64,000 nt of DNA from Catalinimonas alkaloidigena. GTDB lineage: Bacteria > Bacteroidota > Bacteroidia > Cytophagales > Flexibacteraceae. The position numbers and the translations under genes are program-made. The notes below the pieces were generated by a model. It searched no databases. It saw only the letters and a list, made by a program, of their open reading frames with translations, and had not been told where the DNA came from. Shown piece by piece: positions 1 through 64,000 of the stretch (position 1 is the first letter of the stretch; each line of letters opens with the position of its first letter). Location: contig NZ_FNFO01000009.1 of assembly GCF_900100765.1 (NCBI RefSeq), positions 124,001-188,000 of the forward strand, read 5' to 3'.

Positions 1-306
1 GTCAAAATCATCGAGCCCGGCGGGGTACACACCAACTTCCGCAACGGCTTGGACGTGGTAAAAAATGACATTGAGGTGTACAATCCTTTGCAGGCTGCTT
101 TTTTTGAGCGGTACGGAAAACCCACCGAAGCACTTCCGAAGGCTACGCCCGAAGAAGTGGCCGAAACCATCTTCACCGCGGCGACCGACGGAAGCAATCG
201 GTTGCGGTACCTTGTGGGCGAAGACGCTCAGTTTTACGCCGACATCAAACTAAAAAACACGGAAGAAACCTTTGTTCAGTCGATCAGAGATTTCTTTGTC
301 AAGTGA
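1..306 (+). CDS. Short-chain dehydrogenase/reductase, C-terminal part (cut by window start)
   Basis: The open frame runs from the first base to a TGA at 304-306 and encodes the last 101 residues of an oxidoreductase of the SDR superfamily. The visible part begins just after the catalytic region with the segment IIEPGGVHTNF, which is the PG-x-V/T-x-T-x-F loop that follows the sixth strand of the Rossmann fold in classical SDRs. The rest is the C-terminal substrate-binding helix region. The nucleotide-binding glycine motif and the YxxxK pair lie outside the window, so cofactor and substrate cannot be judged. It is followed by another SDR gene on the same strand after about 75 bases. Confidence 0.85.
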   Translation, partial: VKIIEPGGVHTNFRNGLDVVKNDIEVYNPLQAAFFERYGKPTEALPKATPEEVAETIFTAATDGSNRLRYLVGEDAQFYADIKLKNTEETFVQSIRDFFVK

Positions 307-382
307 GCGGTAGAAACTCAAAGGGAGGGTCGTATTCAAGACGCTGCCGTCTCTTGAGAAAGCACTTGTTTACTTAATAACT

Positions 383-1135
383 ATGGTGATGCTGGAAAAT
401 AAAGTAGCGGTCGTGACGGGTTCGTCCCGGGGCATTGGCAAAGCGATCGCCGAACGATACGCCACGCGCGGAGCCCACGTGGTCGTCAATTACACCTCCC
501 ACAAAGCCGCCGCTGAAGCAATTGTCAGGTCGGTCGAGGACAGGAAGGGCCAGGCCATCGCCGTTCAGGCCGATGTGTCGAAGGTCGATGAGGTGCATTG
601 CTTGTTCGAAACCGCTCTGCAACACTTTGGTCGGATCGACATCGTGGTTGTCAATGCAGGGTTGGAGCTAACCGGCTTGCCGGTAACCGACGTTACGGAA
701 GCGCAGTTTGACCGGCTGTTCAATACCAATACCAAAGGAGCGTTTTTCACGATGCAGGCGGCTGCCCGGCACGTTGCAGACGGGGGCAGGATTATCTACA
801 TTGGTTCCAGCACCACCGGTTATCCCAGGGCCGGCTATGCTATTCACGGGGGCAGCAAAATGGCCCCCCTGTATCTGGTGCAGGTGCTGGCCCAGGAAGT
901 TGGCCCACGGGGAATTACCGTAAACGCCATTCTGCCGACGGCCACCGCGGGCGCGGGGTTGCATACCCACGTGACCGAAGACGCTCCCATCCGGAAGTTT
1001 ATGGCCGAATTCAGCCCCATGGGGCGCATGGGTACCCCGGAAGACGTAGCGAATGTCGCCGAATTTTTCGCGAGTGATCTGGCGTCTTTTGTAAGTGGGC
1101 AGCATCTGTTGGTGACTGGCGGCGGACTGGCGTAA
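383..1135 (+). CDS. SDR family oxidoreductase with His at the catalytic Tyr position
   Basis: This 250-residue protein has the classical SDR layout: cofactor motif TGSSRGIG at residues 12-19, NAG at about 91-93, the Ser region IGSS near 140-143, and a C-terminal tail VTGG typical of FabG-like SDRs. The conserved YxxxK motif reads HGGSK, so residue 155 is His (codon CAC at 845-847) while Lys159 is kept. Classical SDRs use this Tyr as the acid/base, so the enzyme may be altered or inactive; Tyr152 and Tyr147 lie nearby. NADP(H) preference is possible because of the SR pair after TGS. It is probably transcribed with the AraC regulator gene that follows. An alternative start is the ATG at 389. 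Confidence 0.88.
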   Translation: MVMLENKVAVVTGSSRGIGKAIAERYATRGAHVVVNYTSHKAAAEAIVRSVEDRKGQAIAVQADVSKVDEVHCLFETALQHFGRIDIVVVNAGLELTGLPVTDVTEAQFDRLFNTNTKGAFFTMQAAARHVADGGRIIYIGSSTTGYPRAGYAIHGGSKMAPLYLVQVLAQEVGPRGITVNAILPTATAGAGLHTHVTEDAPIRKFMAEFSPMGRMGTPEDVANVAEFFASDLASFVSGQHLLVTGGGLA

Positions 1136-1160
1136 GCAATTTTACACTTTGAGCAAGGGC

Positions 1161-2063
1161 ATGAAACCCACCTACCTCGACATAAAATCGATTGCGGAGG
1201 TGCATCGGTTTTACCGCTGTGATAAGCCAAAGCACCCGCTGATTACCATCATCGACCTGGCGAACGTACACCCGGACCGTCCTCCGGAAGAGGTATTTTA
1301 CAGAACTGCCTTTTACAGTATCGTCTGCAAGCGGTTTGAGGGGGCCATGAAATACGGTCGGGCAGCTTATGATTTCGAAGAAGGGTCGCTGATGTTCACC
1401 GCGCCCCATCAGGTCATCTCCTCCAGCCCGGATCTGCAGGTAACGGAAGGATGGGGCCTGTTTTTTCATCCCGATCTGTTACACGGTACGGAACTGGGCA
1501 GCACCATTCATCACTACTCTTACTTTCAGTACGATGCCAATGAAGCCCTGCACATTTCCGAAGAAGAGAAGCATGTGTTGCAGGAAAGCCTGGAAAAGAT
1601 AAAGAGAGAATATACTCAAAACGTAGACCAACACACCCGGGCATTGATTGTCGACAACCTGCAACTGATGCTGCGCTACTGCCAGCGTTTTTATGACCGG
1701 CAATTTTTTACGAGAGCAAAGGTGAGTCATGACGTAGTTCAAAAGTTTGAGCACCTGCTCATCGATTATTTTGCCAAAGATGGGGCCGTGAAGGGCGGCT
1801 TGCCGACGGTTCATTACTTTTCGGACCGGTTGCACCTTTCGCCCAACTACCTCTCCGATCTGCTGAGCAAATACACTGGAAAAACCACACAGGAGCACAT
1901 CCACCTGCACCTGATCGATAAAGCCAAGGCACTTCTGTGGGGAACCGACAAGGCGATCAGCGAAATTGCCTACGACCTGGGGTTTGAGCATCCTCCTTAC
2001 TTCACAAAACTTTTTAAGAAGAAAGTCGGGGTATCACCCAATCAATTCAGGCACTTGAATTAA
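1161..2063 (+). CDS. AraC-family transcriptional regulator
   Basis: A protein of about 300 residues whose last 100 residues form the double helix-turn-helix of the AraC/XylS family: DRLHLSPNYLSDLLSKYTG is the first HTH, and AISEIAYDLGFEHPPYFTKLFKK followed by GVSPNQFR is the second HTH and signature. The N-terminal 170 residues look like the cupin-type sensor domain found in Bacteroidota regulators next to SDR genes. The frame can be extended to a TTG at 1149, but the ATG at 1161 is preferred because TTG starts are rare. Only about 25 bases separate it from the preceding SDR, so the two are likely an operon and the regulator probably controls it; this is inference. Confidence 0.9.
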   Translation: MKPTYLDIKSIAEVHRFYRCDKPKHPLITIIDLANVHPDRPPEEVFYRTAFYSIVCKRFEGAMKYGRAAYDFEEGSLMFTAPHQVISSSPDLQVTEGWGLFFHPDLLHGTELGSTIHHYSYFQYDANEALHISEEEKHVLQESLEKIKREYTQNVDQHTRALIVDNLQLMLRYCQRFYDRQFFTRAKVSHDVVQKFEHLLIDYFAKDGAVKGGLPTVHYFSDRLHLSPNYLSDLLSKYTGKTTQEHIHLHLIDKAKALLWGTDKAISEIAYDLGFEHPPYFTKLFKKKVGVSPNQFRHLN

Positions 2064-2230
2064 CGACTTGAGGAACGCTGGCAGCGCCAGGACAGATGTA
2101 GAAAAGAGCGTGCGTCATCCACTCAAATTCTCCTGGCATATTTGTGCTATTCTCTCCGACAAATGGGTTATTTCCGGCGTAGGCGTGCCGCTACTTTTGC
2201 TCTATCAATGCATCACAAACTAAAAGAGCA

Positions 2231-3052
2231 ATGTCAAAAGTTATTTTTATTACCGGGGCCTCCAAAGGATTCGGAAGAATCTGGGCCGAGGCTTTTTTAA
2301 CGCGTGGCGATAAGGTAGCGGCTACCTCCCGCAACATACGTGGGCTACAGGAACTGGCCGATCGCTACGGCGATGCGTTTCTGCCGATCCAGCTGGACAT
2401 CACCGACCGCGAAGCGAGTTCTGCCGCCGTTGCCCGCGCGCATGACCATTTTGGGGGGCTCGACGTGGTCATCAACAATGCGGGGTATGGGGTATTTGGG
2501 GCCATCGAAGAGGTAAGCGAGCAAGAGGCCAAGGATTTGTTTGAGGCCAACGTGTTTGGCACCCTCTGGGTGACCCAGGCCGCGCTACCCATCTTCCGGA
2601 AGCAAGCGCACGGACACATCATTCAACTTTCCAGTGTGCTGGGGGTATGGACGTTGCCTACGCTGGGACTATACAACGCAACCAAGTTTGCGGTGGAAGG
2701 CTTGAGTGAGGCACTGGCCAGCGAGGTCGACCGTTTCGGAATTCATGTGACCCTGATCGAGCCGAACGGATACACGACGGAATTCGGGGGCAGCTCTGCC
2801 GTCCAAAGCACGCCGATTCCGGCTTACGACGAGCTGCGGGCCCGCCTTGCCCATACCGAAGGACTTGGTCCTGACGATTACGGAAAACCGGAGTCGACCG
2901 TCCCGGCCATCCTGAAACTGGTGGACAGCTCCAATCCTCCCCTGCGGCTCTTTCTCGGCAAGATCGGTTACCCCAAAACCGAGCGGGTGTACGCCGAAAA
3001 GCTGCAAACCTGGAAAGCCTGGAACGAGGTATCGGTGGCCGCTCACGGCTGA
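2231..3052 (+). CDS. SDR family NAD(P)-dependent oxidoreductase
   Basis: A 273-residue short-chain dehydrogenase with all hallmark residues: TGASKGFGR at the N-terminus for the cofactor, NNAGYG near residue 88, the catalytic Ser in QLSSVLG and the intact YNATK tetrad motif. The C-terminal half carries the substrate-side loop PNGYTTEFGG. The type resembles the many uncharacterised 'oxidoreductase' SDRs of 270-290 residues in Bacteroidota that sit beside AraC regulators, so the substrate is unknown. It follows the AraC gene after about 170 bases, and a strong terminator closes the transcript. Confidence 0.92.
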   Translation: MSKVIFITGASKGFGRIWAEAFLTRGDKVAATSRNIRGLQELADRYGDAFLPIQLDITDREASSAAVARAHDHFGGLDVVINNAGYGVFGAIEEVSEQEAKDLFEANVFGTLWVTQAALPIFRKQAHGHIIQLSSVLGVWTLPTLGLYNATKFAVEGLSEALASEVDRFGIHVTLIEPNGYTTEFGGSSAVQSTPIPAYDELRARLAHTEGLGPDDYGKPESTVPAILKLVDSSNPPLRLFLGKIGYPKTERVYAEKLQTWKAWNEVSVAAHG

Positions 3053-3067
3053 GCCGAGGGCATTTTC

Positions 3068-3098
3068 CCCCTGCCCGGTGAGGGTAGGGGCTTTTTTT
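3068..3098 (+). terminator. Rho-independent terminator after SDR gene
   Basis: The inverted repeat CCCCTGCCC / GGGTAGGGG (one G-U pair) with a five-base loop is followed by C and seven T. It lies 15 bases after the SDR stop codon and ends the plus-strand transcript. Confidence 0.8.
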
Positions 3099-3231
3099 AG
3101 AGACGCGCATACGTTGGGCCGATCACGAGTAGATGTCGCTGACAGCCAGGTATTTGTCGTTACAGTGGGCCGTCGATAACGCGATAGCCGGGTAAACTTA
3201 ATTTTCCTCTTTACAACTCAATACGCTCCGT

Positions 3232-4455
3232 ATGAAACGGCAACAACCGCAGTTTTTGCGCATCAGCACCCTGCTGGCTTTCGTCTTGATTCCGCTGGGT
3301 GGGTTTGCCACCGACATTTACATCCCGTCGCTCCCCGCCATGTCTCAGCACTTGGGCGTCTCGGTGCAGGCGGTACAACTGTCGCTTCTCCTCTTTATGG
3401 TGAGTTCGGGCGGTAGTCAGTTGTTTATCGGCAGTCTGCTGGACAGTTACGGGCGTTACCGCTTCAATCTGGTGGCTTTGGGCCTGTTTGCCCTGGCCAG
3501 CTTCACCATTGCGGTGACCGGCAACCTCTACGTGATCTACGCCATGCGCGTACTTCAGGGAGTGACCGTATCGCTGATCATCGTAGGCAAACGGGCCTTT
3601 TTTGTGGATATGTATCAGGGCAGGCAACTGAAGCACTACACCAGCCTGTTTTCCATTGTCTGGGCTACGGCGCCTATTCTGGCGCCTTTCATCGGGGGCT
3701 ACCTGCAACATGCATGGGGCTGGCAGGCTAGTTTTTACTTTCTGGGCATCGTGACGGCGCTGGTGCTGCTTTTTGAGCTGATTTACAGCGGAGAGTCGCT
3801 GGACACGTGGCCGCCTTTTGACGGGCAGCACATCCGGCGGGTATACCGTCATATGCTGGGCACGGCCGATTTTGTACTCGGACTCCTGATCACCGGACTG
3901 AGTTATGCGCTGCTGGTCATCTACGGCATGGTCAGTCCGTTCATTATCGAAAAGATCTACGGCTATACGCCCGTAACGACCGGTTACAGTTCGCTGCTTT
4001 CCGGTGTTGCCCTCATGAGCGGTGGTATCGTGTCGAAGCTGCTGCTCAATCAACCGCTACGTGCCAAGTTAAACGGAGCCATGCTCCTGCAAGGGATCAC
4101 GGCTGTCTTGATGTGGGTGACGACCCGACAGGTCGATCGGCTTGAGGTGCTACTGGGCTTTACTTTTGTGCTCCACTTCATCGCGGGCTTCCTCTTCAAT
4201 AACCTTTATGCCTACTGCCTGCAGCGATTTACGACCCATGCCGGAACAGCCAGCGGATTGACGGGGGGCGGGATTTACGTGGTCAGTTCGGCGGTGAGCT
4301 ACGGGCTGATCCATCTGATCGACCTGACAAACACGCAGGCGTTGGCCGTAGTGAACCTCGGCCTGGTAGCGATGCTTCTGCTGACGATTGTGGTATTCCA
4401 GCGAATGGCCCGCCAGCGCATCGGGGTCGTTGCTGCCGAGGTGGTTACTCGTTAA
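3232..4455 (+). CDS. MFS transporter, Bcr/CflA-type multidrug exporter
   Basis: A 407-residue integral membrane protein with about 12 hydrophobic segments. The N-terminal stretch ATDIYIPSLPAM in the first helix is characteristic of the DHA1 Bcr/CflA group of drug:proton antiporters, and the loop between helices 2 and 3 carries an MFS motif A variant (GSLLDSYGRYR). Family members export bicyclomycin, chloramphenicol or sulfonamides in exchange for protons at the inner membrane; the substrate here is unknown. It stands alone, facing a LytTR regulator that converges on it with only 31 bases between the stop codons. Confidence 0.9.
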   Translation: MKRQQPQFLRISTLLAFVLIPLGGFATDIYIPSLPAMSQHLGVSVQAVQLSLLLFMVSSGGSQLFIGSLLDSYGRYRFNLVALGLFALASFTIAVTGNLYVIYAMRVLQGVTVSLIIVGKRAFFVDMYQGRQLKHYTSLFSIVWATAPILAPFIGGYLQHAWGWQASFYFLGIVTALVLLFELIYSGESLDTWPPFDGQHIRRVYRHMLGTADFVLGLLITGLSYALLVIYGMVSPFIIEKIYGYTPVTTGYSSLLSGVALMSGGIVSKLLLNQPLRAKLNGAMLLQGITAVLMWVTTRQVDRLEVLLGFTFVLHFIAGFLFNNLYAYCLQRFTTHAGTASGLTGGGIYVVSSAVSYGLIHLIDLTNTQALAVVNLGLVAMLLLTIVVFQRMARQRIGVVAAEVVTR

Positions 4456-4486
4456 GAAAAGGAGAAGCACCACGGCAAGGGAATGT

Positions 4487-5182
4487 TTACAGGACGTTCA
4501 GTCGGCTGTTGACCTGCTTGCGGTAAGAGTCCGTCACGGGGATGAATTTCTTTCCGATGTACAGCCCACCGTCCTGAAACGTATCGATACTACTCAGATT
4601 GACGATGTAGGAGCGATGCACACGTAAAAACTGCTCGGCCGGAAACCGATTTTCGACGGCCCGCATGGTGGTATGAATGGCGTACATTTTTTCCGGGGTG
4701 TGCAACTTGACGTAGTCGCCCATGGCCTCCGCGTATAAAATGTTTTTGAGTTGCAGGCGGCGCACAATGTTGGAATCCCGTACGAAGATGAACTCGTCCG
4801 ACGCCCATTGTATTTGTTCTTTCTGGCTTTCCAGAATGTCCCGCGCCTTGTCGATCGCCTGGGTGAACCGGGGCAGCGTAATCGGCTTCACCAGGTAGTC
4901 GACCACGTTCAGTTCGAAGGCTTCTACGGCATACTCTTTCCGGAAGGTCGTGAAGATGATCAGCGGCGACTTTTCACCCAGATTTCGCGTCAATTCCAGG
5001 CCATTCATGCCGGGCATCTCGATATCCAGCAACAGTACATCTACCGGATGCTCCATCATGTATTGGTAGGCTTCCAGGGCATTGCTGCACTCACAGACAA
5101 TTTCCAGATCCTTGAGGTCGCTGGCCATGTGAATCAGGATTGAGCGTGCAATGCGATTGTCGTCGACGAGTAACGCTTGCAT
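4487..5182 (-). CDS. LytTR-family response regulator (orphan)
   Basis: This 231-residue protein has a receiver domain at 1-120 (acidic pair D7/D8, phospho-acceptor Asp53 in LLLDIEMPGMNG, Lys in the DYLVKPITL segment) and a C-terminal LytTR DNA-binding domain from about residue 130 (FLRVHRSYIVNL is the family signature). Such regulators normally pair with a multi-membrane-span histidine kinase of the LytS/YehU type, but no kinase gene is adjacent. It is transcribed away from the esterase gene; a 295-base region with no other gene separates the two starts and should hold both promoters. Confidence 0.93.
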   Translation of the reverse strand: MQALLVDDNRIARSILIHMASDLKDLEIVCECSNALEAYQYMMEHPVDVLLLDIEMPGMNGLELTRNLGEKSPLIIFTTFRKEYAVEAFELNVVDYLVKPITLPRFTQAIDKARDILESQKEQIQWASDEFIFVRDSNIVRRLQLKNILYAEAMGDYVKLHTPEKMYAIHTTMRAVENRFPAEQFLRVHRSYIVNLSSIDTFQDGGLYIGKKFIPVTDSYRKQVNSRLNVL

Positions 5183-5477
5183 AGGGCGGAGGGGTTTTCA
5201 AGTTGCAAATAAACAGATGCCCGACGAAAACCCAAACAACTTTTGAGCGGGGTGCGATTATTTCATGGTCCTATCGTCGACCTCATCTACCCTTCGGCAG
5301 GGAGCGCAGTGCCAACAACGCTACGTTCGATCCAACCCACCAAGTGCACCTTCCAACGATCCTTTCTCCGGATCTAACGCTTTGCCGATACACCCCGTCC
5401 CGTTAGCTGATAGCTTTACCCTCGTAAGCCGCTGAAAACGAAAGTTTTCTATCATATAACTAAAATTCCTGATTACC

Positions 5478-6455
5478 ATGGAAACTACACAAATCCAAGA
5501 TTTCAAAACTGACCCCCGGCTCGATGCCGGTACCAAAGCGTTTCTGAAGGTGCTGAACACGGGTGGCTCTCCCGTCGAGAGCCTGTCCAAACAAGAGGCC
5601 CGCAACGTGTTGATCAACGCCCAGGCCGGGGTGGAGGTGGACCTTTCCGGCATCGACGAGTCGGAGAAAACCATCACCGCCGATGGCTACACGCTCACGC
5701 TCAACCTCGTGCGTCCCAAGGGCCACGACGAACCGCTGCCGGTCTTCGTGTTCATCCACGGGGGGGGCTGGATTCTAGGCGACTACCCCACCCACAAGCG
5801 GATGGTCCGCGACCTGGTGGTGCTCTCGGGCTGTGCGGCCGTGTTCGTTAACTACACGCCTTCGCCCGAAGCGCAGTATCCGCAGGCCATTCACGAGATC
5901 TATGCCGCCACCAAATGGGTCGCCGAGCATGGGGCCGAAATCAACGTGGACGGCAGCCGGCTGGCCATCGTGGGCAACAGTGTGGGGGGCAACATGAGCA
6001 CGGTCACCGCTCTGATGGCCAAGGAGAAGGGTGGACCCGACATCAAGCTGCAGATCCTGATGTGGCCGGTAACCGATGCCGGGTTCGACTACGAATCGGT
6101 GCGGGAGTTTGGGGAAGACCGCTTTCTGACCACCTCGCTGTGGAAGTGGATGCTGGATCAGTACACGACCGACCCGCAGGAGCGCGGGGAGCTCTACCTT
6201 TCGCCGCTGCAGGCCAGTGTGGAGCAGCTGCGGGGCTTGCCGCCCACGCTGATACAGGTGGCGGAGAGCGACATTCTGCGCGACCAGGGAGAAGCCTACG
6301 GGCGGAAGCTGGATGAAGCGGGGGTGCCGGTGACCACGGTGCGCTACGACGGTATGATCCACGACTTCGGGTTGCTGAACGCCCTGGCGACGCTGCCCAC
6401 CACTCGCTCGCTGTTTGTGCATGCCGCCGCCGAGCTTACAAAGTATTTGCAGTAG
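5478..6455 (+). CDS. Alpha/beta hydrolase, HSL-type esterase
   Basis: A 325-residue cytosolic hydrolase of the hormone-sensitive-lipase (lipase_3/esterase) family. It has the oxyanion-hole motif HGGGW at 94-98, the nucleophile elbow GNSVG with Ser168, the acid Asp in ESDILRDQ near 265, and the base His295 in MIHDF. Family members hydrolyse short-chain acyl or aryl esters. No signal peptide is seen. It is monocistronic: its own terminator follows, and the neighbouring upstream gene is divergent. Confidence 0.92.
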   Translation: METTQIQDFKTDPRLDAGTKAFLKVLNTGGSPVESLSKQEARNVLINAQAGVEVDLSGIDESEKTITADGYTLTLNLVRPKGHDEPLPVFVFIHGGGWILGDYPTHKRMVRDLVVLSGCAAVFVNYTPSPEAQYPQAIHEIYAATKWVAEHGAEINVDGSRLAIVGNSVGGNMSTVTALMAKEKGGPDIKLQILMWPVTDAGFDYESVREFGEDRFLTTSLWKWMLDQYTTDPQERGELYLSPLQASVEQLRGLPPTLIQVAESDILRDQGEAYGRKLDEAGVPVTTVRYDGMIHDFGLLNALATLPTTRSLFVHAAAELTKYLQ

Positions 6456-6492
6456 CCGCGCCCTCCTCTTGCGGGCAGCTAAGTCCTGAACA

Positions 6493-6556
6493 GCCCCGAC
6501 CAGGCAATACCTCGTATTTCTCCATTGGATTTTTTAGCTCCTGGTCGGGCTTTTTT
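6493..6556 (+). terminator. Rho-independent terminator after esterase gene
   Basis: GCCCCGACCAGG (6493-6504) can pair with CCTGGTCGGGC (6540-6550), followed by six T. The loop of about 35 bases is long, but the stem is strong. It lies between the esterase stop and the GreA-like gene, so a start codon inside it (6525) is unlikely for the next gene. Confidence 0.7.
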
Positions 6557-6623
6557 ATTCTTTCTCGTCAACGGCCTGAAGCGCGCATTTTGTCGTGCCA
6601 CTAACCCTCTTTTTAGAAATAGC

Positions 6624-7085
6624 ATGTATCAGTTAAGTGTTGGGCTGAAAAAACAGGTCATCGGGGCCTTGATCAGACAAAAGCAGGAAGAATTGTACGC
6701 GATGCAGGGGTTTCAGCACCAGCAACTGGTGGCGGTTTCGGATCAGAACCAGGACAGCTTGCAACTGGTCGAATCGCCTCTTGAGGAAACGATGCAAAGC
6801 CTGGAGTTGTATACGCGCAGCATGGATCAGCTGAGCCGGGAAATCGCGCTGCTGCAGGAAATTGATCCGGACGTGTGGCACGATCAGATCCGCTACGGCA
6901 GCCTGGTCAAGCTGCAGCAGGTACTTCTGCTGGTGGCGGTGCCCGCTACCCGACACCGCATTCAGCAGTTTGACGTGTACGGCGTCTCCCTTGAGTCTCC
7001 CATCTATCGGGCCCTGGAAGGGTTGCTGCCCTCGGATCGATGCTACTTCGGGGGGATCGACTATTTTATTGAAGACATTCTGTAA
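6624..7085 (+). CDS. GreA/GreB-like protein
   Basis: A 153-residue protein from the ATG at 6624. An upstream in-frame start at 6525 would lie within a terminator and is rejected. The N-terminal half is helical and could form a coiled coil. The C-terminal half ends with GVSLESPIYRALEGL and a FGGIDYFIEDI tail, which resembles the end of the GreA/GreB FKBP-like domain (isi-SP-lg-aLlGk ... y-I-ei). Proteins of this type are common in Bacteroidota and have been mislabelled 3-oxoacyl-ACP synthase. The acidic coiled-coil tip of true Gre factors is not evident, so transcript-cleavage activity is doubtful. It precedes the sensor/flavoreductase fusion by 23 bases and probably shares its operon. Confidence 0.7.
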   Translation: MYQLSVGLKKQVIGALIRQKQEELYAMQGFQHQQLVAVSDQNQDSLQLVESPLEETMQSLELYTRSMDQLSREIALLQEIDPDVWHDQIRYGSLVKLQQVLLLVAVPATRHRIQQFDVYGVSLESPIYRALEGLLPSDRCYFGGIDYFIEDIL

Positions 7086-7108
7086 TAACCTATTGATTTT
7101 CCCGCTAC

Positions 7109-8740
7109 ATGGCAGTCACCGATTTACACCCCCATCTCCGCGCCGAGCATATCGAACAGATGTCAGCGTTTGGCCACCGCCTTGGCATTGCGCAGGGAGA
7201 GTACCTGCTCCGATCCGGCGAAAAAGCGCACAGCCTGTTTGTGATCCTGGAAGGCACCGTAGGGATTTTCGACGATACGACGCAGGAAAGGATTACAACG
7301 CACCAGCCCACGGAGTTTACAGGCAACATGACGGCGCTGTCGGACCGTCGGTTCGAGTACAATGCCGTGGCCCTGACCGATGTCGTCGTGTTGCAGGTTC
7401 CGCAGCTCCGCCTCAAAGAACTGATTAGCCAGACACAGGAGTTGAGCGAGCTGTTGCTTCGCACCTTTTTAGTGCGTCGGGTCAGCGAAGTGGAAAACAA
7501 GTATGGTTCCATCAAACTTTTTGGCTCCCGGTATTGTCCGGCCGTGTTCAGGCTGAAAGAGTTTTTCTCTAAAAACCACGTGCAGTACGTATGGGTGGAC
7601 CTCGAAAAAGACGCTACTTCGGAACGCATTCTGCAGGAATTCGGGGTAGGTGTGGAAGAAACGCCCGTGGTCATCACCAACGATCACAAGATCTTCAAAA
7701 CGCCTTCGGTCGAAGAAATTGCGGCGGAGCTGGGCCTCTCTTCCCTGCAGGACGCCTCGGTCTTCGATGTAGTGGTGGTGGGGGCCGGGCCGGCCGGCCT
7801 GGCCGCCAGCGTCTATGCCGCTTCGGAAGGGTTACAGGTAGCGACCATCGACGCGCTGGGACCGGGCGGGCAGGCCGGTACCAGTTCCAAAATCGAGAAC
7901 TACCTGGGTTTTCCGCTGGGCATCTCCGGCAGTGAGCTGGCCAGTCAGGCCTATCTGCAGGCACAGAAATTTGGTTGCCATATTTCCATTCCCCACGAAG
8001 TGAAATCCCTTCGCTTTGAGGGCAATGTATTCCAACTTTCGCTGGCTTCGGGACACACCCTGAAAAGCAGTACGGTCATTGCGGCTACGGGCGCGGCTTA
8101 CCGAAAACTTTCGTTTCCCAACCTGGCGATGTACGAGGGGCGGGGTGTCTACTATGCCGCGACTCCCATGGAGTTGCAACTGGTGCGGGGGAAAGAAGTG
8201 ATCATCGTCGGTGGGGGAAATTCTGCCGGGCAGGCCGCCGTATTTTTATCCGCTCACTCCTCCAAAGTGCATCTGGTCATCCGAGGGCACGACCTGCGCA
8301 ACTCGATGTCCAGTTACCTGATCCGACGACTTGAGCACGATCCTAACGTCACCTTGTACACCCATACGGAAGTTACGGCGTTGGCGGGCGATGGGTACCT
8401 GGCGCAGGTGGAATTGACGGATCGCCTCTCGCAGCAAAAGACCTGGAAAGACATCAGCAATCTGTTTTTGTTTCTGGGGGCTCAGCCCTGCTCCGCCTGG
8501 TTGCGTTCGATGACCTGCCTGGATGAGAAGGGATTTGTCGTGACGGGACGCGACCTGACGCAAGACACGCTTGCCCGCTACCAATGGCCGTTGCAGCGCC
8601 TCCCGCAGAGCCTGGAAACGTGTGTACCGGGACTTTTTGCCGTAGGTGACATGCGCAGTGGGTCGGTGAAGCGCGTCGCGTCTGCGGTCGGAGAAGGGTC
8701 GATGGCCGTGAGCCAGGTACACGCTTTCTTGACTGCGTAG
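7109..8740 (+). CDS. Cyclic-nucleotide-binding/glutaredoxin-like/thioredoxin-reductase-like fusion
   Basis: A 543-residue three-part protein. Residues 1-125 resemble a CRP-type cyclic-nucleotide-binding beta-roll without a DNA-binding helix-turn-helix. Residues 134-210 look like a glutaredoxin/thioredoxin fold with a single Cys143 (YCPAVF) and the cis-Pro region ETPVVI. From 219 on it is a TrxR-type FAD/NAD(P)H oxidoreductase with GAGPAG (225-230), the second dinucleotide site GGGNSA (368-373) and the C-terminal FAD motif VGDMRSGSVKRVASAVGEG. Where TrxR has its redox CATC, this protein reads AATP (350-353), so both redox cysteines are gone. It may reduce another acceptor or pass electrons through Cys143. 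The Dps gene follows, which suggests an oxidative-stress setting. Confidence 0.9.
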   Translation: MAVTDLHPHLRAEHIEQMSAFGHRLGIAQGEYLLRSGEKAHSLFVILEGTVGIFDDTTQERITTHQPTEFTGNMTALSDRRFEYNAVALTDVVVLQVPQLRLKELISQTQELSELLLRTFLVRRVSEVENKYGSIKLFGSRYCPAVFRLKEFFSKNHVQYVWVDLEKDATSERILQEFGVGVEETPVVITNDHKIFKTPSVEEIAAELGLSSLQDASVFDVVVVGAGPAGLAASVYAASEGLQVATIDALGPGGQAGTSSKIENYLGFPLGISGSELASQAYLQAQKFGCHISIPHEVKSLRFEGNVFQLSLASGHTLKSSTVIAATGAAYRKLSFPNLAMYEGRGVYYAATPMELQLVRGKEVIIVGGGNSAGQAAVFLSAHSSKVHLVIRGHDLRNSMSSYLIRRLEHDPNVTLYTHTEVTALAGDGYLAQVELTDRLSQQKTWKDISNLFLFLGAQPCSAWLRSMTCLDEKGFVVTGRDLTQDTLARYQWPLQRLPQSLETCVPGLFAVGDMRSGSVKRVASAVGEGSMAVSQVHAFLTA

Positions 8741-8953
8741 CCGGTAGGCTAACAGGATGGCATTTCGAGACACCGACGACTAGCCACATCCGGATCGGCC
8801 CGGGGACTTCTTTGCCCTCCTCGGTTTCTCCGTAGGTCCTGACCGAGGGGAAGACGGATGCCGGGAAAGGCCGGTGGAACGTGTGGCACCCGTGCCCCCA
8901 AAAGAAGCTTCTGTACTCACATTTGATAAATCAATACAAAACTAAAATTCAAC

Positions 8954-9427
8954 ATGGAAACGATCACAGCAACTCTGGAAGAGAGAACCAAAGAAGTAGC
9001 GTATATGCTCAATACAATTTTAGCGGACGAGTATGTGCTCTACACCAAAACCCGCCACGCGCACTGGAACGTAGAAGGAGGCGATTTTCAAAGTCTGCAC
9101 CTGTTTTTTGAGACGCAGTACCGGCAGCTGGATGCATTGGTGGACGACGTGGCGGAGCGGATTCGGACCATCGGCCACTATGTACCGGCCCATCTCAAGA
9201 TGTTTCTGCAGGAAACGCACTTTACGGAGCAGGAGACCGCAGCCAATGACGGCAAAACGTACCTGGGCGCACTGTTGAGCGACCACGAGGCCCTGATTCT
9301 CCACTTCAAAGAGATTCTCCCTTCCCTGGAAGAAAAATACCGGGACTTGGGCACGGCAAGCTTCGTCAGTAAACTGCTGGAAGTGCACGAAAAAATGGCC
9401 TGGATGCTTCGCGCGCATTTGCGATAA
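8954..9427 (+). CDS. dps: Dps-type DNA-protecting ferritin
   Basis: A 157-residue Dps/miniferritin. The ferroxidase region is intact: HAHWNVEGGDFQSLHLFFE followed by LDALVDDVAERIRTIG gives the conserved His, Asp and Glu ligands that sit at the dimer interface in the family. Dps dodecamers oxidise Fe(II) with hydrogen peroxide and store it, protecting DNA. The start ATG at 8954 fits the family length. It follows the flavoreductase fusion on the same strand after about 210 bases and probably has its own promoter in that gap; no clear consensus promoter was found there. Confidence 0.95.
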   Translation: METITATLEERTKEVAYMLNTILADEYVLYTKTRHAHWNVEGGDFQSLHLFFETQYRQLDALVDDVAERIRTIGHYVPAHLKMFLQETHFTEQETAANDGKTYLGALLSDHEALILHFKEILPSLEEKYRDLGTASFVSKLLEVHEKMAWMLRAHLR

Positions 9428-9600
9428 TACGACCCGATCTCATCTCATGCGGGGAGTTGAGGGGGACCAGACCGATCAGCCTGCGACGTGGCAAAGCAAA
9501 AACCTTAATTTGTACTTGTCACACCTTAAAATGTACTTCTGCTCTGGTGCCAGATCCGGCTAGGTTTGCCTCCGTAATCTGACCTAAAACGCACGAAGCC

Positions 9601-10542
9601 ATGAAGGCCATCATCCTTAACGAGCCCGGCGGCACCGACGCCCTGCAGTACACCGATCTTCCGAAACCCGTCCCCCAGAGCCACGAGGTGCTGGTGCAAA
9701 TCAAAGCGATAAGCATCAACCCGGTAGATGTAAAGACCCGCATGGGGAAAGGCATTTACGGACGTATCAAAGCGGATTCTCCTCTGGTTATCGGGTGGGA
9801 CATTGCCGGTGTCGTGGTGGAAGTAGGCGATGAGGTAGAAACTTTTCAGAAGGGAGATGCGGTTTTTGGCATGGTCAACTTTCCGGGCTACGGCGGGGCC
9901 TATGCCGAGTATGTAGCGGCACCGGCCGATCAGCTAGCCCTCAAGCCGCCGTCGATTTCGTACCAGGAAGCGGCGGCGAGTACCCTGGCCGCATTAACGG
10001 CCTATCAGGCCATTTTTGAGAAAGCGAATGTAAAAGCCGGGCAACGGGTCCTGATTCATGCGGCGGCCGGGGGGGTAGGGCACTTTGCAGTACAGTTGGC
10101 GAAGCGCATCGGCGCCTATGTGATCGGCACTTCGTCGGCCAGCAACAGAGACTTTGTGTTAAGCCTGGGAGCCGATCAGCACATCGATTACCCCACCACC
10201 TGCTTCGAGAAAGAGGTGCTCAATGTAGACCTGGTGCTCGATACGGTAGGCGGCGACACCATCGCGCGTTCTTTGAAAGTCATCAAGCCCGGGGGGACGC
10301 TGATCAGCATTCCGACTGGTATTCCAGCGGAATTGACCGCGCAGGCCCACAAAGCCGGTGTAAACGCCTTCTTTTTCCTGGTGCAATCCAGCGGGTATGA
10401 CATGCGGCAGTTGGCCGAGCCGCTAAGCTACCATCAACTGAAAGCACACGTTTCACAATCGTTTTCGTTTGACGAAATGCCCCAGGCACATGCGCAGGTG
10501 GCCAGTGGCCGCACGGTAGGCAAAGTCGTCGTGGAGCTGTAA
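9601..10542 (+). CDS. NADP-dependent oxidoreductase, quinone-oxidoreductase type
   Basis: A 313-residue medium-chain dehydrogenase without zinc-ligand pattern. The N-terminal GroES-like domain carries GWDIAGVVVEVGDEV, and the Rossmann domain has AAAGGVGHFAVQLAK, the signature of zeta-crystallin/quinone oxidoreductases, followed by GADQHIDY and VLDTVGGDT. Enzymes of this group reduce quinones or enones with NADPH in the cytosol. It stands alone between Dps and the convergent AraC gene. Confidence 0.93.
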   Translation: MKAIILNEPGGTDALQYTDLPKPVPQSHEVLVQIKAISINPVDVKTRMGKGIYGRIKADSPLVIGWDIAGVVVEVGDEVETFQKGDAVFGMVNFPGYGGAYAEYVAAPADQLALKPPSISYQEAAASTLAALTAYQAIFEKANVKAGQRVLIHAAAGGVGHFAVQLAKRIGAYVIGTSSASNRDFVLSLGADQHIDYPTTCFEKEVLNVDLVLDTVGGDTIARSLKVIKPGGTLISIPTGIPAELTAQAHKAGVNAFFFLVQSSGYDMRQLAEPLSYHQLKAHVSQSFSFDEMPQAHAQVASGRTVGKVVVEL

Positions 10543-10748
10543 GACCCGGCCCGACGCACTGTTGGGCATTGATGGGCTCGGCAAGGGAGGCGATAGTCTT
10601 GGAAAAAGTTAAGCGGGAGGAGGAGGTGATTTCAGGCGGACCCCTACGAACCGGCTGGTTCCCGTCTCGTCCGCACGGTGTCGGCCGAAAACTACCTCTT
10701 TTTAGGTCGCTCTAAAGCCAGCAAAGGTCTTCTGGCAATGCCTGGCTC

Positions 10749-11552
10749 CTACGCTTCTTTGCGTAGCTCTGTGGGGGCGTAGCCAAAATGCTTTTTAAAG
10801 GCGAACGAGAAATGTGACAGATTTTCAAAACCCGCTTCGAGGTACACCTCTGCCGGTTTTTCTTTGTTCTCGGCAAGCCGATAGTGTGATAGCTCCAATC
10901 GTTTTTGCGTGAGCCATCGTTGCGGAGTGGTATGAAAGATTTTTCTGAAGTCTCTGTTGAAAGTGGCCACACTTCGCCCGGTTAAGTAGCTGAACTTTTG
11001 CAGTGGCATGTTGAACATAAAATTTTTTTCCATAAACTCGGCAAGGTTGATCTTTCCTGGTTCTGAAAAATCAGCCAAAAGGCTATCCACCTCCTTATCA
11101 ATCGACCGAAGAATGCTTATGCCTTCCTGTATCTTCAGCAAGGCTATTTCGTCAGGTAACTCGGACTTCATTTCAAAGTAGGAAAGAATAGAGGAAAAGT
11201 AACTATCCAGTAAAGCGTTGCGGGCAAATGTTCTCAGTTTTTGAACGGACGGCTGTTGAATCGTAATCTTTTTTTGAGCGTAGTAGTCTGTAAGGCGTTC
11301 GGGTCTAAACGTGACTGCGATTGATTTGTACGGATTGCCGTTTGTAGGCCGCTTGATAACGGCACACAGCTGGTTTCGTGGCACTAGTAAAATGTCGCCT
11401 TCGGTAAACACGTAAGAATGATCAGTCTGCACCATTTTCATTTCTCCTGATAGTACGTGCACCAATGTATGATACTCTGAAACAACCTCGGCTTTGAACG
11501 GTTTTTCTTCTACACAAGACAATACTATCTCAGCGTATTTGCTTTCTGCCAT
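10749..11552 (-). CDS. AraC-family transcriptional regulator
   Basis: A 267-residue regulator with an N-terminal cupin-like part (FTEGDILLVPRNQLCAVIKR matches the second cupin strand pair) and a C-terminal AraC domain from about residue 165: KFSYLTGRSVATFNRDFRK, then EVYLEAGFENLSHFSFAFKKHFGYAP. It is the last of three minus-strand genes (SDR, membrane protein, regulator). Its start lies 32 bases after the stop of the membrane-protein gene, and two inverted repeats sit in that short gap. Confidence 0.92.
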   Translation of the reverse strand: MAESKYAEIVLSCVEEKPFKAEVVSEYHTLVHVLSGEMKMVQTDHSYVFTEGDILLVPRNQLCAVIKRPTNGNPYKSIAVTFRPERLTDYYAQKKITIQQPSVQKLRTFARNALLDSYFSSILSYFEMKSELPDEIALLKIQEGISILRSIDKEVDSLLADFSEPGKINLAEFMEKNFMFNMPLQKFSYLTGRSVATFNRDFRKIFHTTPQRWLTQKRLELSHYRLAENKEKPAEVYLEAGFENLSHFSFAFKKHFGYAPTELRKEA

Positions 11553-11555
11553 CAG

Positions 11556-11573
11556 TAAAATTTATAAATTTTA
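11556..11573. promoter_or_regulatory. Perfect 18-base palindrome upstream of AraC gene
   Basis: TAAAATTTATAAATTTTA is a perfect palindrome lying 4 to 21 bases before the ATG of the AraC gene. It could bind a dimeric regulator or simply be part of an AT-rich leader. Confidence 0.4.
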
Positions 11574-11586
11574 ACGACCGTTCGTT
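11573..11586. promoter_or_regulatory. TetR-like inverted repeat AACGA-CCGT-TCGTT
   Basis: The arms AACGA and TCGTT flank CCGT, the general form of many TetR-family operators. The site abuts the previous palindrome and overlaps the stop codon of the membrane-protein gene. No TetR gene lies in the window, so the role is inferred from form only. Confidence 0.35.
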
Positions 11587-12085
11587 ACTCCAGGATTGCA
11601 ATTTTAATTGCCTCCAGGTATTCTTTATTTCTCTTGGCATTATACGTATCCGCAATCATCAGCGCTAATGCGAAAAATACAAAGGAAAGTGAAATCCCTT
11701 TCCAGTAATAGTCAGGAGAGAGCAAAGCAAACCAGGTCAGTCCTGTAATCAGTACAGAACATGCGATCAAGGCGTAGCGAAACGATACATCTAGCACTTG
11801 AGTCATTCGCTGTATTTCCGCTTGCTGCAACTGTAGATCGGTTTCATTTTTTCTTTCGCGCAGGCGCTCTATCATCTTGGTATTGTAACATCCATTGGAA
11901 ACAATGAGGAGGAGTAGGAGGCCGCCGGCGACTGTTAACCCCGTTCCTAGGCCTTTGGATAAAGGATTGACTGAGGATTGCAGCCCTAGCAAGAGACCTG
12001 TCAGGACAAAGCTGATCCCTGCGGGCAGTGCGTAGACGGAAGCCGCTTTCTCAGCTGCGTAGTACTGGTGAATGTGTTCGAGCAT
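11585..12085 (-). CDS. Small membrane protein of unknown function
   Basis: A 166-residue protein with four probable membrane segments, at about residues 20-37, 44-64, 104-121 and 128-147, separated by a helical, charged stretch at 70-98 (ERLRERKNETDLQLQQAEIQ) that may project into the cytosol. I do not recognise the family. Its ATG begins at the base directly next to the stop codon of the upstream SDR gene, so it is translated from the same mRNA, and the AraC gene follows. The arrangement suggests a helper for the same unknown pathway. Confidence 0.75.
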   Translation of the reverse strand: MLEHIHQYYAAEKAASVYALPAGISFVLTGLLLGLQSSVNPLSKGLGTGLTVAGGLLLLLIVSNGCYNTKMIERLRERKNETDLQLQQAEIQRMTQVLDVSFRYALIACSVLITGLTWFALLSPDYYWKGISLSFVFFALALMIADTYNAKRNKEYLEAIKIAILE

Positions 12086-12958
12086 CTATTTTTTTAGAAA
12101 ATCGGGCAGCACCATGTGGCTTTCGAAATCAGCATATTCACTGACCTCTTTCCATTGTTCGGCATCCTGCCATCTTTTCTCACTTGCTTCTTTTGCCAAT
12201 GTATAGGCATCGCTCCCGATCAGAATATGAGGGGGAACCTGGTCAGCCTCACTGATTTTAAGGATGATCTGAGCAACTTTATTGGGGTCGCTATTTTCGT
12301 GGCCCCAGTAAGTTTCAAGGTACTTGATTGTCGCTCCGATGGTAGGTTCGTATTCGGGTAGTAACTCAATTGTGTTCTTGAAGGCACGTTTGCCCCAGTT
12401 CGTTCTCATGCCACCTGGCTCCAAAGCGGTTACCTTTACGTTGAACGTGGCTGTTTCTTGCGCCAGCCCTTCCGTAAAACCTCCAATGGCCCATTTTGAA
12501 GCATGATAGGCTGCATTACCGGCAGTGGCCATGCGTCCGCCGCCAGAGGAAATCTGAATGATATGGCCGCTGCGTTGCTGGCGCATCAGCGGCAATACTT
12601 CACGCGTCAGTGTCACCACACCAAAGAAGCATGTTTCCACCAATTTTCTGAATTCTTCAGCGGGCACTTGCTCAAAAGGTCTGTTGTCCCCATAGCCTGC
12701 GTTGTTTACCAAAACATCAATGTGGCCAAACGTATCGAATGCTAACTTCACAACTTCCTTAGCCTGACTTTCATCGGTTACGTCCAGTTCCGCAATCAGA
12801 ATTTGACTGCCGTATTGCACCGACAGATCATCCAATTGCTTCGTGTTTCTGGCTGTAGCTACTACAGCATGTCCCGCCTGTAAGGCAGCTTCAACGATAT
12901 TCCTTCCTAGGCCGTTACCACTACCTGTAACCAACCATACTTTCTTGTGCGTTTCCAT
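12086..12958 (-). CDS. SDR family oxidoreductase
   Basis: A 290-residue classical short-chain dehydrogenase with TGSGNGLGR near residues 11-19, NNAGYGDN, the catalytic Ser in QISSGGGR and an intact YHASK. The C-terminal part contains EPGGMRTNWG, the loop also seen in the partial SDR at the window start and common in SDRs of about 280-290 residues. The substrate is unknown. It is the first gene of a three-gene minus-strand operon with a membrane protein and an AraC regulator. Confidence 0.93.
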   Translation of the reverse strand: METHKKVWLVTGSGNGLGRNIVEAALQAGHAVVATARNTKQLDDLSVQYGSQILIAELDVTDESQAKEVVKLAFDTFGHIDVLVNNAGYGDNRPFEQVPAEEFRKLVETCFFGVVTLTREVLPLMRQQRSGHIIQISSGGGRMATAGNAAYHASKWAIGGFTEGLAQETATFNVKVTALEPGGMRTNWGKRAFKNTIELLPEYEPTIGATIKYLETYWGHENSDPNKVAQIILKISEADQVPPHILIGSDAYTLAKEASEKRWQDAEQWKEVSEYADFESHMVLPDFLKK

Positions 12959-13267
12959 TTTTTTGAATTCTGATGACGCAAAAGTAAATCGACGTCAGGC
13001 AGTTCACTTTGTTCAAACTATCAATTTGCTTTGTTCAGAATGTCATTCTAATACCTTAAGAATTGCGTACAGCCCACGGGGAACCGACATGTGAGAGGCG
13101 GATCATGCTCTTTCGTGCAGCACCCGTAATGTCCTCCTGTGCCGCCGCGAGTTGAAGCGCCGCCGGGCGAAAAACGGATTAGTATCTGAGTCGCGCCTTC
13201 CGCCTGTCTTTGTTCAGCGGCTGGCAACCTGAACCTGGAGTATACTCTCTGGGTCCTGGGCTTTCAT
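12959..13267. other. Intergenic region, no gene seen
   Basis: The 309 bases contain the upstream region of the SDR operon and the downstream end of the hydrolase gene. No ORF with family features, no clear terminator and no RNA gene were found. Confidence 0.5.
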
Positions 13268-14161
13268 TCAGATGGTATAAAAATCTTTTGGGACGTAATA
13301 GTACCGGGCGTTTTCTTTCTTGATGTAGCCTAAACCAGGATAAGGCAGATGATCGCCAAAAAATAACTGTCTCGATGCAGCAAGCTTTTCCAGAATAGAG
13401 AGGCGTGTTTCTACTGCAAGGCTAAAATCAGAGTCGATCTGATTGCCCCACTCGGGATGCTCTACTAACAGAATATGCTGGAATGCATCGGCGATGTGAA
13501 GTAATTCTTCCTCTTCAGAGAAAATTCTGATGATGGTATGGCCCGGTGTATGGCCTGGCGCAGCGTGAAGTTCAAGAAACCCAAAAAGTGTGTCCTGAAA
13601 ATCATAAAACCTGATGTGACTGCGAATCAATTTCAAATGCTCCCTGGCAAACTGTATTTCGAAATCGGCAATTGCATTTTTAGTGCCGTTAGAAAAATCA
13701 GGCTCTTCTGAGTTCCAAAAAGTATACTCCGCACTGGCTATGTGAAATTCGGCTTTGGAGAAGACCAAATTGCCTTCTTCATCAACGATTCCCCCAATGT
13801 GGTCCGGATGTGCGTGGGTGAAGACGACGTCGGTGATATGGTCGGGGGTTAAGCCGGTACTGACGAGATGGTGGAATAATTTCCCGGCCGTTGGTGAAAT
13901 TCGGTGCCCGCTACCTGTGTCGATCAGTACTGTCCTGTCGGGTGATTTGATGAGCATGACGTTGCCGGCCAACGTGATTTTATCCGTAGTAAGGAAATGA
14001 TTCGCTAACAAAGTTGAAACCGCCTCAGGGCTGGCCTTTGGGGCGAAGAAAGGCTGTATCGGTGAAACGTCAGAGAAGCCGTCTGTCAATACAAACACTT
14101 CTAACTTGCCCAGTTGCATTTTGACGTAACCGGGATTGGTGATTTGTTCTGTCAAGTCCAT
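13268..14161 (-). CDS. MBL-fold metallo-hydrolase
   Basis: A 297-residue metallo-beta-lactamase-fold protein. The metal-binding motif HAHPDH lies at 116-121, a further His in PGHTPGH near 204, Asp225 in IADAF, and a C-terminal His in FFGDHLPYPG. This is the two-metal pattern of the glyoxalase II/lactonase-like hydrolases. No signal peptide is seen, so it is probably cytosolic; substrate unknown (lactone or thioester are possible). It is divergent from the HxlR regulator, with a 93-base shared promoter region, so it is a likely target of that regulator. Confidence 0.93.
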   Translation of the reverse strand: MDLTEQITNPGYVKMQLGKLEVFVLTDGFSDVSPIQPFFAPKASPEAVSTLLANHFLTTDKITLAGNVMLIKSPDRTVLIDTGSGHRISPTAGKLFHHLVSTGLTPDHITDVVFTHAHPDHIGGIVDEEGNLVFSKAEFHIASAEYTFWNSEEPDFSNGTKNAIADFEIQFAREHLKLIRSHIRFYDFQDTLFGFLELHAAPGHTPGHTIIRIFSEEEELLHIADAFQHILLVEHPEWGNQIDSDFSLAVETRLSILEKLAASRQLFFGDHLPYPGLGYIKKENARYYYVPKDFYTI

Positions 14162-14220
14162 TTTTTATAAATTTATGATCGCAAATTTACGGCAGGGGGC
14201 GGTTCGAAAATTATTACTAT

Positions 14221-14250
14221 CCTTTTAGAAAGTGCTTTCCTTTTAGAAAG
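14221..14250 (+). promoter_or_regulatory. Direct repeats CCTTTTAGAAAG, candidate HxlR operator
   Basis: The 12-base sequence CCTTTTAGAAAG occurs at 14221-14232 and again at 14239-14250, 18 bases apart, and each copy is itself an imperfect palindrome (CTTT-TAG-AAAG). The pair ends four bases before the HxlR start and lies between the divergent hydrolase and regulator genes. HxlR-type regulators commonly bind such sites in front of a divergent target; binding here is inferred. Confidence 0.55.
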
Positions 14251-14254
14251 CTTT

Positions 14255-14614
14255 ATGGAAATGGCAAAAGCAGCAGAAATTGAGCAAAAAGCGTGTCAGG
14301 AAATTATGCTTCCTATAACAGATGCGCTGGAAATTCTAAAAGGGAAGTGGAAACTACCGATCATTGTTTCTCTCTCATTCGGCAGTAAGCGGTTTCGGGA
14401 AATTTCAAGAGAAATTCCCGGAATTACCGATAAGGTCTTATCCAAAGAGCTAAAGGAGTTGGAAACGAATTGCCTGATTACCCGAACCGTTCATGACACG
14501 TTTCCTCCTACCGTAGCGTACGAAATAACTGAGCATGGTTTATCACTGGAGAAAGTGATCATGTCACTAAAAGACTGGGGCGTAGAGCATCGGAAAAAAA
14601 TTATAGGAACTTGA
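14255..14614 (+). CDS. HxlR-family transcriptional regulator
   Basis: A 119-residue winged-helix regulator of the HxlR/MarR-like family. The core WKLPIIVSL, FREISREIPGITDKVLSKELKELE and the wing YEITEHG match the family pattern closely. A single Cys near residue 13 (KACQEIM) lies at the position where redox- or aldehyde-sensing members such as HypR and YodB have their sensor Cys, so thiol-based sensing is conceivable. It is divergent from the MBL-fold hydrolase, and the paired repeats at its start suggest autoregulation. Confidence 0.93.
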   Translation: MEMAKAAEIEQKACQEIMLPITDALEILKGKWKLPIIVSLSFGSKRFREISREIPGITDKVLSKELKELETNCLITRTVHDTFPPTVAYEITEHGLSLEKVIMSLKDWGVEHRKKIIGT

Positions 14615-15286
14615 CGTGGCTGTTGAGTGATGAGAAACAGAGCGGAACGTAGAAGGTTGCTGAAGCTGCCCCATGCGGTTTCCTCTCGATGGCCGTGGCG
14701 CCGGACACTCAATGGGACATCTACGTGACTTCCTGCACTGGCGTGATGAAGGTCCGCATCGGAGGCTACTTTTACTCTCGGTTATACGGTCGGCCCAGCG
14801 CACCCATGCGTAGGCCAGATTGAAGCACGAGCGCAATCATGAACGCTATAACTATGGCCGTTTATTGGTTGCTCTATAGCTTGAGCAAGTATCGCGTTGC
14901 CCGGTTACGGAACCGCGGCAGTAAGATTGGAGAAACCCTTATAAATTAAGGAGCGAGAGAAGGCACCTAGACCTAGTAAACGCGCTACACCGAGCTAGTA
15001 GGGAACCGGTAGCCGTGGGGGGAGTGTCATATAAGCCCATTTATATCTGTAATATGGCGGCTCCCATTACCTATCCAATTCCAGAGACCACGAGTTGATA
15101 AGTAAGCGAGACCTGCGTCTTTTCAGATAGGCATGTGATTAATAATTGTTTACTGATTGTGTATTGAAGGAAGAGAGGGAGGTTATTATATAGACCTCTT
15201 GTATGCTTCCTGCACCCCGAAAGCTTGCCGAAACTCAGGACCATCCGATCTGTCACGGCAACGTAGCGCTCGTAGGAGCGATGGAG
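14615..15286. other. Gene-poor stretch, nothing recognised
   Basis: About 670 bases without a credible gene. Short ORFs exist on both strands but show no family pattern. The stretch lies between the HxlR gene and a decayed recombinase and is probably degenerate accessory DNA. Confidence 0.5.
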
Positions 15287-16060
15287 TTATACTGGATCGT
15301 TGAGTTCAGCCTGTTTGGCGATCACCTTCAGATAATCGTTCAGCTTCTGGTAGAGATAGAACGCACTTTGTCTTCCAGATACAATTTGACAATGTCACGA
15401 GCTTTTGGTGTAAGAGGAATCAGTAGACGAGACGGTCGTTGGTCTTGGTAGTGGTGATTTGTAATCACTCTTTTGAAATGCTTTCGACGAAGAATGGAAA
15501 AGTCGGAGTAGCGTATGCCGGTGTACACGGACAGTAGAAACAAATTGCGGGCCTTGTCTAGGTGACCAATGAGTTCTAGCTCCTCCAAAGCTTCTATTTC
15601 TTCCAAGGTGAGGACAAGCACTTGGGATTCACGCCGCCTCCAGCGAAATTTTTGGTAATCGAGCCGTATGTTGTAGCCTTGACCGGTGGCAAAGTTAAGG
15701 AAGCGCTTTGGTGTCGATACCTGTTTAACCACTGTGCTAGCGGTCAGTTTCGCCTTTGGAAGCAGGTGCGACGTCCAGCATTCGAAGAACGTAGCATTAA
15801 GGGTATATAATTAGATCCGGTAACGCGATTGCTTTTTAAAACCTTTCAAATGGTGCAAACAAGTATGATAGACTTGGATGCTCCCCATTTTCTGGTGGTG
15901 CTACATAATCTACTCTTTCATCATTACAAAGGTCTGTACATAGTACAGCATAAAACCTATGCGGTACTGAGCATGAAAGGATCAGTCTGCTTCTGCTCGT
16001 GGGTGACTTTACTCTTTATCCGTAGACGCAGAAGCATTATTAGAAGGTGAACTTCTACTT
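15287..16060 (-). pseudogene. Decayed tyrosine recombinase (integrase) remnant
   Basis: The best-preserved part (minus strand, about 15795 to 15340) encodes KAKLTASTVVKQVSTPKRFLNFA, the SAM-like core-binding segment, then LTLEEIEAL and LFLLSVYTGIRYSDFSILR, the first catalytic-Arg region of Bacteroidota tyrosine recombinases. The frame breaks near 15350; the +1 frame continues as YQKLNDYLKVIAKQAELNDPV before a stop at 15287-15289. The HxxR and catalytic Tyr region is not found. Further upstream, around 16012-16060, a third frame reads NNASASTDKE, like the N-terminal arm of such integrases, interrupted by stops. The gene is therefore broken by frameshifts, stops and 3' loss. It lies beside a tRNA-Ser gene, a usual integration target. 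Confidence 0.7.
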
Positions 16061-16230
16061 AACCGCAGCACCCAAACAATATAGCGAAGGTAAGTTTGGC
16101 TTTGCGTTAATGGGGATTCGTCGAAAACGCAGGGAGCTAGCTATATTATGATTATGAGGTTGCTACATTATGAAGCTGCTTTCTGGTACAAGTGTAGCTA
16201 ATGGCTTCTATGTACCCCCAGGCGTACCCC
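15796..16230. other. AT-richer remnant region between recombinase core and tRNA-Ser
   Basis: Apart from the possible N-terminal integrase fragment near 16012-16060, this stretch shows no intact gene. Small ORFs of 60-75 residues lack any recognisable feature. Confidence 0.45.
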
Positions 16231-16274
16231 AAAAAAGCAAAAGCCCTTCATACAGCTAGTATAAAGGGCTTTTT
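16231..16274 (-). terminator. Terminator of tRNA-Ser
   Basis: Inverted arms AAAAGCCCTT (16239-16248) and AAGGGCTTTT (16264-16273) flank a 15-base loop. On the minus strand the hairpin is followed by a T-run (A-run at 16231-16236 on plus). It lies directly downstream of the tRNA. Confidence 0.8.
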
Positions 16275-16275
16275 G

Positions 16276-16362
16276 CGGAGAGGGGGGGATTCGAACCCCC
16301 GATACCGTTGCCGGTATAACGGTTTTCGAGACCGCCGCATTCGACCTCTCTGCCACCTCTCC
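16276..16362 (-). tRNA. tRNA-Ser (anticodon CGA)
   Basis: On the minus strand a class II tRNA folds with acceptor stem GGAGAGG/CCTCTCC, D arm, anticodon loop CTCGAAA giving anticodon CGA (reads UCG), a long variable arm around ACCGGCAACGGT, and the T arm GGGGGTTCGAATCCCCC. The length of about 87 bases and the long variable arm fit serine. The 3' CCA is not encoded. A broken tyrosine recombinase lies just downstream. Confidence 0.95.
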
Positions 16363-17334
16363 AGAGGTCCTTCGAAAGGCGCGCAAAATTAGTGGGTTTT
16401 TGTGAAACTACCATGCCTGTGAAAAACAAACAGCAGGATGAGGAGCTGTCTCTGCTGTGGCGGTGGGAAGACCGGTGCCGTCGAGCGAGCTGTACGAGAT
16501 CGGAAATCTAGGGGAAAACCAAGGTGCCTCTTGCGGACGGTGCTCCTCCGGCAGGCGCTACGGAGCAGGATGGCCGCGTGCAAAAAAAGGCAACGCCTGC
16601 GTTTCACTCGGTAATTTGTCTTTAGGTTTTGAATTAAATTTTTCTACCAAATGTCATTTTGCGTGGTTGAAAGCCGGGTTCTGTTCCCTGTTTCAAAAGA
16701 TCCAAACTGGCGGAATCGGCGGCGCACGGCAGCCAAGTGAAAATATTATTATGTCAAAGGGACACAATATGGCGCTGTTAGCCGAATAAAAGCGATGTTG
16801 CGAATTGTATTTAAAGAATAAAGTTGCGTTGTGTGTTGAAATCCCGAAAAAACTTTTTTGTTAAGATAATTTGCTAAGAATACCGGTAATTTAGTTATTT
16901 AGCGGACCAATGGTTCTCTGTGCAAACGATGGTATTGGGATTCTCGCGAGTTTCAGAAACTGTTGTTTTAAGGAGACGCTTCTTTGCATTTTGTCCGAGC
17001 GGCTATTTTGCAAAGTAAGACCAGAATAGTACTTTAGTTTACTAGATTACCTACTACCACCATGCTACACTCTACTCTTCAGACCTTTCCACTATCGGAA
17101 TTCCTTTCGTTGCCGCGCGAACCACGAGCGGGACGATCGCTATTCTCAACCCTTTCTTCTTTACGCAGTTAACCCACGTTTTCCTTCCTGACCTGGAGGG
17201 GAGAGGTGTGTTCGCCCTTTTGTAAGGGCAAACCTTTGTTCAGGGCAATACGACTTCTGTTGTGTATTGTGCTAACCTTTGCGCATCTACTTATTATCTT
17301 TTATTTTTCTACTGTCCAAAACTCAAACATCTGT
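16363..17334. other. Long leader region before SusC gene
   Basis: Nearly 1 kb without a credible gene; a 110-residue ORF at 16457-16789 shows no family pattern. The right part is AT-rich and should contain the promoter of the susC/susD-like operon, but no clean TTTG/TAnnTTTG pair was found. Confidence 0.5.
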
Positions 17335-20300
17335 ATGCATTACATCTACTTATCACGCCACCTACGCATGATTATGTGCCTGGTGGTATTCCTGGGGGCT
17401 CCGGGACTCTTGTGGGCCCAGGGAAGAACCATTTCCGGCACCATCATCGATGCCGCTGATAACTCCGGCGTGCCCGGCGTTAACATTCTGGTGAAGGGTA
17501 CGTCTACCGGTACCATCACCGACGTAAACGGGAAGTACACCCTTCAGATCCCGGCCAACTCTACTACGCTGGTCATTTCTTCGGTAGGGTACCTGACACA
17601 AGAAGTGGAGATCAACAACCGCTCGACGATCGATGTCGCCATGGAGTCGGACATCGCGCAACTGAGCGAAGTGGTCGTCACAGGGTACACCACCGAAGAT
17701 CGCCGCGAAGTGACCGGGGCCGTTGCGACCGTAAAATCGAAAGAACTGGTCGCGGTTCCGTCCGGTAACGTCGAGCAGCAGCTGCAAGGTCGTGTCTCGG
17801 GGGTAACCGTCATCACCAACGGTCAGCCCGGTACCACCAGCGTCGTTCGTCTGCGGGGCTTTGGCGCATTTGGTGGTAACGAGCCTCTGTACGTAGTCGA
17901 TGGAGTTCCTGTAGGGTCTACCAACTTCCTGAACCCCGATGACATCGAGACAACTACGGTTCTGAAAGATGCGCCTTCGGCTTCGATTTACGGAGCGCGT
18001 GCTGCCAACGGGGTTATTGTCTACACCACCAAGAAAGGCTACGATGGCAAGATGCGCGTCACCTACGACGGGGTGGTTGGGGTCACTACACCGGGTAAAG
18101 TCGACAACATTCTCAGCCCGCAGGAGCAAGCGGACTGGATCTGGCAGGCAAAGCGCAACACCGCGCGTCAGCTGGGCTATCCAGTCGGATCGGACAAATA
18201 CAACGCGCTGTTCGTAAGTGACCAGTTCGGGAGCGATCCGGCCGGTCCGGTGTTGCCTGACTACCTTCTGGTGGGCGACAGAACGGGCGTAGTCGGTGAG
18301 ATTGACCTGAATGCAGAGCGCGCCAAATACAACAACGACCCCAGCCGAGGTTCGTTGTACCTCGTCATGCCGGCCGACAAATCCGGTACTAACTGGTGGA
18401 ACGCCCTGACGCGCCCTGCCATCCTGAATCGTCACACGCTGGGTTTCTCGGGCGGAAGCGATCGTAGCAAATACTACGTTAGCCTGAGCATGCAAAACCA
18501 GGACGGGGTGCTCATCTATCAAAATTTCCAGCGTTACGTGCTGCGCCTGAACACCGAGCAAACCTTATTCAAAGGCGTTCGCTTCGGGCAGAACCTGCAG
18601 GGAACCTATCTCTCGGCTCGCGGTCTGGTGGGTAGCAACGGCGGACGTGGTGCAGCCGGTGAAGAAAACAACTACCTGGATGCCTTCCGGATGCCTTCTA
18701 TCATTCCGGTATACGATGCCTTCGGCGGCTACGCCGGAACGCAGGCCAAAGGCTTCAACAACCCTCGGAACCCGGTGGGGATTCGGGATCGGAACGTGGC
18801 CAACGACCGGAACTTCAGCTTTGGGGCGTTCGGTAACTTCTACGCAGAAGCCGATATCTTCAAAGGCTTAAAAATCCGCAGTAGCTTCGGTGGCGGACTA
18901 AGCATGAACTACTTCTACGATTACAACTTCCCCACTTACGAGAACTCAGAAAACCTGGGTACTTATACCTACGGAGAAGGCGCGGGCTACAATGCGAACT
19001 GGGTGTTTACCAACACTGCCAGCTACGAGCGCGATTTCGGCGCACATTCGTTGAACCTGTTGGCCGGTGTCGAATCCCTCAACACCGGGATCGGACGCAA
19101 CATGAACGCCAACGGACAAGAGCCGTTCTCGCGCGATCCTAACTACGTCAGCATCACGACCACCGGGAATAACACTGCATTCAGTAGCTATTACCGGGGC
19201 GTTAACTTCTTCTCGGTATTCGGACAGGCCAAGTATACCTTTAACGACAAATACATCCTCAACGGGGTGCTGCGTCGTGATGGTTCTTCGCGCTTTGGTG
19301 CAGAAAACCGCTACGGTATCTTCCCGGCAGTATCGGCCGCCTGGCGTGTTTCTTCGGAAGACTTTATGGCGGGCGTTCCTTTCGTAACGGACCTGAAGCT
19401 GCGCGGTGGTTACGGGTTGATGGGTAACTCTAACAACGTAGATCCTAACAACCAGTACAGCCTGTTTGCCGCTACGCTGAACTCTTCGTTCTATGACATT
19501 ACGGGAGGCAACGCAGCGCCGACCGAAGGTTTCTACCGCAGCCGCATCGGCAACCCCGCTGCGAAATGGGAAACGTCCGAGACTTCTAACATCGGGATCG
19601 ACGGATCGTTCTTTGGCGGTAAGCTCGATGTCGTGTTCGACTTGTGGAGAAAAGATACCCGCGATCTGCTGTACTCTCTGAGAACGCCGTCCGTGATCGG
19701 TCCTGCTGCCAATGACCCGGCGATCAACATCGCCAAAATGCGGAACCAGGGACTTGACATCGAACTGACGACACGCGGAAACTATTCGGCCGACTTCAAC
19801 TACGAAGTGAAGCTGACCGGTTCATTCCTGCACAACGAGATCATCGCGCTGGCACCTGGCGTAGAATACTTCGATGCCGCTACGCTGCGGAACATCACGC
19901 CGGTGCGTAACCAAGTAGGCTACTCGCTCTCTGCGTTCTACGGCTATCAGGTACTGGGCCTTTTCCAGAACCAGGCCGAGATCGACGCTGCGCCTGTACA
20001 AGACGGTGTGGTTAGATCACAAGACGCTACCGAAGAGAATCCGGCACAGGGAACAGGTCGTTTCCGCTATGCCGACATCAACGGCGACGGAAAAATTACC
20101 GTTGACGACCGCACGTACCTGGGAAGCCCCGTACCGAAGTTCAACGGTGGGATCAACCTCGTGCTGGGTTACAAAGACTTCGAACTGACGGCCTTCCTGC
20201 AGACTTTCCTGGGCGTGAAGATTTACAACTTCTCCAAGTGGTACAACAACTTCTATCCGTCCTTTACCGGAACTGCTTACAGCACGGCGGTGAAAGAGTC

Positions 20301-20637
20301 GTTCACGTTTGAAAACGGAGGCAACACCGTTCCGATTTTCGAAGACGTTTCTAACTTCAGCACCAACACGCAATCGAACTCATTCTACATCGAGAGCGGT
20401 AACTACGCACGTCTGACCAACCTGCAGCTGGCGTACAAAGTGCCGAATAGCGTAGTGGGACGGTATGGTTTCGACCGGGCGCGCCTCTACGTGCAAGCCA
20501 CGAACCTGTTCACCATCACCAACTACTCAGGATTGGATCCGGGTGTAGCCGGTGCGGCCGATACGCAATTGGGTATTGATGTGGGGAACCCGCCGATCAC
20601 CCGTGGTTACAACATCGGTCTAAACCTTACTTTCTAA
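17335..20637 (+). CDS. SusC/RagA-family TonB-dependent outer-membrane transporter
   Basis: From the ATG at 17335 the protein has 1100 residues; the frame extends to a GTG at 17206, but 17335 puts a signal peptide (cleavage near LLWAQ, residue 29) at the start. A carboxypeptidase-regulatory-like domain follows at about 30-115 (GTIIDAADNSGVPGVNILVKG), then the plug with EVVVTGY and the SusC signature RLRGFGAFGGNEPLYVVDGVP (about 120-230), then a 22-strand barrel ending in GYNIGLNLTF with terminal Phe. No N-terminal STN signalling domain is present, so sigma/anti-sigma control through this protein is unlikely. With SusD it imports oligosaccharides, peptides or similar large nutrients; substrate unknown. 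Confidence 0.96.
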   Translation: MHYIYLSRHLRMIMCLVVFLGAPGLLWAQGRTISGTIIDAADNSGVPGVNILVKGTSTGTITDVNGKYTLQIPANSTTLVISSVGYLTQEVEINNRSTIDVAMESDIAQLSEVVVTGYTTEDRREVTGAVATVKSKELVAVPSGNVEQQLQGRVSGVTVITNGQPGTTSVVRLRGFGAFGGNEPLYVVDGVPVGSTNFLNPDDIETTTVLKDAPSASIYGARAANGVIVYTTKKGYDGKMRVTYDGVVGVTTPGKVDNILSPQEQADWIWQAKRNTARQLGYPVGSDKYNALFVSDQFGSDPAGPVLPDYLLVGDRTGVVGEIDLNAERAKYNNDPSRGSLYLVMPADKSGTNWWNALTRPAILNRHTLGFSGGSDRSKYYVSLSMQNQDGVLIYQNFQRYVLRLNTEQTLFKGVRFGQNLQGTYLSARGLVGSNGGRGAAGEENNYLDAFRMPSIIPVYDAFGGYAGTQAKGFNNPRNPVGIRDRNVANDRNFSFGAFGNFYAEADIFKGLKIRSSFGGGLSMNYFYDYNFPTYENSENLGTYTYGEGAGYNANWVFTNTASYERDFGAHSLNLLAGVESLNTGIGRNMNANGQEPFSRDPNYVSITTTGNNTAFSSYYRGVNFFSVFGQAKYTFNDKYILNGVLRRDGSSRFGAENRYGIFPAVSAAWRVSSEDFMAGVPFVTDLKLRGGYGLMGNSNNVDPNNQYSLFAATLNSSFYDITGGNAAPTEGFYRSRIGNPAAKWETSETSNIGIDGSFFGGKLDVVFDLWRKDTRDLLYSLRTPSVIGPAANDPAINIAKMRNQGLDIELTTRGNYSADFNYEVKLTGSFLHNEIIALAPGVEYFDAATLRNITPVRNQVGYSLSAFYGYQVLGLFQNQAEIDAAPVQDGVVRSQDATEENPAQGTGRFRYADINGDGKITVDDRTYLGSPVPKFNGGINLVLGYKDFELTAFLQTFLGVKIYNFSKWYNNFYPSFTGTAYSTAVKESFTFENGGNTVPIFEDVSNFSTNTQSNSFYIESGNYARLTNLQLAYKVPNSVVGRYGFDRARLYVQATNLFTITNYSGLDPGVAGAADTQLGIDVGNPPITRGYNIGLNLTF

Positions 20638-20681
20638 AACAACCAGTGTGCTGACAAAGCACCTTAAAATTTGAGCTTACT

Positions 20682-22469
20682 ATGAAAAAAATAGTTAGAA
20701 AAGGACTTCCTTTCGCTGTGATTGCCGCCGTTGTGCTAGGGGCAATTGCCTGTAAGGATGAGTTTCTGGAAGTGCCGGTAACCGGTCAGATTTCAGAATC
20801 TCAGTTGACTACGCCCGCTGGTCTTGAAGGGCTACTGATTGGCGTGTATGCGCAACTCATGGGAGCTCCCGACAACGGAGGGGGTTCTGCAGGGGGTGAA
20901 TGGAACGGCGGTGCTACCAACTGGGTGTGGGGTAGTATCCGCGGTGGGGATGCCAACAAAGGCTCCAACGCGGGTGACTTCAACTCCATTACGCCTATCG
21001 AACGCTTCGAGGTGCAGGTCACCAACAGCGAGGTGCAGTTTAAGTGGGAAGGTTCGTTCGAAGGCGTGGCCCGTGCCAATACGCTGCTGAAAATCATGGC
21101 TAAAGCCGACGAAGTATCAGAAGCACAGAAAACACGGATTGCGGCCGAAGCGCGTTTCCTGCGCGGCCACTTCTATTTTGAGTTGCGGAAAAACTTCAAA
21201 ATGGTGCCTTGGGTCGACGAAACCATGACCGACGAAGAAGCCAAGAAAGTGCCGAACAACACGGACATCTGGCCGAAAATCGAAGCCGACTTTCAGTTTG
21301 CCGTCGACAACCTGCCCGAAACCCATTCGCAGATCGGACGCGCCAACAAGTGGGCGGCCATGTCTTACCTGGCAAAGGCGTACATGTATCAGAGAAAATT
21401 CAACGAGGCCAAGCAACTGTTCGACGACATCATCGCCAACGGAACGACCACTGATGGCACGCCTTACGGCCTGCACCCTGACTTTGGTGACTTGTTCTCG
21501 CTAGGCGGCGAAAACTCGGCGGAATCCGTGTTCGCCTATCAGGCAACGGGCGGAGCGAGTAGCACCTATAACTCTCTGCACGAAGTAGCGATGCACCAGC
21601 CGTACAGCACGGCCGCTGGCGAAACCGCCGGTAGCGACTGCTGCGGTTTCTTCCACCCGAGCTTCGACCTGGCCGCTTCGTACCGGACGCAGAATGGATT
21701 GCCGCTGTTGGACGGCTCGTACCGGACCGGTACTAACGAGTTGGTGACCGACCAGGGCAAAGCTTCTGACGAAGCGTTTACGCCCGATGCAGGTCCGCTG
21801 GATCCTCGCCTCGATCATACAGTCGGCCGTCGGGGTATTCCATGGCTGGATTGGGGGAACATCCACCCCGGAAAAGCGTGGATTCGCGATCAGAACTTTG
21901 CTGGTCCCTACACGCCGAAAAAGTATGCGCTGGATAAAACTGAGTATGGCACCCGCGATGCCAGTGGCTGGACGCCCGGCTATCAGGCCACAAACTTCAT
22001 GATCATCCGCTTTGCTGATGTGCTGCTGATGGCCGCCGAAGCCGAAGTAGAGGTCGGAAGCCTGGAAAAAGCGCGTGAGTATGTGAACCTGGTCCGTAGC
22101 CGTGCCGCTAATGCTTCGGCTTTTGTGAAAAACCTGGAAGGTACCGCGGACGCCGCGAACTACGTAATCAGCACCTACGACCTGCCCTGGACAGATCAAA
22201 CCGCAGCGCGCAATGCCGTACGCTTCGAGCGGAAGCTGGAACTGGCTCTGGAAGGCCATCGCTTCTATGACCTGGTGCGTTGGGGCAATGCCGCCGAGGT
22301 GCTGAATGCTTACCTGAGCTATGAAGCCTCGAAGCTTTCGAACCAGTTCGGAGGAGCTACCTTCACGGCGCCTGCAGACGAATACCTGCCCATTCCGCAA
22401 ACAGAAATTGACCTGCAAGGGAAAGATGACAGCGGAGGCAACGTGCTGACACAAAACGACGGTTATTAA
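20682..22469 (+). CDS. SusD/RagB-family nutrient-binding lipoprotein
   Basis: A 595-residue surface lipoprotein. The signal ends in the lipobox GAIAC with Cys24, followed by KDEFLEVPVTGQIS as in SusD proteins. The helical TPR-like core contains RFLRGHFYFELRK, and the C-terminal third has the SusD/RagB hallmarks MIIRFADVLLMAAEAE and ERKLELALEGHRFYDLVRWG, ending with EYLPIPQTEIDLQ. SusD forms the lid on SusC and captures the substrate. It starts 44 bases after susC and the pair ends in a strong terminator. No glycoside hydrolase or sensor gene lies next to the pair. Confidence 0.96.
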   Translation: MKKIVRKGLPFAVIAAVVLGAIACKDEFLEVPVTGQISESQLTTPAGLEGLLIGVYAQLMGAPDNGGGSAGGEWNGGATNWVWGSIRGGDANKGSNAGDFNSITPIERFEVQVTNSEVQFKWEGSFEGVARANTLLKIMAKADEVSEAQKTRIAAEARFLRGHFYFELRKNFKMVPWVDETMTDEEAKKVPNNTDIWPKIEADFQFAVDNLPETHSQIGRANKWAAMSYLAKAYMYQRKFNEAKQLFDDIIANGTTTDGTPYGLHPDFGDLFSLGGENSAESVFAYQATGGASSTYNSLHEVAMHQPYSTAAGETAGSDCCGFFHPSFDLAASYRTQNGLPLLDGSYRTGTNELVTDQGKASDEAFTPDAGPLDPRLDHTVGRRGIPWLDWGNIHPGKAWIRDQNFAGPYTPKKYALDKTEYGTRDASGWTPGYQATNFMIIRFADVLLMAAEAEVEVGSLEKAREYVNLVRSRAANASAFVKNLEGTADAANYVISTYDLPWTDQTAARNAVRFERKLELALEGHRFYDLVRWGNAAEVLNAYLSYEASKLSNQFGGATFTAPADEYLPIPQTEIDLQGKDDSGGNVLTQNDGY

Positions 22470-22490
22470 ACCTGTCAGATCACTTCAAAA

Positions 22491-22517
22491 GGCTCTCTTT
22501 CCGGAGAGCCTTTTTTT
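22491..22517 (+). terminator. Rho-independent terminator after SusD gene
   Basis: GGCTCTC and GAGAGCC flank TTTCCG and are followed by seven T. It separates the SusC/SusD pair from the FG-GAP lipoprotein gene 47 bases downstream. Confidence 0.9.
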
Positions 22518-22563
22518 ATGCATTTTTGTTAACTTCTCCCTGTGCCACAACCTGCTTACACTT

Positions 22564-25500
22564 ATGAGAAACGCCATGCTTTGGGGCGGCCTGCTCCTGC
22601 TTTGGGGAGCATGTTCGTCGAAAGAGGAAACCCCCACGCTGTTCCGGCTCCGTACCCCCGACCACACCGGAATCCACTTTGCCAACCACATTCAGGAGAG
22701 TGACTCGTTCAACATTCTCGTCGAGGAATACATCTACAACGGCGGCGGCGTCGGCGTGGGTGATTTCAACCGCGACGGCCTGCCCGATGTGTACTTTACG
22801 GGGAACCACGTCGGTAACAAGTTGTACCTGAACCAGGGAAACTTGGCGTTTGACGACGTCACCGAAACGGCCGGTGTAGAAGGGAACGGGCAGTGGTGCT
22901 CGGGCGTGGCCGTGGTGGACCTCAACCAGGATGGATGGCCGGACCTGTACGTGGCTTCTACCATGCAGAAAGATCCGACCCGTCGGCGCAATCTGCTGTA
23001 CATCAACCAGGGGTTGAACGAACAGAATGTACCGGTTTTCAAGGAGATGGCTGCCGCCTACGGCATTGCCGACGAGGGTTTCACGACCAACGTGGCGTTC
23101 CTGGATTACGACAAGGACGGCGATCTGGACCTGTACGTGCTTAACAACATCATTACGAAAGAGGTCCCCGGCAATTACCGCGTTAAGATTACCGACGGCA
23201 CCGCCCCCAACAACGATCATTTCTACCGGAACGAAGGCGTAGGGCCCGACGGCCATCCCGTCTTCACCGAAGTTTCGAAAGAGGCGGGCATTACCATCGA
23301 GGGCTATGGCCTTGGATTGGCGATCAGTGACCTGAACCAGGACGGCTGGCCCGACATCTACGTCACCAACGACTACGTTTCCAACGATTTTCTGTGGATC
23401 AACAACCACGACGGCACATTTACGAACCGTATCGAAGAGTACCTGCACCATACGGCCTATTCGGCCATGGGCAACGACGTGGTAGACATCAACAACGATG
23501 GCCAGGCCGATATCATCGCGCTCGACATGCTGCCTGAGAACAACGAGCGCAAGAAACAGATGCTTAGCGCCAACAACTATACCTCGTACCTGAACAACGA
23601 GCGCTACGGGTTTCAGCATCAGTACGTGCGCAACGTGTTGCAGTTGAATCAGGGACAAACCCCGGAGGGCGCGCCGCAGTTCAGCGAAGTAGGACAACTG
23701 GCGGGCATCTACCAGACCGACTGGAGCTGGACCCCGCTGGTGGCGGACTTCGACAACGACGGATTTCGGGACCTGATCGTAACAAATGGCTTTCCGCGTG
23801 ACGTGACCGACCACGATTTTGCGATCTACCGCAGTGGGCCAGCGGGTAAGGTGGCCAGCAATACTTTTCTGCTGGAGAAAATTCCGTCGGTCAAAATCCC
23901 GAATTACGCGTTTCATAACAACGGCGATCTGACGTTCACGGACGAAACCAAGGCCTGGGGACTTAACATTCCGTCGTTCTCGAACGGGGCGGCTTATGCC
24001 GATCTGGACAACGACGGCGACCTCGATTTTCTGGTCAACAACATCAACGACAGTGCCTTCGTCTACGAAAACCAACTGTACCGGGACGAAGCGCAGGGCG
24101 CGCACTTCCTTCGGTTCCGCCTGGATAGTGCCGGCACCCCATCGGTGCTGGGCACCAAAATCAGGCTGCACTACGACGGCACCCAGCAGTACTACGAACA
24201 CTCGCCCTTCCGGGGCTATCTTTCGTCGGTGGAGCCGGTGGCCCACTTTGGCGTCGGCGACCGTACCACCATCGATTCTGTACAAATTTTCTGGCCCGAC
24301 GGGCGTTACCAGCTGCTGCGCGATCTGCCGACCGATCAGGTCGTGGCGTTGCAGTGGCAGGAGGCACAACCGGGGCCGGTATCGCCTCAGCCGGTCGGTC
24401 GGCCGTTGCTACAACCGGTGGCGGTGCAGCATGGCTTGCGTTACGTGCACGAGGAGCAGGACATGGTTGATTTCAACATTCAGCGCACGCTTCCGCACAA
24501 ATTTACCCAGGCGGGGCCCGGCCTGGCGGTGGGTGACGTAAATGGCGATGGACTGGAGGATGTGGTGATTGGCGGCTCGGCCAATCAGCCTACTACGCTG
24601 TTCGTGCAACGGAAAGATGGCTCGTTCGAAAAACGTACCGAGGGCTTCGCCCCGAATCCCAAACCTCAGGAAGACATGGGGCTGTTGCTGTTTGATGCCG
24701 ACGACGACGGCGATCTGGACCTTTATGCCGTGAGCGGCAGTTACGAGTTCCGGACCGAAGCGGAAGAGTTGCGGGACCGTTTCTACCGGAACGACGGGCG
24801 CGGCCACTTTACGCACGAGCCGAACGCGTTGCCCGATTTGCGCACGAGTGGCTCGTGTGTGCGGGCGGCCGATTTCGACGACGACGGCGATTTGGATTTG
24901 TTCGTGGGCGGGCGCGTGGTGCCTTACCAGTATCCGCTGTTGCCCAAGAGTTACCTGCTGCGTAACGAGGGCGGCACCTTTACCGACGCTACGGCCCAGG
25001 TGTGCCCGGCGCTCGACACGCTCGGGCTGATCAACGACGCGCTTTGGTCCGACTTTGACGGCGACGGACAACTGGACCTGCTGGTGGCGGGGGAGTGGAT
25101 GCCCGTGACGTTTCTGCGCAACCACCAGGGCACGTTCGAAAACGTGACCGAAGCGGCGGGTGTCGCCAACCAGGTCGGATGGTGGAACTCGCTGGCCGCA
25201 GCTGATTTCGATCACGATGGCGACCTGGACTATGTGGCCGGCAACCTGGGGCTCAACACCCACTACAAAGCCAGTGAACAATACCCGCTGAGCATCTACG
25301 CCAAAGACTTCGACGACAACGGCACGGTCGATCCGCTGCTGTCGTGCTACATCAAAAACGAACAGGGGGAGATGAAGCCTTACCCGATGGCGACGCGCGA
25401 CGACATGATCGGGCAGCTGTTGAAAGTCCGGCGGAAGTACGACCACTTCGCGGAATTCGGGAAGGCAACCATGGACGACATCCTGGCCGGCGAAGATCTG

Positions 25501-26121
25501 CAAGGCGCACTGATCCGCCACGCCACCCACTTTGCCAGCAGCTACCTGGAGAATCAGGGCGATGGCACCTTCCGCATGCGGTCCCTGCCGAACGAAGCGC
25601 AGTACGCGCCGATGTTCGGGCTGACGACCTACGACGTAAACGGCGACGGGCATCCCGATCTGGTGGCGGTCGGAAACGACTACAGCACGGAAGTATTCAC
25701 CGGGCGGTACGACGCTTCCGTCGGCGCGGTTCTGCTGGGCGATGGCAAAGGACATTTCAGCGCCATGCCCATGACGCAGAGCGGCTTCTTCGTCAACGGC
25801 GATGCCAAAGCACTGGCGAAAGTCTATGCCGGAACCCAGCCGCTGCTGTTGGTCACCCAGAACCAGGACAGCCTGGACGTGTATTCGCTGCCCACGTCGG
25901 AAGAGCGCGTGCGGGTGCTTGTGCCGGAGCCGCTGGACATCCGCGCCGAAATCGAATACCAAGACGGCCGAAAGGAGCGACGAGAGCTTTATTATGGTCA
26001 GTCGTATCTGGCCCAGTCCAGCCGTCGCCTGGAAGTCGGCCCCGACGTCGTGAGCGTGACGTTCTTCCGGCCTTCGGGCGAGTCGCACCGCATTACGGCC
26101 GATATGTGGGCGCAGCGATAA
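22564..26121 (+). CDS. CRTAC1-like FG-GAP/VCBS and ASPIC/UnbV lipoprotein
   Basis: An 1185-residue exported protein with lipobox LLWGAC (Cys17). Two sets of FG-GAP/VCBS repeats with calcium-type loops (for example DFNRDGLPDVY, DLNQDGWPDIY, DYDKDGDLDLY) form predicted beta-propellers at about 30-510 and 640-1100. Between them, at about 517-600, lies an ASPIC/UnbV domain (GTKIRLHYDG ... VAHFGVGDRTTIDSVQIFWPDGR). In Bacteroidota such proteins often stand next to SusC/SusD pairs and are thought to bind or process the same nutrient; the catalytic role, if any, is unknown. A terminator precedes it, so it may have its own promoter within 47 bases or depend on read-through. Confidence 0.95.
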   Translation: MRNAMLWGGLLLLWGACSSKEETPTLFRLRTPDHTGIHFANHIQESDSFNILVEEYIYNGGGVGVGDFNRDGLPDVYFTGNHVGNKLYLNQGNLAFDDVTETAGVEGNGQWCSGVAVVDLNQDGWPDLYVASTMQKDPTRRRNLLYINQGLNEQNVPVFKEMAAAYGIADEGFTTNVAFLDYDKDGDLDLYVLNNIITKEVPGNYRVKITDGTAPNNDHFYRNEGVGPDGHPVFTEVSKEAGITIEGYGLGLAISDLNQDGWPDIYVTNDYVSNDFLWINNHDGTFTNRIEEYLHHTAYSAMGNDVVDINNDGQADIIALDMLPENNERKKQMLSANNYTSYLNNERYGFQHQYVRNVLQLNQGQTPEGAPQFSEVGQLAGIYQTDWSWTPLVADFDNDGFRDLIVTNGFPRDVTDHDFAIYRSGPAGKVASNTFLLEKIPSVKIPNYAFHNNGDLTFTDETKAWGLNIPSFSNGAAYADLDNDGDLDFLVNNINDSAFVYENQLYRDEAQGAHFLRFRLDSAGTPSVLGTKIRLHYDGTQQYYEHSPFRGYLSSVEPVAHFGVGDRTTIDSVQIFWPDGRYQLLRDLPTDQVVALQWQEAQPGPVSPQPVGRPLLQPVAVQHGLRYVHEEQDMVDFNIQRTLPHKFTQAGPGLAVGDVNGDGLEDVVIGGSANQPTTLFVQRKDGSFEKRTEGFAPNPKPQEDMGLLLFDADDDGDLDLYAVSGSYEFRTEAEELRDRFYRNDGRGHFTHEPNALPDLRTSGSCVRAADFDDDGDLDLFVGGRVVPYQYPLLPKSYLLRNEGGTFTDATAQVCPALDTLGLINDALWSDFDGDGQLDLLVAGEWMPVTFLRNHQGTFENVTEAAGVANQVGWWNSLAAADFDHDGDLDYVAGNLGLNTHYKASEQYPLSIYAKDFDDNGTVDPLLSCYIKNEQGEMKPYPMATRDDMIGQLLKVRRKYDHFAEFGKATMDDILAGEDLQGALIRHATHFASSYLENQGDGTFRMRSLPNEAQYAPMFGLTTYDVNGDGHPDLVAVGNDYSTEVFTGRYDASVGAVLLGDGKGHFSAMPMTQSGFFVNGDAKALAKVYAGTQPLLLVTQNQDSLDVYSLPTSEERVRVLVPEPLDIRAEIEYQDGRKERRELYYGQSYLAQSSRRLEVGPDVVSVTFFRPSGESHRITADMWAQR

Positions 26122-26287
26122 TGCGGGCGGTGCACTCCTTCGTCACAAAACGGTTTGGGGTTTACCGCGCCGCCTTCGACCTTTGCTGGCGTGAGCGGTC
26201 TCCCTCGGGTTAACGACGCGCAGTTTACGACTGAGGCGCGTGCGATTGAGGGGCGATCTGCCAATGCCAACCTAAATTCAGAAAACC

Positions 26288-26896
26288 GTGCTTGATCTCA
26301 TCAAACAGGTGCAGGCCATCGCGCAGGCGGGGCTGCACTATGGCGAAAACGATTACGACCTGGACCGCTACCAGCGGCTCAACGAGCTTACCCAACAGAT
26401 GTTCAACGCCTGGACCGGGACTGCTCCGGAGTTTGCGGCCCGTTGGTACGAAGGCGAAATCGGCTATCCCACCCCCAAGGTCGATGTGCGGGCGGTGGTG
26501 ATGCGGGACGGAAAAATGCTTCTGGTGCGCGAAAAGATCGACGGTTGCTGGTCGCTGCCGGGGGGCTGGGCCGACGTGGGGTGTACCGTGCGCGAAACCG
26601 CCGAGAAAGAAACGTGGGAGGAAGCGGGCCTGCGGGTAAAAGCCCAGCGCCTGCTGGCCGTGTTCGACAAAAAATGCCATCCGCACCCGCCGGAGCCATG
26701 GTACGTATACAAGCATTTTGTACTGTGCGACATTGCAACGGGCGAAGGCGACGGGCAAGCCGGTATGGAAACGCTGGACGTCGGTTTTTTTGGACCGAAC
26801 GAGTTGCCGCCCCTTTCGGTAGATCGCAATACGGCTTCGCAGGTACATCAGATGTTTACGCTGGCCACTTCTGTACAACCCACCATTTTCGACTAA
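26288..26896 (+). CDS. Nudix hydrolase with altered Nudix box
   Basis: A 202-residue protein starting with GTG (26288). The N-terminal 60 residues (LDLIKQVQAIAQAGLHYGENDYDLDRY) form the helical domain seen in NUDIX hydrolases of ADP-ribose/nucleoside-sugar type in Firmicutes and Bacteroidota. The Nudix domain has the box GGWADVGCTVRETAEKETWEEAGL; the catalytic E..EE glutamates are kept, but the first Glu of GX5E is Cys and the Arg of RE is Lys. The enzyme should cleave a nucleoside diphosphate linked to another moiety, with Mg2+. It is separated from the upstream lipoprotein by about 165 bases and seems to be transcribed alone. Confidence 0.9.
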   Translation: MLDLIKQVQAIAQAGLHYGENDYDLDRYQRLNELTQQMFNAWTGTAPEFAARWYEGEIGYPTPKVDVRAVVMRDGKMLLVREKIDGCWSLPGGWADVGCTVRETAEKETWEEAGLRVKAQRLLAVFDKKCHPHPPEPWYVYKHFVLCDIATGEGDGQAGMETLDVGFFGPNELPPLSVDRNTASQVHQMFTLATSVQPTIFD

Positions 26897-27169
26897 CGAC
26901 CGTGTAGCCTACGGCATTTAAGAGCATTAGCCGTAGAATCTTCGTAATCTGGAAACGTATCGTGTAGAGATTTGTAAGAAATCTCAGAAAATGGTACATG
27001 GACAAATCGGGGATCAGAGCACTTAACATAATACACATCTCGTTTAAGAGGCTGGTATTGCACATTTTGTAGAAAAAAGGCATGGGTGTATTCCAGTTGT
27101 GCTTTTGAAAAGAAAAGAAAAACTACTAGTTTACATACATACCCAATCGTTTGAGCAACTATATTATGC

Positions 27170-27198
27170 AAAAAGCCCGGCCGCTAGCCGGGCTTTTT
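27170..27198. terminator. Bidirectional terminator
   Basis: AAAAA-GCCCGGC-CGCTA-GCCGGGC-TTTTT is a perfect hairpin with A-run and T-run. It lies between the convergent Nudix and alpha/beta-hydrolase genes and can serve both. The bases from 26897 to here (about 270) show no gene. Confidence 0.9.
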
Positions 27199-27232
27199 CT
27201 GTTGTCGGAAAGGGGAGGTAATAAATTGTTCT

Positions 27233-28234
27233 CTAGGAAGATTTCAGAAACCGGAGAAGCGGTTGTATGAACTGATCGTATGCTTCGATGTGGGGCAGGT
27301 GCCCGACCCCCGGCAACTCTACCAACTGCGCCTTCGGAATTTTGCGTGCCGTTTCTTTTCCCAGTTCCGGATAGTTGCCCATGGTGTTGCGTACTTCCGG
27401 GCTAACCCGGTTTTTGCCCAGCGCCGTGCGGTCCAACTGTCCGATGATCAGGAGGGTCGGGGCCTGAATCATCCCGAATTCGTACACGACCGGTTGCGTA
27501 AAAATCATGTCGTACGTCAGGGCGGCATTCCACGCAATGCGCGGATATTCAGGGCTGAGCGTCCATCCTGCCAAGGGGACGACCCACTGTTCGTACGCTG
27601 GCTTCCAGGTGCCGTGGTAATAACTTTCGACCTGGTATTTTTTGATCGACTCGTACGTATTGGTCAGTTCGGACTGGTACCACGCCTCCACGGGTTGGTA
27701 AGGAACCTTGACTTTCCAGTCTTCCAGGCCAATGGGGTTGGCCAGGATAAATTTTTCCACCCGTTCCGGGTACATCAACGTAAAGCGTGTGGCCAGCATG
27801 CCGCCCATCGAGTGGCCCAACACCGCTACTTGGTCAACGCCCAGGGTATCGAGCAAGGCACGGGTGTTTTGCGCCAGCAGCTGAAACGAGTACTGCAGGT
27901 CGTGCGGCTTCGACGATTTTCCAAAGCCAATCTGATCGGGAATGATCACGCGGAACCCGTTTTTGCTCAGGTCGGCCGCCGTCTGGCCCCAGTACGCCCC
28001 GTTGAAGTTTTTGCCGTGGAGCAGCAGCACCGCTTTGCCGTTGGGCTGCGGGGGTTGCACATCCATGTAGGCCATCTGCAACGCTTCGCCCTGGAGCGTC
28101 AGGTTGAGGTATTGCACCGGGTAGGGGTACGCGTAGCCTTCCAAAGCGGTGCCCAACGGCCGAACCGGCCCCTGGGCCAAGGTACCGAACGAAATCAGGC
28201 TGCAGAGTGCAGCCAACAAAACAAAACGTCGCAT
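27233..28234 (-). CDS. Exported alpha/beta hydrolase
   Basis: From the ATG at 28234 the protein has 333 residues; an upstream in-frame ATG at 28288 would put 18 charged residues before the signal peptide (MRRFVLLAALCSLISFGTLAQ) and is less likely. The fold shows the oxyanion region LLLHGKNFNGAYW, the nucleophile elbow GHSMGG, the acid region LIIGQLDRTALGK and the base His in GVGHLPHIE. It should be an exported esterase or hydrolase of the AB_hydrolase_1 family; substrate unknown. It lies downstream of the methylmalonyl-CoA epimerase gene on the same strand. Confidence 0.9.
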   Translation of the reverse strand: MRRFVLLAALCSLISFGTLAQGPVRPLGTALEGYAYPYPVQYLNLTLQGEALQMAYMDVQPPQPNGKAVLLLHGKNFNGAYWGQTAADLSKNGFRVIIPDQIGFGKSSKPHDLQYSFQLLAQNTRALLDTLGVDQVAVLGHSMGGMLATRFTLMYPERVEKFILANPIGLEDWKVKVPYQPVEAWYQSELTNTYESIKKYQVESYYHGTWKPAYEQWVVPLAGWTLSPEYPRIAWNAALTYDMIFTQPVVYEFGMIQAPTLLIIGQLDRTALGKNRVSPEVRNTMGNYPELGKETARKIPKAQLVELPGVGHLPHIEAYDQFIQPLLRFLKSS

Positions 28235-28320
28235 CACAAAAAAGTAGTTTTGGTTCTGTACGCGCGCCGTTCGCCGCAGGTTGAGCAAAGGCAGGCCGCC
28301 AGCACAGTCGCGTCAGGCCG

Positions 28321-28725
28321 CTAGTCTTCGGTAATCTCCTGGCACAGTTCAACCAGCACGCCGTTGGTGCTTTTGGGGTGGAGGAAACAGACCCATTTGT
28401 TGTCGGCGCCGCGTTTGGGTTCTTCCTGCAAAAGCGTGAACCCTTCCTGCCGGAGCCGCGCCATCTCGGCACGGATGTCGGTCACTTCGTAGGCAATGTG
28501 GTGGATGCCTTCCCCGCGCTTCTCCAGAAATTTGGCGATGGGGCTATCGGCCGTGGTGGCTTCCAGCAACTCGATTTTGGTGTCGCCCGCCCGAAAAAAG
28601 GACGTGGTGACGCCCTCGGAAACAACCGCCTCCGTTTTGTAAGAAGGGGCGCCTAACAGCTTCTCAAACAGGGTGTTCGATTGCGAAAGGTCGCGGACCG
28701 CAATGCCGATGTGTTCTACCTTCAT
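28321..28725 (-). CDS. mce: Methylmalonyl-CoA epimerase
   Basis: The protein from the ATG at 28725 has 134 residues, the normal length; an upstream start at 28764 adds 13 residues absent from the family. It is a vicinal-oxygen-chelate (glyoxalase-like) protein: KVEHIGIAV gives the first metal His5, IELLE a Glu near 52, GIHHIAYEV the second His at 75-76, and VLVELCQ the Glu127 ligand. It interconverts (2S)- and (2R)-methylmalonyl-CoA, linking propionyl-CoA carboxylase with methylmalonyl-CoA mutase. The mutase and carboxylase genes are not in the window. It is divergent from a conserved hypothetical gene. Confidence 0.92.
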   Translation of the reverse strand: MKVEHIGIAVRDLSQSNTLFEKLLGAPSYKTEAVVSEGVTTSFFRAGDTKIELLEATTADSPIAKFLEKRGEGIHHIAYEVTDIRAEMARLRQEGFTLLQEEPKRGADNKWVCFLHPKSTNGVLVELCQEITED

Positions 28726-28818
28726 TTGGTTGTAAATTACCGGAATGTTAACTTTCGCGAACAAATATACTGGGGCGACTGTTTGCGTTGTTTAGATATC
28801 CCTTCTTCTCGAGTAGCC

Positions 28819-29232
28819 ATGCTGGACTCTTCTCCTGACATTCACGTCGAAAGTGCGCGTATCCAAAAAGAAATCAAGGATTACCTTGGGCTGTCGAGCA
28901 ATAGCCTGGTATTTGAGTTTCGGACCGTCGAAAACAACCGCGTTCGGCTCGACCTGATTACAATCAACCCACGCCACCGGCAATCGTTCCTGTTTCATAC
29001 CGAAGAGGGGTACGATAAAGTTGACGTGTTGAACCGGATGTTGCATTACGTCCGGAACTATAAAGACAAAGAAAACTCTTATACCGTACAGTGGCGCATC
29101 CGGGGGGAGAAGGAATTACAGACTTCGTACTTTCGCGCCAAAAATATGTACGACGCGCTCGATAAACTTTATTACGGGCGCGACATGAACACAATTACGG
29201 TTTTTAGCCTGGTGATGAACCCGGTAGCTTAA
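28819..29232 (+). CDS. Conserved hypothetical protein before Fe-S carrier
   Basis: A 137-residue soluble protein from the ATG at 28819; the frame is open further upstream, but no better start exists because that part runs over the promoter region and the epimerase start. I do not recognise a named family. It is alternating strand-rich (VFEFRTVENNRVRLDLITINPRHRQ, SYTVQWRIRG, ELQTSYFRA) with a C-terminal helix that carries YDALDKLYYG. It lies 18 bases before the A-type Fe-S carrier gene, so the two are almost certainly co-transcribed, but a link to Fe-S assembly is only suggested by position. Confidence 0.75.
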   Translation: MLDSSPDIHVESARIQKEIKDYLGLSSNSLVFEFRTVENNRVRLDLITINPRHRQSFLFHTEEGYDKVDVLNRMLHYVRNYKDKENSYTVQWRIRGEKELQTSYFRAKNMYDALDKLYYGRDMNTITVFSLVMNPVA

Positions 29233-29250
29233 CCTCACTGTTATACGATT

Positions 29251-29577
29251 ATGATCACGGTTACAGAAAAAGCGAAACAGCGCATTACCGAACTACGGCA
29301 GGAAGAAAATTATACGGACGATTATGCCGTACGCGTGGCGGTGCACGGCGGCGGATGTTCCGGCCTGATGTACGACCTGAAGTTCGACAATCAGGTGACG
29401 CCCAGCGATCAGGTCTTCGAAGACAAAGGCGTCCAGATTAAGGTCGATAAAAAGAGCCTATTGTACCTGTTGGGCACCACGCTCGACTTTTCAGACGGGC
29501 TGAACGGCAAAGGCTTTCAGTTCATCAACCCGAACGCTTCGCGGACGTGTGGTTGTGGCGAAAGCTTCGCGGTCTAA
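29251..29577 (+). CDS. A-type iron-sulfur carrier (IscA/SufA/ErpA family)
   Basis: A 108-residue protein with the HesB/IscA fold and its three invariant cysteines: Cys36 in GGGCSG and Cys100/Cys102 in RTCGCGESF. These ligate a [2Fe-2S] or [4Fe-4S] cluster or Fe for transfer to apo-proteins in the cytosol. Which A-type subgroup it belongs to cannot be settled from motifs alone, so no symbol is given. It is the second gene of a two-gene unit and ends with a strong terminator. Confidence 0.95.
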   Translation: MITVTEKAKQRITELRQEENYTDDYAVRVAVHGGGCSGLMYDLKFDNQVTPSDQVFEDKGVQIKVDKKSLLYLLGTTLDFSDGLNGKGFQFINPNASRTCGCGESFAV

Positions 29578-29596
29578 GAACGATATTCTACTGTGC

Positions 29597-29632
29597 AAAA
29601 AGCCGCTGTCTCGCTGGAGGCAGCGGCTTTTT
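29597..29632. terminator. Bidirectional terminator
   Basis: AAAAAGCCGCTG and CAGCGGCTTTTT form a perfect 12-base stem with a 12-base loop between the convergent Fe-S carrier and the sugar-isomerase-like gene. Confidence 0.88.
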
Positions 29633-29636
29633 GCGT

Positions 29637-30620
29637 TCAGAGTCCGGCCTGTTTCAGGTAGCTTCGAAGGGTCGCGAGGTCTTTTTTCATCACCTGGATC
29701 GTCTGCTGACGCTTGGCGGTTGCGCTGAGCGAGGCGTTGTGTTCCGGCATTTCGTACTCGAAGTGGATCGAAACGGGCACCCGCAGACCGGAGGCTTTGA
29801 GCTGCCGAAAGAACGCCGGAAAATCGACCCTGCCTTCGCCGATGGGCGTATCCACAATCTGCCACCGGCCCTTTACCTCCGCCCATTTGGCGTCTTTCAA
29901 GACCAGCGTATTCACAAACGGCTGGATAATGCCCAGGCCGATGGGCCACGACTGCGCACTTTCGAGGGTGGCGTGGCGGATGTCGTACTGGCAACCCAAG
30001 TATTCGGAGCGAATGTTTTTCAGCACCTGTGCCAGGTCCCACACCGGTGCCCCAAAATAGTCCGCACCCGCGTGATTCTGGTAACTGCCCCGGATGCCCA
30101 CCTCCCGGTTCAGGAGCGTCAGCGTGCGCAACTGCCGCTCGAAACGCGCCTGTTGTGCGCTGATCGAGGTACTCTGGTCGTACTTCAGCCAATCGGTGCG
30201 GTAGTAGCGAATGCCCAGTTGGGCGGCGGTGGCCAGTACCTGCCGGCTTAGCGGGTCGTCGGCGCGGGCGATGGCGGTTGTGATCTGAACCACCTGCAAC
30301 CCCTGTTTTTGTACGGCCCGTACCGCCCGGGGCAGGTCGGTGGCGACGCGCTCGGGCAACACATGGCCGCCGGGCCGCACAGCAAGGTCAACGCCGTCGA
30401 AACCCACTTCGGCGGCTACTTCGGCCATGGCGTCATAATCCAGCCATTGCAGGTGTTTTGAAAAGACGGAGAGCGGCATCGGGGGCAGCGGGACCGGTGG
30501 TGTCGTAGCGTGCAGGTGACGCGCGGGTGTCAGCGCTGCAGGACCGGCAGCAACAGCGAGGGTGGCAAGGGCAGTGTGGGTTAGAAACGTACGGCGCGAG
30601 AGGGACATCGGAGGCTTCAC
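29637..30620 (-). CDS. Tat-exported sugar phosphate isomerase/epimerase-like protein
   Basis: A 327-residue protein. The N-terminus has a twin-arginine signal (SRRTFL, then a hydrophobic stretch LATLAVAAGPAAL), so it is exported folded to the periplasm. The mature part is an AP-endonuclease-2-like TIM barrel (xylose isomerase-like superfamily): FDGVDLAVRPGGH, SYQNHAG, YDIRHAT, LVLKDAKW and GEGRVDFPAFFRQL give the conserved metal-ligand regions. Such proteins are common in Cytophagales, often near sugar oxidoreductases, with unknown substrates. The start could be at either Met1 or Met5. It is followed by hemA on the same strand upstream, with a terminator between them. Confidence 0.9.
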   Translation of the reverse strand: MKPPMSLSRRTFLTHTALATLAVAAGPAALTPARHLHATTPPVPLPPMPLSVFSKHLQWLDYDAMAEVAAEVGFDGVDLAVRPGGHVLPERVATDLPRAVRAVQKQGLQVVQITTAIARADDPLSRQVLATAAQLGIRYYRTDWLKYDQSTSISAQQARFERQLRTLTLLNREVGIRGSYQNHAGADYFGAPVWDLAQVLKNIRSEYLGCQYDIRHATLESAQSWPIGLGIIQPFVNTLVLKDAKWAEVKGRWQIVDTPIGEGRVDFPAFFRQLKASGLRVPVSIHFEYEMPEHNASLSATAKRQQTIQVMKKDLATLRSYLKQAGL

Positions 30621-30689
30621 ATAAGTCAGTGGTAAAGTAACGCAATTTCCCTCCGTTTCCGTACCTCAACAAGTATTCCGCTGCCCAAC

Positions 30690-30715
30690 AAAAAACCTCG
30701 CCGGGTGGGGCGAGG
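30690..30715 (-). terminator. Terminator of hemA
   Basis: On the minus strand CCTCGCC and GGCGAGG flank a six-base loop and are followed by a T-run (A-run at 30690-30695 on plus), just after the hemA stop. Confidence 0.85.
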
Positions 30716-30741
30716 CCTCAAGCTCTTGTATCGCGTTTAGC

Positions 30742-32019
30742 TTAATGATCGTTGGTCGGCGTGGGCTGCGCTTCCAGGTTAAACAGGTCGTTCAACACGT
30801 CGATGAGCGTTTCGGCTTCGCCCCGGCGGCAGGCGGCTTTCAGTTGCAGCACCGGCAATTTGATGATCTTCTGCATCATGCCTTTGGTCACGCGGTCGAC
30901 CAGCACCTGCTCTTCTTCCGACATTTTTTTCAGGTGACGCGCCAGCTCTTCCTGCCGAATCTGCTCCAGGGCGCCTTTCAGCTTTTGAATGGTGGGCGAA
31001 ACGATCATGTCGCGTGACCAGTCTTGGAACTCCGTCAGGGCGGCTTCCATAATTTCTTCCACCTGCGGAATGGCGGCGATGCGTTGCTGTAACGCCTCGG
31101 TGGCGCGGTTCTGAATGTGGTCGATGTTGTAGACCAGCGCGCCGGGATGTTCTTCCACGTCGGGCGCTACGCTGCGCGGCACCGAGAGGTCGATGAAATA
31201 CTTGTACGTGAGCAGTTCTGTGGCTGCCAGCATCGACCGGGTGATGAACGGTTCTTCGCGGCTGATCGAACTAATAACGACGTCGGCGTCGGCGATGGCT
31301 TGCGCGGCTTGTGCGAACGGCACCACCTCGGCCCCGATTTTCTGTGCGAGGGCTTCGGCTTTGGCTGGCGTCCGGTTGCAGATCCGGATATTTTTCAGGT
31401 CGCTGTTTTCCAGGTTCTTGCACACATCCCGGCCAATCTCGCCTACGCCCAGAATCAACACCTGCGGCGCGGCCATGTCCATCGTCAGTTCTTCCACCAA
31501 CTCCACCGCCGCGTACGAAACCGAGGCGGCACCGTCGCGGAAACTGGTCTGTTGCACCACGCGCTTGTTGGCGAAGAAAATGGTGTGCATCAGGCGGTGC
31601 AGGAACGGCCCGGCCAAGTTGGCATCGGCAGTCCACTGGTAAGCCCGCTTCACCTGGTTGATGATCTGCATGTCGCCCACCACCATCGATTCGAGTCCCA
31701 GCGCAACGCGGAACAGGTGCCTGGCGGCTTCGTCGTCTTCGTGCAGGCGATTGAACTGTGCTAACGGCAATTCCGCAGCACTCAGACCCTTTTGCAGCGC
31801 CAGCAGTTTGATAATTTCGGTGCTGTAGTCCTCGTCGGACGAATAGTAAATTTCCGTACGGTTGCAGGTAGACAGGATGAGCAGTTCAGTAACCTCGGTG
31901 ATCTCTTTCACGGTATCGAGCAGGCGGCGGCATTCTCCCTCGTCCAGGGCTACACGTTCACGAAGCTCAACGGAAGCGTTTTTATGAGATAGACTGATCG
32001 CTTTAAAAGAAGACTGCAT
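30742..32019 (-). CDS. hemA: Glutamyl-tRNA reductase
   Basis: A 425-residue enzyme that reduces glutamyl-tRNA(Glu) to glutamate-1-semialdehyde with NADPH, the first step of C5-pathway tetrapyrrole synthesis. The catalytic Cys52 lies in ILSTCNRTEIYY, the substrate region is SHKNASVELRERVAL, the helical link contains GLESMVVGDMQIINQVK, and the NADPH domain shows ILGVGEIGRDVCKNL and CNRTPAKAEALA. The dimerisation helices fill the C-terminus. Length is normal. Other hem genes are absent from the window; the gene is transcribed alone. Confidence 0.97.
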   Translation of the reverse strand: MQSSFKAISLSHKNASVELRERVALDEGECRRLLDTVKEITEVTELLILSTCNRTEIYYSSDEDYSTEIIKLLALQKGLSAAELPLAQFNRLHEDDEAARHLFRVALGLESMVVGDMQIINQVKRAYQWTADANLAGPFLHRLMHTIFFANKRVVQQTSFRDGAASVSYAAVELVEELTMDMAAPQVLILGVGEIGRDVCKNLENSDLKNIRICNRTPAKAEALAQKIGAEVVPFAQAAQAIADADVVISSISREEPFITRSMLAATELLTYKYFIDLSVPRSVAPDVEEHPGALVYNIDHIQNRATEALQQRIAAIPQVEEIMEAALTEFQDWSRDMIVSPTIQKLKGALEQIRQEELARHLKKMSEEEQVLVDRVTKGMMQKIIKLPVLQLKAACRRGEAETLIDVLNDLFNLEAQPTPTNDH

Positions 32020-32392
32020 GTTCGGGATTTTGGCGGCAAATTGATGAACTTACGGTGCAAAAGCTTGTAGATTTCCGACGTCCGGTCTGTTACATCTTCA
32101 CAAAAGTAAAGTCGACAAGCCGGATAGAAAAATGATCAAGGTCAATTGATTCACTGATTTCGAATTTTAATTCAATTTAAATCTGTCATCCCGACACAAA
32201 AGGCGCTGAGACGCTTCGCGCGGGTCAACAACGGGAGGCGATGCGCCCAGAAACGCGCCCAAATGGGTGGCGGCGGGTGGGGAACCTTCGCCAACAGGAG
32301 CCGGGTTACAGAGGCAGTGGCCGTACATCGGAAGAATCTTTTCAAACGTTTGTCGTTTCATACACAGGCAAGTACACTATTGACTACAAAAT
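32020..32392. other. Divergent promoter region between hemA and a histidine kinase gene
   Basis: About 370 bases with no gene. The left half is AT-rich next to hemA. The right half contains GC-rich sequence with short ORFs that show no family pattern. Confidence 0.5.
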
Positions 32393-33637
32393 ATGGACGT
32401 GTTCGGTTCTGAAAATATTTATCAAGGGCGTTCGAAACTTAAGCTGGTCATCGTGGTCGTCGCGCTGATGATCGGTGGCTTTTCGCTGCTCTACACCAAC
32501 TACCTGGTGAGGATTCTGGCCGAACGCGAAAAGGGCATGGTCCAGCTCACGGCCCGCAGCATCGAGTTTATCGGCAACGAAAGCGACCCCGGCGAGAGCA
32601 TTGAGCTGGCAACGGACATTATCGAATCCAACAACTCGATTCCGTTGATCTGGACCGACGAGAAGGGGCATCCGATCAGCCGCCGTAACATCAACACCAC
32701 CGGCATGACCGACGAGGAGGTGATGGCCCTCCTGGAAAGCAAAGTCCAGGAGATGCGCGAAGTGTACGAGCCCATCGAAATCGGGTCGGTCTCCGGCAAA
32801 CCGCAGTACGTGTACTACGAAAATTCCGAGCTGACGTCTACGTTGCGGTATTATCCCTACGTGCAACTCAGCGTCATCACCATTCTCTCGCTCATGGCGT
32901 ATCTGGTGTTCAATTACTCGCGTCGGGCCGAACAGAACCGCGTCTGGGCCGGACTGGCCAAAGAAACTGCCCACCAACTGGGCACGCCGCTTTCGTCGCT
33001 GATGGCCTGGCTCGAATACTTCAAGTCGGACGATCGCCTGAAAGACGATCCCGTCATCGACGAGTTGGGCAAGGACATCCGCCGCCTGGAGATGATCACC
33101 GCCCGCTTCTCCAACATTGGGTCGGTACCGGTCCTGAAACCCGAAGACGTCGGTGCCAGCATTGCCGATACCCTCAACTATCTGCGTCCCCGCATCTCGA
33201 AAAAAGTCACGATGGATCTGATCAATCGGTTGCCTGCGGGGGTGAAAGTAAATCTGAACCGCGCCCTGTTCGAGTGGGTGATCGAGAACTTGTGTAAAAA
33301 CGCCGTCGATGCCATGAGTGGCGTAGGCAGCATCCAGATCGAGATTCAGAGCCTGCGCGACCACCGCATCGCCATCGACATCACCGACTCGGGCAAAGGG
33401 ATGACCAAATCGCAGATGAAAAAGGTATTCGATCCGGGCTTCACCACCAAAAAGCGGGGTTGGGGGCTGGGGCTAACCCTGGTCAAGCGCATTATTGAAA
33501 ATTACCACGGCGGCCGCATCATGGTCCGGCGCTCCGAACCCGGCAAGGGCACCACGTTCCGGATTTTCATGAAAACTTCGGAAACCACCCGTGCCGCCGA
33601 GCCGCAGCAGGTTATTTCTGACGAGCAGCTGGCCTGA
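32393..33637 (+). CDS. Membrane sensor histidine kinase
   Basis: A 414-residue kinase with two membrane helices (about 18-38 and 156-174) that enclose a sensor region of roughly 115 residues. The dimerisation box AKETAHQLGTPLSSLMAW holds the phospho-acceptor His194. The ATPase domain has ENLCKNAVDAM (N box), DSGKGM (G1), FDPGFTTKKRGWGLGL (F and G2). No receiver domain and no adjacent response regulator are present. The HQLGTP motif is typical of a kinase group widespread in Bacteroidota. The stop lies 6 bases before the convergent lipoprotein gene's stop. Confidence 0.93.
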   Translation: MDVFGSENIYQGRSKLKLVIVVVALMIGGFSLLYTNYLVRILAEREKGMVQLTARSIEFIGNESDPGESIELATDIIESNNSIPLIWTDEKGHPISRRNINTTGMTDEEVMALLESKVQEMREVYEPIEIGSVSGKPQYVYYENSELTSTLRYYPYVQLSVITILSLMAYLVFNYSRRAEQNRVWAGLAKETAHQLGTPLSSLMAWLEYFKSDDRLKDDPVIDELGKDIRRLEMITARFSNIGSVPVLKPEDVGASIADTLNYLRPRISKKVTMDLINRLPAGVKVNLNRALFEWVIENLCKNAVDAMSGVGSIQIEIQSLRDHRIAIDITDSGKGMTKSQMKKVFDPGFTTKKRGWGLGLTLVKRIIENYHGGRIMVRRSEPGKGTTFRIFMKTSETTRAAEPQQVISDEQLA

Positions 33638-33643
33638 AGCCAC

Positions 33644-34291
33644 TCAGCGGTAAGGATTGGGGTTGTAATCGGCAGGCGGGGGCGGTTTGCTTTCGTCGTA
33701 AATGATGTCGGTGTTCACGTTCAGCAACACCCACTTGTGGCGGGGATGCTCCGCTACGTACCGGGCCATCCGTTCCTGCAGGCGTGCGGACGTGACGCCC
33801 CCCCGCACCGACCACCACACCACCACGTAGTAATCTGCCTCGGGCAGCTGGGCAAACGCAACGGGCTGCCCCTCCCAGGTGCGGTACTGGGCCAGCTCTT
33901 CCTCCAGGAAATACTGGCCGTAAATGGGCGACAGGTTGTGGGGAGGCACCCGCGCCAGCACTTCGTCGGTCAGGTCGCCTTCGATGCTGCCGTAGTGCGA
34001 CAGCATCCGCCCGTCTTTCCCGAACACCTTGAACTGTAACAGCGGCTGGTAGTCGAGCTCGTAGGTCGGTTTGAAAGGACGCCGCCCCAGCGTGTCGAGC
34101 GCTGTCGGATCAAAAATCAGAAATTCCGAACTATCGCCGATGTGGTGCGTACGTGCATACTGCAGAATTTCACCGGGATAGGCGGTGCGGCGGCTGGGTT
34201 CGTCGAGGGTAGAGCGCGCGCCACCGTAACGGATGCACGAACTGCACAGCAGCCCTAACAAAAACACGTAACGTTTACGTAATGAGTTCAT
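33644..34291 (-). CDS. Hypothetical lipoprotein
   Basis: A 215-residue protein with a short signal and lipobox LCSSC (Cys19), so it is probably a membrane-anchored lipoprotein. No known domain is evident. The C-terminal half (EADYYVVVWWSVRGGVTSARLQERMARYVAEHPRHKWVLLNVNTDI) alternates hydrophobic strands and a helix and could form a compact alpha/beta domain. It is convergent with the histidine kinase and has its start region facing the antiporter gene, which runs divergently. Confidence 0.8.
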   Translation of the reverse strand: MNSLRKRYVFLLGLLCSSCIRYGGARSTLDEPSRRTAYPGEILQYARTHHIGDSSEFLIFDPTALDTLGRRPFKPTYELDYQPLLQFKVFGKDGRMLSHYGSIEGDLTDEVLARVPPHNLSPIYGQYFLEEELAQYRTWEGQPVAFAQLPEADYYVVVWWSVRGGVTSARLQERMARYVAEHPRHKWVLLNVNTDIIYDESKPPPPADYNPNPYR

Positions 34292-34424
34292 GCAACGAAG
34301 CGCCCGGGTCTGCAGAGCCTCTGCCCAACGGAGAAAGGTGGGCTTTGCAGAAGGAAGGCTTTAAAAAGGTACGGGTAAATTAGTGTTTTATTGGTAGTTT
34401 TAGAAAGTTCAACACGCTCTGTGT

Positions 34425-36557
34425 ATGGTATTCTTGTCTGAGTTTGTTCTTCCGTTCAAAGATCCGGTTCTGGTATTTGCGCTGATGCTGATCATTACGC
34501 TGCTGGCCCCGATGGTGTTCAGCCGGCTGCGCATGCCCGGCATTGTCGGCTTGCTGCTGGCGGGCGTGCTGGTGGGGCCGCATGGCGTGGGCCTGCTGGA
34601 GCGCGACATCAGCATCGAACTGTTCGGAACGGTCGGGTTGATGTACATCATGTTTGTGGCGGGTTTGGAAATCGACATCAACGACTTCCGAAAAACACAG
34701 ACGCGCAGCCTGCGCTTTGGGACGCTCAGTTTTCTATTGCCGCAGGTGCTGACGACGCTGGGCGCACGCCTGGTGCTGCATTTCGAGTGGCCCGCCGCCG
34801 TGCTCTTCGGGAGTTTGGTGGCCTCGCATACCCTGCTGGCTTACCCCATTGCGAGCCGCCTGGGCATTACCAAAAACGAAGCCGTAACCGTGACGGTGGG
34901 CGGAACCATCATCGCCGATACGCTGGCGCTGCTGGTGCTGGCCGTGGTGGCTGGGGCGGCGCAGGGCGAAATCGGGATCGGTTTCTGGGTCACGCTGGTC
35001 ATTTCGCTCTCGGTGTTTGTGTTCCTGATCATGTGGGGCATTCCTAAACTGGGGCGCTGGTTTTTCAAAAACATTGAAAGTGAGGGCGTATCGCAGTACA
35101 TCTTCGTGATGGCGCTTACGTTTCTGGCGGGCTATCTGGCGCACCTGGCCGGGGTGGAGCCCATCATCGGGGCCTTCCTGGCGGGGCTGGCCGTCAACCG
35201 GCTGATTCCGGCCAGTTCGCCGCTGATGAACCGCATCGAATTTGTCGGCAACGCCATTTTCATTCCCTTCTTCCTGATTTCGGTAGGCATGCTGGTTGAC
35301 ATCAGCACCCTCTTTGCCGGGCTGGAAGTGTGGCTCATTGCGGGGCTGCTCATCGTGTTGGGGGTCATCGGCAAGTATGGCGCCGCGTTTCTGATTCAGA
35401 AGTGGTTCGGCTATACGGTGGCGGAGCGGCACGTGATGTTCGCCCTCAGCAGCGCCCGGGCCGCCGCCACGCTGGCTGCCGTGCTGCGGGGCTACGAACT
35501 CGACATTTTGTCGGAAAACGTCTTCAACGGGACGGTACTCATGATTCTGGCCTCCACGCTGATCAGCTCCTTCACGATGGAAAGCGCCGGCCGCAAGCTG
35601 GCCGTAGAAATTGCCGACAGCCCTTCGACGACCGAATCGCCCGACCGGATTCTGGTGCCGATCTCTAACCCGAATACCGTCGAGAACCTGATGGACCTGG
35701 CGATGATGATCAAAGCACCCGATTCGGATGTGCCCATCATGCCGCTGTCGGTGGTGCGCGATGCCGACGACGCCGAAGAAAAGATTCAGGAAAATAACAA
35801 GATGTTACAGAAGGCGGTGCACCACGGGTCGGCCGCCGAAAAGAACGTGCAGGTGGTCTCGCGCATCGACCTGAACATCACCAGTGGCATTGTGCGCGCC
35901 ATCCGCGAACTGGGCATTACGGAAGTCATCATCGGGTGGAACGGCAAAGTAACGGCCCGCGAGCGGATTTTCGGGACCGTACTCGACAACCTGTTGGCCA
36001 GCACCCGGCAGATGCTGCTCGTGAGCCACGTGACGCATCCGCTTAACACCATGGAAACGATTGTGGTGGTGGTGCCGCCCAATGCGGAGCTGGAAAAAGG
36101 CTTCGGCCGCTGGCTCCGGACCATCCACATTCTGGCCCGGCAGATCGGCACGCCGGTGCAGTTCTGGGGCGAAACCGAAACGTTGCAGGCCATCCGCGAG
36201 CCGCTGGGCAAAATGAAGCCCAACATCGAGGCGAAAATGCAGCCCTTCAACGAGTGGGCCAAGTTCCCGCGGTTTGCGCGCCGCATCACCACCGACGACC
36301 TCTTCATCGTCATCAGTGCTCGGCAGGGCACCATCTCCCACAACAACTTCGTGGATCGGATTCCGCGCCAGCTCAGCCGCTTCTTTGAAGATAACAACTT
36401 CGTGATCATCTACCCGGAGCAAGCCAGCCAGTTTCAGAGCGAAGAGCAGTTGCACCTGCACCAGCTGCGCCATACGATCAGCGAAAACGAGGACGAACAG
36501 CGAGAATACGAGAACCGTTCGGTGGTTCAGCCCGGCGAGACCCGGTCCGAAGTATAA
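34425..36557 (+). CDS. Cation:proton antiporter (CPA2) with universal-stress-like domain
   Basis: A 710-residue protein. Residues 1-395 form a Na+/H+ exchanger domain of the CPA2/KefB type with about 12 membrane helices; LRMPGIVGLLLAGVLVGPHGVGLL and the GLEIDIN segment are family marks, and SHTLLAYPIASRLG and GAFLAGLAVNRLIP form later core helices. Residues from about 405 on are cytosolic and include two USP-like alpha/beta units (RILVPISNPNTVENLMDLAMM; later METIVVVVPPNAELEKGFGRWL). KefB-type TrkA-N domains are absent. It should exchange Na+ or K+ for H+ at the inner membrane, with the C-terminus as a regulatory module. Confidence 0.93.
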   Translation: MVFLSEFVLPFKDPVLVFALMLIITLLAPMVFSRLRMPGIVGLLLAGVLVGPHGVGLLERDISIELFGTVGLMYIMFVAGLEIDINDFRKTQTRSLRFGTLSFLLPQVLTTLGARLVLHFEWPAAVLFGSLVASHTLLAYPIASRLGITKNEAVTVTVGGTIIADTLALLVLAVVAGAAQGEIGIGFWVTLVISLSVFVFLIMWGIPKLGRWFFKNIESEGVSQYIFVMALTFLAGYLAHLAGVEPIIGAFLAGLAVNRLIPASSPLMNRIEFVGNAIFIPFFLISVGMLVDISTLFAGLEVWLIAGLLIVLGVIGKYGAAFLIQKWFGYTVAERHVMFALSSARAAATLAAVLRGYELDILSENVFNGTVLMILASTLISSFTMESAGRKLAVEIADSPSTTESPDRILVPISNPNTVENLMDLAMMIKAPDSDVPIMPLSVVRDADDAEEKIQENNKMLQKAVHHGSAAEKNVQVVSRIDLNITSGIVRAIRELGITEVIIGWNGKVTARERIFGTVLDNLLASTRQMLLVSHVTHPLNTMETIVVVVPPNAELEKGFGRWLRTIHILARQIGTPVQFWGETETLQAIREPLGKMKPNIEAKMQPFNEWAKFPRFARRITTDDLFIVISARQGTISHNNFVDRIPRQLSRFFEDNNFVIIYPEQASQFQSEEQLHLHQLRHTISENEDEQREYENRSVVQPGETRSEV

Positions 36558-36605
36558 ATTGCACTTTTTTAAAGGAGGGTGGCATTAATCATCTAGGTAG
36601 ATTCG

Positions 36606-36613
36606 TATATTTG
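36606..36613 (+). promoter_or_regulatory. Candidate -7 promoter element
   Basis: TATATTTG fits the Bacteroidota -7 consensus TAnnTTTG and lies about 110 bases before the next histidine kinase gene. A clear -33 TTTG at the usual spacing is not seen. Confidence 0.3.
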
Positions 36614-36725
36614 TTACTTCCTAAGGTTCAATAGTCCTTTTCTTCTTCTGTGATTGGGTAGATATATGATTTAATCTTCAGATGTTTACCTTTAAACATC
36701 TACATGCCATACGCCTGCTATCTCT

Positions 36726-38996
36726 ATGTCGAACTTCGCTCATCTGGATCAACTACGTCGCCGGTATTACACCCAGGCCCCAGTGGTTTTTCTGGTAACC
36801 GACGAGTTGGGCATTGTCCAGGAGTTTGACGGCAACACGCAATTCTTTTTTCTCGACGACCGGACCGTTACCGGGCAGTCGTTTCGGGCGGTGTTGCCCG
36901 CTACCATTGCGACCGAGCTGGGACGTATGCTGGTGCGCATCAATTCCGAAGGGCGACGGGTGTCGGTCGTGTTGCCACAGGTGCCACTGGCCGGCGAGCG
37001 TTGTGCCGTACGGGTGACCGGCTGGCGCATGCCAGGGGTCTACCAGACGTTGCTGGGCTTTTCGCTGGAGCGTTTGGCGGCGGAAAAAGGCCCAGACACC
37101 CCGAAGCCCACCGAAGCGAAACCGACTGCCGAACCGGGCCAGGTGTATCACTTCATGCGCGACGTAAACGAAATCGGCGTCGCGACCCTCGACCTGAAGG
37201 GACGTTTTACGGAAGTCAACGCCGGTTTTGTGCGCACTCTGGGCTATCAGGAATCGGACCTGTTGGGGCAACACGTTTCCGGCATTCTTTTTCCGGAGAA
37301 CGAAGCCGAGATGCTGGCCTATCTGTTCGACATCTTCCGGGCGCAGGGGCGCGGCAACCGGGAGTGCCAACTGCGCCACCGCGATGGACAGGCCCTCTAC
37401 GTGCAGGTCTATCTGGAAGTGTTTCAGCCTTCCGACGGCGCGCTGCAGATGATGTTCGGCATGCTGGACATCAGCCTGCGGAAACAGGCCGAGCGGCAAT
37501 TGCACCGGTGGCTGGACTCAGAGCGTATTCTGCGGGCGGTATCGACGACGTTGATCCAATCGGCGGGGGAAGCTCCGGACGAAGTGATGGCGTACGCCCT
37601 GCAACAGATCGGAAAGTTCGCGGAAGCCGACCGCGTCTACCTAGGGCTGGTGACGGGCCGTCGCCTGCACCTGAAACACGAGTGGCGTGCTTCGGGGATC
37701 AAATCGGTGATGACCGACGCCGCCATCGGGCCAGAGGACTTTCCCTGGCTGGCCCGGCAACTGCCGCGCGGCAATGCCCTGCGCTTCGATACCCTCGACG
37801 AGCTTCCGGCCGAAGCGGCGGAAGAGCGCCGCTATTTTGAACGGCAGGGGACTCGGGCGCTGATGCTCATTCCTATGTTGCGCGACGGCAAGTTCATCGG
37901 CGTGATCGGCACCGAACAGGTACGCAAGGCACGTCCCTGGGAAGAAGAAGCTTTCTTTCTGGCCCGCCTTGTGTGCGAGCTTCTGGCCAATGCCCTGCGT
38001 CGACAGCATTTGAAGGAACGGCGGGCACGCCAGCACGAGTACCTTCAGGAAATTCTGGATACCAGCCCCAACCTGATCCTGGTGCGTACCGCCACCGGCG
38101 ACTACAACGTGGCCAACCAGGTAGCGCTCGATTTTTTCGAGGGCGTGCTCCCTGTGGAACTGGACGAGTACGATCGGCAGGTACTGGACCGGAAGCAGAC
38201 GGTGACCTGCACCCTGACCACAACCACGTCGGCGGGCAAAGCGCGCACGCTGGTCTGCACCAAAAAGCCCCTGCGTACCGCCGAAGGCCACTGGAACGTG
38301 CTGACCATCGGCGAAGAGGTGACAGAACAAAAGAAATACGAGGAGAACTTGCAGGCCGCATTGCAGGAGAAAGACGTGTTGCTGAAAGAGATTCACCACC
38401 GGGTGAAAAACAACATGTCGATCATTTCAGGGCTTCTGTCGCTGCAGTCCAGCTACGTAACCGACGAGAATACCCAGCGACTTTTTCAGGAGAGCCAGAA
38501 TCGTATCAAATCGATGGCGCTGATCCACGAAAAGCTTTATCAGTCCGACACCCTTTCGCGGATTGACTTTGCTGCCTACCTGCGCGAACTCGTCAATGGC
38601 ATCGTGGGCTACTACCGCCTCAACAAAGACATTCAGGTCGCGGTAGAGGCCGAGCCGGTGTTTGTGGACATCAACTTGGCGGTGCCTTGCGGATTGATTG
38701 TAAATGAGTTAATTTCTAACGCGTTCAAACACGCCTTCGAAGGCCGGCAACAGGGCCGGATTCGGGTAGCCTTTCACCGGGAGAAACAGGGCTATGCCCT
38801 GAAGGTGAGCGACAACGGCATCGGCATGAGGGAAGTCCCGCCCAAAGAAAGCACACAATCGCTGGGCACCACCCTGATCTACGCGTTAACTGCGCAACTC
38901 AATGCCGATATGGACATCATCACTGACGAGGGCACTACCTACGTTATCCGTTTCACCGAAAAAGTGAAACGCGTCCGGCGCCCGTCGGCTGTATGA
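36726..38996 (+). CDS. Soluble PAS-GAF-PAS sensor histidine kinase (HisKA_2)
   Basis: A 756-residue cytosolic kinase without membrane helices. An N-terminal PAS-like part (1-115) is followed by a clear PAS domain at about 140-250 (VATLDLKGRFTEVNAGFVRTLGYQESDLLG), a GAF domain at about 265-425 (ADRVYLGLVTGRRLHLKHEW), a second PAS at about 435-540, and a HisKA_2 box LLKEIHHRVKNNMSIISGLLSLQ with His557, then an HATPase domain with CGLIVNELISNAFKHAF and DNGIGM. HisKA_2 kinases often act with receiver-only or PhyR-type partners, which are not adjacent here. The input signal is unknown. Confidence 0.94.
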   Translation: MSNFAHLDQLRRRYYTQAPVVFLVTDELGIVQEFDGNTQFFFLDDRTVTGQSFRAVLPATIATELGRMLVRINSEGRRVSVVLPQVPLAGERCAVRVTGWRMPGVYQTLLGFSLERLAAEKGPDTPKPTEAKPTAEPGQVYHFMRDVNEIGVATLDLKGRFTEVNAGFVRTLGYQESDLLGQHVSGILFPENEAEMLAYLFDIFRAQGRGNRECQLRHRDGQALYVQVYLEVFQPSDGALQMMFGMLDISLRKQAERQLHRWLDSERILRAVSTTLIQSAGEAPDEVMAYALQQIGKFAEADRVYLGLVTGRRLHLKHEWRASGIKSVMTDAAIGPEDFPWLARQLPRGNALRFDTLDELPAEAAEERRYFERQGTRALMLIPMLRDGKFIGVIGTEQVRKARPWEEEAFFLARLVCELLANALRRQHLKERRARQHEYLQEILDTSPNLILVRTATGDYNVANQVALDFFEGVLPVELDEYDRQVLDRKQTVTCTLTTTTSAGKARTLVCTKKPLRTAEGHWNVLTIGEEVTEQKKYEENLQAALQEKDVLLKEIHHRVKNNMSIISGLLSLQSSYVTDENTQRLFQESQNRIKSMALIHEKLYQSDTLSRIDFAAYLRELVNGIVGYYRLNKDIQVAVEAEPVFVDINLAVPCGLIVNELISNAFKHAFEGRQQGRIRVAFHREKQGYALKVSDNGIGMREVPPKESTQSLGTTLIYALTAQLNADMDIITDEGTTYVIRFTEKVKRVRRPSAV

Positions 38997-39005
38997 GGAA
39001 CCAGA

Positions 39006-39021
39006 ACAAAGGGTACTTTGT
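39006..39021. promoter_or_regulatory. Inverted repeat ACAAAG-GGTA-CTTTGT
   Basis: A perfect 6+6 inverted repeat with a four-base spacer lies 10 bases after the kinase stop and about 110 bases before the OmpA-family gene. It could be an operator or a short hairpin; no T-run follows. Confidence 0.3.
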
Positions 39022-39128
39022 GTTGCATAACATTAATCAGCAGGAAATAACTTACTGATCTTTAGCGTTTTTCTATCCCTTTCTTCGTAAAACGCGTTTA
39101 AGTTAGCATTGAATTAGCTGGGGCTCTC

Positions 39129-41162
39129 ATGTATTGCAAAGTATCTTTTCTAGTCGTGCTCATGCTGCTCGGCCGAGTGGCGTGCGCACAGCCCATTCAG
39201 TGGGCCAGTGAGGTGAATTTTTACCACGGCGCCTACCGGGGCGAGGGCGATTACGGGGCCAAACAGGTGCTCGGGCCGCCCAACGCCGTTCCGTTTGGGC
39301 AGATGAGCCCGCGGGCGTTTCGGCTGGCTAGCCAGGAGGGAAGCGGCATTCTTCGTGTGGGATTTGCGCAGCCACAGCCCATCAAACAGGTGGTCGTGGT
39401 CGAAAGCAATTTGCCCGGCGCCGTCACCGAAGTGAAACTCTACGACGAGTACGGGCGCAGTTATGCGGTCTACCAGCAGGAGCCGCAAAAGCTGGCGGCC
39501 CCCTTTCGGAGTTTTAACCTGATTATTGCCGAAACCACCTACAAGGTTGCGCAGGTCGAAGTGCGACTGAACGCCTCTACGCATCACGGCTGGACGCAAA
39601 TCGACGCCATCGGCATCCTGAATTCGGACGAACCGTATACGCTGTCGAGTTATTCGACCTATTCTGAAACCAAAACGGAAGCCCCGGCAGTGAGCTTCGT
39701 GTCTAAAAAAGAAAACCTGGGCGAAACCGTGAATTCCAAGTTTACGGAGATCAACCCGGTGATTTCGCCCGACGGGTCCATGCTGTACTTTGCGCGGCAG
39801 AATCATCCGCAAAACGACGGCGGCAAGCGCGACGCGCAGGACATCTGGGCGAGCCGACGGCAGGGGGACGGGTCGTGGGGAGAGGCCATCAACATGGGCA
39901 GCCCACTGAACAACGCGATGCCCAACGGCGTTGCTTCGGTATCGCCCGACGGCAACACGCTCCTGTTGCTGAACCGCTACAATCCCGACGGGTCCGTCAG
40001 CCCGGGGGTATCGCTGTCGCAACGCCAGAAGGGCGGCTGGTCGGCCCCGATTCCGCAGGAAATCGATCAGTACGAAAACCGCAGCGACTACGTGAATTAC
40101 TACCTGACCAATGACGGAAACGCCATTCTGATGGCGGTCGACCGGCAGGAGGGCTACGGCGATCAGGACATTTACATCAGCTTCCGGGAAGGCAAAAACA
40201 AATGGAGCAAGCCCCAGAACCTGGGACCACAGATCAATACCCCTCGGGCCGATTTTGCGCCGTTTCTGGCGGCCGACGGGCGCACGCTTTACTTCGCTTC
40301 GGAGGGCTACAGTGGCTTTGGCGGCAGCGACATCTACTTCAGCAAGCGCCTCGACGAATCGTGGCAGCGCTGGAGCACTCCGGAAAACATGGGGAATCAG
40401 ATCAATACACCCGATTGGGACGGCTACTACACCATCTCGGCGGCGGGCGATTTTGCTTACCTGGTTTCCGATCAGGAGGCCATTGGCAACTCGCGCGATA
40501 TTTTTAAAATCGCCCTGCCCAACGCCATGAAGCCGGAGCCGGTGGTGTTGCTGAACGGACACGTGTACGATGCCGTCACCCGCCAGCCTCTGGCCGCCAC
40601 CATTCAGTTTTCGACGCTGGAAGGCGGCAAAGAAGCCGCAAACGCTCGTACCTATCCGGAAGACGGCAGCTTCAAAGTCGTGTTGCCCTTGGGGGTGGAG
40701 TACAGTTACGTGGCAGAAGCGCCGGGCTATGTGGGCGTAGATGAAGATTTTTCGCTGGTCAGCATCCAGGAGTACCGCGAAATGGAGCAGGACATTTTTC
40801 TGTTTCCTCTGGAAAAAGGCCAGACCATCCGGCTGAAAAACATTCAGTTTGAGCGGAGTAAATCGTTTATTCGCGATTCGTCCAAACCTACGCTGGAACG
40901 CCTGGTGCGTCTGCTGGAAGAAAATCCTACGCTCGAAATTCAGCTGGAAGGGCACACCGACAACCGGGGAAGCTTCAACGCCAACATGAAACTTTCGGAA
41001 GATCGGGTCACGGAAGTGAAAAAGTACCTGACCGACCGGGGCATCAAAGCCAAACGTATCACCCTGAAGGCCTACGGAGGAACCCAGCCCATCGCCGATA
41101 ACGAAGAAGAAACCACCCGTCGCCTGAATCGCCGTGTAGAATTTACGGTGACCAACCTGTAA
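39129..41162 (+). CDS. OmpA-family outer-membrane protein with PD40 propeller
   Basis: A 677-residue exported protein (signal ending VACAQ near residue 21). Residues 22-170 look like a discoidin/jelly-roll domain (QWASEVNFYHG, YGAKQVLGPPNA, HHGWTQIDAIGI). Residues about 200-460 carry PD40 (WD40-like) repeats such as NPVISPDGSMLYFAR, ADFAPFLAADGRTLYFAS and GFGGSDIYFSKR. A carboxypeptidase-regulatory-like domain follows at about 475-550, then an OmpA peptidoglycan-binding domain at about 565-677 with LEGHTDNRGSFNANMKLSEDR. The PD40-OmpA pairing recalls PorE of the type IX secretion system, but the N-terminal jelly-roll replaces PorE's TPR region. It anchors in the periplasm or outer membrane and binds peptidoglycan. 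Confidence 0.92.
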   Translation: MYCKVSFLVVLMLLGRVACAQPIQWASEVNFYHGAYRGEGDYGAKQVLGPPNAVPFGQMSPRAFRLASQEGSGILRVGFAQPQPIKQVVVVESNLPGAVTEVKLYDEYGRSYAVYQQEPQKLAAPFRSFNLIIAETTYKVAQVEVRLNASTHHGWTQIDAIGILNSDEPYTLSSYSTYSETKTEAPAVSFVSKKENLGETVNSKFTEINPVISPDGSMLYFARQNHPQNDGGKRDAQDIWASRRQGDGSWGEAINMGSPLNNAMPNGVASVSPDGNTLLLLNRYNPDGSVSPGVSLSQRQKGGWSAPIPQEIDQYENRSDYVNYYLTNDGNAILMAVDRQEGYGDQDIYISFREGKNKWSKPQNLGPQINTPRADFAPFLAADGRTLYFASEGYSGFGGSDIYFSKRLDESWQRWSTPENMGNQINTPDWDGYYTISAAGDFAYLVSDQEAIGNSRDIFKIALPNAMKPEPVVLLNGHVYDAVTRQPLAATIQFSTLEGGKEAANARTYPEDGSFKVVLPLGVEYSYVAEAPGYVGVDEDFSLVSIQEYREMEQDIFLFPLEKGQTIRLKNIQFERSKSFIRDSSKPTLERLVRLLEENPTLEIQLEGHTDNRGSFNANMKLSEDRVTEVKKYLTDRGIKAKRITLKAYGGTQPIADNEEETTRRLNRRVEFTVTNL

Positions 41163-41229
41163 GGCGGGGTCGCATTGTCTTTTCTGAACTTACCTTTGTG
41201 GTAACGCGCCATTGCGTTTACGTTCCGGA

Positions 41230-41243
41230 CCCCGCAGGCGGGG
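41230..41243 (+). terminator. Weak hairpin after OmpA gene
   Basis: CCCCGC and GCGGGG flank AG, followed by ACTTTTA. It is a short, strong stem with a poor T-run between the OmpA-family and acetyltransferase genes. Confidence 0.35.
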
Positions 41244-41262
41244 ACTTTTACGCGTTTACCCC

Positions 41263-41712
41263 ATGATCGAAGTCAGACATATTACCGACCCGGCCGACCT
41301 GGAAAAGGCCATGCAGATTCGCCACCGTGTGTTTGTAGAAGAGCAGCAGGTGGCCGAAGAAGAAGAGTACGACGAATACGAAACCGTATCCCGGCATTTT
41401 CTGGCGTTTGCGGATGCGCAGCCCTGCGGCACAGCTCGCTGGCGTTATACCGACAAAGGCATCAAACTGGAGCGGTTCGCGGTCGAGAAAGCATGCCGGG
41501 GGCGGGGCGTCGGCAAAGCCTTGGTCGATACGGTACTGAAAGACGTTGCCGCTGCCGCCGAGAGTGCCCATAAAATGATTTACCTGCACGCGCAGTTGTC
41601 GGCCATGCCGCTTTATGCCCGTGCCGGGTTCGAAAAAGAAGGCCCGCTCTTTGAAGAAGCGGGCATCCAGCATTATAAAATGGTGTGGCGGGGCGCGTCA
41701 GCGAATCAGTAA
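41263..41712 (+). CDS. GNAT-family N-acetyltransferase
   Basis: A protein of 149 residues from the ATG at 41263; an upstream in-frame start (41212) adds 17 residues with no family match and overlaps a hairpin. It shows the GNAT core: motif D at HRVFVEEQQV, the beta-4 strand LERFAVEKACRGRGVGKALV with the acetyl-CoA-binding RGRGVGKAL loop, and the C-terminal AQLSAMPLYARAGFEKEG. The ElaA-like N-terminus (AMQIRHRVFVEEQ) suggests a small-molecule acetyltransferase. Its last 15 bases overlap the 3' end of the convergent gliding-type gene. Confidence 0.9.
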   Translation: MIEVRHITDPADLEKAMQIRHRVFVEEQQVAEEEEYDEYETVSRHFLAFADAQPCGTARWRYTDKGIKLERFAVEKACRGRGVGKALVDTVLKDVAAAAESAHKMIYLHAQLSAMPLYARAGFEKEGPLFEEAGIQHYKMVWRGASANQ

Positions 41713-44700
41713 GATCGTGCCGTTCTGGTTGTAATCGCGTCGGTTGGGGTAGTATTCCGCCCGATAGGTGAGCGTCCAGGCGTACGTACCGGCCGGGGCG
41801 GGCTGCCCGCGGTACGTGCCGTCCCAGGTGTCTTCCAGTGAACGGGCCACAAACACCACCTCGCCCCATCGGTTGTAAACGCGCATCTCGAATTCGACGA
41901 CGTATGCCCCGAACAGAGCTAGTGCATCGTTGGTGCCGTCGTTGTTGGGCGTAAACGCATCGGGCACAAACACACGCGGATTACACAGGTCTACCACGTT
42001 GTATTGCACGGTCTCTGTGCAACCGGCCGTATTGGTGATTTCTACCGTATAGACGCCATCCTGTCCTACTTCAATGGCGCGGGTGGTCTGGTTGGTCGGC
42101 GTCCAGCGGTAGGTAAAATCCCCCGGGCCGGCATCGAGCGTAATGGTTTCTCCGTCGGGAACGCAGATCGACGAGTCGGCCAGCGGCACCGGGCGCGGCT
42201 GCGGCACCGGTAAAATGGTGACCTGCGTCTCGGCCGATGCCACGCACGCGTTCTGTTCGACTTCTACCCGATAGCGTCCGCTTTGCGTCGGAGTATAGCG
42301 GAGTCCGTTCACGCCGTTGAGGCGCTGGTTGTTGCGGAACCAGGTGATCGTCGGGTTCGGTACGTTGCCGACCGTGGCCACCAAGGTAGTCAGGTCGTTG
42401 GCGCAAGGCGAAACCGTGCTGCCCACGTTCAGCGAAACGGTGGGTTGCGGCAACACTTCTACGTCGACCAGTCCGGTGTTCGAACAGCCGTTGACCGACG
42501 TTACCGTCAGTTGGTACGTCTGCAACGTCCGGGTCTGGTTTACTTCGAGCGTCGGGCCGTTGCCGAGCGATTGGTTTGGGTTGGTACTCAGGGTCCAGTT
42601 GTACGAAGTGCCTTGCGGGTTACTGGGCGCTCGCAGCGTGACGGAACTGCCCTGACACACGTAGATACGCTCGTCGCCCAGATCTGCACTAGGAATGGGC
42701 TGGAACGTGAGGGGCGGCCCCTGGGCCTGGGTCTGGCAACCGCCACCGTCGCGCGTCACCGTGACTTCATAACGCCCGCTTTCCAGCGCCGTGAAACTGA
42801 AGTTGCGTCCCACCACCTGATTGTTCCCCACCCGTCGCCAGGCGTAGCTGTAACCGGCGGCCGTAGTCGGTGTCGTGATGGGAACGCCGTTGATGCGGAG
42901 CGTAAGTTCGATCTCGTCTCCCGCACAGGCCTGCGTTGTGCTGGCCTCTACCTCTACATTCAGTTGCTCGAACGTAACCGTCACGGTCGTGTCGTCCACG
43001 CAACTGTTGTCGTCAGGATTACGGACCGTAAGGGTGTAATTTCCCGCTTTGTTGACCGTCAGTGTAGCGCCGGTTGCACCGGACAGTACAGTATTGTCCA
43101 AGCGCCACTGGTACGTAGGATTGGCAATCCCGGTGTTGCCCGCTCTTAAAATGCCTTCCTGGCACGAGGTTTCTTCGAACGTCAGGCGAGCCACCGGCTG
43201 AGGGGCCGGCCGGATAACCAGCCCGCTGATGGTTTGCGTGCAGCCGTTCAAGTCGGTCAGCGTAACGGTGTATGTGCCCGGTACTCCATCCAGGTGCGCC
43301 TCGGTCGTTGGGGTGGTCACTCCGCTTTCGGTGTTGAGCCAGTCAAACTGCACTGCGGTTGAGTTCCCCGGTCCCGCCACAGGTGTCAGTGTGAGCCGTC
43401 CGGTGCCTGTAGCACACGAAGCGGTTACCGGCGCATTAGCCTGATAACGAGGAGCTTGCTCAATTTGTCGGACTTCGATCGTAGAGTCAATAACACAACC
43501 GGCAGCGCTTAAGATTTGCACTCTGTACTCTCCGGCTTGCAAGCCTGCAATGTCTTTCTCATTCGAGGCAAATGAGCCAGGACCTGTCCACGAAAACCCA
43601 CTGGCACCCGTAACATTCAGCGAAATAGACCCCGTTGCCGGAGTAGTGCCAGGACAACCTACGGAGGCCCCCACCGAGATCGAATTGATTACAGGACTGG
43701 CTTGTGTGGTGACGGTCAGCGACGTGGAGCCTTCACAGCCTTCACTGTTGGTAACGGTGACTTTATAAGTTGCGTTGGCATTGAGCGTTTCGGTAATAAC
43801 CTGCATGTTGTTGTTGAGGTTCACGCCATTGCGCTCCCATCGGTACGACGCAAAGCCTGCCCCGGCGTCCAGCGTAAAAGGTTTCCCGGCACAAACGGCT
43901 GTATCGTTGAGACTGATGTCGACCGGTTGGAAGGGCTCTAGCCTGACAGGATTGGAAATCTCCATGCAACTGCCGTTGCCGGTAGAAACCTGCATCACAA
44001 ATTCGGTGGGACTGCTTAAGAGGCTGCGGTCGATGGTCAGTGTGCGCCCGGAAGCAATGGCGGCGTTGTTGGCTCCCCATACATACTGCGTCCCCGGCAC
44101 ATTGGCGGGGGTGGTAAGTTCTACAATGGGGTCACACGGAACGGCGTTGACGTTGATGGTAGGGGTATTGGGTTGTTCGAAGATCTGAACCCGCTGGGTG
44201 AGGAGGGTATCCTCACAGCCATTTCGGAGGCGAAGCTGGACCGTATAGATGCCTGGAGACGTCCAGACGACCGACGCCGATTGTGTCTCCGCTCCCTGCA
44301 CGCTGGTCCCTTGTGGGAAAGTCCACGTGATGGTATCGACGCGCGGGTCGCAAATGGCCCCCGTCGAGAACTGGATAGGCTCGCCGGTACACGTCCCTAC
44401 GTAGCTGATGCCCGGCCCGGAGGGCGGATTGACAAAGGTATTGACGAAGTTGGGCAGGCCGAGGTAACTGGTTTGTCCGGCCAGATCAAAATCCCCCACC
44501 TTGTAATATTCTCCGTCGATGGGGCCCAGCGGATCGGGAATGCGGTCCAGCGCCACGGTGTCGTTCACCGCGACGTAAATGCGGCTGTCCGGCCCGATTT
44601 GCAGGGCACCGAGCTGGTGGTTTGCTCCTGAAGAGAAAATTAATTGTTCGGACATGGCTACTTCCAACGAGTCAAAACGGTTGATCGTGTAGCGGTAAAC

Positions 44701-46041
44701 GAACGAAGAGTCGGGACCTCGGACCGACAAAAAGAGGAAATTTCCGTTGTTGGCAAATTCCACCCCGTAGGCAGCACGCGGGTATTTCTGTCGGGTGTTG
44801 ATGCGCAGGATGCTGTCCGTCTCTACGGCTCCTGACGAATTGTCGAAGCCAAACAGTTCCACGCCCGTAAAGCCATAGGTCGAGTCGGTCGTGCCCGTCG
44901 AATCGGTGTAGGCCACGGCCAGCCGCGCACCATCCGGCGATACTTTCATGTAGCCTTGCGCCTTGACCGGGTCGTCGTGCACAGAACCCATGGCGATAGT
45001 CTCCGGGCCGCTTAAGCCTGTTTCGGTGAGATGATACACCAGAAAATTATCGCTGCCATACTCGTGCAAAACAATCCAGTAAGTCGTATCCTGCGGATTT
45101 TCGACGGCGGCAATTCGTTCCGTTACTTCTCCACTGAACAGTAGCGTGTTTTTTTCTACCACCGATCCCAACGGCAAGGAATCAGCAGGGTTATCCGGGG
45201 TAGGTAACGCATCGTCACCCTGCCCCATGTCTACGACGGAGTAATAAACTTTTCTCTCTCCCTGCGCGGAATCCAGCGAGAAAATGTAGTAGCGCTCGGG
45301 GCAACTTTTGCAGTCGGCGGGTTGGGGAACCACAATGGTGGCCTGCGAAGCGGTTTCGTCGGCATTCAGGTCGGTGCCATTCTCCATCACCTCGTTTGTG
45401 CGGGTATAGACCGTGCGCCCGTCGGTATAAAACAAGAAGCGGCCCACGTGGTTGCTAATCACGGCTACTCCTTCCGGATTGGTCATCTCTCCATCCGTCA
45501 ACGCGACCGGCTCGCCTCCACCCGAAAAATCAATCCCGGCTTTGCCACCAAAATACCACTTGGCGGCTTCTTTCCGGTTGTCACCGCATACGCTTACGAA
45601 AATGCGGTCTCCACCGATTCTGCTGCTGTCAGCGGGGTTTGCCGGATCGTACACTTTTACCGAGAAGCATCCATAAAAGCGCACCTCAGACGTATCGACG
45701 CTGATGGTGGGCGTGGTATCCCCTGTGTTCCAAAGGTAAGCTGGCTGAAACGTAATCTCACCAAGGTTGGTAGGCGTGCCGTCCAATTCCAACACTTGAT
45801 TTTCGCAGATGACAGTGTCGTTAGGGCCAAGGTCCACTTCGGGGCTGTCCAGCTTTGTAGGTGCCAGTTGGGGGGCAGGTCGTGAAGTCAGAAAGCCTGC
45901 GGTAGCGTAGCGACGTTCGGGATCTTGCGAAGGATGCCCCTGCCAGAGACCGAAACACATCGTGGCCAGGAGGGCGCTCAGGGCATACCACCGCCAGGTC
46001 CGGCGCAGGTAGAAATCGGAAACTTGTAGTAATTCAATCAC
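41698..46041 (-). CDS. Giant gliding-motility-type protein with T9SS C-terminal domain
   Basis: A 1447-residue exported protein. An N-terminal hydrophobic segment (about 16-34) serves as signal. Residues about 150-520 look like a PQQ/YVTN-type propeller region (YFGGKAGIDFSGGG opens it). Then come many PKD/Ig-like repeats up to about 1340, for example ITWTFPQGTSVQGAETQSASVVWTSPGIYTVQLRL and the repeated YRWxxN... patterns. The last 95 residues form a gliding-motility-associated (type B) sorting domain: VFVPDAFTPNNDGTNDAL, MRVYNRWGEVVF, WDGTYRGQPAPAGTY. Proteins with this end are secreted by the type IX system and anchored or released at the surface. It is divergent from the PorP/SprF gene, the usual partner in type B secretion. 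Confidence 0.93.
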   Translation of the reverse strand: MIELLQVSDFYLRRTWRWYALSALLATMCFGLWQGHPSQDPERRYATAGFLTSRPAPQLAPTKLDSPEVDLGPNDTVICENQVLELDGTPTNLGEITFQPAYLWNTGDTTPTISVDTSEVRFYGCFSVKVYDPANPADSSRIGGDRIFVSVCGDNRKEAAKWYFGGKAGIDFSGGGEPVALTDGEMTNPEGVAVISNHVGRFLFYTDGRTVYTRTNEVMENGTDLNADETASQATIVVPQPADCKSCPERYYIFSLDSAQGERKVYYSVVDMGQGDDALPTPDNPADSLPLGSVVEKNTLLFSGEVTERIAAVENPQDTTYWIVLHEYGSDNFLVYHLTETGLSGPETIAMGSVHDDPVKAQGYMKVSPDGARLAVAYTDSTGTTDSTYGFTGVELFGFDNSSGAVETDSILRINTRQKYPRAAYGVEFANNGNFLFLSVRGPDSSFVYRYTINRFDSLEVAMSEQLIFSSGANHQLGALQIGPDSRIYVAVNDTVALDRIPDPLGPIDGEYYKVGDFDLAGQTSYLGLPNFVNTFVNPPSGPGISYVGTCTGEPIQFSTGAICDPRVDTITWTFPQGTSVQGAETQSASVVWTSPGIYTVQLRLRNGCEDTLLTQRVQIFEQPNTPTINVNAVPCDPIVELTTPANVPGTQYVWGANNAAIASGRTLTIDRSLLSSPTEFVMQVSTGNGSCMEISNPVRLEPFQPVDISLNDTAVCAGKPFTLDAGAGFASYRWERNGVNLNNNMQVITETLNANATYKVTVTNSEGCEGSTSLTVTTQASPVINSISVGASVGCPGTTPATGSISLNVTGASGFSWTGPGSFASNEKDIAGLQAGEYRVQILSAAGCVIDSTIEVRQIEQAPRYQANAPVTASCATGTGRLTLTPVAGPGNSTAVQFDWLNTESGVTTPTTEAHLDGVPGTYTVTLTDLNGCTQTISGLVIRPAPQPVARLTFEETSCQEGILRAGNTGIANPTYQWRLDNTVLSGATGATLTVNKAGNYTLTVRNPDDNSCVDDTTVTVTFEQLNVEVEASTTQACAGDEIELTLRINGVPITTPTTAAGYSYAWRRVGNNQVVGRNFSFTALESGRYEVTVTRDGGGCQTQAQGPPLTFQPIPSADLGDERIYVCQGSSVTLRAPSNPQGTSYNWTLSTNPNQSLGNGPTLEVNQTRTLQTYQLTVTSVNGCSNTGLVDVEVLPQPTVSLNVGSTVSPCANDLTTLVATVGNVPNPTITWFRNNQRLNGVNGLRYTPTQSGRYRVEVEQNACVASAETQVTILPVPQPRPVPLADSSICVPDGETITLDAGPGDFTYRWTPTNQTTRAIEVGQDGVYTVEITNTAGCTETVQYNVVDLCNPRVFVPDAFTPNNDGTNDALALFGAYVVEFEMRVYNRWGEVVFVARSLEDTWDGTYRGQPAPAGTYAWTLTYRAEYYPNRRDYNQNGTILLIR

Positions 46042-46255
46042 GCAATCGCCAGCTTTAACTTAAAAACGGGGAAAATCCGGTGTTGCTGCCGACATTTCTC
46101 CGCTGTACCTTTCCTGTCGTTCAGGAATAAAAAACGTGTAAAAAGGGATTTCCCGTAAAGAACGTTGTAAGTTAGAGAACCGGTATATTCTCTACAAACG
46201 AAAAGATAGCACGCCGATATACCGAACGCTTTTACCATAACGTTGTAAGGACGAT

Positions 46256-47305
46256 ATGCGCAGCCCTATGACCCGACTATTTCTACTTTTTTTCGCGTTT
46301 TTTCTCACGTTTCTGGTGCGGGCGCAAGATCCGCAGTATTCCCAGTTTTATGCCATCCCGATGTACATGAATCCGGCCTTTGCCGGAAGTGCGCAGGTGG
46401 GGCGGCTGTCGGCCATTTACCGGAACCAGTGGCCTACCCTGGAAGCCAACTACACGACCTTCTCGGCTGCGGCCGACTATTACTTTCCCAATGCCCAGAG
46501 TGGCGTTGGCCTCATCGCCACGCACGACATTCAGGGATTTGCGAACCTGCAATCGACCGAGATTGCCGGGCAGTATGCCTACCAGGTGGACATGACGCGT
46601 ACGTTGCGGCTGCGGATGGGACTGCAGGCGGCGTATGTTAACCGTGGGGTCGACTATTTCGGGCTGACGTTCGGCGACCAATTCGACAACCGGGGCTTTC
46701 GGCGGGTGCCGACCGGCGAAGTATTGAGCGCGAACCGACGCAGCTACGGCGATATTTCGACCGGGGCGGTATTGTTTACGCCGCAGTTTTACATGGGTCT
46801 GTCGGGACACCACCTGAACCGCCCGAACCAGTCGTTTCTGGGCGACCGCGAGGCGGCGAGCCAGTTGCCGATTCGGTACACGTTCATCACGGGCTACAAA
46901 TTTGCGCTCGACCCGCAGACCAAACGCGGATTGCAGCGCGGTCAGTCGTTCCGGGAGGTGAGCTTTTCGCCAGCTCTGCTCTACATGGCGCAGGGAAAAT
47001 TCGACCAGCTGAACCTGGGCATGTACCTGACCTACGAGCCGTTCGTGATCGGGGGCTGGTACCGGGGGCTGCCCATCAAGCAATACGAACAGGGATTGCA
47101 GAACAACGAGGCGCTGATTCTTCTGCTGGGCCTCAATACGCAGGGACTTTCGATCGGCTACAGCTACGACGTCACGATCTCGACGCTGGGCTTCACGACC
47201 GGCGGGGCGCACGAAATTTCGGTGACCTATACTTTCCCGCGGCCTAACGAGCGGCGGGGAAGCCTCTTCCAGCACGGAGCCGGCATTCCGTGTCCGACCT
47301 ATTAA
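46256..47305 (+). CDS. PorP/SprF-family type IX secretion outer-membrane protein
   Basis: A 349-residue protein with a signal peptide (cleaved near VRAQ) and the family start DPQYSQFYAIPMYMNPAFAGS. The rest is rich in amphipathic strands (YRNQWPTLEANYTTFSAAADYYF, GVDYFGLTFGDQFD), as expected for a beta-barrel of the PorP/SprF family. SprF-like proteins are needed for the secretion or surface attachment of the type B CTD protein encoded beside them, here the 1447-residue protein on the other strand. The start may be Met1 or Met5. Confidence 0.94.
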   Translation: MRSPMTRLFLLFFAFFLTFLVRAQDPQYSQFYAIPMYMNPAFAGSAQVGRLSAIYRNQWPTLEANYTTFSAAADYYFPNAQSGVGLIATHDIQGFANLQSTEIAGQYAYQVDMTRTLRLRMGLQAAYVNRGVDYFGLTFGDQFDNRGFRRVPTGEVLSANRRSYGDISTGAVLFTPQFYMGLSGHHLNRPNQSFLGDREAASQLPIRYTFITGYKFALDPQTKRGLQRGQSFREVSFSPALLYMAQGKFDQLNLGMYLTYEPFVIGGWYRGLPIKQYEQGLQNNEALILLLGLNTQGLSIGYSYDVTISTLGFTTGGAHEISVTYTFPRPNERRGSLFQHGAGIPCPTY

Positions 47306-47347
47306 AAGAACTGATCCAGCGAAGCTTAAGGTAAGCTAAACGTATAA

Positions 47348-47386
47348 CGCTAATCGCTGCTGATTGTATGTTCGCGGCGATTAGCG
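47348..47386. terminator. Long inverted repeat between convergent genes
   Basis: CGCTAATCGC (47348-47357) and GCGATTAGCG (47377-47386) form a perfect 10-base stem with a 19-base loop between the PorP stop and the anti-sigma stop. No T-run follows, so it may be a terminator, a mRNA-stabilising hairpin or a repeat. Confidence 0.45.
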
Positions 47387-47419
47387 CTTGATTGCCAAAA
47401 ATCACGTGTGTTTTTTCGC

Positions 47420-48235
47420 TTAGCCCACCTGTCCCATCACGTACATCTGCTCCAGTGTAGGGGTGGGGCTGCCGCCCGCTTTTTCCAGCGTAACGGCGTA
47501 GGCCTGCGCTAAGCCCACAAACGGCACTTTTTGCAGAAGTCCTTCGGGTGTCGCCACGTCGAAGACGCCCATGCTGACGGGCGTACCGTCGACAATGCCC
47601 CAGAGTTGGTACTGCGAGCCGGCTGGCGGTTCGGGCAGGTTCAGGACGTTGAGGTAGGCTTGCTGATCCTTTCCGTTGACATAGACCACCGCCAGCGCTT
47701 CCGGCGCGAGGGGCAGCCCCGTCATCGGGACTGCGGTGGTGTTGGTGTCGCGTAGCACGTCGTTCTGCTGGCGGAGCTGGTCGGTGAAGGCAATCAAGCG
47801 GCTGTTTTCCTGCTGGGCCGCTTCGATCTGGGTCTGCAAAGCCAGCAATTCCGATTCGGCGGCTTCTTTCTGTTGGTAGAACACAACGCTCGTAACCGTG
47901 GCGATCAGCGCTACGCTGGCCGCGGCTCCCAAGGCCCAGTACAGCCCCCGAGCGGGTCGGCTGGCCGTCAGCACCGGGGCGGGAGCGGCCGCAGAAGCGG
48001 GTGTGTCCAGCTGATCGATGGCGTCCAGAATACGGGCGCGCAGCGGGGCGGGTGGCGTCACGGCGTGCAACTGGCCGTACTGTTCCAGGGCCTGCGCCAG
48101 CGCTTCTACTTCTTCGCGAATCTCCGGGTAGCGCTCCATCAACGCCTGCACACGCGCCTGTTCTTCTGGCGTAGCAGTACCCAGCACATATTCCTCCAGG
48201 AGGCCCGAATTCTTTATCTCGTCTAGTTGCTCCAC
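47420..48235 (-). CDS. Anti-sigma factor (RskA-like)
   Basis: A 271-residue membrane protein. The N-terminal cytosolic anti-sigma domain spans about 1-90 (LEEYVLGTATPEEQARVQALMERYPEIREEVEAL), with a single membrane helix at about 93-113. A short coiled coil (KEAAESELLALQTQIEAAQQENSRLIAF) follows, then an exported RskA-type C-terminal domain of about 110 residues (MTGLPLAPEALAVVYVNGKDQQAYLNVLNLPEPPAGSQYQLW). No zinc-type HxxxCxxC is seen. It starts 11 bases after the sigma gene, is co-transcribed with it, and should keep that sigma factor inactive until a signal releases it. Confidence 0.92.
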   Translation of the reverse strand: MEQLDEIKNSGLLEEYVLGTATPEEQARVQALMERYPEIREEVEALAQALEQYGQLHAVTPPAPLRARILDAIDQLDTPASAAAPAPVLTASRPARGLYWALGAAASVALIATVTSVVFYQQKEAAESELLALQTQIEAAQQENSRLIAFTDQLRQQNDVLRDTNTTAVPMTGLPLAPEALAVVYVNGKDQQAYLNVLNLPEPPAGSQYQLWGIVDGTPVSMGVFDVATPEGLLQKVPFVGLAQAYAVTLEKAGGSPTPTLEQMYVMGQVG

Positions 48236-48246
48236 TGTCGATTCGT

Positions 48247-48837
48247 TCAGCTAATGCACATCAGAAATAACCACCAAAGCAGGCTGGGATGATCCCGGAA
48301 GAATTTTCGAAGCTCGCGTAGGGCAATCTTCACGCGCGACTTCACCGTTCCCAACGGAATTTGCAGCGCTTCTTCTACTTCTGTATGAGTATATCCCTGA
48401 AAGTAAATCAGGTCGATTACCTGTCGGTATTTTGGGTCCAGCGTCTCGACCATCTGCTGCACGCCGATATGCTCGGGTGCGGGTCGGTTGCTTAACGATT
48501 CCAGGTTATATACTGAGAAATCGATCGGCTGGATTTTTTGGGACTGGATATGGCGTGCCGAGCGCACGGTGTCGATGGCCTGATTGCGGCAAATGTTCAA
48601 CAACCAGGTGAACAGACGCCCTTTGGTGGCATCGTAGCGATGCCGGTTGCGCCATACCTTGATAAAACTCTCTTGCAAAACATCCTGCGCCAGTTCTTCC
48701 GACTGGACGATGCGCAACACGATGCCGTACAGGGTGGGTGCGTAGTGGTCGTAGAGCAGACGCATGGCCCTTTTGTCATCGGCTTGTAAAAGCCCAATGA
48801 TTTCTTGCTCACGAGAACCGGCAGGAGAGTGCGCCAT
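48247..48837 (-). CDS. ECF RNA polymerase sigma factor
   Basis: A 196-residue extracytoplasmic-function sigma-70 factor. Region 2 is visible at about 25-95 (YDHYAPTLYGIVLRIVQSEELAQDVLQESFIKVWRN, then GRLFTWLLNICRNQAIDTVR), and region 4 at about 130-180 (YFQGYTHTEVEEALQIPLGTVKSRVKIALRELRK) contains the -35-binding helix-turn-helix. It pairs with the anti-sigma gene directly downstream, as in the SigK/RskA arrangement. Targets cannot be told from the sequence. Confidence 0.95.
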   Translation of the reverse strand: MAHSPAGSREQEIIGLLQADDKRAMRLLYDHYAPTLYGIVLRIVQSEELAQDVLQESFIKVWRNRHRYDATKGRLFTWLLNICRNQAIDTVRSARHIQSQKIQPIDFSVYNLESLSNRPAPEHIGVQQMVETLDPKYRQVIDLIYFQGYTHTEVEEALQIPLGTVKSRVKIALRELRKFFRDHPSLLWWLFLMCIS

Positions 48838-48899
48838 AGCGAAAGGCTAAATTCTGATTTTTTGGGGGGAATGCAAACAATCGCTGCCGGAACGGGCTA

Positions 48900-49235
48900 A
48901 TTCTGGCGCATCAAAGGGGAAAACCTGAAAAGAAAAGAGTACGCGATCTGGTAAAATTTTGCCTGAAAAAATCCGAAGCGGGAGTAACATCGTATATGGA
49001 TTGATCGGGGGTGTTGCCTTTGGCGTACCACAGGCTGTTTAGTATACGTACGCGTATGGACCGTCAGAAGACCACCGGCCATGCAAAAAAAACGTGGGAT
49101 CGTACCCGCCCCCTGTTTGGAGCGCCTATCTTCGGATAGAGAATAGGTAGCGCATACGTATTCCACGAACGTTTTATCCCATAGGTTTAAAGTGGACCAG
49201 CCGAACTGCCCGAGGGTAGTTCGGCTTTTTATTTT
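48900..49235 (+). ncRNA. Candidate small RNA ending at an orphan terminator
   Basis: No plus-strand coding region precedes the strong plus-direction terminator at 49199-49235. The stretch before it can form hairpins: ATACG-TACG-CGTAT near 49055, CTATC-TTCG-GATAG near 49126-49139, and GCGC/GCGC arms at 49122-49125 and 49150-49153. These features fit a structured RNA transcribed away from the sigma gene. Promoter, 5' end and family are unknown, and it does not match tmRNA, SRP RNA or RNase P as far as I can see; 6S RNA is not excluded. Confidence 0.3.
49199..49235 (+). terminator. Orphan Rho-independent terminator
   Basis: AGCCGAACT and AGTTCGGCT flank a 10-base loop and are followed by T5-A-T8 on the plus strand. 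On the minus strand no T-run follows, so it does not serve the convergent lipoprotein gene. No plus-strand gene lies upstream. Confidence 0.8.
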
Positions 49236-49237
49236 TT

Positions 49238-50764
49238 TTAGTGCAACGTATTTTCCAGCACCACGAACGGAAGTCCCCGGGCGGTCCAGCGCGCGACCCA
49301 GTCGCCTGGGGGAATTACCTCGAACGCCAGCGATCCCAACGCCAGATCCAGGTCGCCGTCGCCTTCCAGGTCGCCCACTTCCAGCACCAGCCAGCGTCCG
49401 TCGGTCACCTGCGGAAACGTGTAGGCGGTAAAGTGGTCGTCTCCCCGATTTTCCAGATACTGAAAGGCGGCTTCGGGGCGATGGGCGAAATCGGGAAAAA
49501 ACGCGATGGCGGCCAGGTCGCGGTCGCCGTCCTGATCGAAGTCGGCCGCAACGGCCCGGTAGGCACCGTGCATCGGATAGAAGAATTGTTCCGTAAAATG
49601 CTGCTGTCCGTCGTTCAGGTAGAGGCGAATGCCGTGGTAGGGTTTCAACAGCGGAGGGTAATCGGCGTTGTCGCCGTTGGTATACAGCAGGTCAACCGCG
49701 CCGTCGTCGTTCCAGTCGACCAGCGTGAGCGCACTGGAGCCCCAGCTCGGCGGAAACGCCAGCGCCCGCTCTTCCCGAAACGAACCTTCGCCTTCATTGT
49801 AATAGAGAAAAATGCCTTCGTCGCCCTGCCCGAACAGCGCGATCAGGTCCGGGCGTGCATCACCGTTCAGGTCATGAACGTAAACCTGCGTAGCGCCGGG
49901 CTTTTCGCGCAGCGCATGGCGGCGGTAACGCCCCTCTGTCGTCAGTTCCCACCACGAGAGGCCGCCGGTCCATTTGGCAAATTCGCAGGTCACCAGGTCT
50001 TCACGTCCGTCGCCATTCAGGTCGGCGTAGGCCGTATGGACGGGCCGTTGCAGGTTGCCCAGCACAACGCCCGGCCGCAGCCCGGGTTGGGTCGGCAGTG
50101 CCAGCACCTGCCCCGAGGGCGCATCGGTGGGCGAAAACGAACCCATTACGGTCAGGCGCAACTGATCGTCCGTTTCTTCGAGGGCCACGGCCGCTTCGCC
50201 GACGTTGGCGGCTTGCTGGAGGCGCAACTGCGCGTCGAACTGGTAGAGGCGTTGGGTATGGGCATCGGCCACAAAAAGTCCCTGTCCCTCCCGAAACCGA
50301 ACCAGCGTTGTGCTGGGCGGCGAAAGTTGGTAGGGCGGGGTTTTGACCGTAAAGCCGGGTAGCCCCGGGGTGATCGGCGTGTCGGCCGGGCGGGGCAGCG
50401 TGTCGGGCGCTTCGGTCCGGTAGTAGTCCACGATCTTCTGCCACGTGGCGTCGTCGAGCCAGGGCCGCACCGGAAACACGTTGCGCTGCATCACCCGCGC
50501 ACCACCGGCTCCTTTCTCTAGTAACTGTTGCCGTACGCTGTCGCTCGGGTAGCGCCCCATCAGGTAGCCCATCCGCGGCAGCACGTAGGTTTCCCACGTC
50601 GACCGGTCGAGCAGCGCAGGCGCAGGATACTGATGACAGCTAACGCAATACTGCTGCGCCAGGGCCTCGCCGTCGGGGGCGGGCGCAGTGGCCGGTCGGT
50701 CAGGCGAGGCGCTGCAACCCAGCAGCGCAAACAGCAAAGGCAAGAGGCGGAACCGTAGGGCCAT
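49238..50764 (-). CDS. Cytochrome c-type FG-GAP/VCBS lipoprotein
   Basis: A 508-residue exported protein with lipobox LLGCSA (Cys17). Residues about 31-100 resemble a small cytochrome c with the haem motif CVSCH (Cys40, Cys43, His44) and a Met in YVLPRMGYLMG as a possible sixth ligand. From about residue 105 to the end there are FG-GAP/VCBS repeats (DLNGDGREDLVTCEFAKW, DLNGDARPDLIALFG, DWNDDGAVDLLYTNGDN, DFDQDGDRDLAAIAFFP), forming a predicted beta-propeller. Haem attached to a surface propeller could link redox to substrate binding. It has no co-transcribed neighbour on its strand. Confidence 0.93.
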   Translation of the reverse strand: MALRFRLLPLLFALLGCSASPDRPATAPAPDGEALAQQYCVSCHQYPAPALLDRSTWETYVLPRMGYLMGRYPSDSVRQQLLEKGAGGARVMQRNVFPVRPWLDDATWQKIVDYYRTEAPDTLPRPADTPITPGLPGFTVKTPPYQLSPPSTTLVRFREGQGLFVADAHTQRLYQFDAQLRLQQAANVGEAAVALEETDDQLRLTVMGSFSPTDAPSGQVLALPTQPGLRPGVVLGNLQRPVHTAYADLNGDGREDLVTCEFAKWTGGLSWWELTTEGRYRRHALREKPGATQVYVHDLNGDARPDLIALFGQGDEGIFLYYNEGEGSFREERALAFPPSWGSSALTLVDWNDDGAVDLLYTNGDNADYPPLLKPYHGIRLYLNDGQQHFTEQFFYPMHGAYRAVAADFDQDGDRDLAAIAFFPDFAHRPEAAFQYLENRGDDHFTAYTFPQVTDGRWLVLEVGDLEGDGDLDLALGSLAFEVIPPGDWVARWTARGLPFVVLENTLH

Positions 50765-50895
50765 AACAGAACATGACAGACGCGCAGCAAGTTACAGGGA
50801 GGCTGGGGGCAGGGGAGGATTTCCGCAAAAAACCTTTGTTAACTTCTGTGTGCTTCCCAATTCTTATTACTTTTCCTCCTCCATTCTGACGAAAC

Positions 50896-53229
50896 ATGAA
50901 GTATACTACTCCCCTGATCCTGAGTTTGGGATTATTCTTTGCGGCCTGTTCGCCCTCGACCGCCCCGACCGAGGAGGCGCAGACCAACAAGGCGCAGGCC
51001 AAACCACGTATCGGCATCGTTCCGCAACCCGTGCAACTGACGACCCAGACGGGGCAGTTTGCCCTGAACGACCGCACGCGCGTGCTCTATCCGGCCGAAA
51101 ATGCCGACATGGTGCGCACCGCACGGTACCTGGCCGAACAGCTCAGCGCGCGGACCGGCCTCACCATCGGGACGGCCGCCATTTCGGCGGGTCCGGCGGC
51201 GGCTGAAGAAGGCATTGTGCTGGAGCTGGGAGACATTGCCTCGTCGAATGCCGAGGCGTACGCATTAACAGTGGATAGCAAACGTGTGTCTTTGCTGGCC
51301 AACGACCCGAAGGGCACCTTTTACGGCGTGCAGACGCTTCTGCAATTGCTGCCCCTGTCGCTGCCCGGCGAGGCCGAACCGCAAACCTGGACCCTCCCGG
51401 CAGTGCAGATTCAGGACGAGCCGCGCTTTGGCTACCGGGGCATGCACCTTGACGTGGGGCGTCATCTGTTCTCGGTCGAAGAGATCAAAAACTACATCGA
51501 CCTGCTGGCGATGCACAAGTTCAACCGGTTTCACTGGCACCTGACCGAAGACCAGGGCTGGCGCATCGAAATCAAACAGTACCCTCGCCTGACGCAGGTG
51601 GGGGCGTACCGGAAAGAAACCGTGATTGGCCGCAAAGGCCCCAACAACCAGTACGACGGCAAGCGCTACGGCGGCTTCTATACCCAGGACGAAGTGCGCG
51701 AGGTAGTCAAATATGCCCAGGACCGGTTCATCACCATCATTCCCGAAATCGAAATGCCCGGCCACTCGCTGGCGGCGTTGTCGGCTTATCCGGAGTTGGG
51801 CTGCACCGACGGCCCGTTCGAAGCGGCCACAACCTGGGGGGTGTTTGAGGACATCTACTGCCCCAGCGAACAGACGTTTACGTTTCTGGAAAAAGTGCTG
51901 CTGGAAGTGATGGACCTGTTTCCGAGCGAATACATCCACATCGGTGGCGACGAAGCGCCCAAAGCCCGCTGGGAAGAGAGCAAGCTGGCGCAGGAGGTGA
52001 TTCGCCGCGAGGGCCTGAAAGACGAGCACGAACTGCAGACTTACTTCATCGAACGCATCGAGAAGTTTCTTAATGCCAAAGGCCGGAAGCTGATCGGCTG
52101 GGACGAGATTCTGGAAGGTGGCCTTTCGCCCGATGCCACGGTGATGTCGTGGCGGGGAGAAGCCGGTGGCATCGAAGCGGCCCGGCAGCACCACGACGTG
52201 ATCATGACGCCCACGACCTACGTCTATTTCGATTACCTGCAATCGCGTTCGCCGGAAGAGCCGCTGGGCATTGGCGGCTACCTGCCGCTGGAAAATGTCT
52301 ATAACTACGAGCCGCTGCCCAAGGAGCTGACGGCCGAAGAAGCGAAGTACATTCTGGGCGCACAGGCCAACGTCTGGACCGAATACATCTCCACGCCCGA
52401 GCATCTGGAATACATGGTGCTTCCCCGCATGGCCGCGCTGGCCGAGGTGGTCTGGTCGCCGAAAGAGGGCCGCGGCTGGGAAAGCTTCAAGAGCCGGATG
52501 CCGCAACTGTACCGTCGCTACTATGCACAAGGGCTGAACTTCCGCGTGCCCGAGCCGGTCGTGACCAAGCGCTACCAACACGTGAGCCAGGGCGATTCCA
52601 TCCGGCTGGAAAACACGTTGGGCTTTGGCGAGGTGCGCTACACCACCGACGGCTCGGTGCCGACGCCCAACGCCAAACGCTACGAACGGCCCATTTCGGT
52701 GCGCAAAAGCACCACCATCCGGGCGAAGACGTTTCTGCCCGATGGCCGCAGCAGCGTCACGACCATTACGCAGGCGCTCCTCGACGACGAGCTGCCCATC
52801 GGCACTACGTATGGCCTGCGTTACCGGTACGTGGAGGAAGACAGCCTGACGGCGGTGCCCAGTTTCACGCAGGTAAAACGCATGGGTGAGACCATGGAGT
52901 TTCGCCTCTCGGAAGCCAAGACCCGAGGCTCGCGCTACGCGATCTCGTTCGAAGGAAACCTGAAGATTACAACCGAAGGGCTCTACACGTTTTACCTGAC
53001 GTCGCAGCACGGCAGCCGGCTTTTTCTCAACGATCAATTGATCGTCGACAACGACGGCCTGCATCCCAAACAGACCAAAGAAGGACAAATTACGCTCGCG
53101 GAGGGCGACTATCCCATTCGGGTCGAGTACTTCGATGCGGCCTGGGGCGGAGATTTACAAGTTATGATGGAAGGACCTAATTTTCCGAAACAGGAAATTC
53201 CGGCCCGGCTGCTGTACGTAAAGCAGTAA
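50896..53229 (+). CDS. GH20 beta-N-acetylhexosaminidase lipoprotein
   Basis: A 777-residue lipoprotein (lipobox FFAACS, Cys near 18). An N-terminal GH20b domain at about 30-160 precedes the GH20 TIM barrel at about 165-510 with FHWHLTEDQGWRIEI, EIEMPGHSLAAL and the catalytic pair Asp352-Glu353 in HIGGDEAP; the Asp assists substrate-assisted catalysis and the Glu is the acid/base. Then follow a chitobiase-type C-terminal domain (VRYTTDGSVPTP) and a PA14 carbohydrate-binding domain at about 645-777 (GLYTFYLTSQHGSRLFLNDQ). It releases terminal GlcNAc/GalNAc at the cell surface or in the periplasm. Divergent from the cytochrome-type lipoprotein. Confidence 0.96.
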   Translation: MKYTTPLILSLGLFFAACSPSTAPTEEAQTNKAQAKPRIGIVPQPVQLTTQTGQFALNDRTRVLYPAENADMVRTARYLAEQLSARTGLTIGTAAISAGPAAAEEGIVLELGDIASSNAEAYALTVDSKRVSLLANDPKGTFYGVQTLLQLLPLSLPGEAEPQTWTLPAVQIQDEPRFGYRGMHLDVGRHLFSVEEIKNYIDLLAMHKFNRFHWHLTEDQGWRIEIKQYPRLTQVGAYRKETVIGRKGPNNQYDGKRYGGFYTQDEVREVVKYAQDRFITIIPEIEMPGHSLAALSAYPELGCTDGPFEAATTWGVFEDIYCPSEQTFTFLEKVLLEVMDLFPSEYIHIGGDEAPKARWEESKLAQEVIRREGLKDEHELQTYFIERIEKFLNAKGRKLIGWDEILEGGLSPDATVMSWRGEAGGIEAARQHHDVIMTPTTYVYFDYLQSRSPEEPLGIGGYLPLENVYNYEPLPKELTAEEAKYILGAQANVWTEYISTPEHLEYMVLPRMAALAEVVWSPKEGRGWESFKSRMPQLYRRYYAQGLNFRVPEPVVTKRYQHVSQGDSIRLENTLGFGEVRYTTDGSVPTPNAKRYERPISVRKSTTIRAKTFLPDGRSSVTTITQALLDDELPIGTTYGLRYRYVEEDSLTAVPSFTQVKRMGETMEFRLSEAKTRGSRYAISFEGNLKITTEGLYTFYLTSQHGSRLFLNDQLIVDNDGLHPKQTKEGQITLAEGDYPIRVEYFDAAWGGDLQVMMEGPNFPKQEIPARLLYVKQ

Positions 53230-53245
53230 GCAGCTTTCCCGCACA

Positions 53246-53289
53246 CGCAAAAGCCGCCGGCAACACTCAGGTTACCGGCGGCTTTTGCG
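53246..53289. terminator. Bidirectional hairpin terminator
   Basis: CGCAAAAGCCGCCGG and CCGGCGGCTTTTGCG form a perfect 15-base stem with a 14-base loop between the convergent GH20 and PEGA-domain genes. Confidence 0.8.
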
Positions 53290-53306
53290 TTGATCCGAAG
53301 CGCAGA

Positions 53307-53825
53307 TTATTCTTCGATGCCCAGCGCTTTTTTGCGTGCCGCTTCGTATTCTTCTTCCGTAATCAGGTCTTCTTCGCGGAGTTTTTTCAGCGCGCGCAAT
53401 TTTTCTTCCATCGTTTGCGACGCGTCGTTGCCTACGGCCGGCATCGGCTCCTGGGGCAGCGGTTCCTGCAGCAGCGGTTGTAATTCGTACGTATGCTCCG
53501 GCAGATACCCCAGCGTCCAGATAAAAGGAAACATAAAGAAAATCCCACCGATGATGGCCCCGGCGTCGGCTTCTTCGTTGCGGACCAACCAGGTTTGCAG
53601 CGGTTCGTACCCCTCTAACTCAAGACGCAGCGGGGTGCGGGTCCCCGATACTTTGGTGTCTTCGTGCTGGTAGGGCGTGGTGCCGACGTACTGATCGTTC
53701 AGGTACACGTGCGCCCCACTGGGAGACGATTGAATCAGGGTCGCACTGCTGCAACTGCTCAGCAGGAGGGTGAGCGCCAGCGTACTGGTCACGATAGCGC
53801 GAACGGAAGGAGAGGTAAAGCCCAT
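53307..53825 (-). CDS. PEGA-SHOCT lipoprotein
   Basis: A 172-residue lipoprotein with lipobox LLLSSC (Cys25). A PEGA domain lies at about 30-80 (IQSSPSGAHVYLNDQYVGTTPYQHEDTKVSGT), a hydrophobic stretch at about 89-105 (AGAIIGGIFFMFPFIWTLGYL), and a SHOCT-type helical end at about 140-172 (KLRALKKLREEDLITEEEYEAARKKALG). SHOCT domains mediate oligomerisation or protein contacts and PEGA repeats are surface modules; the role here is unknown. It follows the M14 peptidase on the same strand. Confidence 0.88.
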   Translation of the reverse strand: MGFTSPSVRAIVTSTLALTLLLSSCSSATLIQSSPSGAHVYLNDQYVGTTPYQHEDTKVSGTRTPLRLELEGYEPLQTWLVRNEEADAGAIIGGIFFMFPFIWTLGYLPEHTYELQPLLQEPLPQEPMPAVGNDASQTMEEKLRALKKLREEDLITEEEYEAARKKALGIEE

Positions 53826-53901
53826 AAGGTGATTGGTTTAAGGATTTGTTTAAAGTGCCTGCTCACAAACTCTACGCCAAACCTTACAGGCGTTCCGTCG
53901 G

Positions 53902-56421
53902 CTATTCGCGTAGAAAGACGGCATTGCAATACAGCAGCTTGCCGCTGTGCCAGAATCCGCGGAACAGAGGGTTGTCGACCAGGTACACAACGCTGCCACG
54001 GCCCATCGGCTGCACGCCGAAAACCAGCGCCTGAGACGTTTTGGGCTGGGCTTTTCGACCTACAAAACCGCTCACCAGTGCTTCGGACTTAATCACCCCC
54101 ACGTTCCAGCCTTTCGTGAGGTAGGTGTAAGCAAGTGTATCCTGCTTCAGGGTGTAGTACTCGGGTGCATACCCGAATGCCAGCGGGTGGGTCGTGTCGA
54201 GCGAGGTCTTGAAAATCGCGCCCGGAATGGCCGCACTGGCTTCTTTGCGGTCGCGTTGCCCGTAGGTTTTCAGCCGGGAGTTGAGTTGTTTGGCTTCCGA
54301 CCGGGTGGCGCTGTCGGAGGGCTGCCACGCCAGGCCGTAGCCTTTTTGCCCGACAAACGCCTGGGTAGCCCGCCCGGTAGCGATGAGTCGACCCCCGGCA
54401 CGGAGCCAGTCGGTAAGTTCGGTTCGGCGCGCTTCGCTCAGCAGGTCGCCGTAGTCGCCTTCGGGCAGAATCAGCACGTCGTAGTCGGCCAGATCCACAC
54501 GGCCGAACGACTCGGTCGGCAAGACGGTGACCGGGTAGCCGAGCTGCCGCTCGAAAAAGTGCCATGTTTCCCCAAAGTTGAGTGAGCTGACTTCCGGTCC
54601 GGCCAACACCCCCACGCGGGGCGCTTCCAGCCGCTGCACAAAACTGGAACCCAGGTCACGGCCCTGGTCTACCCACCCCGTGGTAATGGGCACCACCGCA
54701 ACGTCCAGGCGCGTGCCGGCATTTGGTACGAGGGTGTCGAACTGCGCACGTACGGCACCGTTGTCGTCCCGCAAAGCGATCAGCGTGCCCGCCCCGTACG
54801 TGGTTCCGCCCAGGGCAAACGGCTCGGAAGCGTAGCGGAAGCGGACCCCCTGGTTGAGCAGGTGAGCCAGAAGACGCGCGTCGTTGAGGCCGGTCCAGGG
54901 AATCAGGTAGGCGTACGGCGTACCTTCTACCGAGGGGGCGGCAGGCGAAGTCGTCGGAGTGGGTTGGGCGGCTTGCGGCGTGAGGCGCTCGGGCAGTGCA
55001 TACGCCTGCACCCCGAACGAATACGGCAGAGCCCAGGCCGTGATGTCATAGGTAAGTGAATCGGACAGAACCGTGGTCGGCTCAAATAAGGTCTTCACCA
55101 TGGTAGAACGGGGCTGATAGGCCGACACCAGCACGTCGCCCGGCTGCACCTGCACGGCACCGGTCTGGCCAGTCATGTAGTTGTAGCCGCGTCGCGACGA
55201 AGCCGCCCGCCCGGCGTATCCGTACTGAATGCCCAGTTGATCCAGGTAGGTCGTCAGGTGTTTCACGGCGTCGGGATGTTGACCGGCGCTGATCGCGTAG
55301 GTGCGGAACGTGCCCCGCGGGTTGCGGGTGCTCTCGCTGAAAAAGCGGTCGAACTCCGACGTGAGGCGGTCGGCGTGCTGCGACGCAATTTCCACCGTCG
55401 AAAGCCCCGTGGTGTAGTGATGCGCCAGCCGCTCGTCGAGCGTCAGCGTGTCGCCGTCGGCCACGATCAGCGCGAGTCCGGCGCGCCCCGAGCCGCCCTG
55501 TTCGTAAGTCATGCCGATGGCCCCGTTCAGCGTGGGCCAGGTGTCGCCGTAGCTGGGGTAAAACAGATCGTATACCTCGCGGGTAAAGTAGAGCCAACCG
55601 GCTTGGTCGAAATATTTCGCGTGGTTGCGGCCGATGGTCTGTTGAAATTCGCGTTGCCAGGGTGTCACGTCCTTGTGGAACGGTTCGGCCGACGGTGCAA
55701 AGAAATACGAAGCCGAAGGGCCCATTTCGTGGAAATCGGCGTGAACGTGGGGCAACCACTGCTGATAGAGTTTGTGGCGGGCCTGGCTTTCTTGCTGGAT
55801 CTGCCACGCCCAGTCGCGGTTCAGGTCAAAGTAGTAGTGATTCGTGCGTCCGCGCGGCCAGGGTTCCTGGTGCTCCCAAGCATCGGGATGCGGGTTGTTC
55901 GGGTAGCCAACCGTCTGCTGGTACCAGTGGACGTACCGCTCGCGCCCGTCGGGGTTCAGGCAGGGGTCCATGATCACGACCGTGTTGTCCAACCACTGGC
56001 GTTTTTCGGGGTTGCTGATCAGTTCGTAGAGGGTGAGCATCGATGCTTCGGTCGACACCGATTCGTTGCCGTGCACGCCGTAGCTGAGCCAGACGATGGC
56101 CACGTTATCGGCCAGGCCCGGCGTGCCTTCCAGCAGGCCGGCGCGTTGCAAATGGGCCGTACGGAGGGCTTCCAGACGCTGTTGGTTGGCTGGCGAAGTA
56201 ACCGTCAGCGCCAGCAAAGGGCGCCCTTCGTAGGTTTCGCCGAATTGTTGCACCTGTACGTACGGCGACTGCGCGGCGACGTGCTGCACGTACGCCACCA
56301 CGCGGTGATGCGGCGTGAAGTGAGAACCTAGCGGGTAACCCAGAAATTCCTGAGGAGACTGCTGTGCATAGCCGGACTGGAACAAAAGCAATCCGAACAA
56401 AAGCGCGTAAAATCGTTTCAT
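53902..56421 (-). CDS. M14-family zinc carboxypeptidase
   Basis: From the ATG at 56421 the protein has 839 residues with a signal peptide (MKRFYALLFGLLLFQSGYA). The M14 metal motif HxxE is at His117-Glu120 (GVHGNESVSTEASML); the third ligand His lies in HVHADFHEMG near 227-231; the substrate Arg region is NPDGRERY (about 156-163) and FDLNRDW follows. The second half is a glutamine-amidotransferase-like fold (EVSSLNFGETWHFFERQLGYPVTVLPTESF), found in many large Bacteroidota M14 enzymes. It should cut C-terminal residues of exported peptides. Next to it on the same strand lies the PEGA-SHOCT lipoprotein. Confidence 0.93.
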   Translation of the reverse strand: MKRFYALLFGLLLFQSGYAQQSPQEFLGYPLGSHFTPHHRVVAYVQHVAAQSPYVQVQQFGETYEGRPLLALTVTSPANQQRLEALRTAHLQRAGLLEGTPGLADNVAIVWLSYGVHGNESVSTEASMLTLYELISNPEKRQWLDNTVVIMDPCLNPDGRERYVHWYQQTVGYPNNPHPDAWEHQEPWPRGRTNHYYFDLNRDWAWQIQQESQARHKLYQQWLPHVHADFHEMGPSASYFFAPSAEPFHKDVTPWQREFQQTIGRNHAKYFDQAGWLYFTREVYDLFYPSYGDTWPTLNGAIGMTYEQGGSGRAGLALIVADGDTLTLDERLAHHYTTGLSTVEIASQHADRLTSEFDRFFSESTRNPRGTFRTYAISAGQHPDAVKHLTTYLDQLGIQYGYAGRAASSRRGYNYMTGQTGAVQVQPGDVLVSAYQPRSTMVKTLFEPTTVLSDSLTYDITAWALPYSFGVQAYALPERLTPQAAQPTPTTSPAAPSVEGTPYAYLIPWTGLNDARLLAHLLNQGVRFRYASEPFALGGTTYGAGTLIALRDDNGAVRAQFDTLVPNAGTRLDVAVVPITTGWVDQGRDLGSSFVQRLEAPRVGVLAGPEVSSLNFGETWHFFERQLGYPVTVLPTESFGRVDLADYDVLILPEGDYGDLLSEARRTELTDWLRAGGRLIATGRATQAFVGQKGYGLAWQPSDSATRSEAKQLNSRLKTYGQRDRKEASAAIPGAIFKTSLDTTHPLAFGYAPEYYTLKQDTLAYTYLTKGWNVGVIKSEALVSGFVGRKAQPKTSQALVFGVQPMGRGSVVYLVDNPLFRGFWHSGKLLYCNAVFLRE

Positions 56422-56612
56422 GGAAGAAAAGTGAAAAAGCATTTGCGGCGGAAATTACGACAGCCCGCGCGATGTATCGACCGAAATTTGTTGATCGGAA
56501 CTTTATTCTGAGGTTTTGCTGAATTGCGGAAGAATGATTTGTGAAATTCGCGAAGGTGGCCGTGTGGATCTTACGTGCCCGCCCCGTATCTTGTCGTCGT
56601 TTTCGGTTTTTC

Positions 56613-57956
56613 ATGCGCCTGTATCTACGCTGCCTTTTCTGCTTTCTATTGGTATCAGAGGCCTCTGTGCCGCTCCGTGCGCAAGTGCTCGATTCGCTTT
56701 CGGCGGAAGATGACGTCCCGCGCGAGCTGTCGTTTCCGCTCAACGCCAGCGGTACGCGCTACATCAAAGCCAGCCTGAGTGCTCAGGTCTGGGCCCGGTT
56801 CAACCAGAGCAACCCCGGCACGCTCGTGTTTGGCCAGCCCCGCAACAGCACCTTCGACATCGGCATCCGCCGGGTGCGCATCCGCATCATGTCCCAGTTG
56901 ACCGAGCGGGTGTTCATCTACGCCCAACTGGGACAGGCCAGCCTGAACCGCGTCTCGCCTCGGCAGGTAAGCCCGTTCTTTCAGGACGTTGTGACCGAGT
57001 TTACCGTGTTGCACCGCTGGCTGACGCTGGGCGGTGGCCTGACCTCGTGGGGAGGTTTTGCCCGCCTGACGAGTGCTTCGATATCCACCTTCACTACGCT
57101 CGACACGCCCGTGTTCTGCCAACCGACGATCAACGCCCTCGATCAGTCGATGCGCAAGTACAGCCTCTACGCCAAAGGAAAGTTGAAAAAGCTGGACTAC
57201 CGGCTGGCCATCAGCGATCCTTTTCCGATCCAGACCGCCAACGGGCAGTACGATCCGGTCATCAGCCCGGCGGCGCATTTTGCGCCCCAACCGCCCCACA
57301 AGCAGTATTCCACTTATTGGAGCTACCAGTTTCTGGACGAAGAAAGCAACCAGACGCCCTATTTCCGAGGCAGTTACCTGGGGGCAAAACGGGTGTTTAA
57401 CCTCGGACTCGGCACGCAATGGCAGCACGACGCCATGTGGCAACTGGCCGACAACGGCCGCGATACCCTGCGCACGGCCATGTGGCTCTGGGCGGCCGAT
57501 GCGTACCTGGATCTGCCCACGCACCGGGGCGAGGCGCTTACGGCCTACGCGGGCTATTACCACTACGACCTGGGGAATTATTACCTGCGCAGCCTGGGCA
57601 TTATGAATCCTGCCAACGGCGTAAATCCCGCACAGCAGAGCCTGAACGGCGCGGGCAATGCCTTTCCGCTGATCGGGACGGGGAGTAGCGTTTACCTGCA
57701 GGCGGCTTATCTGCTGCGGCCCAAGCTCTTTTCGACGTTAGGGACGCTCCAGCCTTATGCCGATCTGATCCGGGCGCGCTACGACGCCCTCCGCGACCCG
57801 ATGCTCAGCTACAACGTGGGTGTAAACTGGCTGATCCGCGGGTTTGAGGCGCGCATCACCCTCAATTACCAGAACCGCCCCGTTTTCCGGTTGGAGGAAC
57901 GAACCGTGAAGCAGCGGCGGGGGGCGGTCGTGCTGCAATACCAGATCATTATTTAA
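56613..57956 (+). CDS. Outer-membrane beta-barrel (porin-like) protein
   Basis: The preferred start at 56613 gives 447 residues with a clear signal peptide (MRLYLRCLFCFLLVSEASVPLRAQ); an earlier start at 56541 adds a charged stretch. The mature protein alternates short strands with turns (RFNQSNPGTLVFGQP, FIYAQLGQASLN, YLQAAYLLRPKLF, GVNWLIRGFEARITLNYQN), as in phosphate-selective-porin-like (OprP/O) barrels of Bacteroidota. Specificity is unknown. It faces the M14 peptidase divergently across about 190 bases. Confidence 0.85.
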   Translation: MRLYLRCLFCFLLVSEASVPLRAQVLDSLSAEDDVPRELSFPLNASGTRYIKASLSAQVWARFNQSNPGTLVFGQPRNSTFDIGIRRVRIRIMSQLTERVFIYAQLGQASLNRVSPRQVSPFFQDVVTEFTVLHRWLTLGGGLTSWGGFARLTSASISTFTTLDTPVFCQPTINALDQSMRKYSLYAKGKLKKLDYRLAISDPFPIQTANGQYDPVISPAAHFAPQPPHKQYSTYWSYQFLDEESNQTPYFRGSYLGAKRVFNLGLGTQWQHDAMWQLADNGRDTLRTAMWLWAADAYLDLPTHRGEALTAYAGYYHYDLGNYYLRSLGIMNPANGVNPAQQSLNGAGNAFPLIGTGSSVYLQAAYLLRPKLFSTLGTLQPYADLIRARYDALRDPMLSYNVGVNWLIRGFEARITLNYQNRPVFRLEERTVKQRRGAVVLQYQIII

Positions 57957-58140
57957 GCTTGGTGGGCAATAGTCCAGCAATGGTCGAACTTAATCCGATG
58001 ATGCGCTCTTCTTTTTTTTTGATATTTTGCCCGAGACTACGGTGGGGTGCATGCAACCGTCCGAGCAGCCGGGCGTGTCAGCAAGGCCTTTCTTACTTAG
58101 ATAAAAAGCAGTTGCTGCTTTTCCAGTTACGACTTCCTGC

Positions 58141-59661
58141 GTGTTGAAAACATTATTTTCATGGTTGACCTACGGCGAGCGGGAACAGGACGTACGTTCT
58201 GACGACTTTCGTTACGTACAAATTGCCAATGCCCTGGCGCTGTTGCTGGCGCTGCTCAGCTTTATGGTCACGGTGGCGCTCTACCTGATTTTCGGGTGGG
58301 TACTGTCGGTGCCGCTGGCGCTGGGCAGCGGGCTCTTTTTTCTGGGCATGGTGGCCATGAATCGGTTCGGTCAGCACCGCCTGGGTCGCATTGGCATTTC
58401 GCTGTTTGTGCCGTTGTATGCCTTGCTGGTCTCCATCCTGGTGAAACAGGGGGAAGCCTACGTCGAAGAGCCCGAATACTTTGATACGCGCCTGATTATC
58501 CTCTCGGCTTCCTTACTGCCGGTGCTGTTGTTCCGCTACCAGGAATGGCGCATGTGGGCCGCCGGTCTGGCCATCAGTTTTGCGATTTTGCTGGGATACG
58601 ATGTGGTGCACGACTGGTTCGGGGTGGGCTATTACCAAACGGGGCATACGGCCTCGAACTACGCGTTTGCGCGTGCTCTGTTTCCCATCACCTACCTGCT
58701 CCTGACAGGCAGTTTTTTGTATTACAAGCGGCAGCTGGAAAAGGCCGAAGGCGTACTGCACCAGAACAACCTGGAGCTGGCCGATTTGTATAAGGAAATT
58801 CAGAGCCAGAACGAAGAAATTCAGGCGCAGGCCGAGGACCTGGCCCAGAGCCAGAACAAGCTTCAGGAGGCTTACCAGCAGATCTCGCAGCACAACACCG
58901 CCCTGACCAACGAAAATACGCTGCTGTACCAGCACTTGCGCGAGCAGAACACCATTTTGGAGTCCAGCAACGCCGAGCTGCACAAGCGGCTGGACGAGTT
59001 GGAGCAGTTCAGTTACACGCTTTCGCACAACCTGCGGGGGCCGGTTGCCAGCCTGTTGGGCCTTACGGCGCTGTTCGACGTACAGCAGGGGGAACCCGTG
59101 AATCCGGAATTGGTGCAACACATCAAAACTACCGCCCAACGGCTCGACGACGTGATTCAGGACTTGGCCAAGGTGTTGCAGATGCGGGAAGGCAACAAGC
59201 CGTTTGAGGAAGTAGACCTGCCGCAGCTGGTCAACCATGTGCTGCTGGCCCTGCAAGACGCCGGCGAAGACCAGGACGCCACCATCGACCTCGATCTGAA
59301 CGTGACGTCGGTCTATTGCATCAAGTCGTACCTGCACAGCATTCTGTACAACCTGATCAGCAATGCCCTCAAGTACTGCGATCCCCTCCGGCCGAGCAAA
59401 GTTGCGGTTCATGCCCGTCAGGAAGGGCAGGAGTTGCTGCTGGAAGTCGCCGACAACGGAATTGGGATCGACCTGGAACGCCACGGGCGGCAATTGTTCA
59501 AAATGTACCACCGGTTTAGTGTCCGGCGCGAGGGCCGTGGCCTGGGGCTTTACCTGGCGCGGGTCCAGGCCGAAGCCATGGAAGGGCACATCGAAGTGCA
59601 GAGCGAAGTCGGCAAAGGCACCAGTTTCCAGATCTGGCTTCCGTTGCGGCGACCCGAATAA
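58141..59661 (+). CDS. Membrane sensor histidine kinase with coiled-coil linker
   Basis: A 506-residue kinase whose frame begins with GTG at 58141. Five to six membrane segments lie at about 27-52, 57-73, 84-102, 117-131, 139-155 and 174-195, a sensor type similar to 7TM/5TM-5TMR kinases. A long coiled coil (about 197-290) leads to the H box FSYTLSHNLRGPVASLLGL with His296 and a HATPase domain (LISNALKYC, DNGIGID, GRGLGLYLARVQAEAMEG). No receiver domain or regulator gene is next to it. It stands alone, about 185 bases after the barrel gene. Confidence 0.93.
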   Translation: MLKTLFSWLTYGEREQDVRSDDFRYVQIANALALLLALLSFMVTVALYLIFGWVLSVPLALGSGLFFLGMVAMNRFGQHRLGRIGISLFVPLYALLVSILVKQGEAYVEEPEYFDTRLIILSASLLPVLLFRYQEWRMWAAGLAISFAILLGYDVVHDWFGVGYYQTGHTASNYAFARALFPITYLLLTGSFLYYKRQLEKAEGVLHQNNLELADLYKEIQSQNEEIQAQAEDLAQSQNKLQEAYQQISQHNTALTNENTLLYQHLREQNTILESSNAELHKRLDELEQFSYTLSHNLRGPVASLLGLTALFDVQQGEPVNPELVQHIKTTAQRLDDVIQDLAKVLQMREGNKPFEEVDLPQLVNHVLLALQDAGEDQDATIDLDLNVTSVYCIKSYLHSILYNLISNALKYCDPLRPSKVAVHARQEGQELLLEVADNGIGIDLERHGRQLFKMYHRFSVRREGRGLGLYLARVQAEAMEGHIEVQSEVGKGTSFQIWLPLRRPE

Positions 59662-59781
59662 ACGGTTCCAAGCCGTTTGACGGGAATAATTAAAAAATCT
59701 CTTTCCTCTGGTTCAGTCACTTGTTGTACCCCACCGGGAAAATCTCGCGGGGAGATTAGGAATTCCAGAGGCTGTGATATT

Positions 59782-59798
59782 ACTTTGTATCTCAAAGT
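59782..59798. promoter_or_regulatory. Operator-like palindrome ACTTTG-N5-CAAAGT, copy 1
   Basis: ACTTTG (59782-59787) and CAAAGT (59793-59798) form a perfect inverted repeat with spacer TATCT, 12 bases before the ATG of the membrane-protein gene. The bases TTACTTTG at its left edge resemble the -7 element with one mismatch. The same palindrome with the same spacing occurs before the DUF4173 gene. Confidence 0.7.
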
Positions 59799-59810
59799 TC
59801 TTTATAACTT

Positions 59811-60422
59811 ATGAATGATCCGGTTCAGTCGTTAGCCGAAATCCGTTCCATGATGGAACGTTCGTCGCGGTTTCTTTCACTCAGTGGTTTATCGGGCATC
59901 TTTGCCGGCATCTTCGCGCTGATGGGCGCAGCCGTGGCCTATGGGCTGACGAAAGACCTGCGGAGAGGCGTGGGGGCGGAAGGCATGACGTGGTCGGAGG
60001 CGGTGCCGTGGCTGATGCTGGACGCCGCCGTGGTGCTGGTGCTGGCGCTCGGCTCGGGCATCTACTTCACCAACCGGCGGGCGTTGCGCAGCGGGCAGCG
60101 GGTCTGGAATGCAACCAGTCGACGCTTTCTGATCAACCTGGCCATTCCGCTGGCCACCGGCGGTGCCTTCTGTTTTCTGCTGTTGCATTACGGGGCGGCC
60201 ATTTTGGTAGCGCCGACCATGCTCATCTTTTACGGACTGTCGCTTCTGAACGCCAGCAAGTTCACCCTCGACGAAATTCGATATTTGGGCATCAGCGAGG
60301 TGCTATTAGGGCTGCTGGCTGGTATCTTTGCAGGATGGGGACTACTTTTCTGGTCTCTGGGGTTCGGCGTGTTGCACATTGTGTACGGCGCGCTGATGTA
60401 CCATAAGTACGAGCGAGCATGA
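59811..60422 (+). CDS. Membrane protein of unknown function, first gene of envelope cluster
   Basis: A 203-residue integral membrane protein with about five helices (about 22-44, 65-85, 104-123, 125-145 and 160-195) and a short cytosolic N-terminus (DPVQSLAEIRSMMERSSRF). I do not recognise a named family, but proteins of this form occur next to a small winged-helix regulator in Bacteroidota. Its stop overlaps the start of that regulator by four bases (ATGA), so the two are translationally coupled. Confidence 0.82.
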   Translation: MNDPVQSLAEIRSMMERSSRFLSLSGLSGIFAGIFALMGAAVAYGLTKDLRRGVGAEGMTWSEAVPWLMLDAAVVLVLALGSGIYFTNRRALRSGQRVWNATSRRFLINLAIPLATGGAFCFLLLHYGAAILVAPTMLIFYGLSLLNASKFTLDEIRYLGISEVLLGLLAGIFAGWGLLFWSLGFGVLHIVYGALMYHKYERA

Positions 60423-60727
60423 AAAACATCCTGTCGGATTTAGACAAAGCATTCGAAAACCGGGTGCGGTTGGGCGCCATGTCGGTGCTGATGGTGAACG
60501 ACTGGGTGGAGTTTACGGCGTTGAAAGAGACGCTGGAAGTGACCGACGGAAACCTGGCAAGCCACCTGGGCGGACTCGAAAAAGCGGGCTACGTACAGGT
60601 ACGGAAGGCTTTCATCGGACGCAAGCCTAACACATCCTACGCCGCGACGGACAAAGGAAAGGCGGCGTTTCAACAACACCTGAACGCGCTGGAAAGTCTG
60701 CTGAAAAACAACGGCTTAACGAGCTAA
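60419..60727 (+). CDS. Winged-helix transcriptional regulator of the envelope cluster
   Basis: A 102-residue winged-helix protein of the HTH_27/MarR-like type, with FENRVRLGAMSVLM as first helix, the recognition helix region VTDGNLASHLGGLEKAGYVQV and the wing FIGRKPNTSYAATDKGKAAF. No sensor domain is present, so it probably reacts to a small ligand or protein partner through its dimer helices. It overlaps the upstream gene by four bases. The identical palindromes before the operon and before the next gene are its likely binding sites, with binding across the promoter causing repression; this is inference. Confidence 0.9.
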   Translation: MKNILSDLDKAFENRVRLGAMSVLMVNDWVEFTALKETLEVTDGNLASHLGGLEKAGYVQVRKAFIGRKPNTSYAATDKGKAAFQQHLNALESLLKNNGLTS

Positions 60728-60740
60728 TTTTTTTGGATAC

Positions 60741-60759
60741 TAACTTTGAAATACAAAGT
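60741..60759 (+). promoter_or_regulatory. Operator-like palindrome ACTTTG-N5-CAAAGT, copy 2, over a -7 element
   Basis: TAACTTTG (60741-60748) fits the -7 consensus TAnnTTTG exactly, and ACTTTG (60743-60748) with CAAAGT (60754-60759), spacer AAATA, forms the palindrome. The identity with copy 1 continues to the right (CAAAGTwCTTTATA). A repressor bound here would cover the promoter of the DUF4173 gene. Confidence 0.7.
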
Positions 60760-60766
60760 ACTTTAT

Positions 60767-62248
60767 ATGAAAACGAACGAAATCAAGTTTCTTCTGTCCC
60801 TGGGCCTTGCCACCTTCTACACCGTCTTTTTCTGGGAAAGCCGGAGGGGCGTCAACGTACTAGTCTTTTCCATGCTGTTGCTGGCCGCACTTTACGCGTG
60901 TTACCGCGCCAGCTTTAAGGCGTCGGCCGTGCGCTGGCTGGCGGGGGCGGTGCTGCTGACGGGCGGTGCGGTGGTCTGGCATGCGTCTCTGTTCAGCAAG
61001 TGGATGCACCTAATTTCCCTGATCGGGTTCGTCGGCATGGTGCATCAGCCCCGGCTACGGGCCGTCTACGGCGCCTTCGGGGCCGCCCTCGAAAGCGCCT
61101 TGCTGAGCGTGGTCAACTACCTGGAGGCCTGGCAACAGACCGGGGGGCGGTGGGTGCCTCGCCCTGGTCGCCTGGGCTACGGTGTGCGGTTGGCCCTTAT
61201 CCCGGTGCTGCTGCTGGTGACCTTCTACCTGATTTACACACAGGCCAATCCAAAGTTCGCCTACGTCTCGGCTTCGGTCTGGGGCGAAATCGGCACCTGG
61301 TTCGCCACGATTTCGTGGGGCCGCCTCTTGTTCTTCCTGACGGGGCTGCTGCTCACCACGGGCGCCCTGTTTAACCGCCAGCTCCATCACTGGCTGAAGC
61401 GGGACGCGGCGTCCGATTACCTGATGCGTCGGCGCAAAAAGCGTCTGTTTTCGACCGGGATGACGGGCCTGCGCGAAGAGTACCGCATGGCGCTCGGCGT
61501 GCTGATTCTGCTCAACACTCTGCTGCTGGCCGTGAACACCATCGACGTGTACTGGGTCTGGTTCACGTTCGACTACCACGACGTGCGGAACCTCTCGCAA
61601 TTTGTCCATGAAGGCACGTATCTGTTGATTGTCAGCATCCTGCTGGCGATGGGCGTGGTGCTCTGGTTCTTCCGCGGCAACCTGAATTTCTTCAGGCACA
61701 ATCGCATGCTCAAAGCTGCTGCGGCCGTCTGGATCGTCCAGAATGCAATTCTCGCATTGTCGGTCGGGGTACGCAACTACCATTACATCCACGAGCATGC
61801 GCTGGCCTACAAACGCCTGGGTGTAATTGCTTTCCTGGTGCTGGTGCTGTTCGGCCTCTATACCATATGGATGAAAATTAACGAGGCTCGTTCTTCTGCC
61901 TACCTCTGGCGCGTCAACGGCTGGGCCTCACTAGGCTTGTTGGTTACCATCAGTCTCCTGAACTGGGATGGGATCATTGTCCGCTATAATATGACCCATT
62001 CTAAGCCAAATGAACTCGATATGGAATACCTGTTCACCTTCTCGGACAAGACGCTTCCCATCCTGGCCGATCATGCCGACCTACTGCAAACCGATCGCTA
62101 CGAATACCATGAAGGCGTAGCACTGAACGAGCCTCAACGGTTGCAGATGCGCGTGCAGGACTTTTTGAATGAGTACGAAACGCGCCGGTGGTGGGAATGG
62201 AACCGGGCCGATGCGCAGGCTTACCGTCAACTGGGCCGCCTGGAATAG
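60767..62248 (+). CDS. DUF4173/DUF4153 multi-span membrane protein
   Basis: From the ATG at 60767 the protein has 493 residues; the frame opens earlier (60746), but that part is the operator and promoter. It has about 10-12 membrane helices, an N-terminal set (LLSLGLATFYTVFFW and following) and a later core with LILLNTLLLAVNTIDVYWVWF and the extracytoplasmic loop LSQFVHEGTYLLIVSILLA. The C-terminal soluble tail is about 90 residues. DUF4173 proteins have no assigned function; they often occur with creD-like genes and small winged-helix regulators in Bacteroidota, as here. Confidence 0.88.
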   Translation: MKTNEIKFLLSLGLATFYTVFFWESRRGVNVLVFSMLLLAALYACYRASFKASAVRWLAGAVLLTGGAVVWHASLFSKWMHLISLIGFVGMVHQPRLRAVYGAFGAALESALLSVVNYLEAWQQTGGRWVPRPGRLGYGVRLALIPVLLLVTFYLIYTQANPKFAYVSASVWGEIGTWFATISWGRLLFFLTGLLLTTGALFNRQLHHWLKRDAASDYLMRRRKKRLFSTGMTGLREEYRMALGVLILLNTLLLAVNTIDVYWVWFTFDYHDVRNLSQFVHEGTYLLIVSILLAMGVVLWFFRGNLNFFRHNRMLKAAAAVWIVQNAILALSVGVRNYHYIHEHALAYKRLGVIAFLVLVLFGLYTIWMKINEARSSAYLWRVNGWASLGLLVTISLLNWDGIIVRYNMTHSKPNELDMEYLFTFSDKTLPILADHADLLQTDRYEYHEGVALNEPQRLQMRVQDFLNEYETRRWWEWNRADAQAYRQLGRLE

Positions 62249-62401
62249 GCATAAGTCGGATGACACAACTTCACGTGACGATGCACCTGATTCCACATTT
62301 CTCGTTCGAGCCAATTCTGGTACCGCTGACGGGCATTTTCACTCGTCCGGTATCGACCGGCTACCAACTTTCTCTTTCATTCACGCATCAACTCAATCGC
62401 T

Positions 62402-63121
62402 ATGTTTGGTTTACCTCAATTGCCTGAAAAGCGCTATTTTGTACAGCCGGTCGCCTGGGCGACCGGTCTCACGGCCAACGCCGCCTACCGTCCGCTGATC
62501 CGCCTGCTGGCGCTGATGTCGTTCCTCTGTGTCGGCCAACTGGCCCTGCGCGTGCTGTGGACCTGGAACGACGACTTTGCCTTCTTCTCCTGGAACCTGT
62601 TGCTGGCGTGGGTGCCGCTGGGGTGCGTCTACCTGCTGCGCTTCCGGGAAGGGCTGGCCCGTTGGAAAGTTGCCGCCCTGATGGGGGCCTGGCTGCTGTT
62701 TCTGCCCAATGCGCCGTACCTGATCACAGACCTGTTGCACCTGCGCCACTGGCCCGCCGTCTTTTCCATTGTCGACGAACTGATGGTCTTTGCCTTTGCC
62801 TTGACAGGGCTGCTGGTGGGGTGGCTGTCCATGTTCCTGATGCACGAACTAGCCATCCGTTCGTGGGGCGAACCGTGGAGCTGGGCGTTTGTCGCGGGCG
62901 TTTCGGTGCTGACGGGCTTTGGAGTCTACCTGGGGCGCGTACAGCGCTGGAACAGTTGGGACATCGTAACGCGGCCCCTCTCGCTGGTCTGGCGGGCGGG
63001 CGGCAGCCTCGACGACCTGACCACCTGGGTGCTGACCGTATTGATGGCGCTGATTTTCTTCATCGGGTACCTCTTCTTCCACCAATTGATTAGGTTGGGC
63101 ATCAGACCTGAACAACCATGA
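62402..63121 (+). CDS. DUF1361 membrane protein
   Basis: A 239-residue integral membrane protein with about six helices. The DUF1361 core LFLPNAPYLITDLLHL is plainly seen, with LLLAWVPLGCVYLLR before and FGVYLGRVQRWNSWDIV after it. Function is unknown. It overlaps the dgkA-like gene by four bases (ATGA), a sign of coupled translation. About 150 bases precede it without a clear promoter, so it may belong to the same transcript as the DUF4173 gene. Confidence 0.9.
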   Translation: MFGLPQLPEKRYFVQPVAWATGLTANAAYRPLIRLLALMSFLCVGQLALRVLWTWNDDFAFFSWNLLLAWVPLGCVYLLRFREGLARWKVAALMGAWLLFLPNAPYLITDLLHLRHWPAVFSIVDELMVFAFALTGLLVGWLSMFLMHELAIRSWGEPWSWAFVAGVSVLTGFGVYLGRVQRWNSWDIVTRPLSLVWRAGGSLDDLTTWVLTVLMALIFFIGYLFFHQLIRLGIRPEQP

Positions 63122-63486
63122 TTCAATTCGCTAAAACGCTCCGCAGTTTCCGTTTCGCTGCCGGCGGCATCCACTGGCTCTTTCGCTACGAAAACAACGC
63201 CCGCGTCCACTTGCTGGCCGCGCTGGTGGTGATCGGGGTCGGCTTTTGGCTGCGCATTTCGCGCACCGACTGGCTCTGGCTGCTGCTGGCCATTGCGCTG
63301 GTCTGGACGGCCGAGATGTTCAACACCGCCCTCGAAAAAGTAGTCGACCTCGTCTCGCCCGAGTACCATCCGCTGGCCGGGCAGGCCAAAGACCTCGCTG
63401 CCGGTGCGGTGCTGCTGACCGCCCTCTTTGCCGTGGTGGTAGGCGTCCTGGTGCTGGGACCGTATGTGGTGGACGTATTTGCGTAG
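63118..63486 (+). CDS. dgkA: Diacylglycerol/undecaprenol kinase (DgkA family)
   Basis: A 122-residue membrane protein with three helices and the family pattern GIHWLFRYENNARVHL, then WTAEMFNTALEKVVDLV (catalytic Glu and the metal/ATP site) and LAGQAKDLAAGAVLL. The Gram-negative enzyme phosphorylates diacylglycerol from membrane-derived turnover; the Gram-positive homologue phosphorylates undecaprenol. Both roles fit a cell-envelope cluster. It overlaps DUF1361 and precedes creD by 217 bases. Confidence 0.93.
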   Translation: MIQFAKTLRSFRFAAGGIHWLFRYENNARVHLLAALVVIGVGFWLRISRTDWLWLLLAIALVWTAEMFNTALEKVVDLVSPEYHPLAGQAKDLAAGAVLLTALFAVVVGVLVLGPYVVDVFA

Positions 63487-63608
63487 GAAGCCGGAAAACC
63501 GGAGACGGGGGACCGGATTTCCAATTGAACTTACATAATTGCCATCTCGAATGCCGCCGCCGCGGCGGACCGCGTTGTTTGAAATGACACGGCAAAAGAA
63601 GAACGTGC

Positions 63609-63703
63609 GACCTGACAACCGGCAAGCCTGCGCACTTGAACCTGAGACTTGCCTCCTGCGACCCCGAACCTGTAACCTTTCAACCTTGTAACCTTAACCT
63701 GCC
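63609..63703 (+). repeat. Degenerate AACCT(T/G)-type repeats before creD
   Basis: The sequence before the creD start contains many variants of AACCT(T)(G)T, such as GAACCTGTAACC, CAACCTTGTAACC and TTAACCTG, spaced 7-10 bases apart. Unit length is irregular, and the array is clearer in its right half (63665-63699). Confidence 0.45.
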
Positions 63704-64000
63704 ATGAATAACTTCTTCGAGCGCCTCAACGAGTGGGTGCGCACTTCCGTCACTATCCGCATGTTGTCGGTGGCCTTTCTGATTCTGCTGCTCCTGATTC
63801 CGGCGAGCATGATCGAATCCCTGATCCGCGAACGGGAGATGCGGCAACAGGACGTGATTCGGGAAATCAGCAGCAAGTGGAGCGGGCCCCAGACCCTCAC
63901 CGGACCGATTCTTTCCATTCCCTACGACGCCTACGAGCGTGCCAACGACGGTAAAATGGTGAAGGTGACGCAATGGGCGCACTTTCTGCCGGAAAGCCAG
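63704..64000 (+). CDS. creD: CreD-family inner-membrane protein, N-terminal part (cut by window end)
   Basis: The first 99 residues are present, and the frame is open to the last base. MNNFFERLNEWVRTSVTIRML, a membrane helix with FLILLLLIPASMIESLIRERE, then EISSKWSGPQTLTGPILSIPYD match the start of CreD, a membrane protein of about 440-460 residues linked to cell-envelope integrity and, in some bacteria, beta-lactam response. In Bacteroidota the gene often follows a small winged-helix regulator with which it forms an operon; here other envelope genes lie between them. Confidence 0.92.
   Translation, partial: MNNFFERLNEWVRTSVTIRMLSVAFLILLLLIPASMIESLIREREMRQQDVIREISSKWSGPQTLTGPILSIPYDAYERANDGKMVKVTQWAHFLPESQ

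Follow-up and report, generated by a model that had tools for sequence, protein, structure and literature searches.

A thioredoxin reductase-like flavoprotein family without redox cysteines, coupled to a cyclic nucleotide-binding-fold domain

The Locus

The gene discussed here lies in a 64,000-nucleotide stretch of the Catalinimonas alkaloidigena genome (the window, by which we mean this whole stretch), where all features given below are on the forward strand. It is an intact open reading frame with an ATG start at 7109-8740, and it encodes a 543-residue protein in which Pfam recognizes a cyclic nucleotide-binding (CNB) domain, a glutaredoxin (Grx)-like domain and a thioredoxin reductase (TrxR)-like FAD/NAD(P)H domain. 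A gene for a 153-residue protein (6624-7085) ends 23 bp before it. The first-pass annotation had called this gene GreA-like, but neither Pfam nor a PDB sequence search returned a match that would support the label. The genome encodes a relative of this protein with 37% identity on contig C14. Downstream lies a Dps/ferritin-like gene (8954-9427), whose earlier Dps label is upheld by its match to Ferritin (PF00210, 1.3e-21), followed by a quinone-reductase-like zinc-type MDR gene (9601-10542), for which the nearest NCBIfam model, PIG3 NAD(P)H quinone oxidoreductase, is matched below its cut-off. A Dps gene is near the reductase at locus L051 as well, and L013 has both a Dps gene and a homologue of the 153-residue gene. 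A promoter scan, of a kind that does not cover Bacteroidota promoters, gave no sigma-70-like site.

A Conserved Three-Domain Architecture

The N-terminal domain (residues 8-132; 7130-7504) is a CRP-like CNB beta-roll with a long helix after it. Pfam places cNMP_binding (PF00027) at residues 28-108 (8.5e-15), and residues 4-132 of the AlphaFold2 model have the CNB fold, with 5h5o as the top structural match (Z 17.6) and CRP at a Z of about 15. The middle domain (residues 133-210; 7505-7738) matches Glutaredoxin (PF00462) at residues 135-193 weakly, barely over the cut-off (6.7e-5). When residues 126-215 were folded alone, AlphaFold2 returned a glutaredoxin (pLDDT 83.5), for which Foldseek found BC3987, Mrx1 and cGrx1. 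The C-terminal domain (residues 217-543; 7757-8737) matches Pyr_redox_2 (PF07992) at residues 219-530 (2.9e-29), residues 215-543 adopt the TrxR fold in the model, and the nearest solved chains are TrxRs. By sequence, the best PDB match of the protein is the TrxR 4gcm (140.9 bits), with the ferredoxin-NADP reductase (FNR) 3lzw at 72.9 bits. Pfam detects no HTH or other DNA-binding domain, as had been noted earlier. The full-length AlphaFold2 model, built from a 10-sequence alignment, is of moderate confidence only (mean pLDDT 70.5, pTM 0.54); its weakest stretches are in the flavin domain, local confidence at the FAD site is low, and it cannot position Cys143 with respect to the FAD. Structure prediction thus gave the CNB and TrxR folds in the whole protein and the Grx fold from the middle piece alone.

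The nearest relative that we found is in Cesiribacter (61% identity), followed by proteins of Flavobacteriaceae (43-47%). Because these relatives are full-length, the fusion of the three domains described in the first-pass annotation is a real and conserved architecture and not a chance arrangement. Relatives occur in Bacteroidota, Actinomycetota, Pseudomonadota and Gemmatimonadota. A plasmid scan returned 125 records, among them Rhodococcus, Streptomyces, Paraburkholderia, Cupriavidus, Rhizobium, Deinococcus and Gemmatirosa, and 53 of 395 genomes from the phylum of the window encode a member at E <= 1e-80. Annotation pipelines already know the architecture: some members bear the RefSeq product name "cyclic nucleotide-binding domain-containing thioredoxin-disulfide reductase". 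The "distinct redox switch" proposed earlier is therefore a distinct family, but it is not a one-off. No NCBIfam model reaches its cut-off among the best 25 listed for the window protein, which scores below threshold against both the TrxR model TIGR01292 (219.8 bits, cut-off 343.45) and the AhpF model TIGR03140 (157.7 bits, cut-off 502.9). PADLOC matched Pycsar/TIR proteins only weakly, and it was the CNB domain that drove these matches. The family is widespread and uncharacterized. Our literature search, which covered few subscription journals and is weak evidence on this point, found no characterized member; what it found was a response-regulator class, listed as a REC-thioredoxin reductase combination (PMC5847659) and as the TrxB class (PMC9953108). 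No mention of a link between a CNB kinase and REC-TrxB was found in that literature.

Cofactor Motifs Without a Redox Thiol

An alignment of 45 family members shows a flavoprotein core that has hardly changed. The FAD motif GAGPAG (residues 225-230; 7781-7798) has G225, G227, P228 and G230 in all 45 members, the NAD(P) Rossmann motif GGGNSAGQA (residues 368-376; 8210-8236) has N371-S372-A373-G374-Q375 in all 45, and the C-terminal FAD motif GD...KRVASAVGEG (residues 513-530; 8645-8698) is equally constant at G513, D514, R522, A524 and G528-E529-G530. Over the alignment as a whole, little or no variation is seen in GxGPxG, PGGQ, ENY..FP, NSAGQ, R392, GD and the GEG that belongs to the last FAD motif, which is in keeping with the FAD/NADPH domain predicted at first.

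The position where TrxRs carry their CxxC pair is a different matter. The CATC site reads AATP (residues 350-353; 8156-8167), as first reported, within the context Y349-A350-A351-T352-P353-M354, and CxxC is found in none of the 45 members. In the TrxR of the same genome CxxC is succeeded by Phe residues, and these are missing as well. With no CxxC in any aligned homologue, the internal-disulfide relay of TrxR cannot operate; on its sequence this relay is excluded, and the earlier statement that the flavin lacks its usual route holds for every aligned member.

Nor does another cysteine take over across the family. Cys143 (7535-7537), the sole cysteine of the Grx-like domain, was singled out in the first-pass annotation. 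As a defining redox residue of the family it finds no support: it occurs in 2 of the 45 members only, namely in the window protein and in the relative from Cesiribacter, with Ser at this column in 40, and is thus lineage-specific. Pro186, by contrast, which is the cis-proline of the Grx fold, is present in 45/45. A second column, that of V359, holds Cys in 31 of the 45 members (18 of the 20 CNB-type ones), but not in the window protein. The family thus has no common redox thiol. Both the window protein and the protein at L007 have Cys143 and lack the column-359 Cys; the thiol has possibly moved within this lineage.

The Sensor Domain in Cis and in Trans

The phosphate-binding cassette of the CNB domain is non-canonical (G72-N73...S78-D79-R80...F82...A88; 7322-7372). 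In an ungapped alignment to MlotiK1, the Glu that contacts ribose is replaced by N73 and the Arg that contacts phosphate by F82. The columns of the 20 CNB-type members are in line with this: the Glu position has D in 12, E in 6 and N in 2, and the Arg position is taken in most cases by A or S and otherwise by I, F or V. An S-x-R motif is common instead, with R80 conserved in 16/20, and this shifted Arg may substitute for the canonical one. Despite the CNB fold, ligand binding probably departs from the classical cyclic nucleotide mode. The genome contains two class III cyclase genes, which makes it likely that the cell has cyclic nucleotides.

Twenty of the aligned members have the CNB domain in cis. 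Most Bacteroidota relatives that we found instead carry a receiver (REC) domain in front of the same Grx-like and TrxR-like unit, and every member examined has one sensor module or the other. The genome of the window encodes both forms, with the REC paralogue (PF00072) at L002/L056 (L056:6405-8066). At all 25 REC-type loci examined, a neighboring histidine kinase has an N-terminal CNB domain of its own, and on the reductase-domain tree a single change, at a branch with support of 74/99, separates the CNB from the REC labels. Taken together, it appears that a CNB sensor is joined to the enzyme either in cis or in trans through a two-component relay. A sensory role for the N-terminal domain, as suggested at first, fits well with this, since in the sister group the CNB domain sits on the neighboring kinase and the reductase has REC; gating of the cAMP type is weakened by the F, A or S in place of the phosphate Arg.

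In the kinase at L056:8063-9514 (minus strand) and its equivalents at L057-L080, the CNB cassette reads GxLP[YF]SR[ML]. This strongly conserved motif stands in place of the canonical Glu/Arg, which suggests an unusual ligand for the kinase domains. The cassette of the MlotiK1 row in the kinase alignment agrees with that in the separate ungapped MlotiK1 alignment.

Associated Genes

The distribution of a gene for a small UBP zinc-finger protein follows that of the reductase. In eukaryotes the UBP zinc finger is a ubiquitin-reading fold. A small UBP gene scores above cut-off in 36 of the 395 genomes, and 33 of these 36 encode the reductase, compared to 53 of 395 overall (Fisher p about 1e-30, a value that ignores phylogeny); in the other three, all flavoprotein matches are more distant ones. 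In 22 genomes the two genes are at most 10 kb apart, and UBP adjoins the reductase in Rhodococcus, Streptomyces and Rhizobium as well. The paper on prokaryotic antecedents of ubiquitin makes no mention of UBP (PMC1779556). Neither a UBP gene nor an antiporter gene was found adjoining the window gene. The single UBP gene of the genome is on contig C4 (L088:6851-7126, minus strand), next to cytochrome c and SCO1/SenC genes rather than a reductase.

A second neighbor is a CPA2 antiporter, most like KefC though below the cut-off, whose gene accompanies the reductase at 12 of 25 REC-type loci and at 2 of 18 CNB-type ones. Kef-like CPA2 antiporters with a C-terminal UBP zinc finger are encoded at L078:2267-4312 and L080:7668-9698, and one with a C-terminal glutaredoxin-like domain at L060:3219-5594 (minus strand). 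Some loci add a DsbA-like protein, and four have glyoxalase/dioxygenase-family and carboxylesterase genes, which presumably resemble quinone-detoxification genes such as mhqO/mhqD. At these four (L061:364-2069, L063, L064 and L065) the pair is upstream of genes for the antiporter, DsbA-like protein, UBP, kinase and reductase.

In actinobacteria the reductase gene is the end of a grpE-dnaJ-cbpM-clpB-trxA-(UBP) cluster. The actinobacterial plasmids L047, L049, L101 and L103 have a GrpE-DnaJ-CbpM-ClpB-TrxA cluster closed by the reductase, possibly a mobile stress-tolerance locus. Relatives in Paraburkholderia are found in a metabolic, not a stress, context.

Proposed Function and Alternatives

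We favor a signal-gated, thiol-free NAD(P)H:acceptor flavoreductase of stress defense, a predicted activity to which we give an even chance of being right. NAD(P)H would reduce the FAD, from which electrons would then move directly to an acceptor outside the protein, as in TrxR-type FNRs and quinone reductases. The Grx-like domain, with its fold and cis-proline kept but mostly no catalytic cysteine, could connect sensor and enzyme as an adaptor or docking surface. Activity would be switched by a small-molecule signal, probably one other than classical cAMP, acting through the fused CNB domain or, in the paralogues, through REC once it is phosphorylated by the CNB histidine kinase. The small UBP zinc-finger protein is the probable working partner, in many Bacteroidota along with the Kef-like cation/proton antiporter; these partners point to electrophile or oxidative-stress defense, with which the glyoxalase/dioxygenase-family, carboxylesterase, Dps and chaperone neighbors agree. 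The metabolic setting in Paraburkholderia and the want of a UBP or antiporter gene beside the window gene speak against it. A wider reading, which we hold tentatively and think more likely wrong than right, is that of a multi-phylum module: a thiol-free flavoreductase under a non-cAMP CNB sensor (in cis, or as CNB kinase plus REC), to which UBP would belong as a dedicated partner and, in many cases, a Kef-like antiporter as effector. Here Cys143, in the absence of the column-359 Cys, might provide a second, lineage-specific electron route in the lineage of the window.

The main rival is a non-catalytic redox sensor, in which FAD and NAD(P)H report the redox state and, along with the CNB or REC input, control a partner (the antiporter or UBP) by binding, with turnover being incidental. 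The presence of sensor modules in every member examined and of partner genes adjacent or fused to the system would agree with this, as would the precedent of KefF, a flavoprotein with a regulatory role for which the newer model of activation invokes binding competition (PMC10224563). However, the residues of the NAD(P) and FAD sites are as invariant as those of enzymes, which suggests turnover, and we judge the rival unlikely.

Direct transfer from flavin could also serve a TrxR-type ferredoxin/flavodoxin-NADP reductase similar to YumC, which would supply or drain ferredoxin as the sensor dictates. FNRs of the TrxR fold also lack CxxC, and the model matches 3lzw and 6gas at a Z of about 14, albeit at large rmsd. 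The sequence is nevertheless nearer to TrxR than to FNR in bits, and no ferredoxin or flavodoxin gene is seen among the identified neighbors, many neighboring ORFs being unannotated; on these grounds a YumC-like role seems quite improbable. Much the same can be said of the classical cAMP- or cGMP-gated reductase of the first-pass annotation. The CNB fold and the two cyclase genes speak for it, but the replacement of the phosphate Arg by A, S, I, F or V, the Asp or Asn at the ribose position in 14 of 20 CNB-type members and the GxLP[YF]SR of the kinase domains make such gating doubtful and the reading improbable. Finally, thiol-disulfide reduction through another cysteine is very improbable, for although Cys143 occupies the catalytic position of glutaredoxins and most relatives have the column-359 Cys, neither is family-wide, the latter is absent here, and the Phe residues that follow CxxC are gone.

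What is at stake is a large family, spread over several phyla, that is annotated as thioredoxin-disulfide reductase while the residues that define this activity are missing from every aligned member. If the module reading is true, flavin chemistry would be tied into one stress circuit with a sensor for a small molecule, a bacterial UBP zinc finger and a Kef-like antiporter. The occurrence of the cis and trans forms in one genome offers a direct way to test how the sensor commands the enzyme.

Comparison With Known Systems

Low-Mr TrxR (TrxB) shares the FAD/NAD(P)H fold and motifs with the window protein and is its best match in sequence and among the best in structure, but the window protein lacks the CxxC and subsequent Phe residues and adds the CNB and Grx-like domains. 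AhpF, the top Foldseek match, likewise has a thioredoxin-fold domain N-terminal to a TrxR-like one. AhpF has a double thioredoxin fold with CxxC at its N terminus and relays electrons via two CxxC pairs, whereas the window protein has a single Grx fold with one Cys and no CxxC. The TrxR-type FNRs resemble the window protein in lacking CxxC. Compared to a monothiol glutaredoxin, the fold and cis-proline are retained while the conserved catalytic Cys is replaced by Ser in most members; compared to a classical CNB domain, the fold is there and the Glu/Arg pair is not. KefF, the ancillary subunit of KefC, is a small FMN protein of the flavodoxin fold without sensor domains and is not homologous to the window protein. 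Kef requires this flavoprotein, a quinone reductase (PMC10224563), and the likeness to our family, an oxidoreductase tied to a CPA2 antiporter, is an analogy only. Closer to hand are the RefSeq CNB "thioredoxin-disulfide reductases" of Rhodococcus and Streptomyces, with the same architecture, about 41-45% identity and no CxxC. Their name implies a disulfide reduction that the sequence does not support, and the actinobacterial genes differ in belonging to a ClpB-TrxA-UBP cluster. The REC-TrxB response regulators, as represented by the paralogue in the same genome, have the same Grx-like and TrxR-like unit, with REC in place of CNB and the CNB domain on the neighboring histidine kinase.
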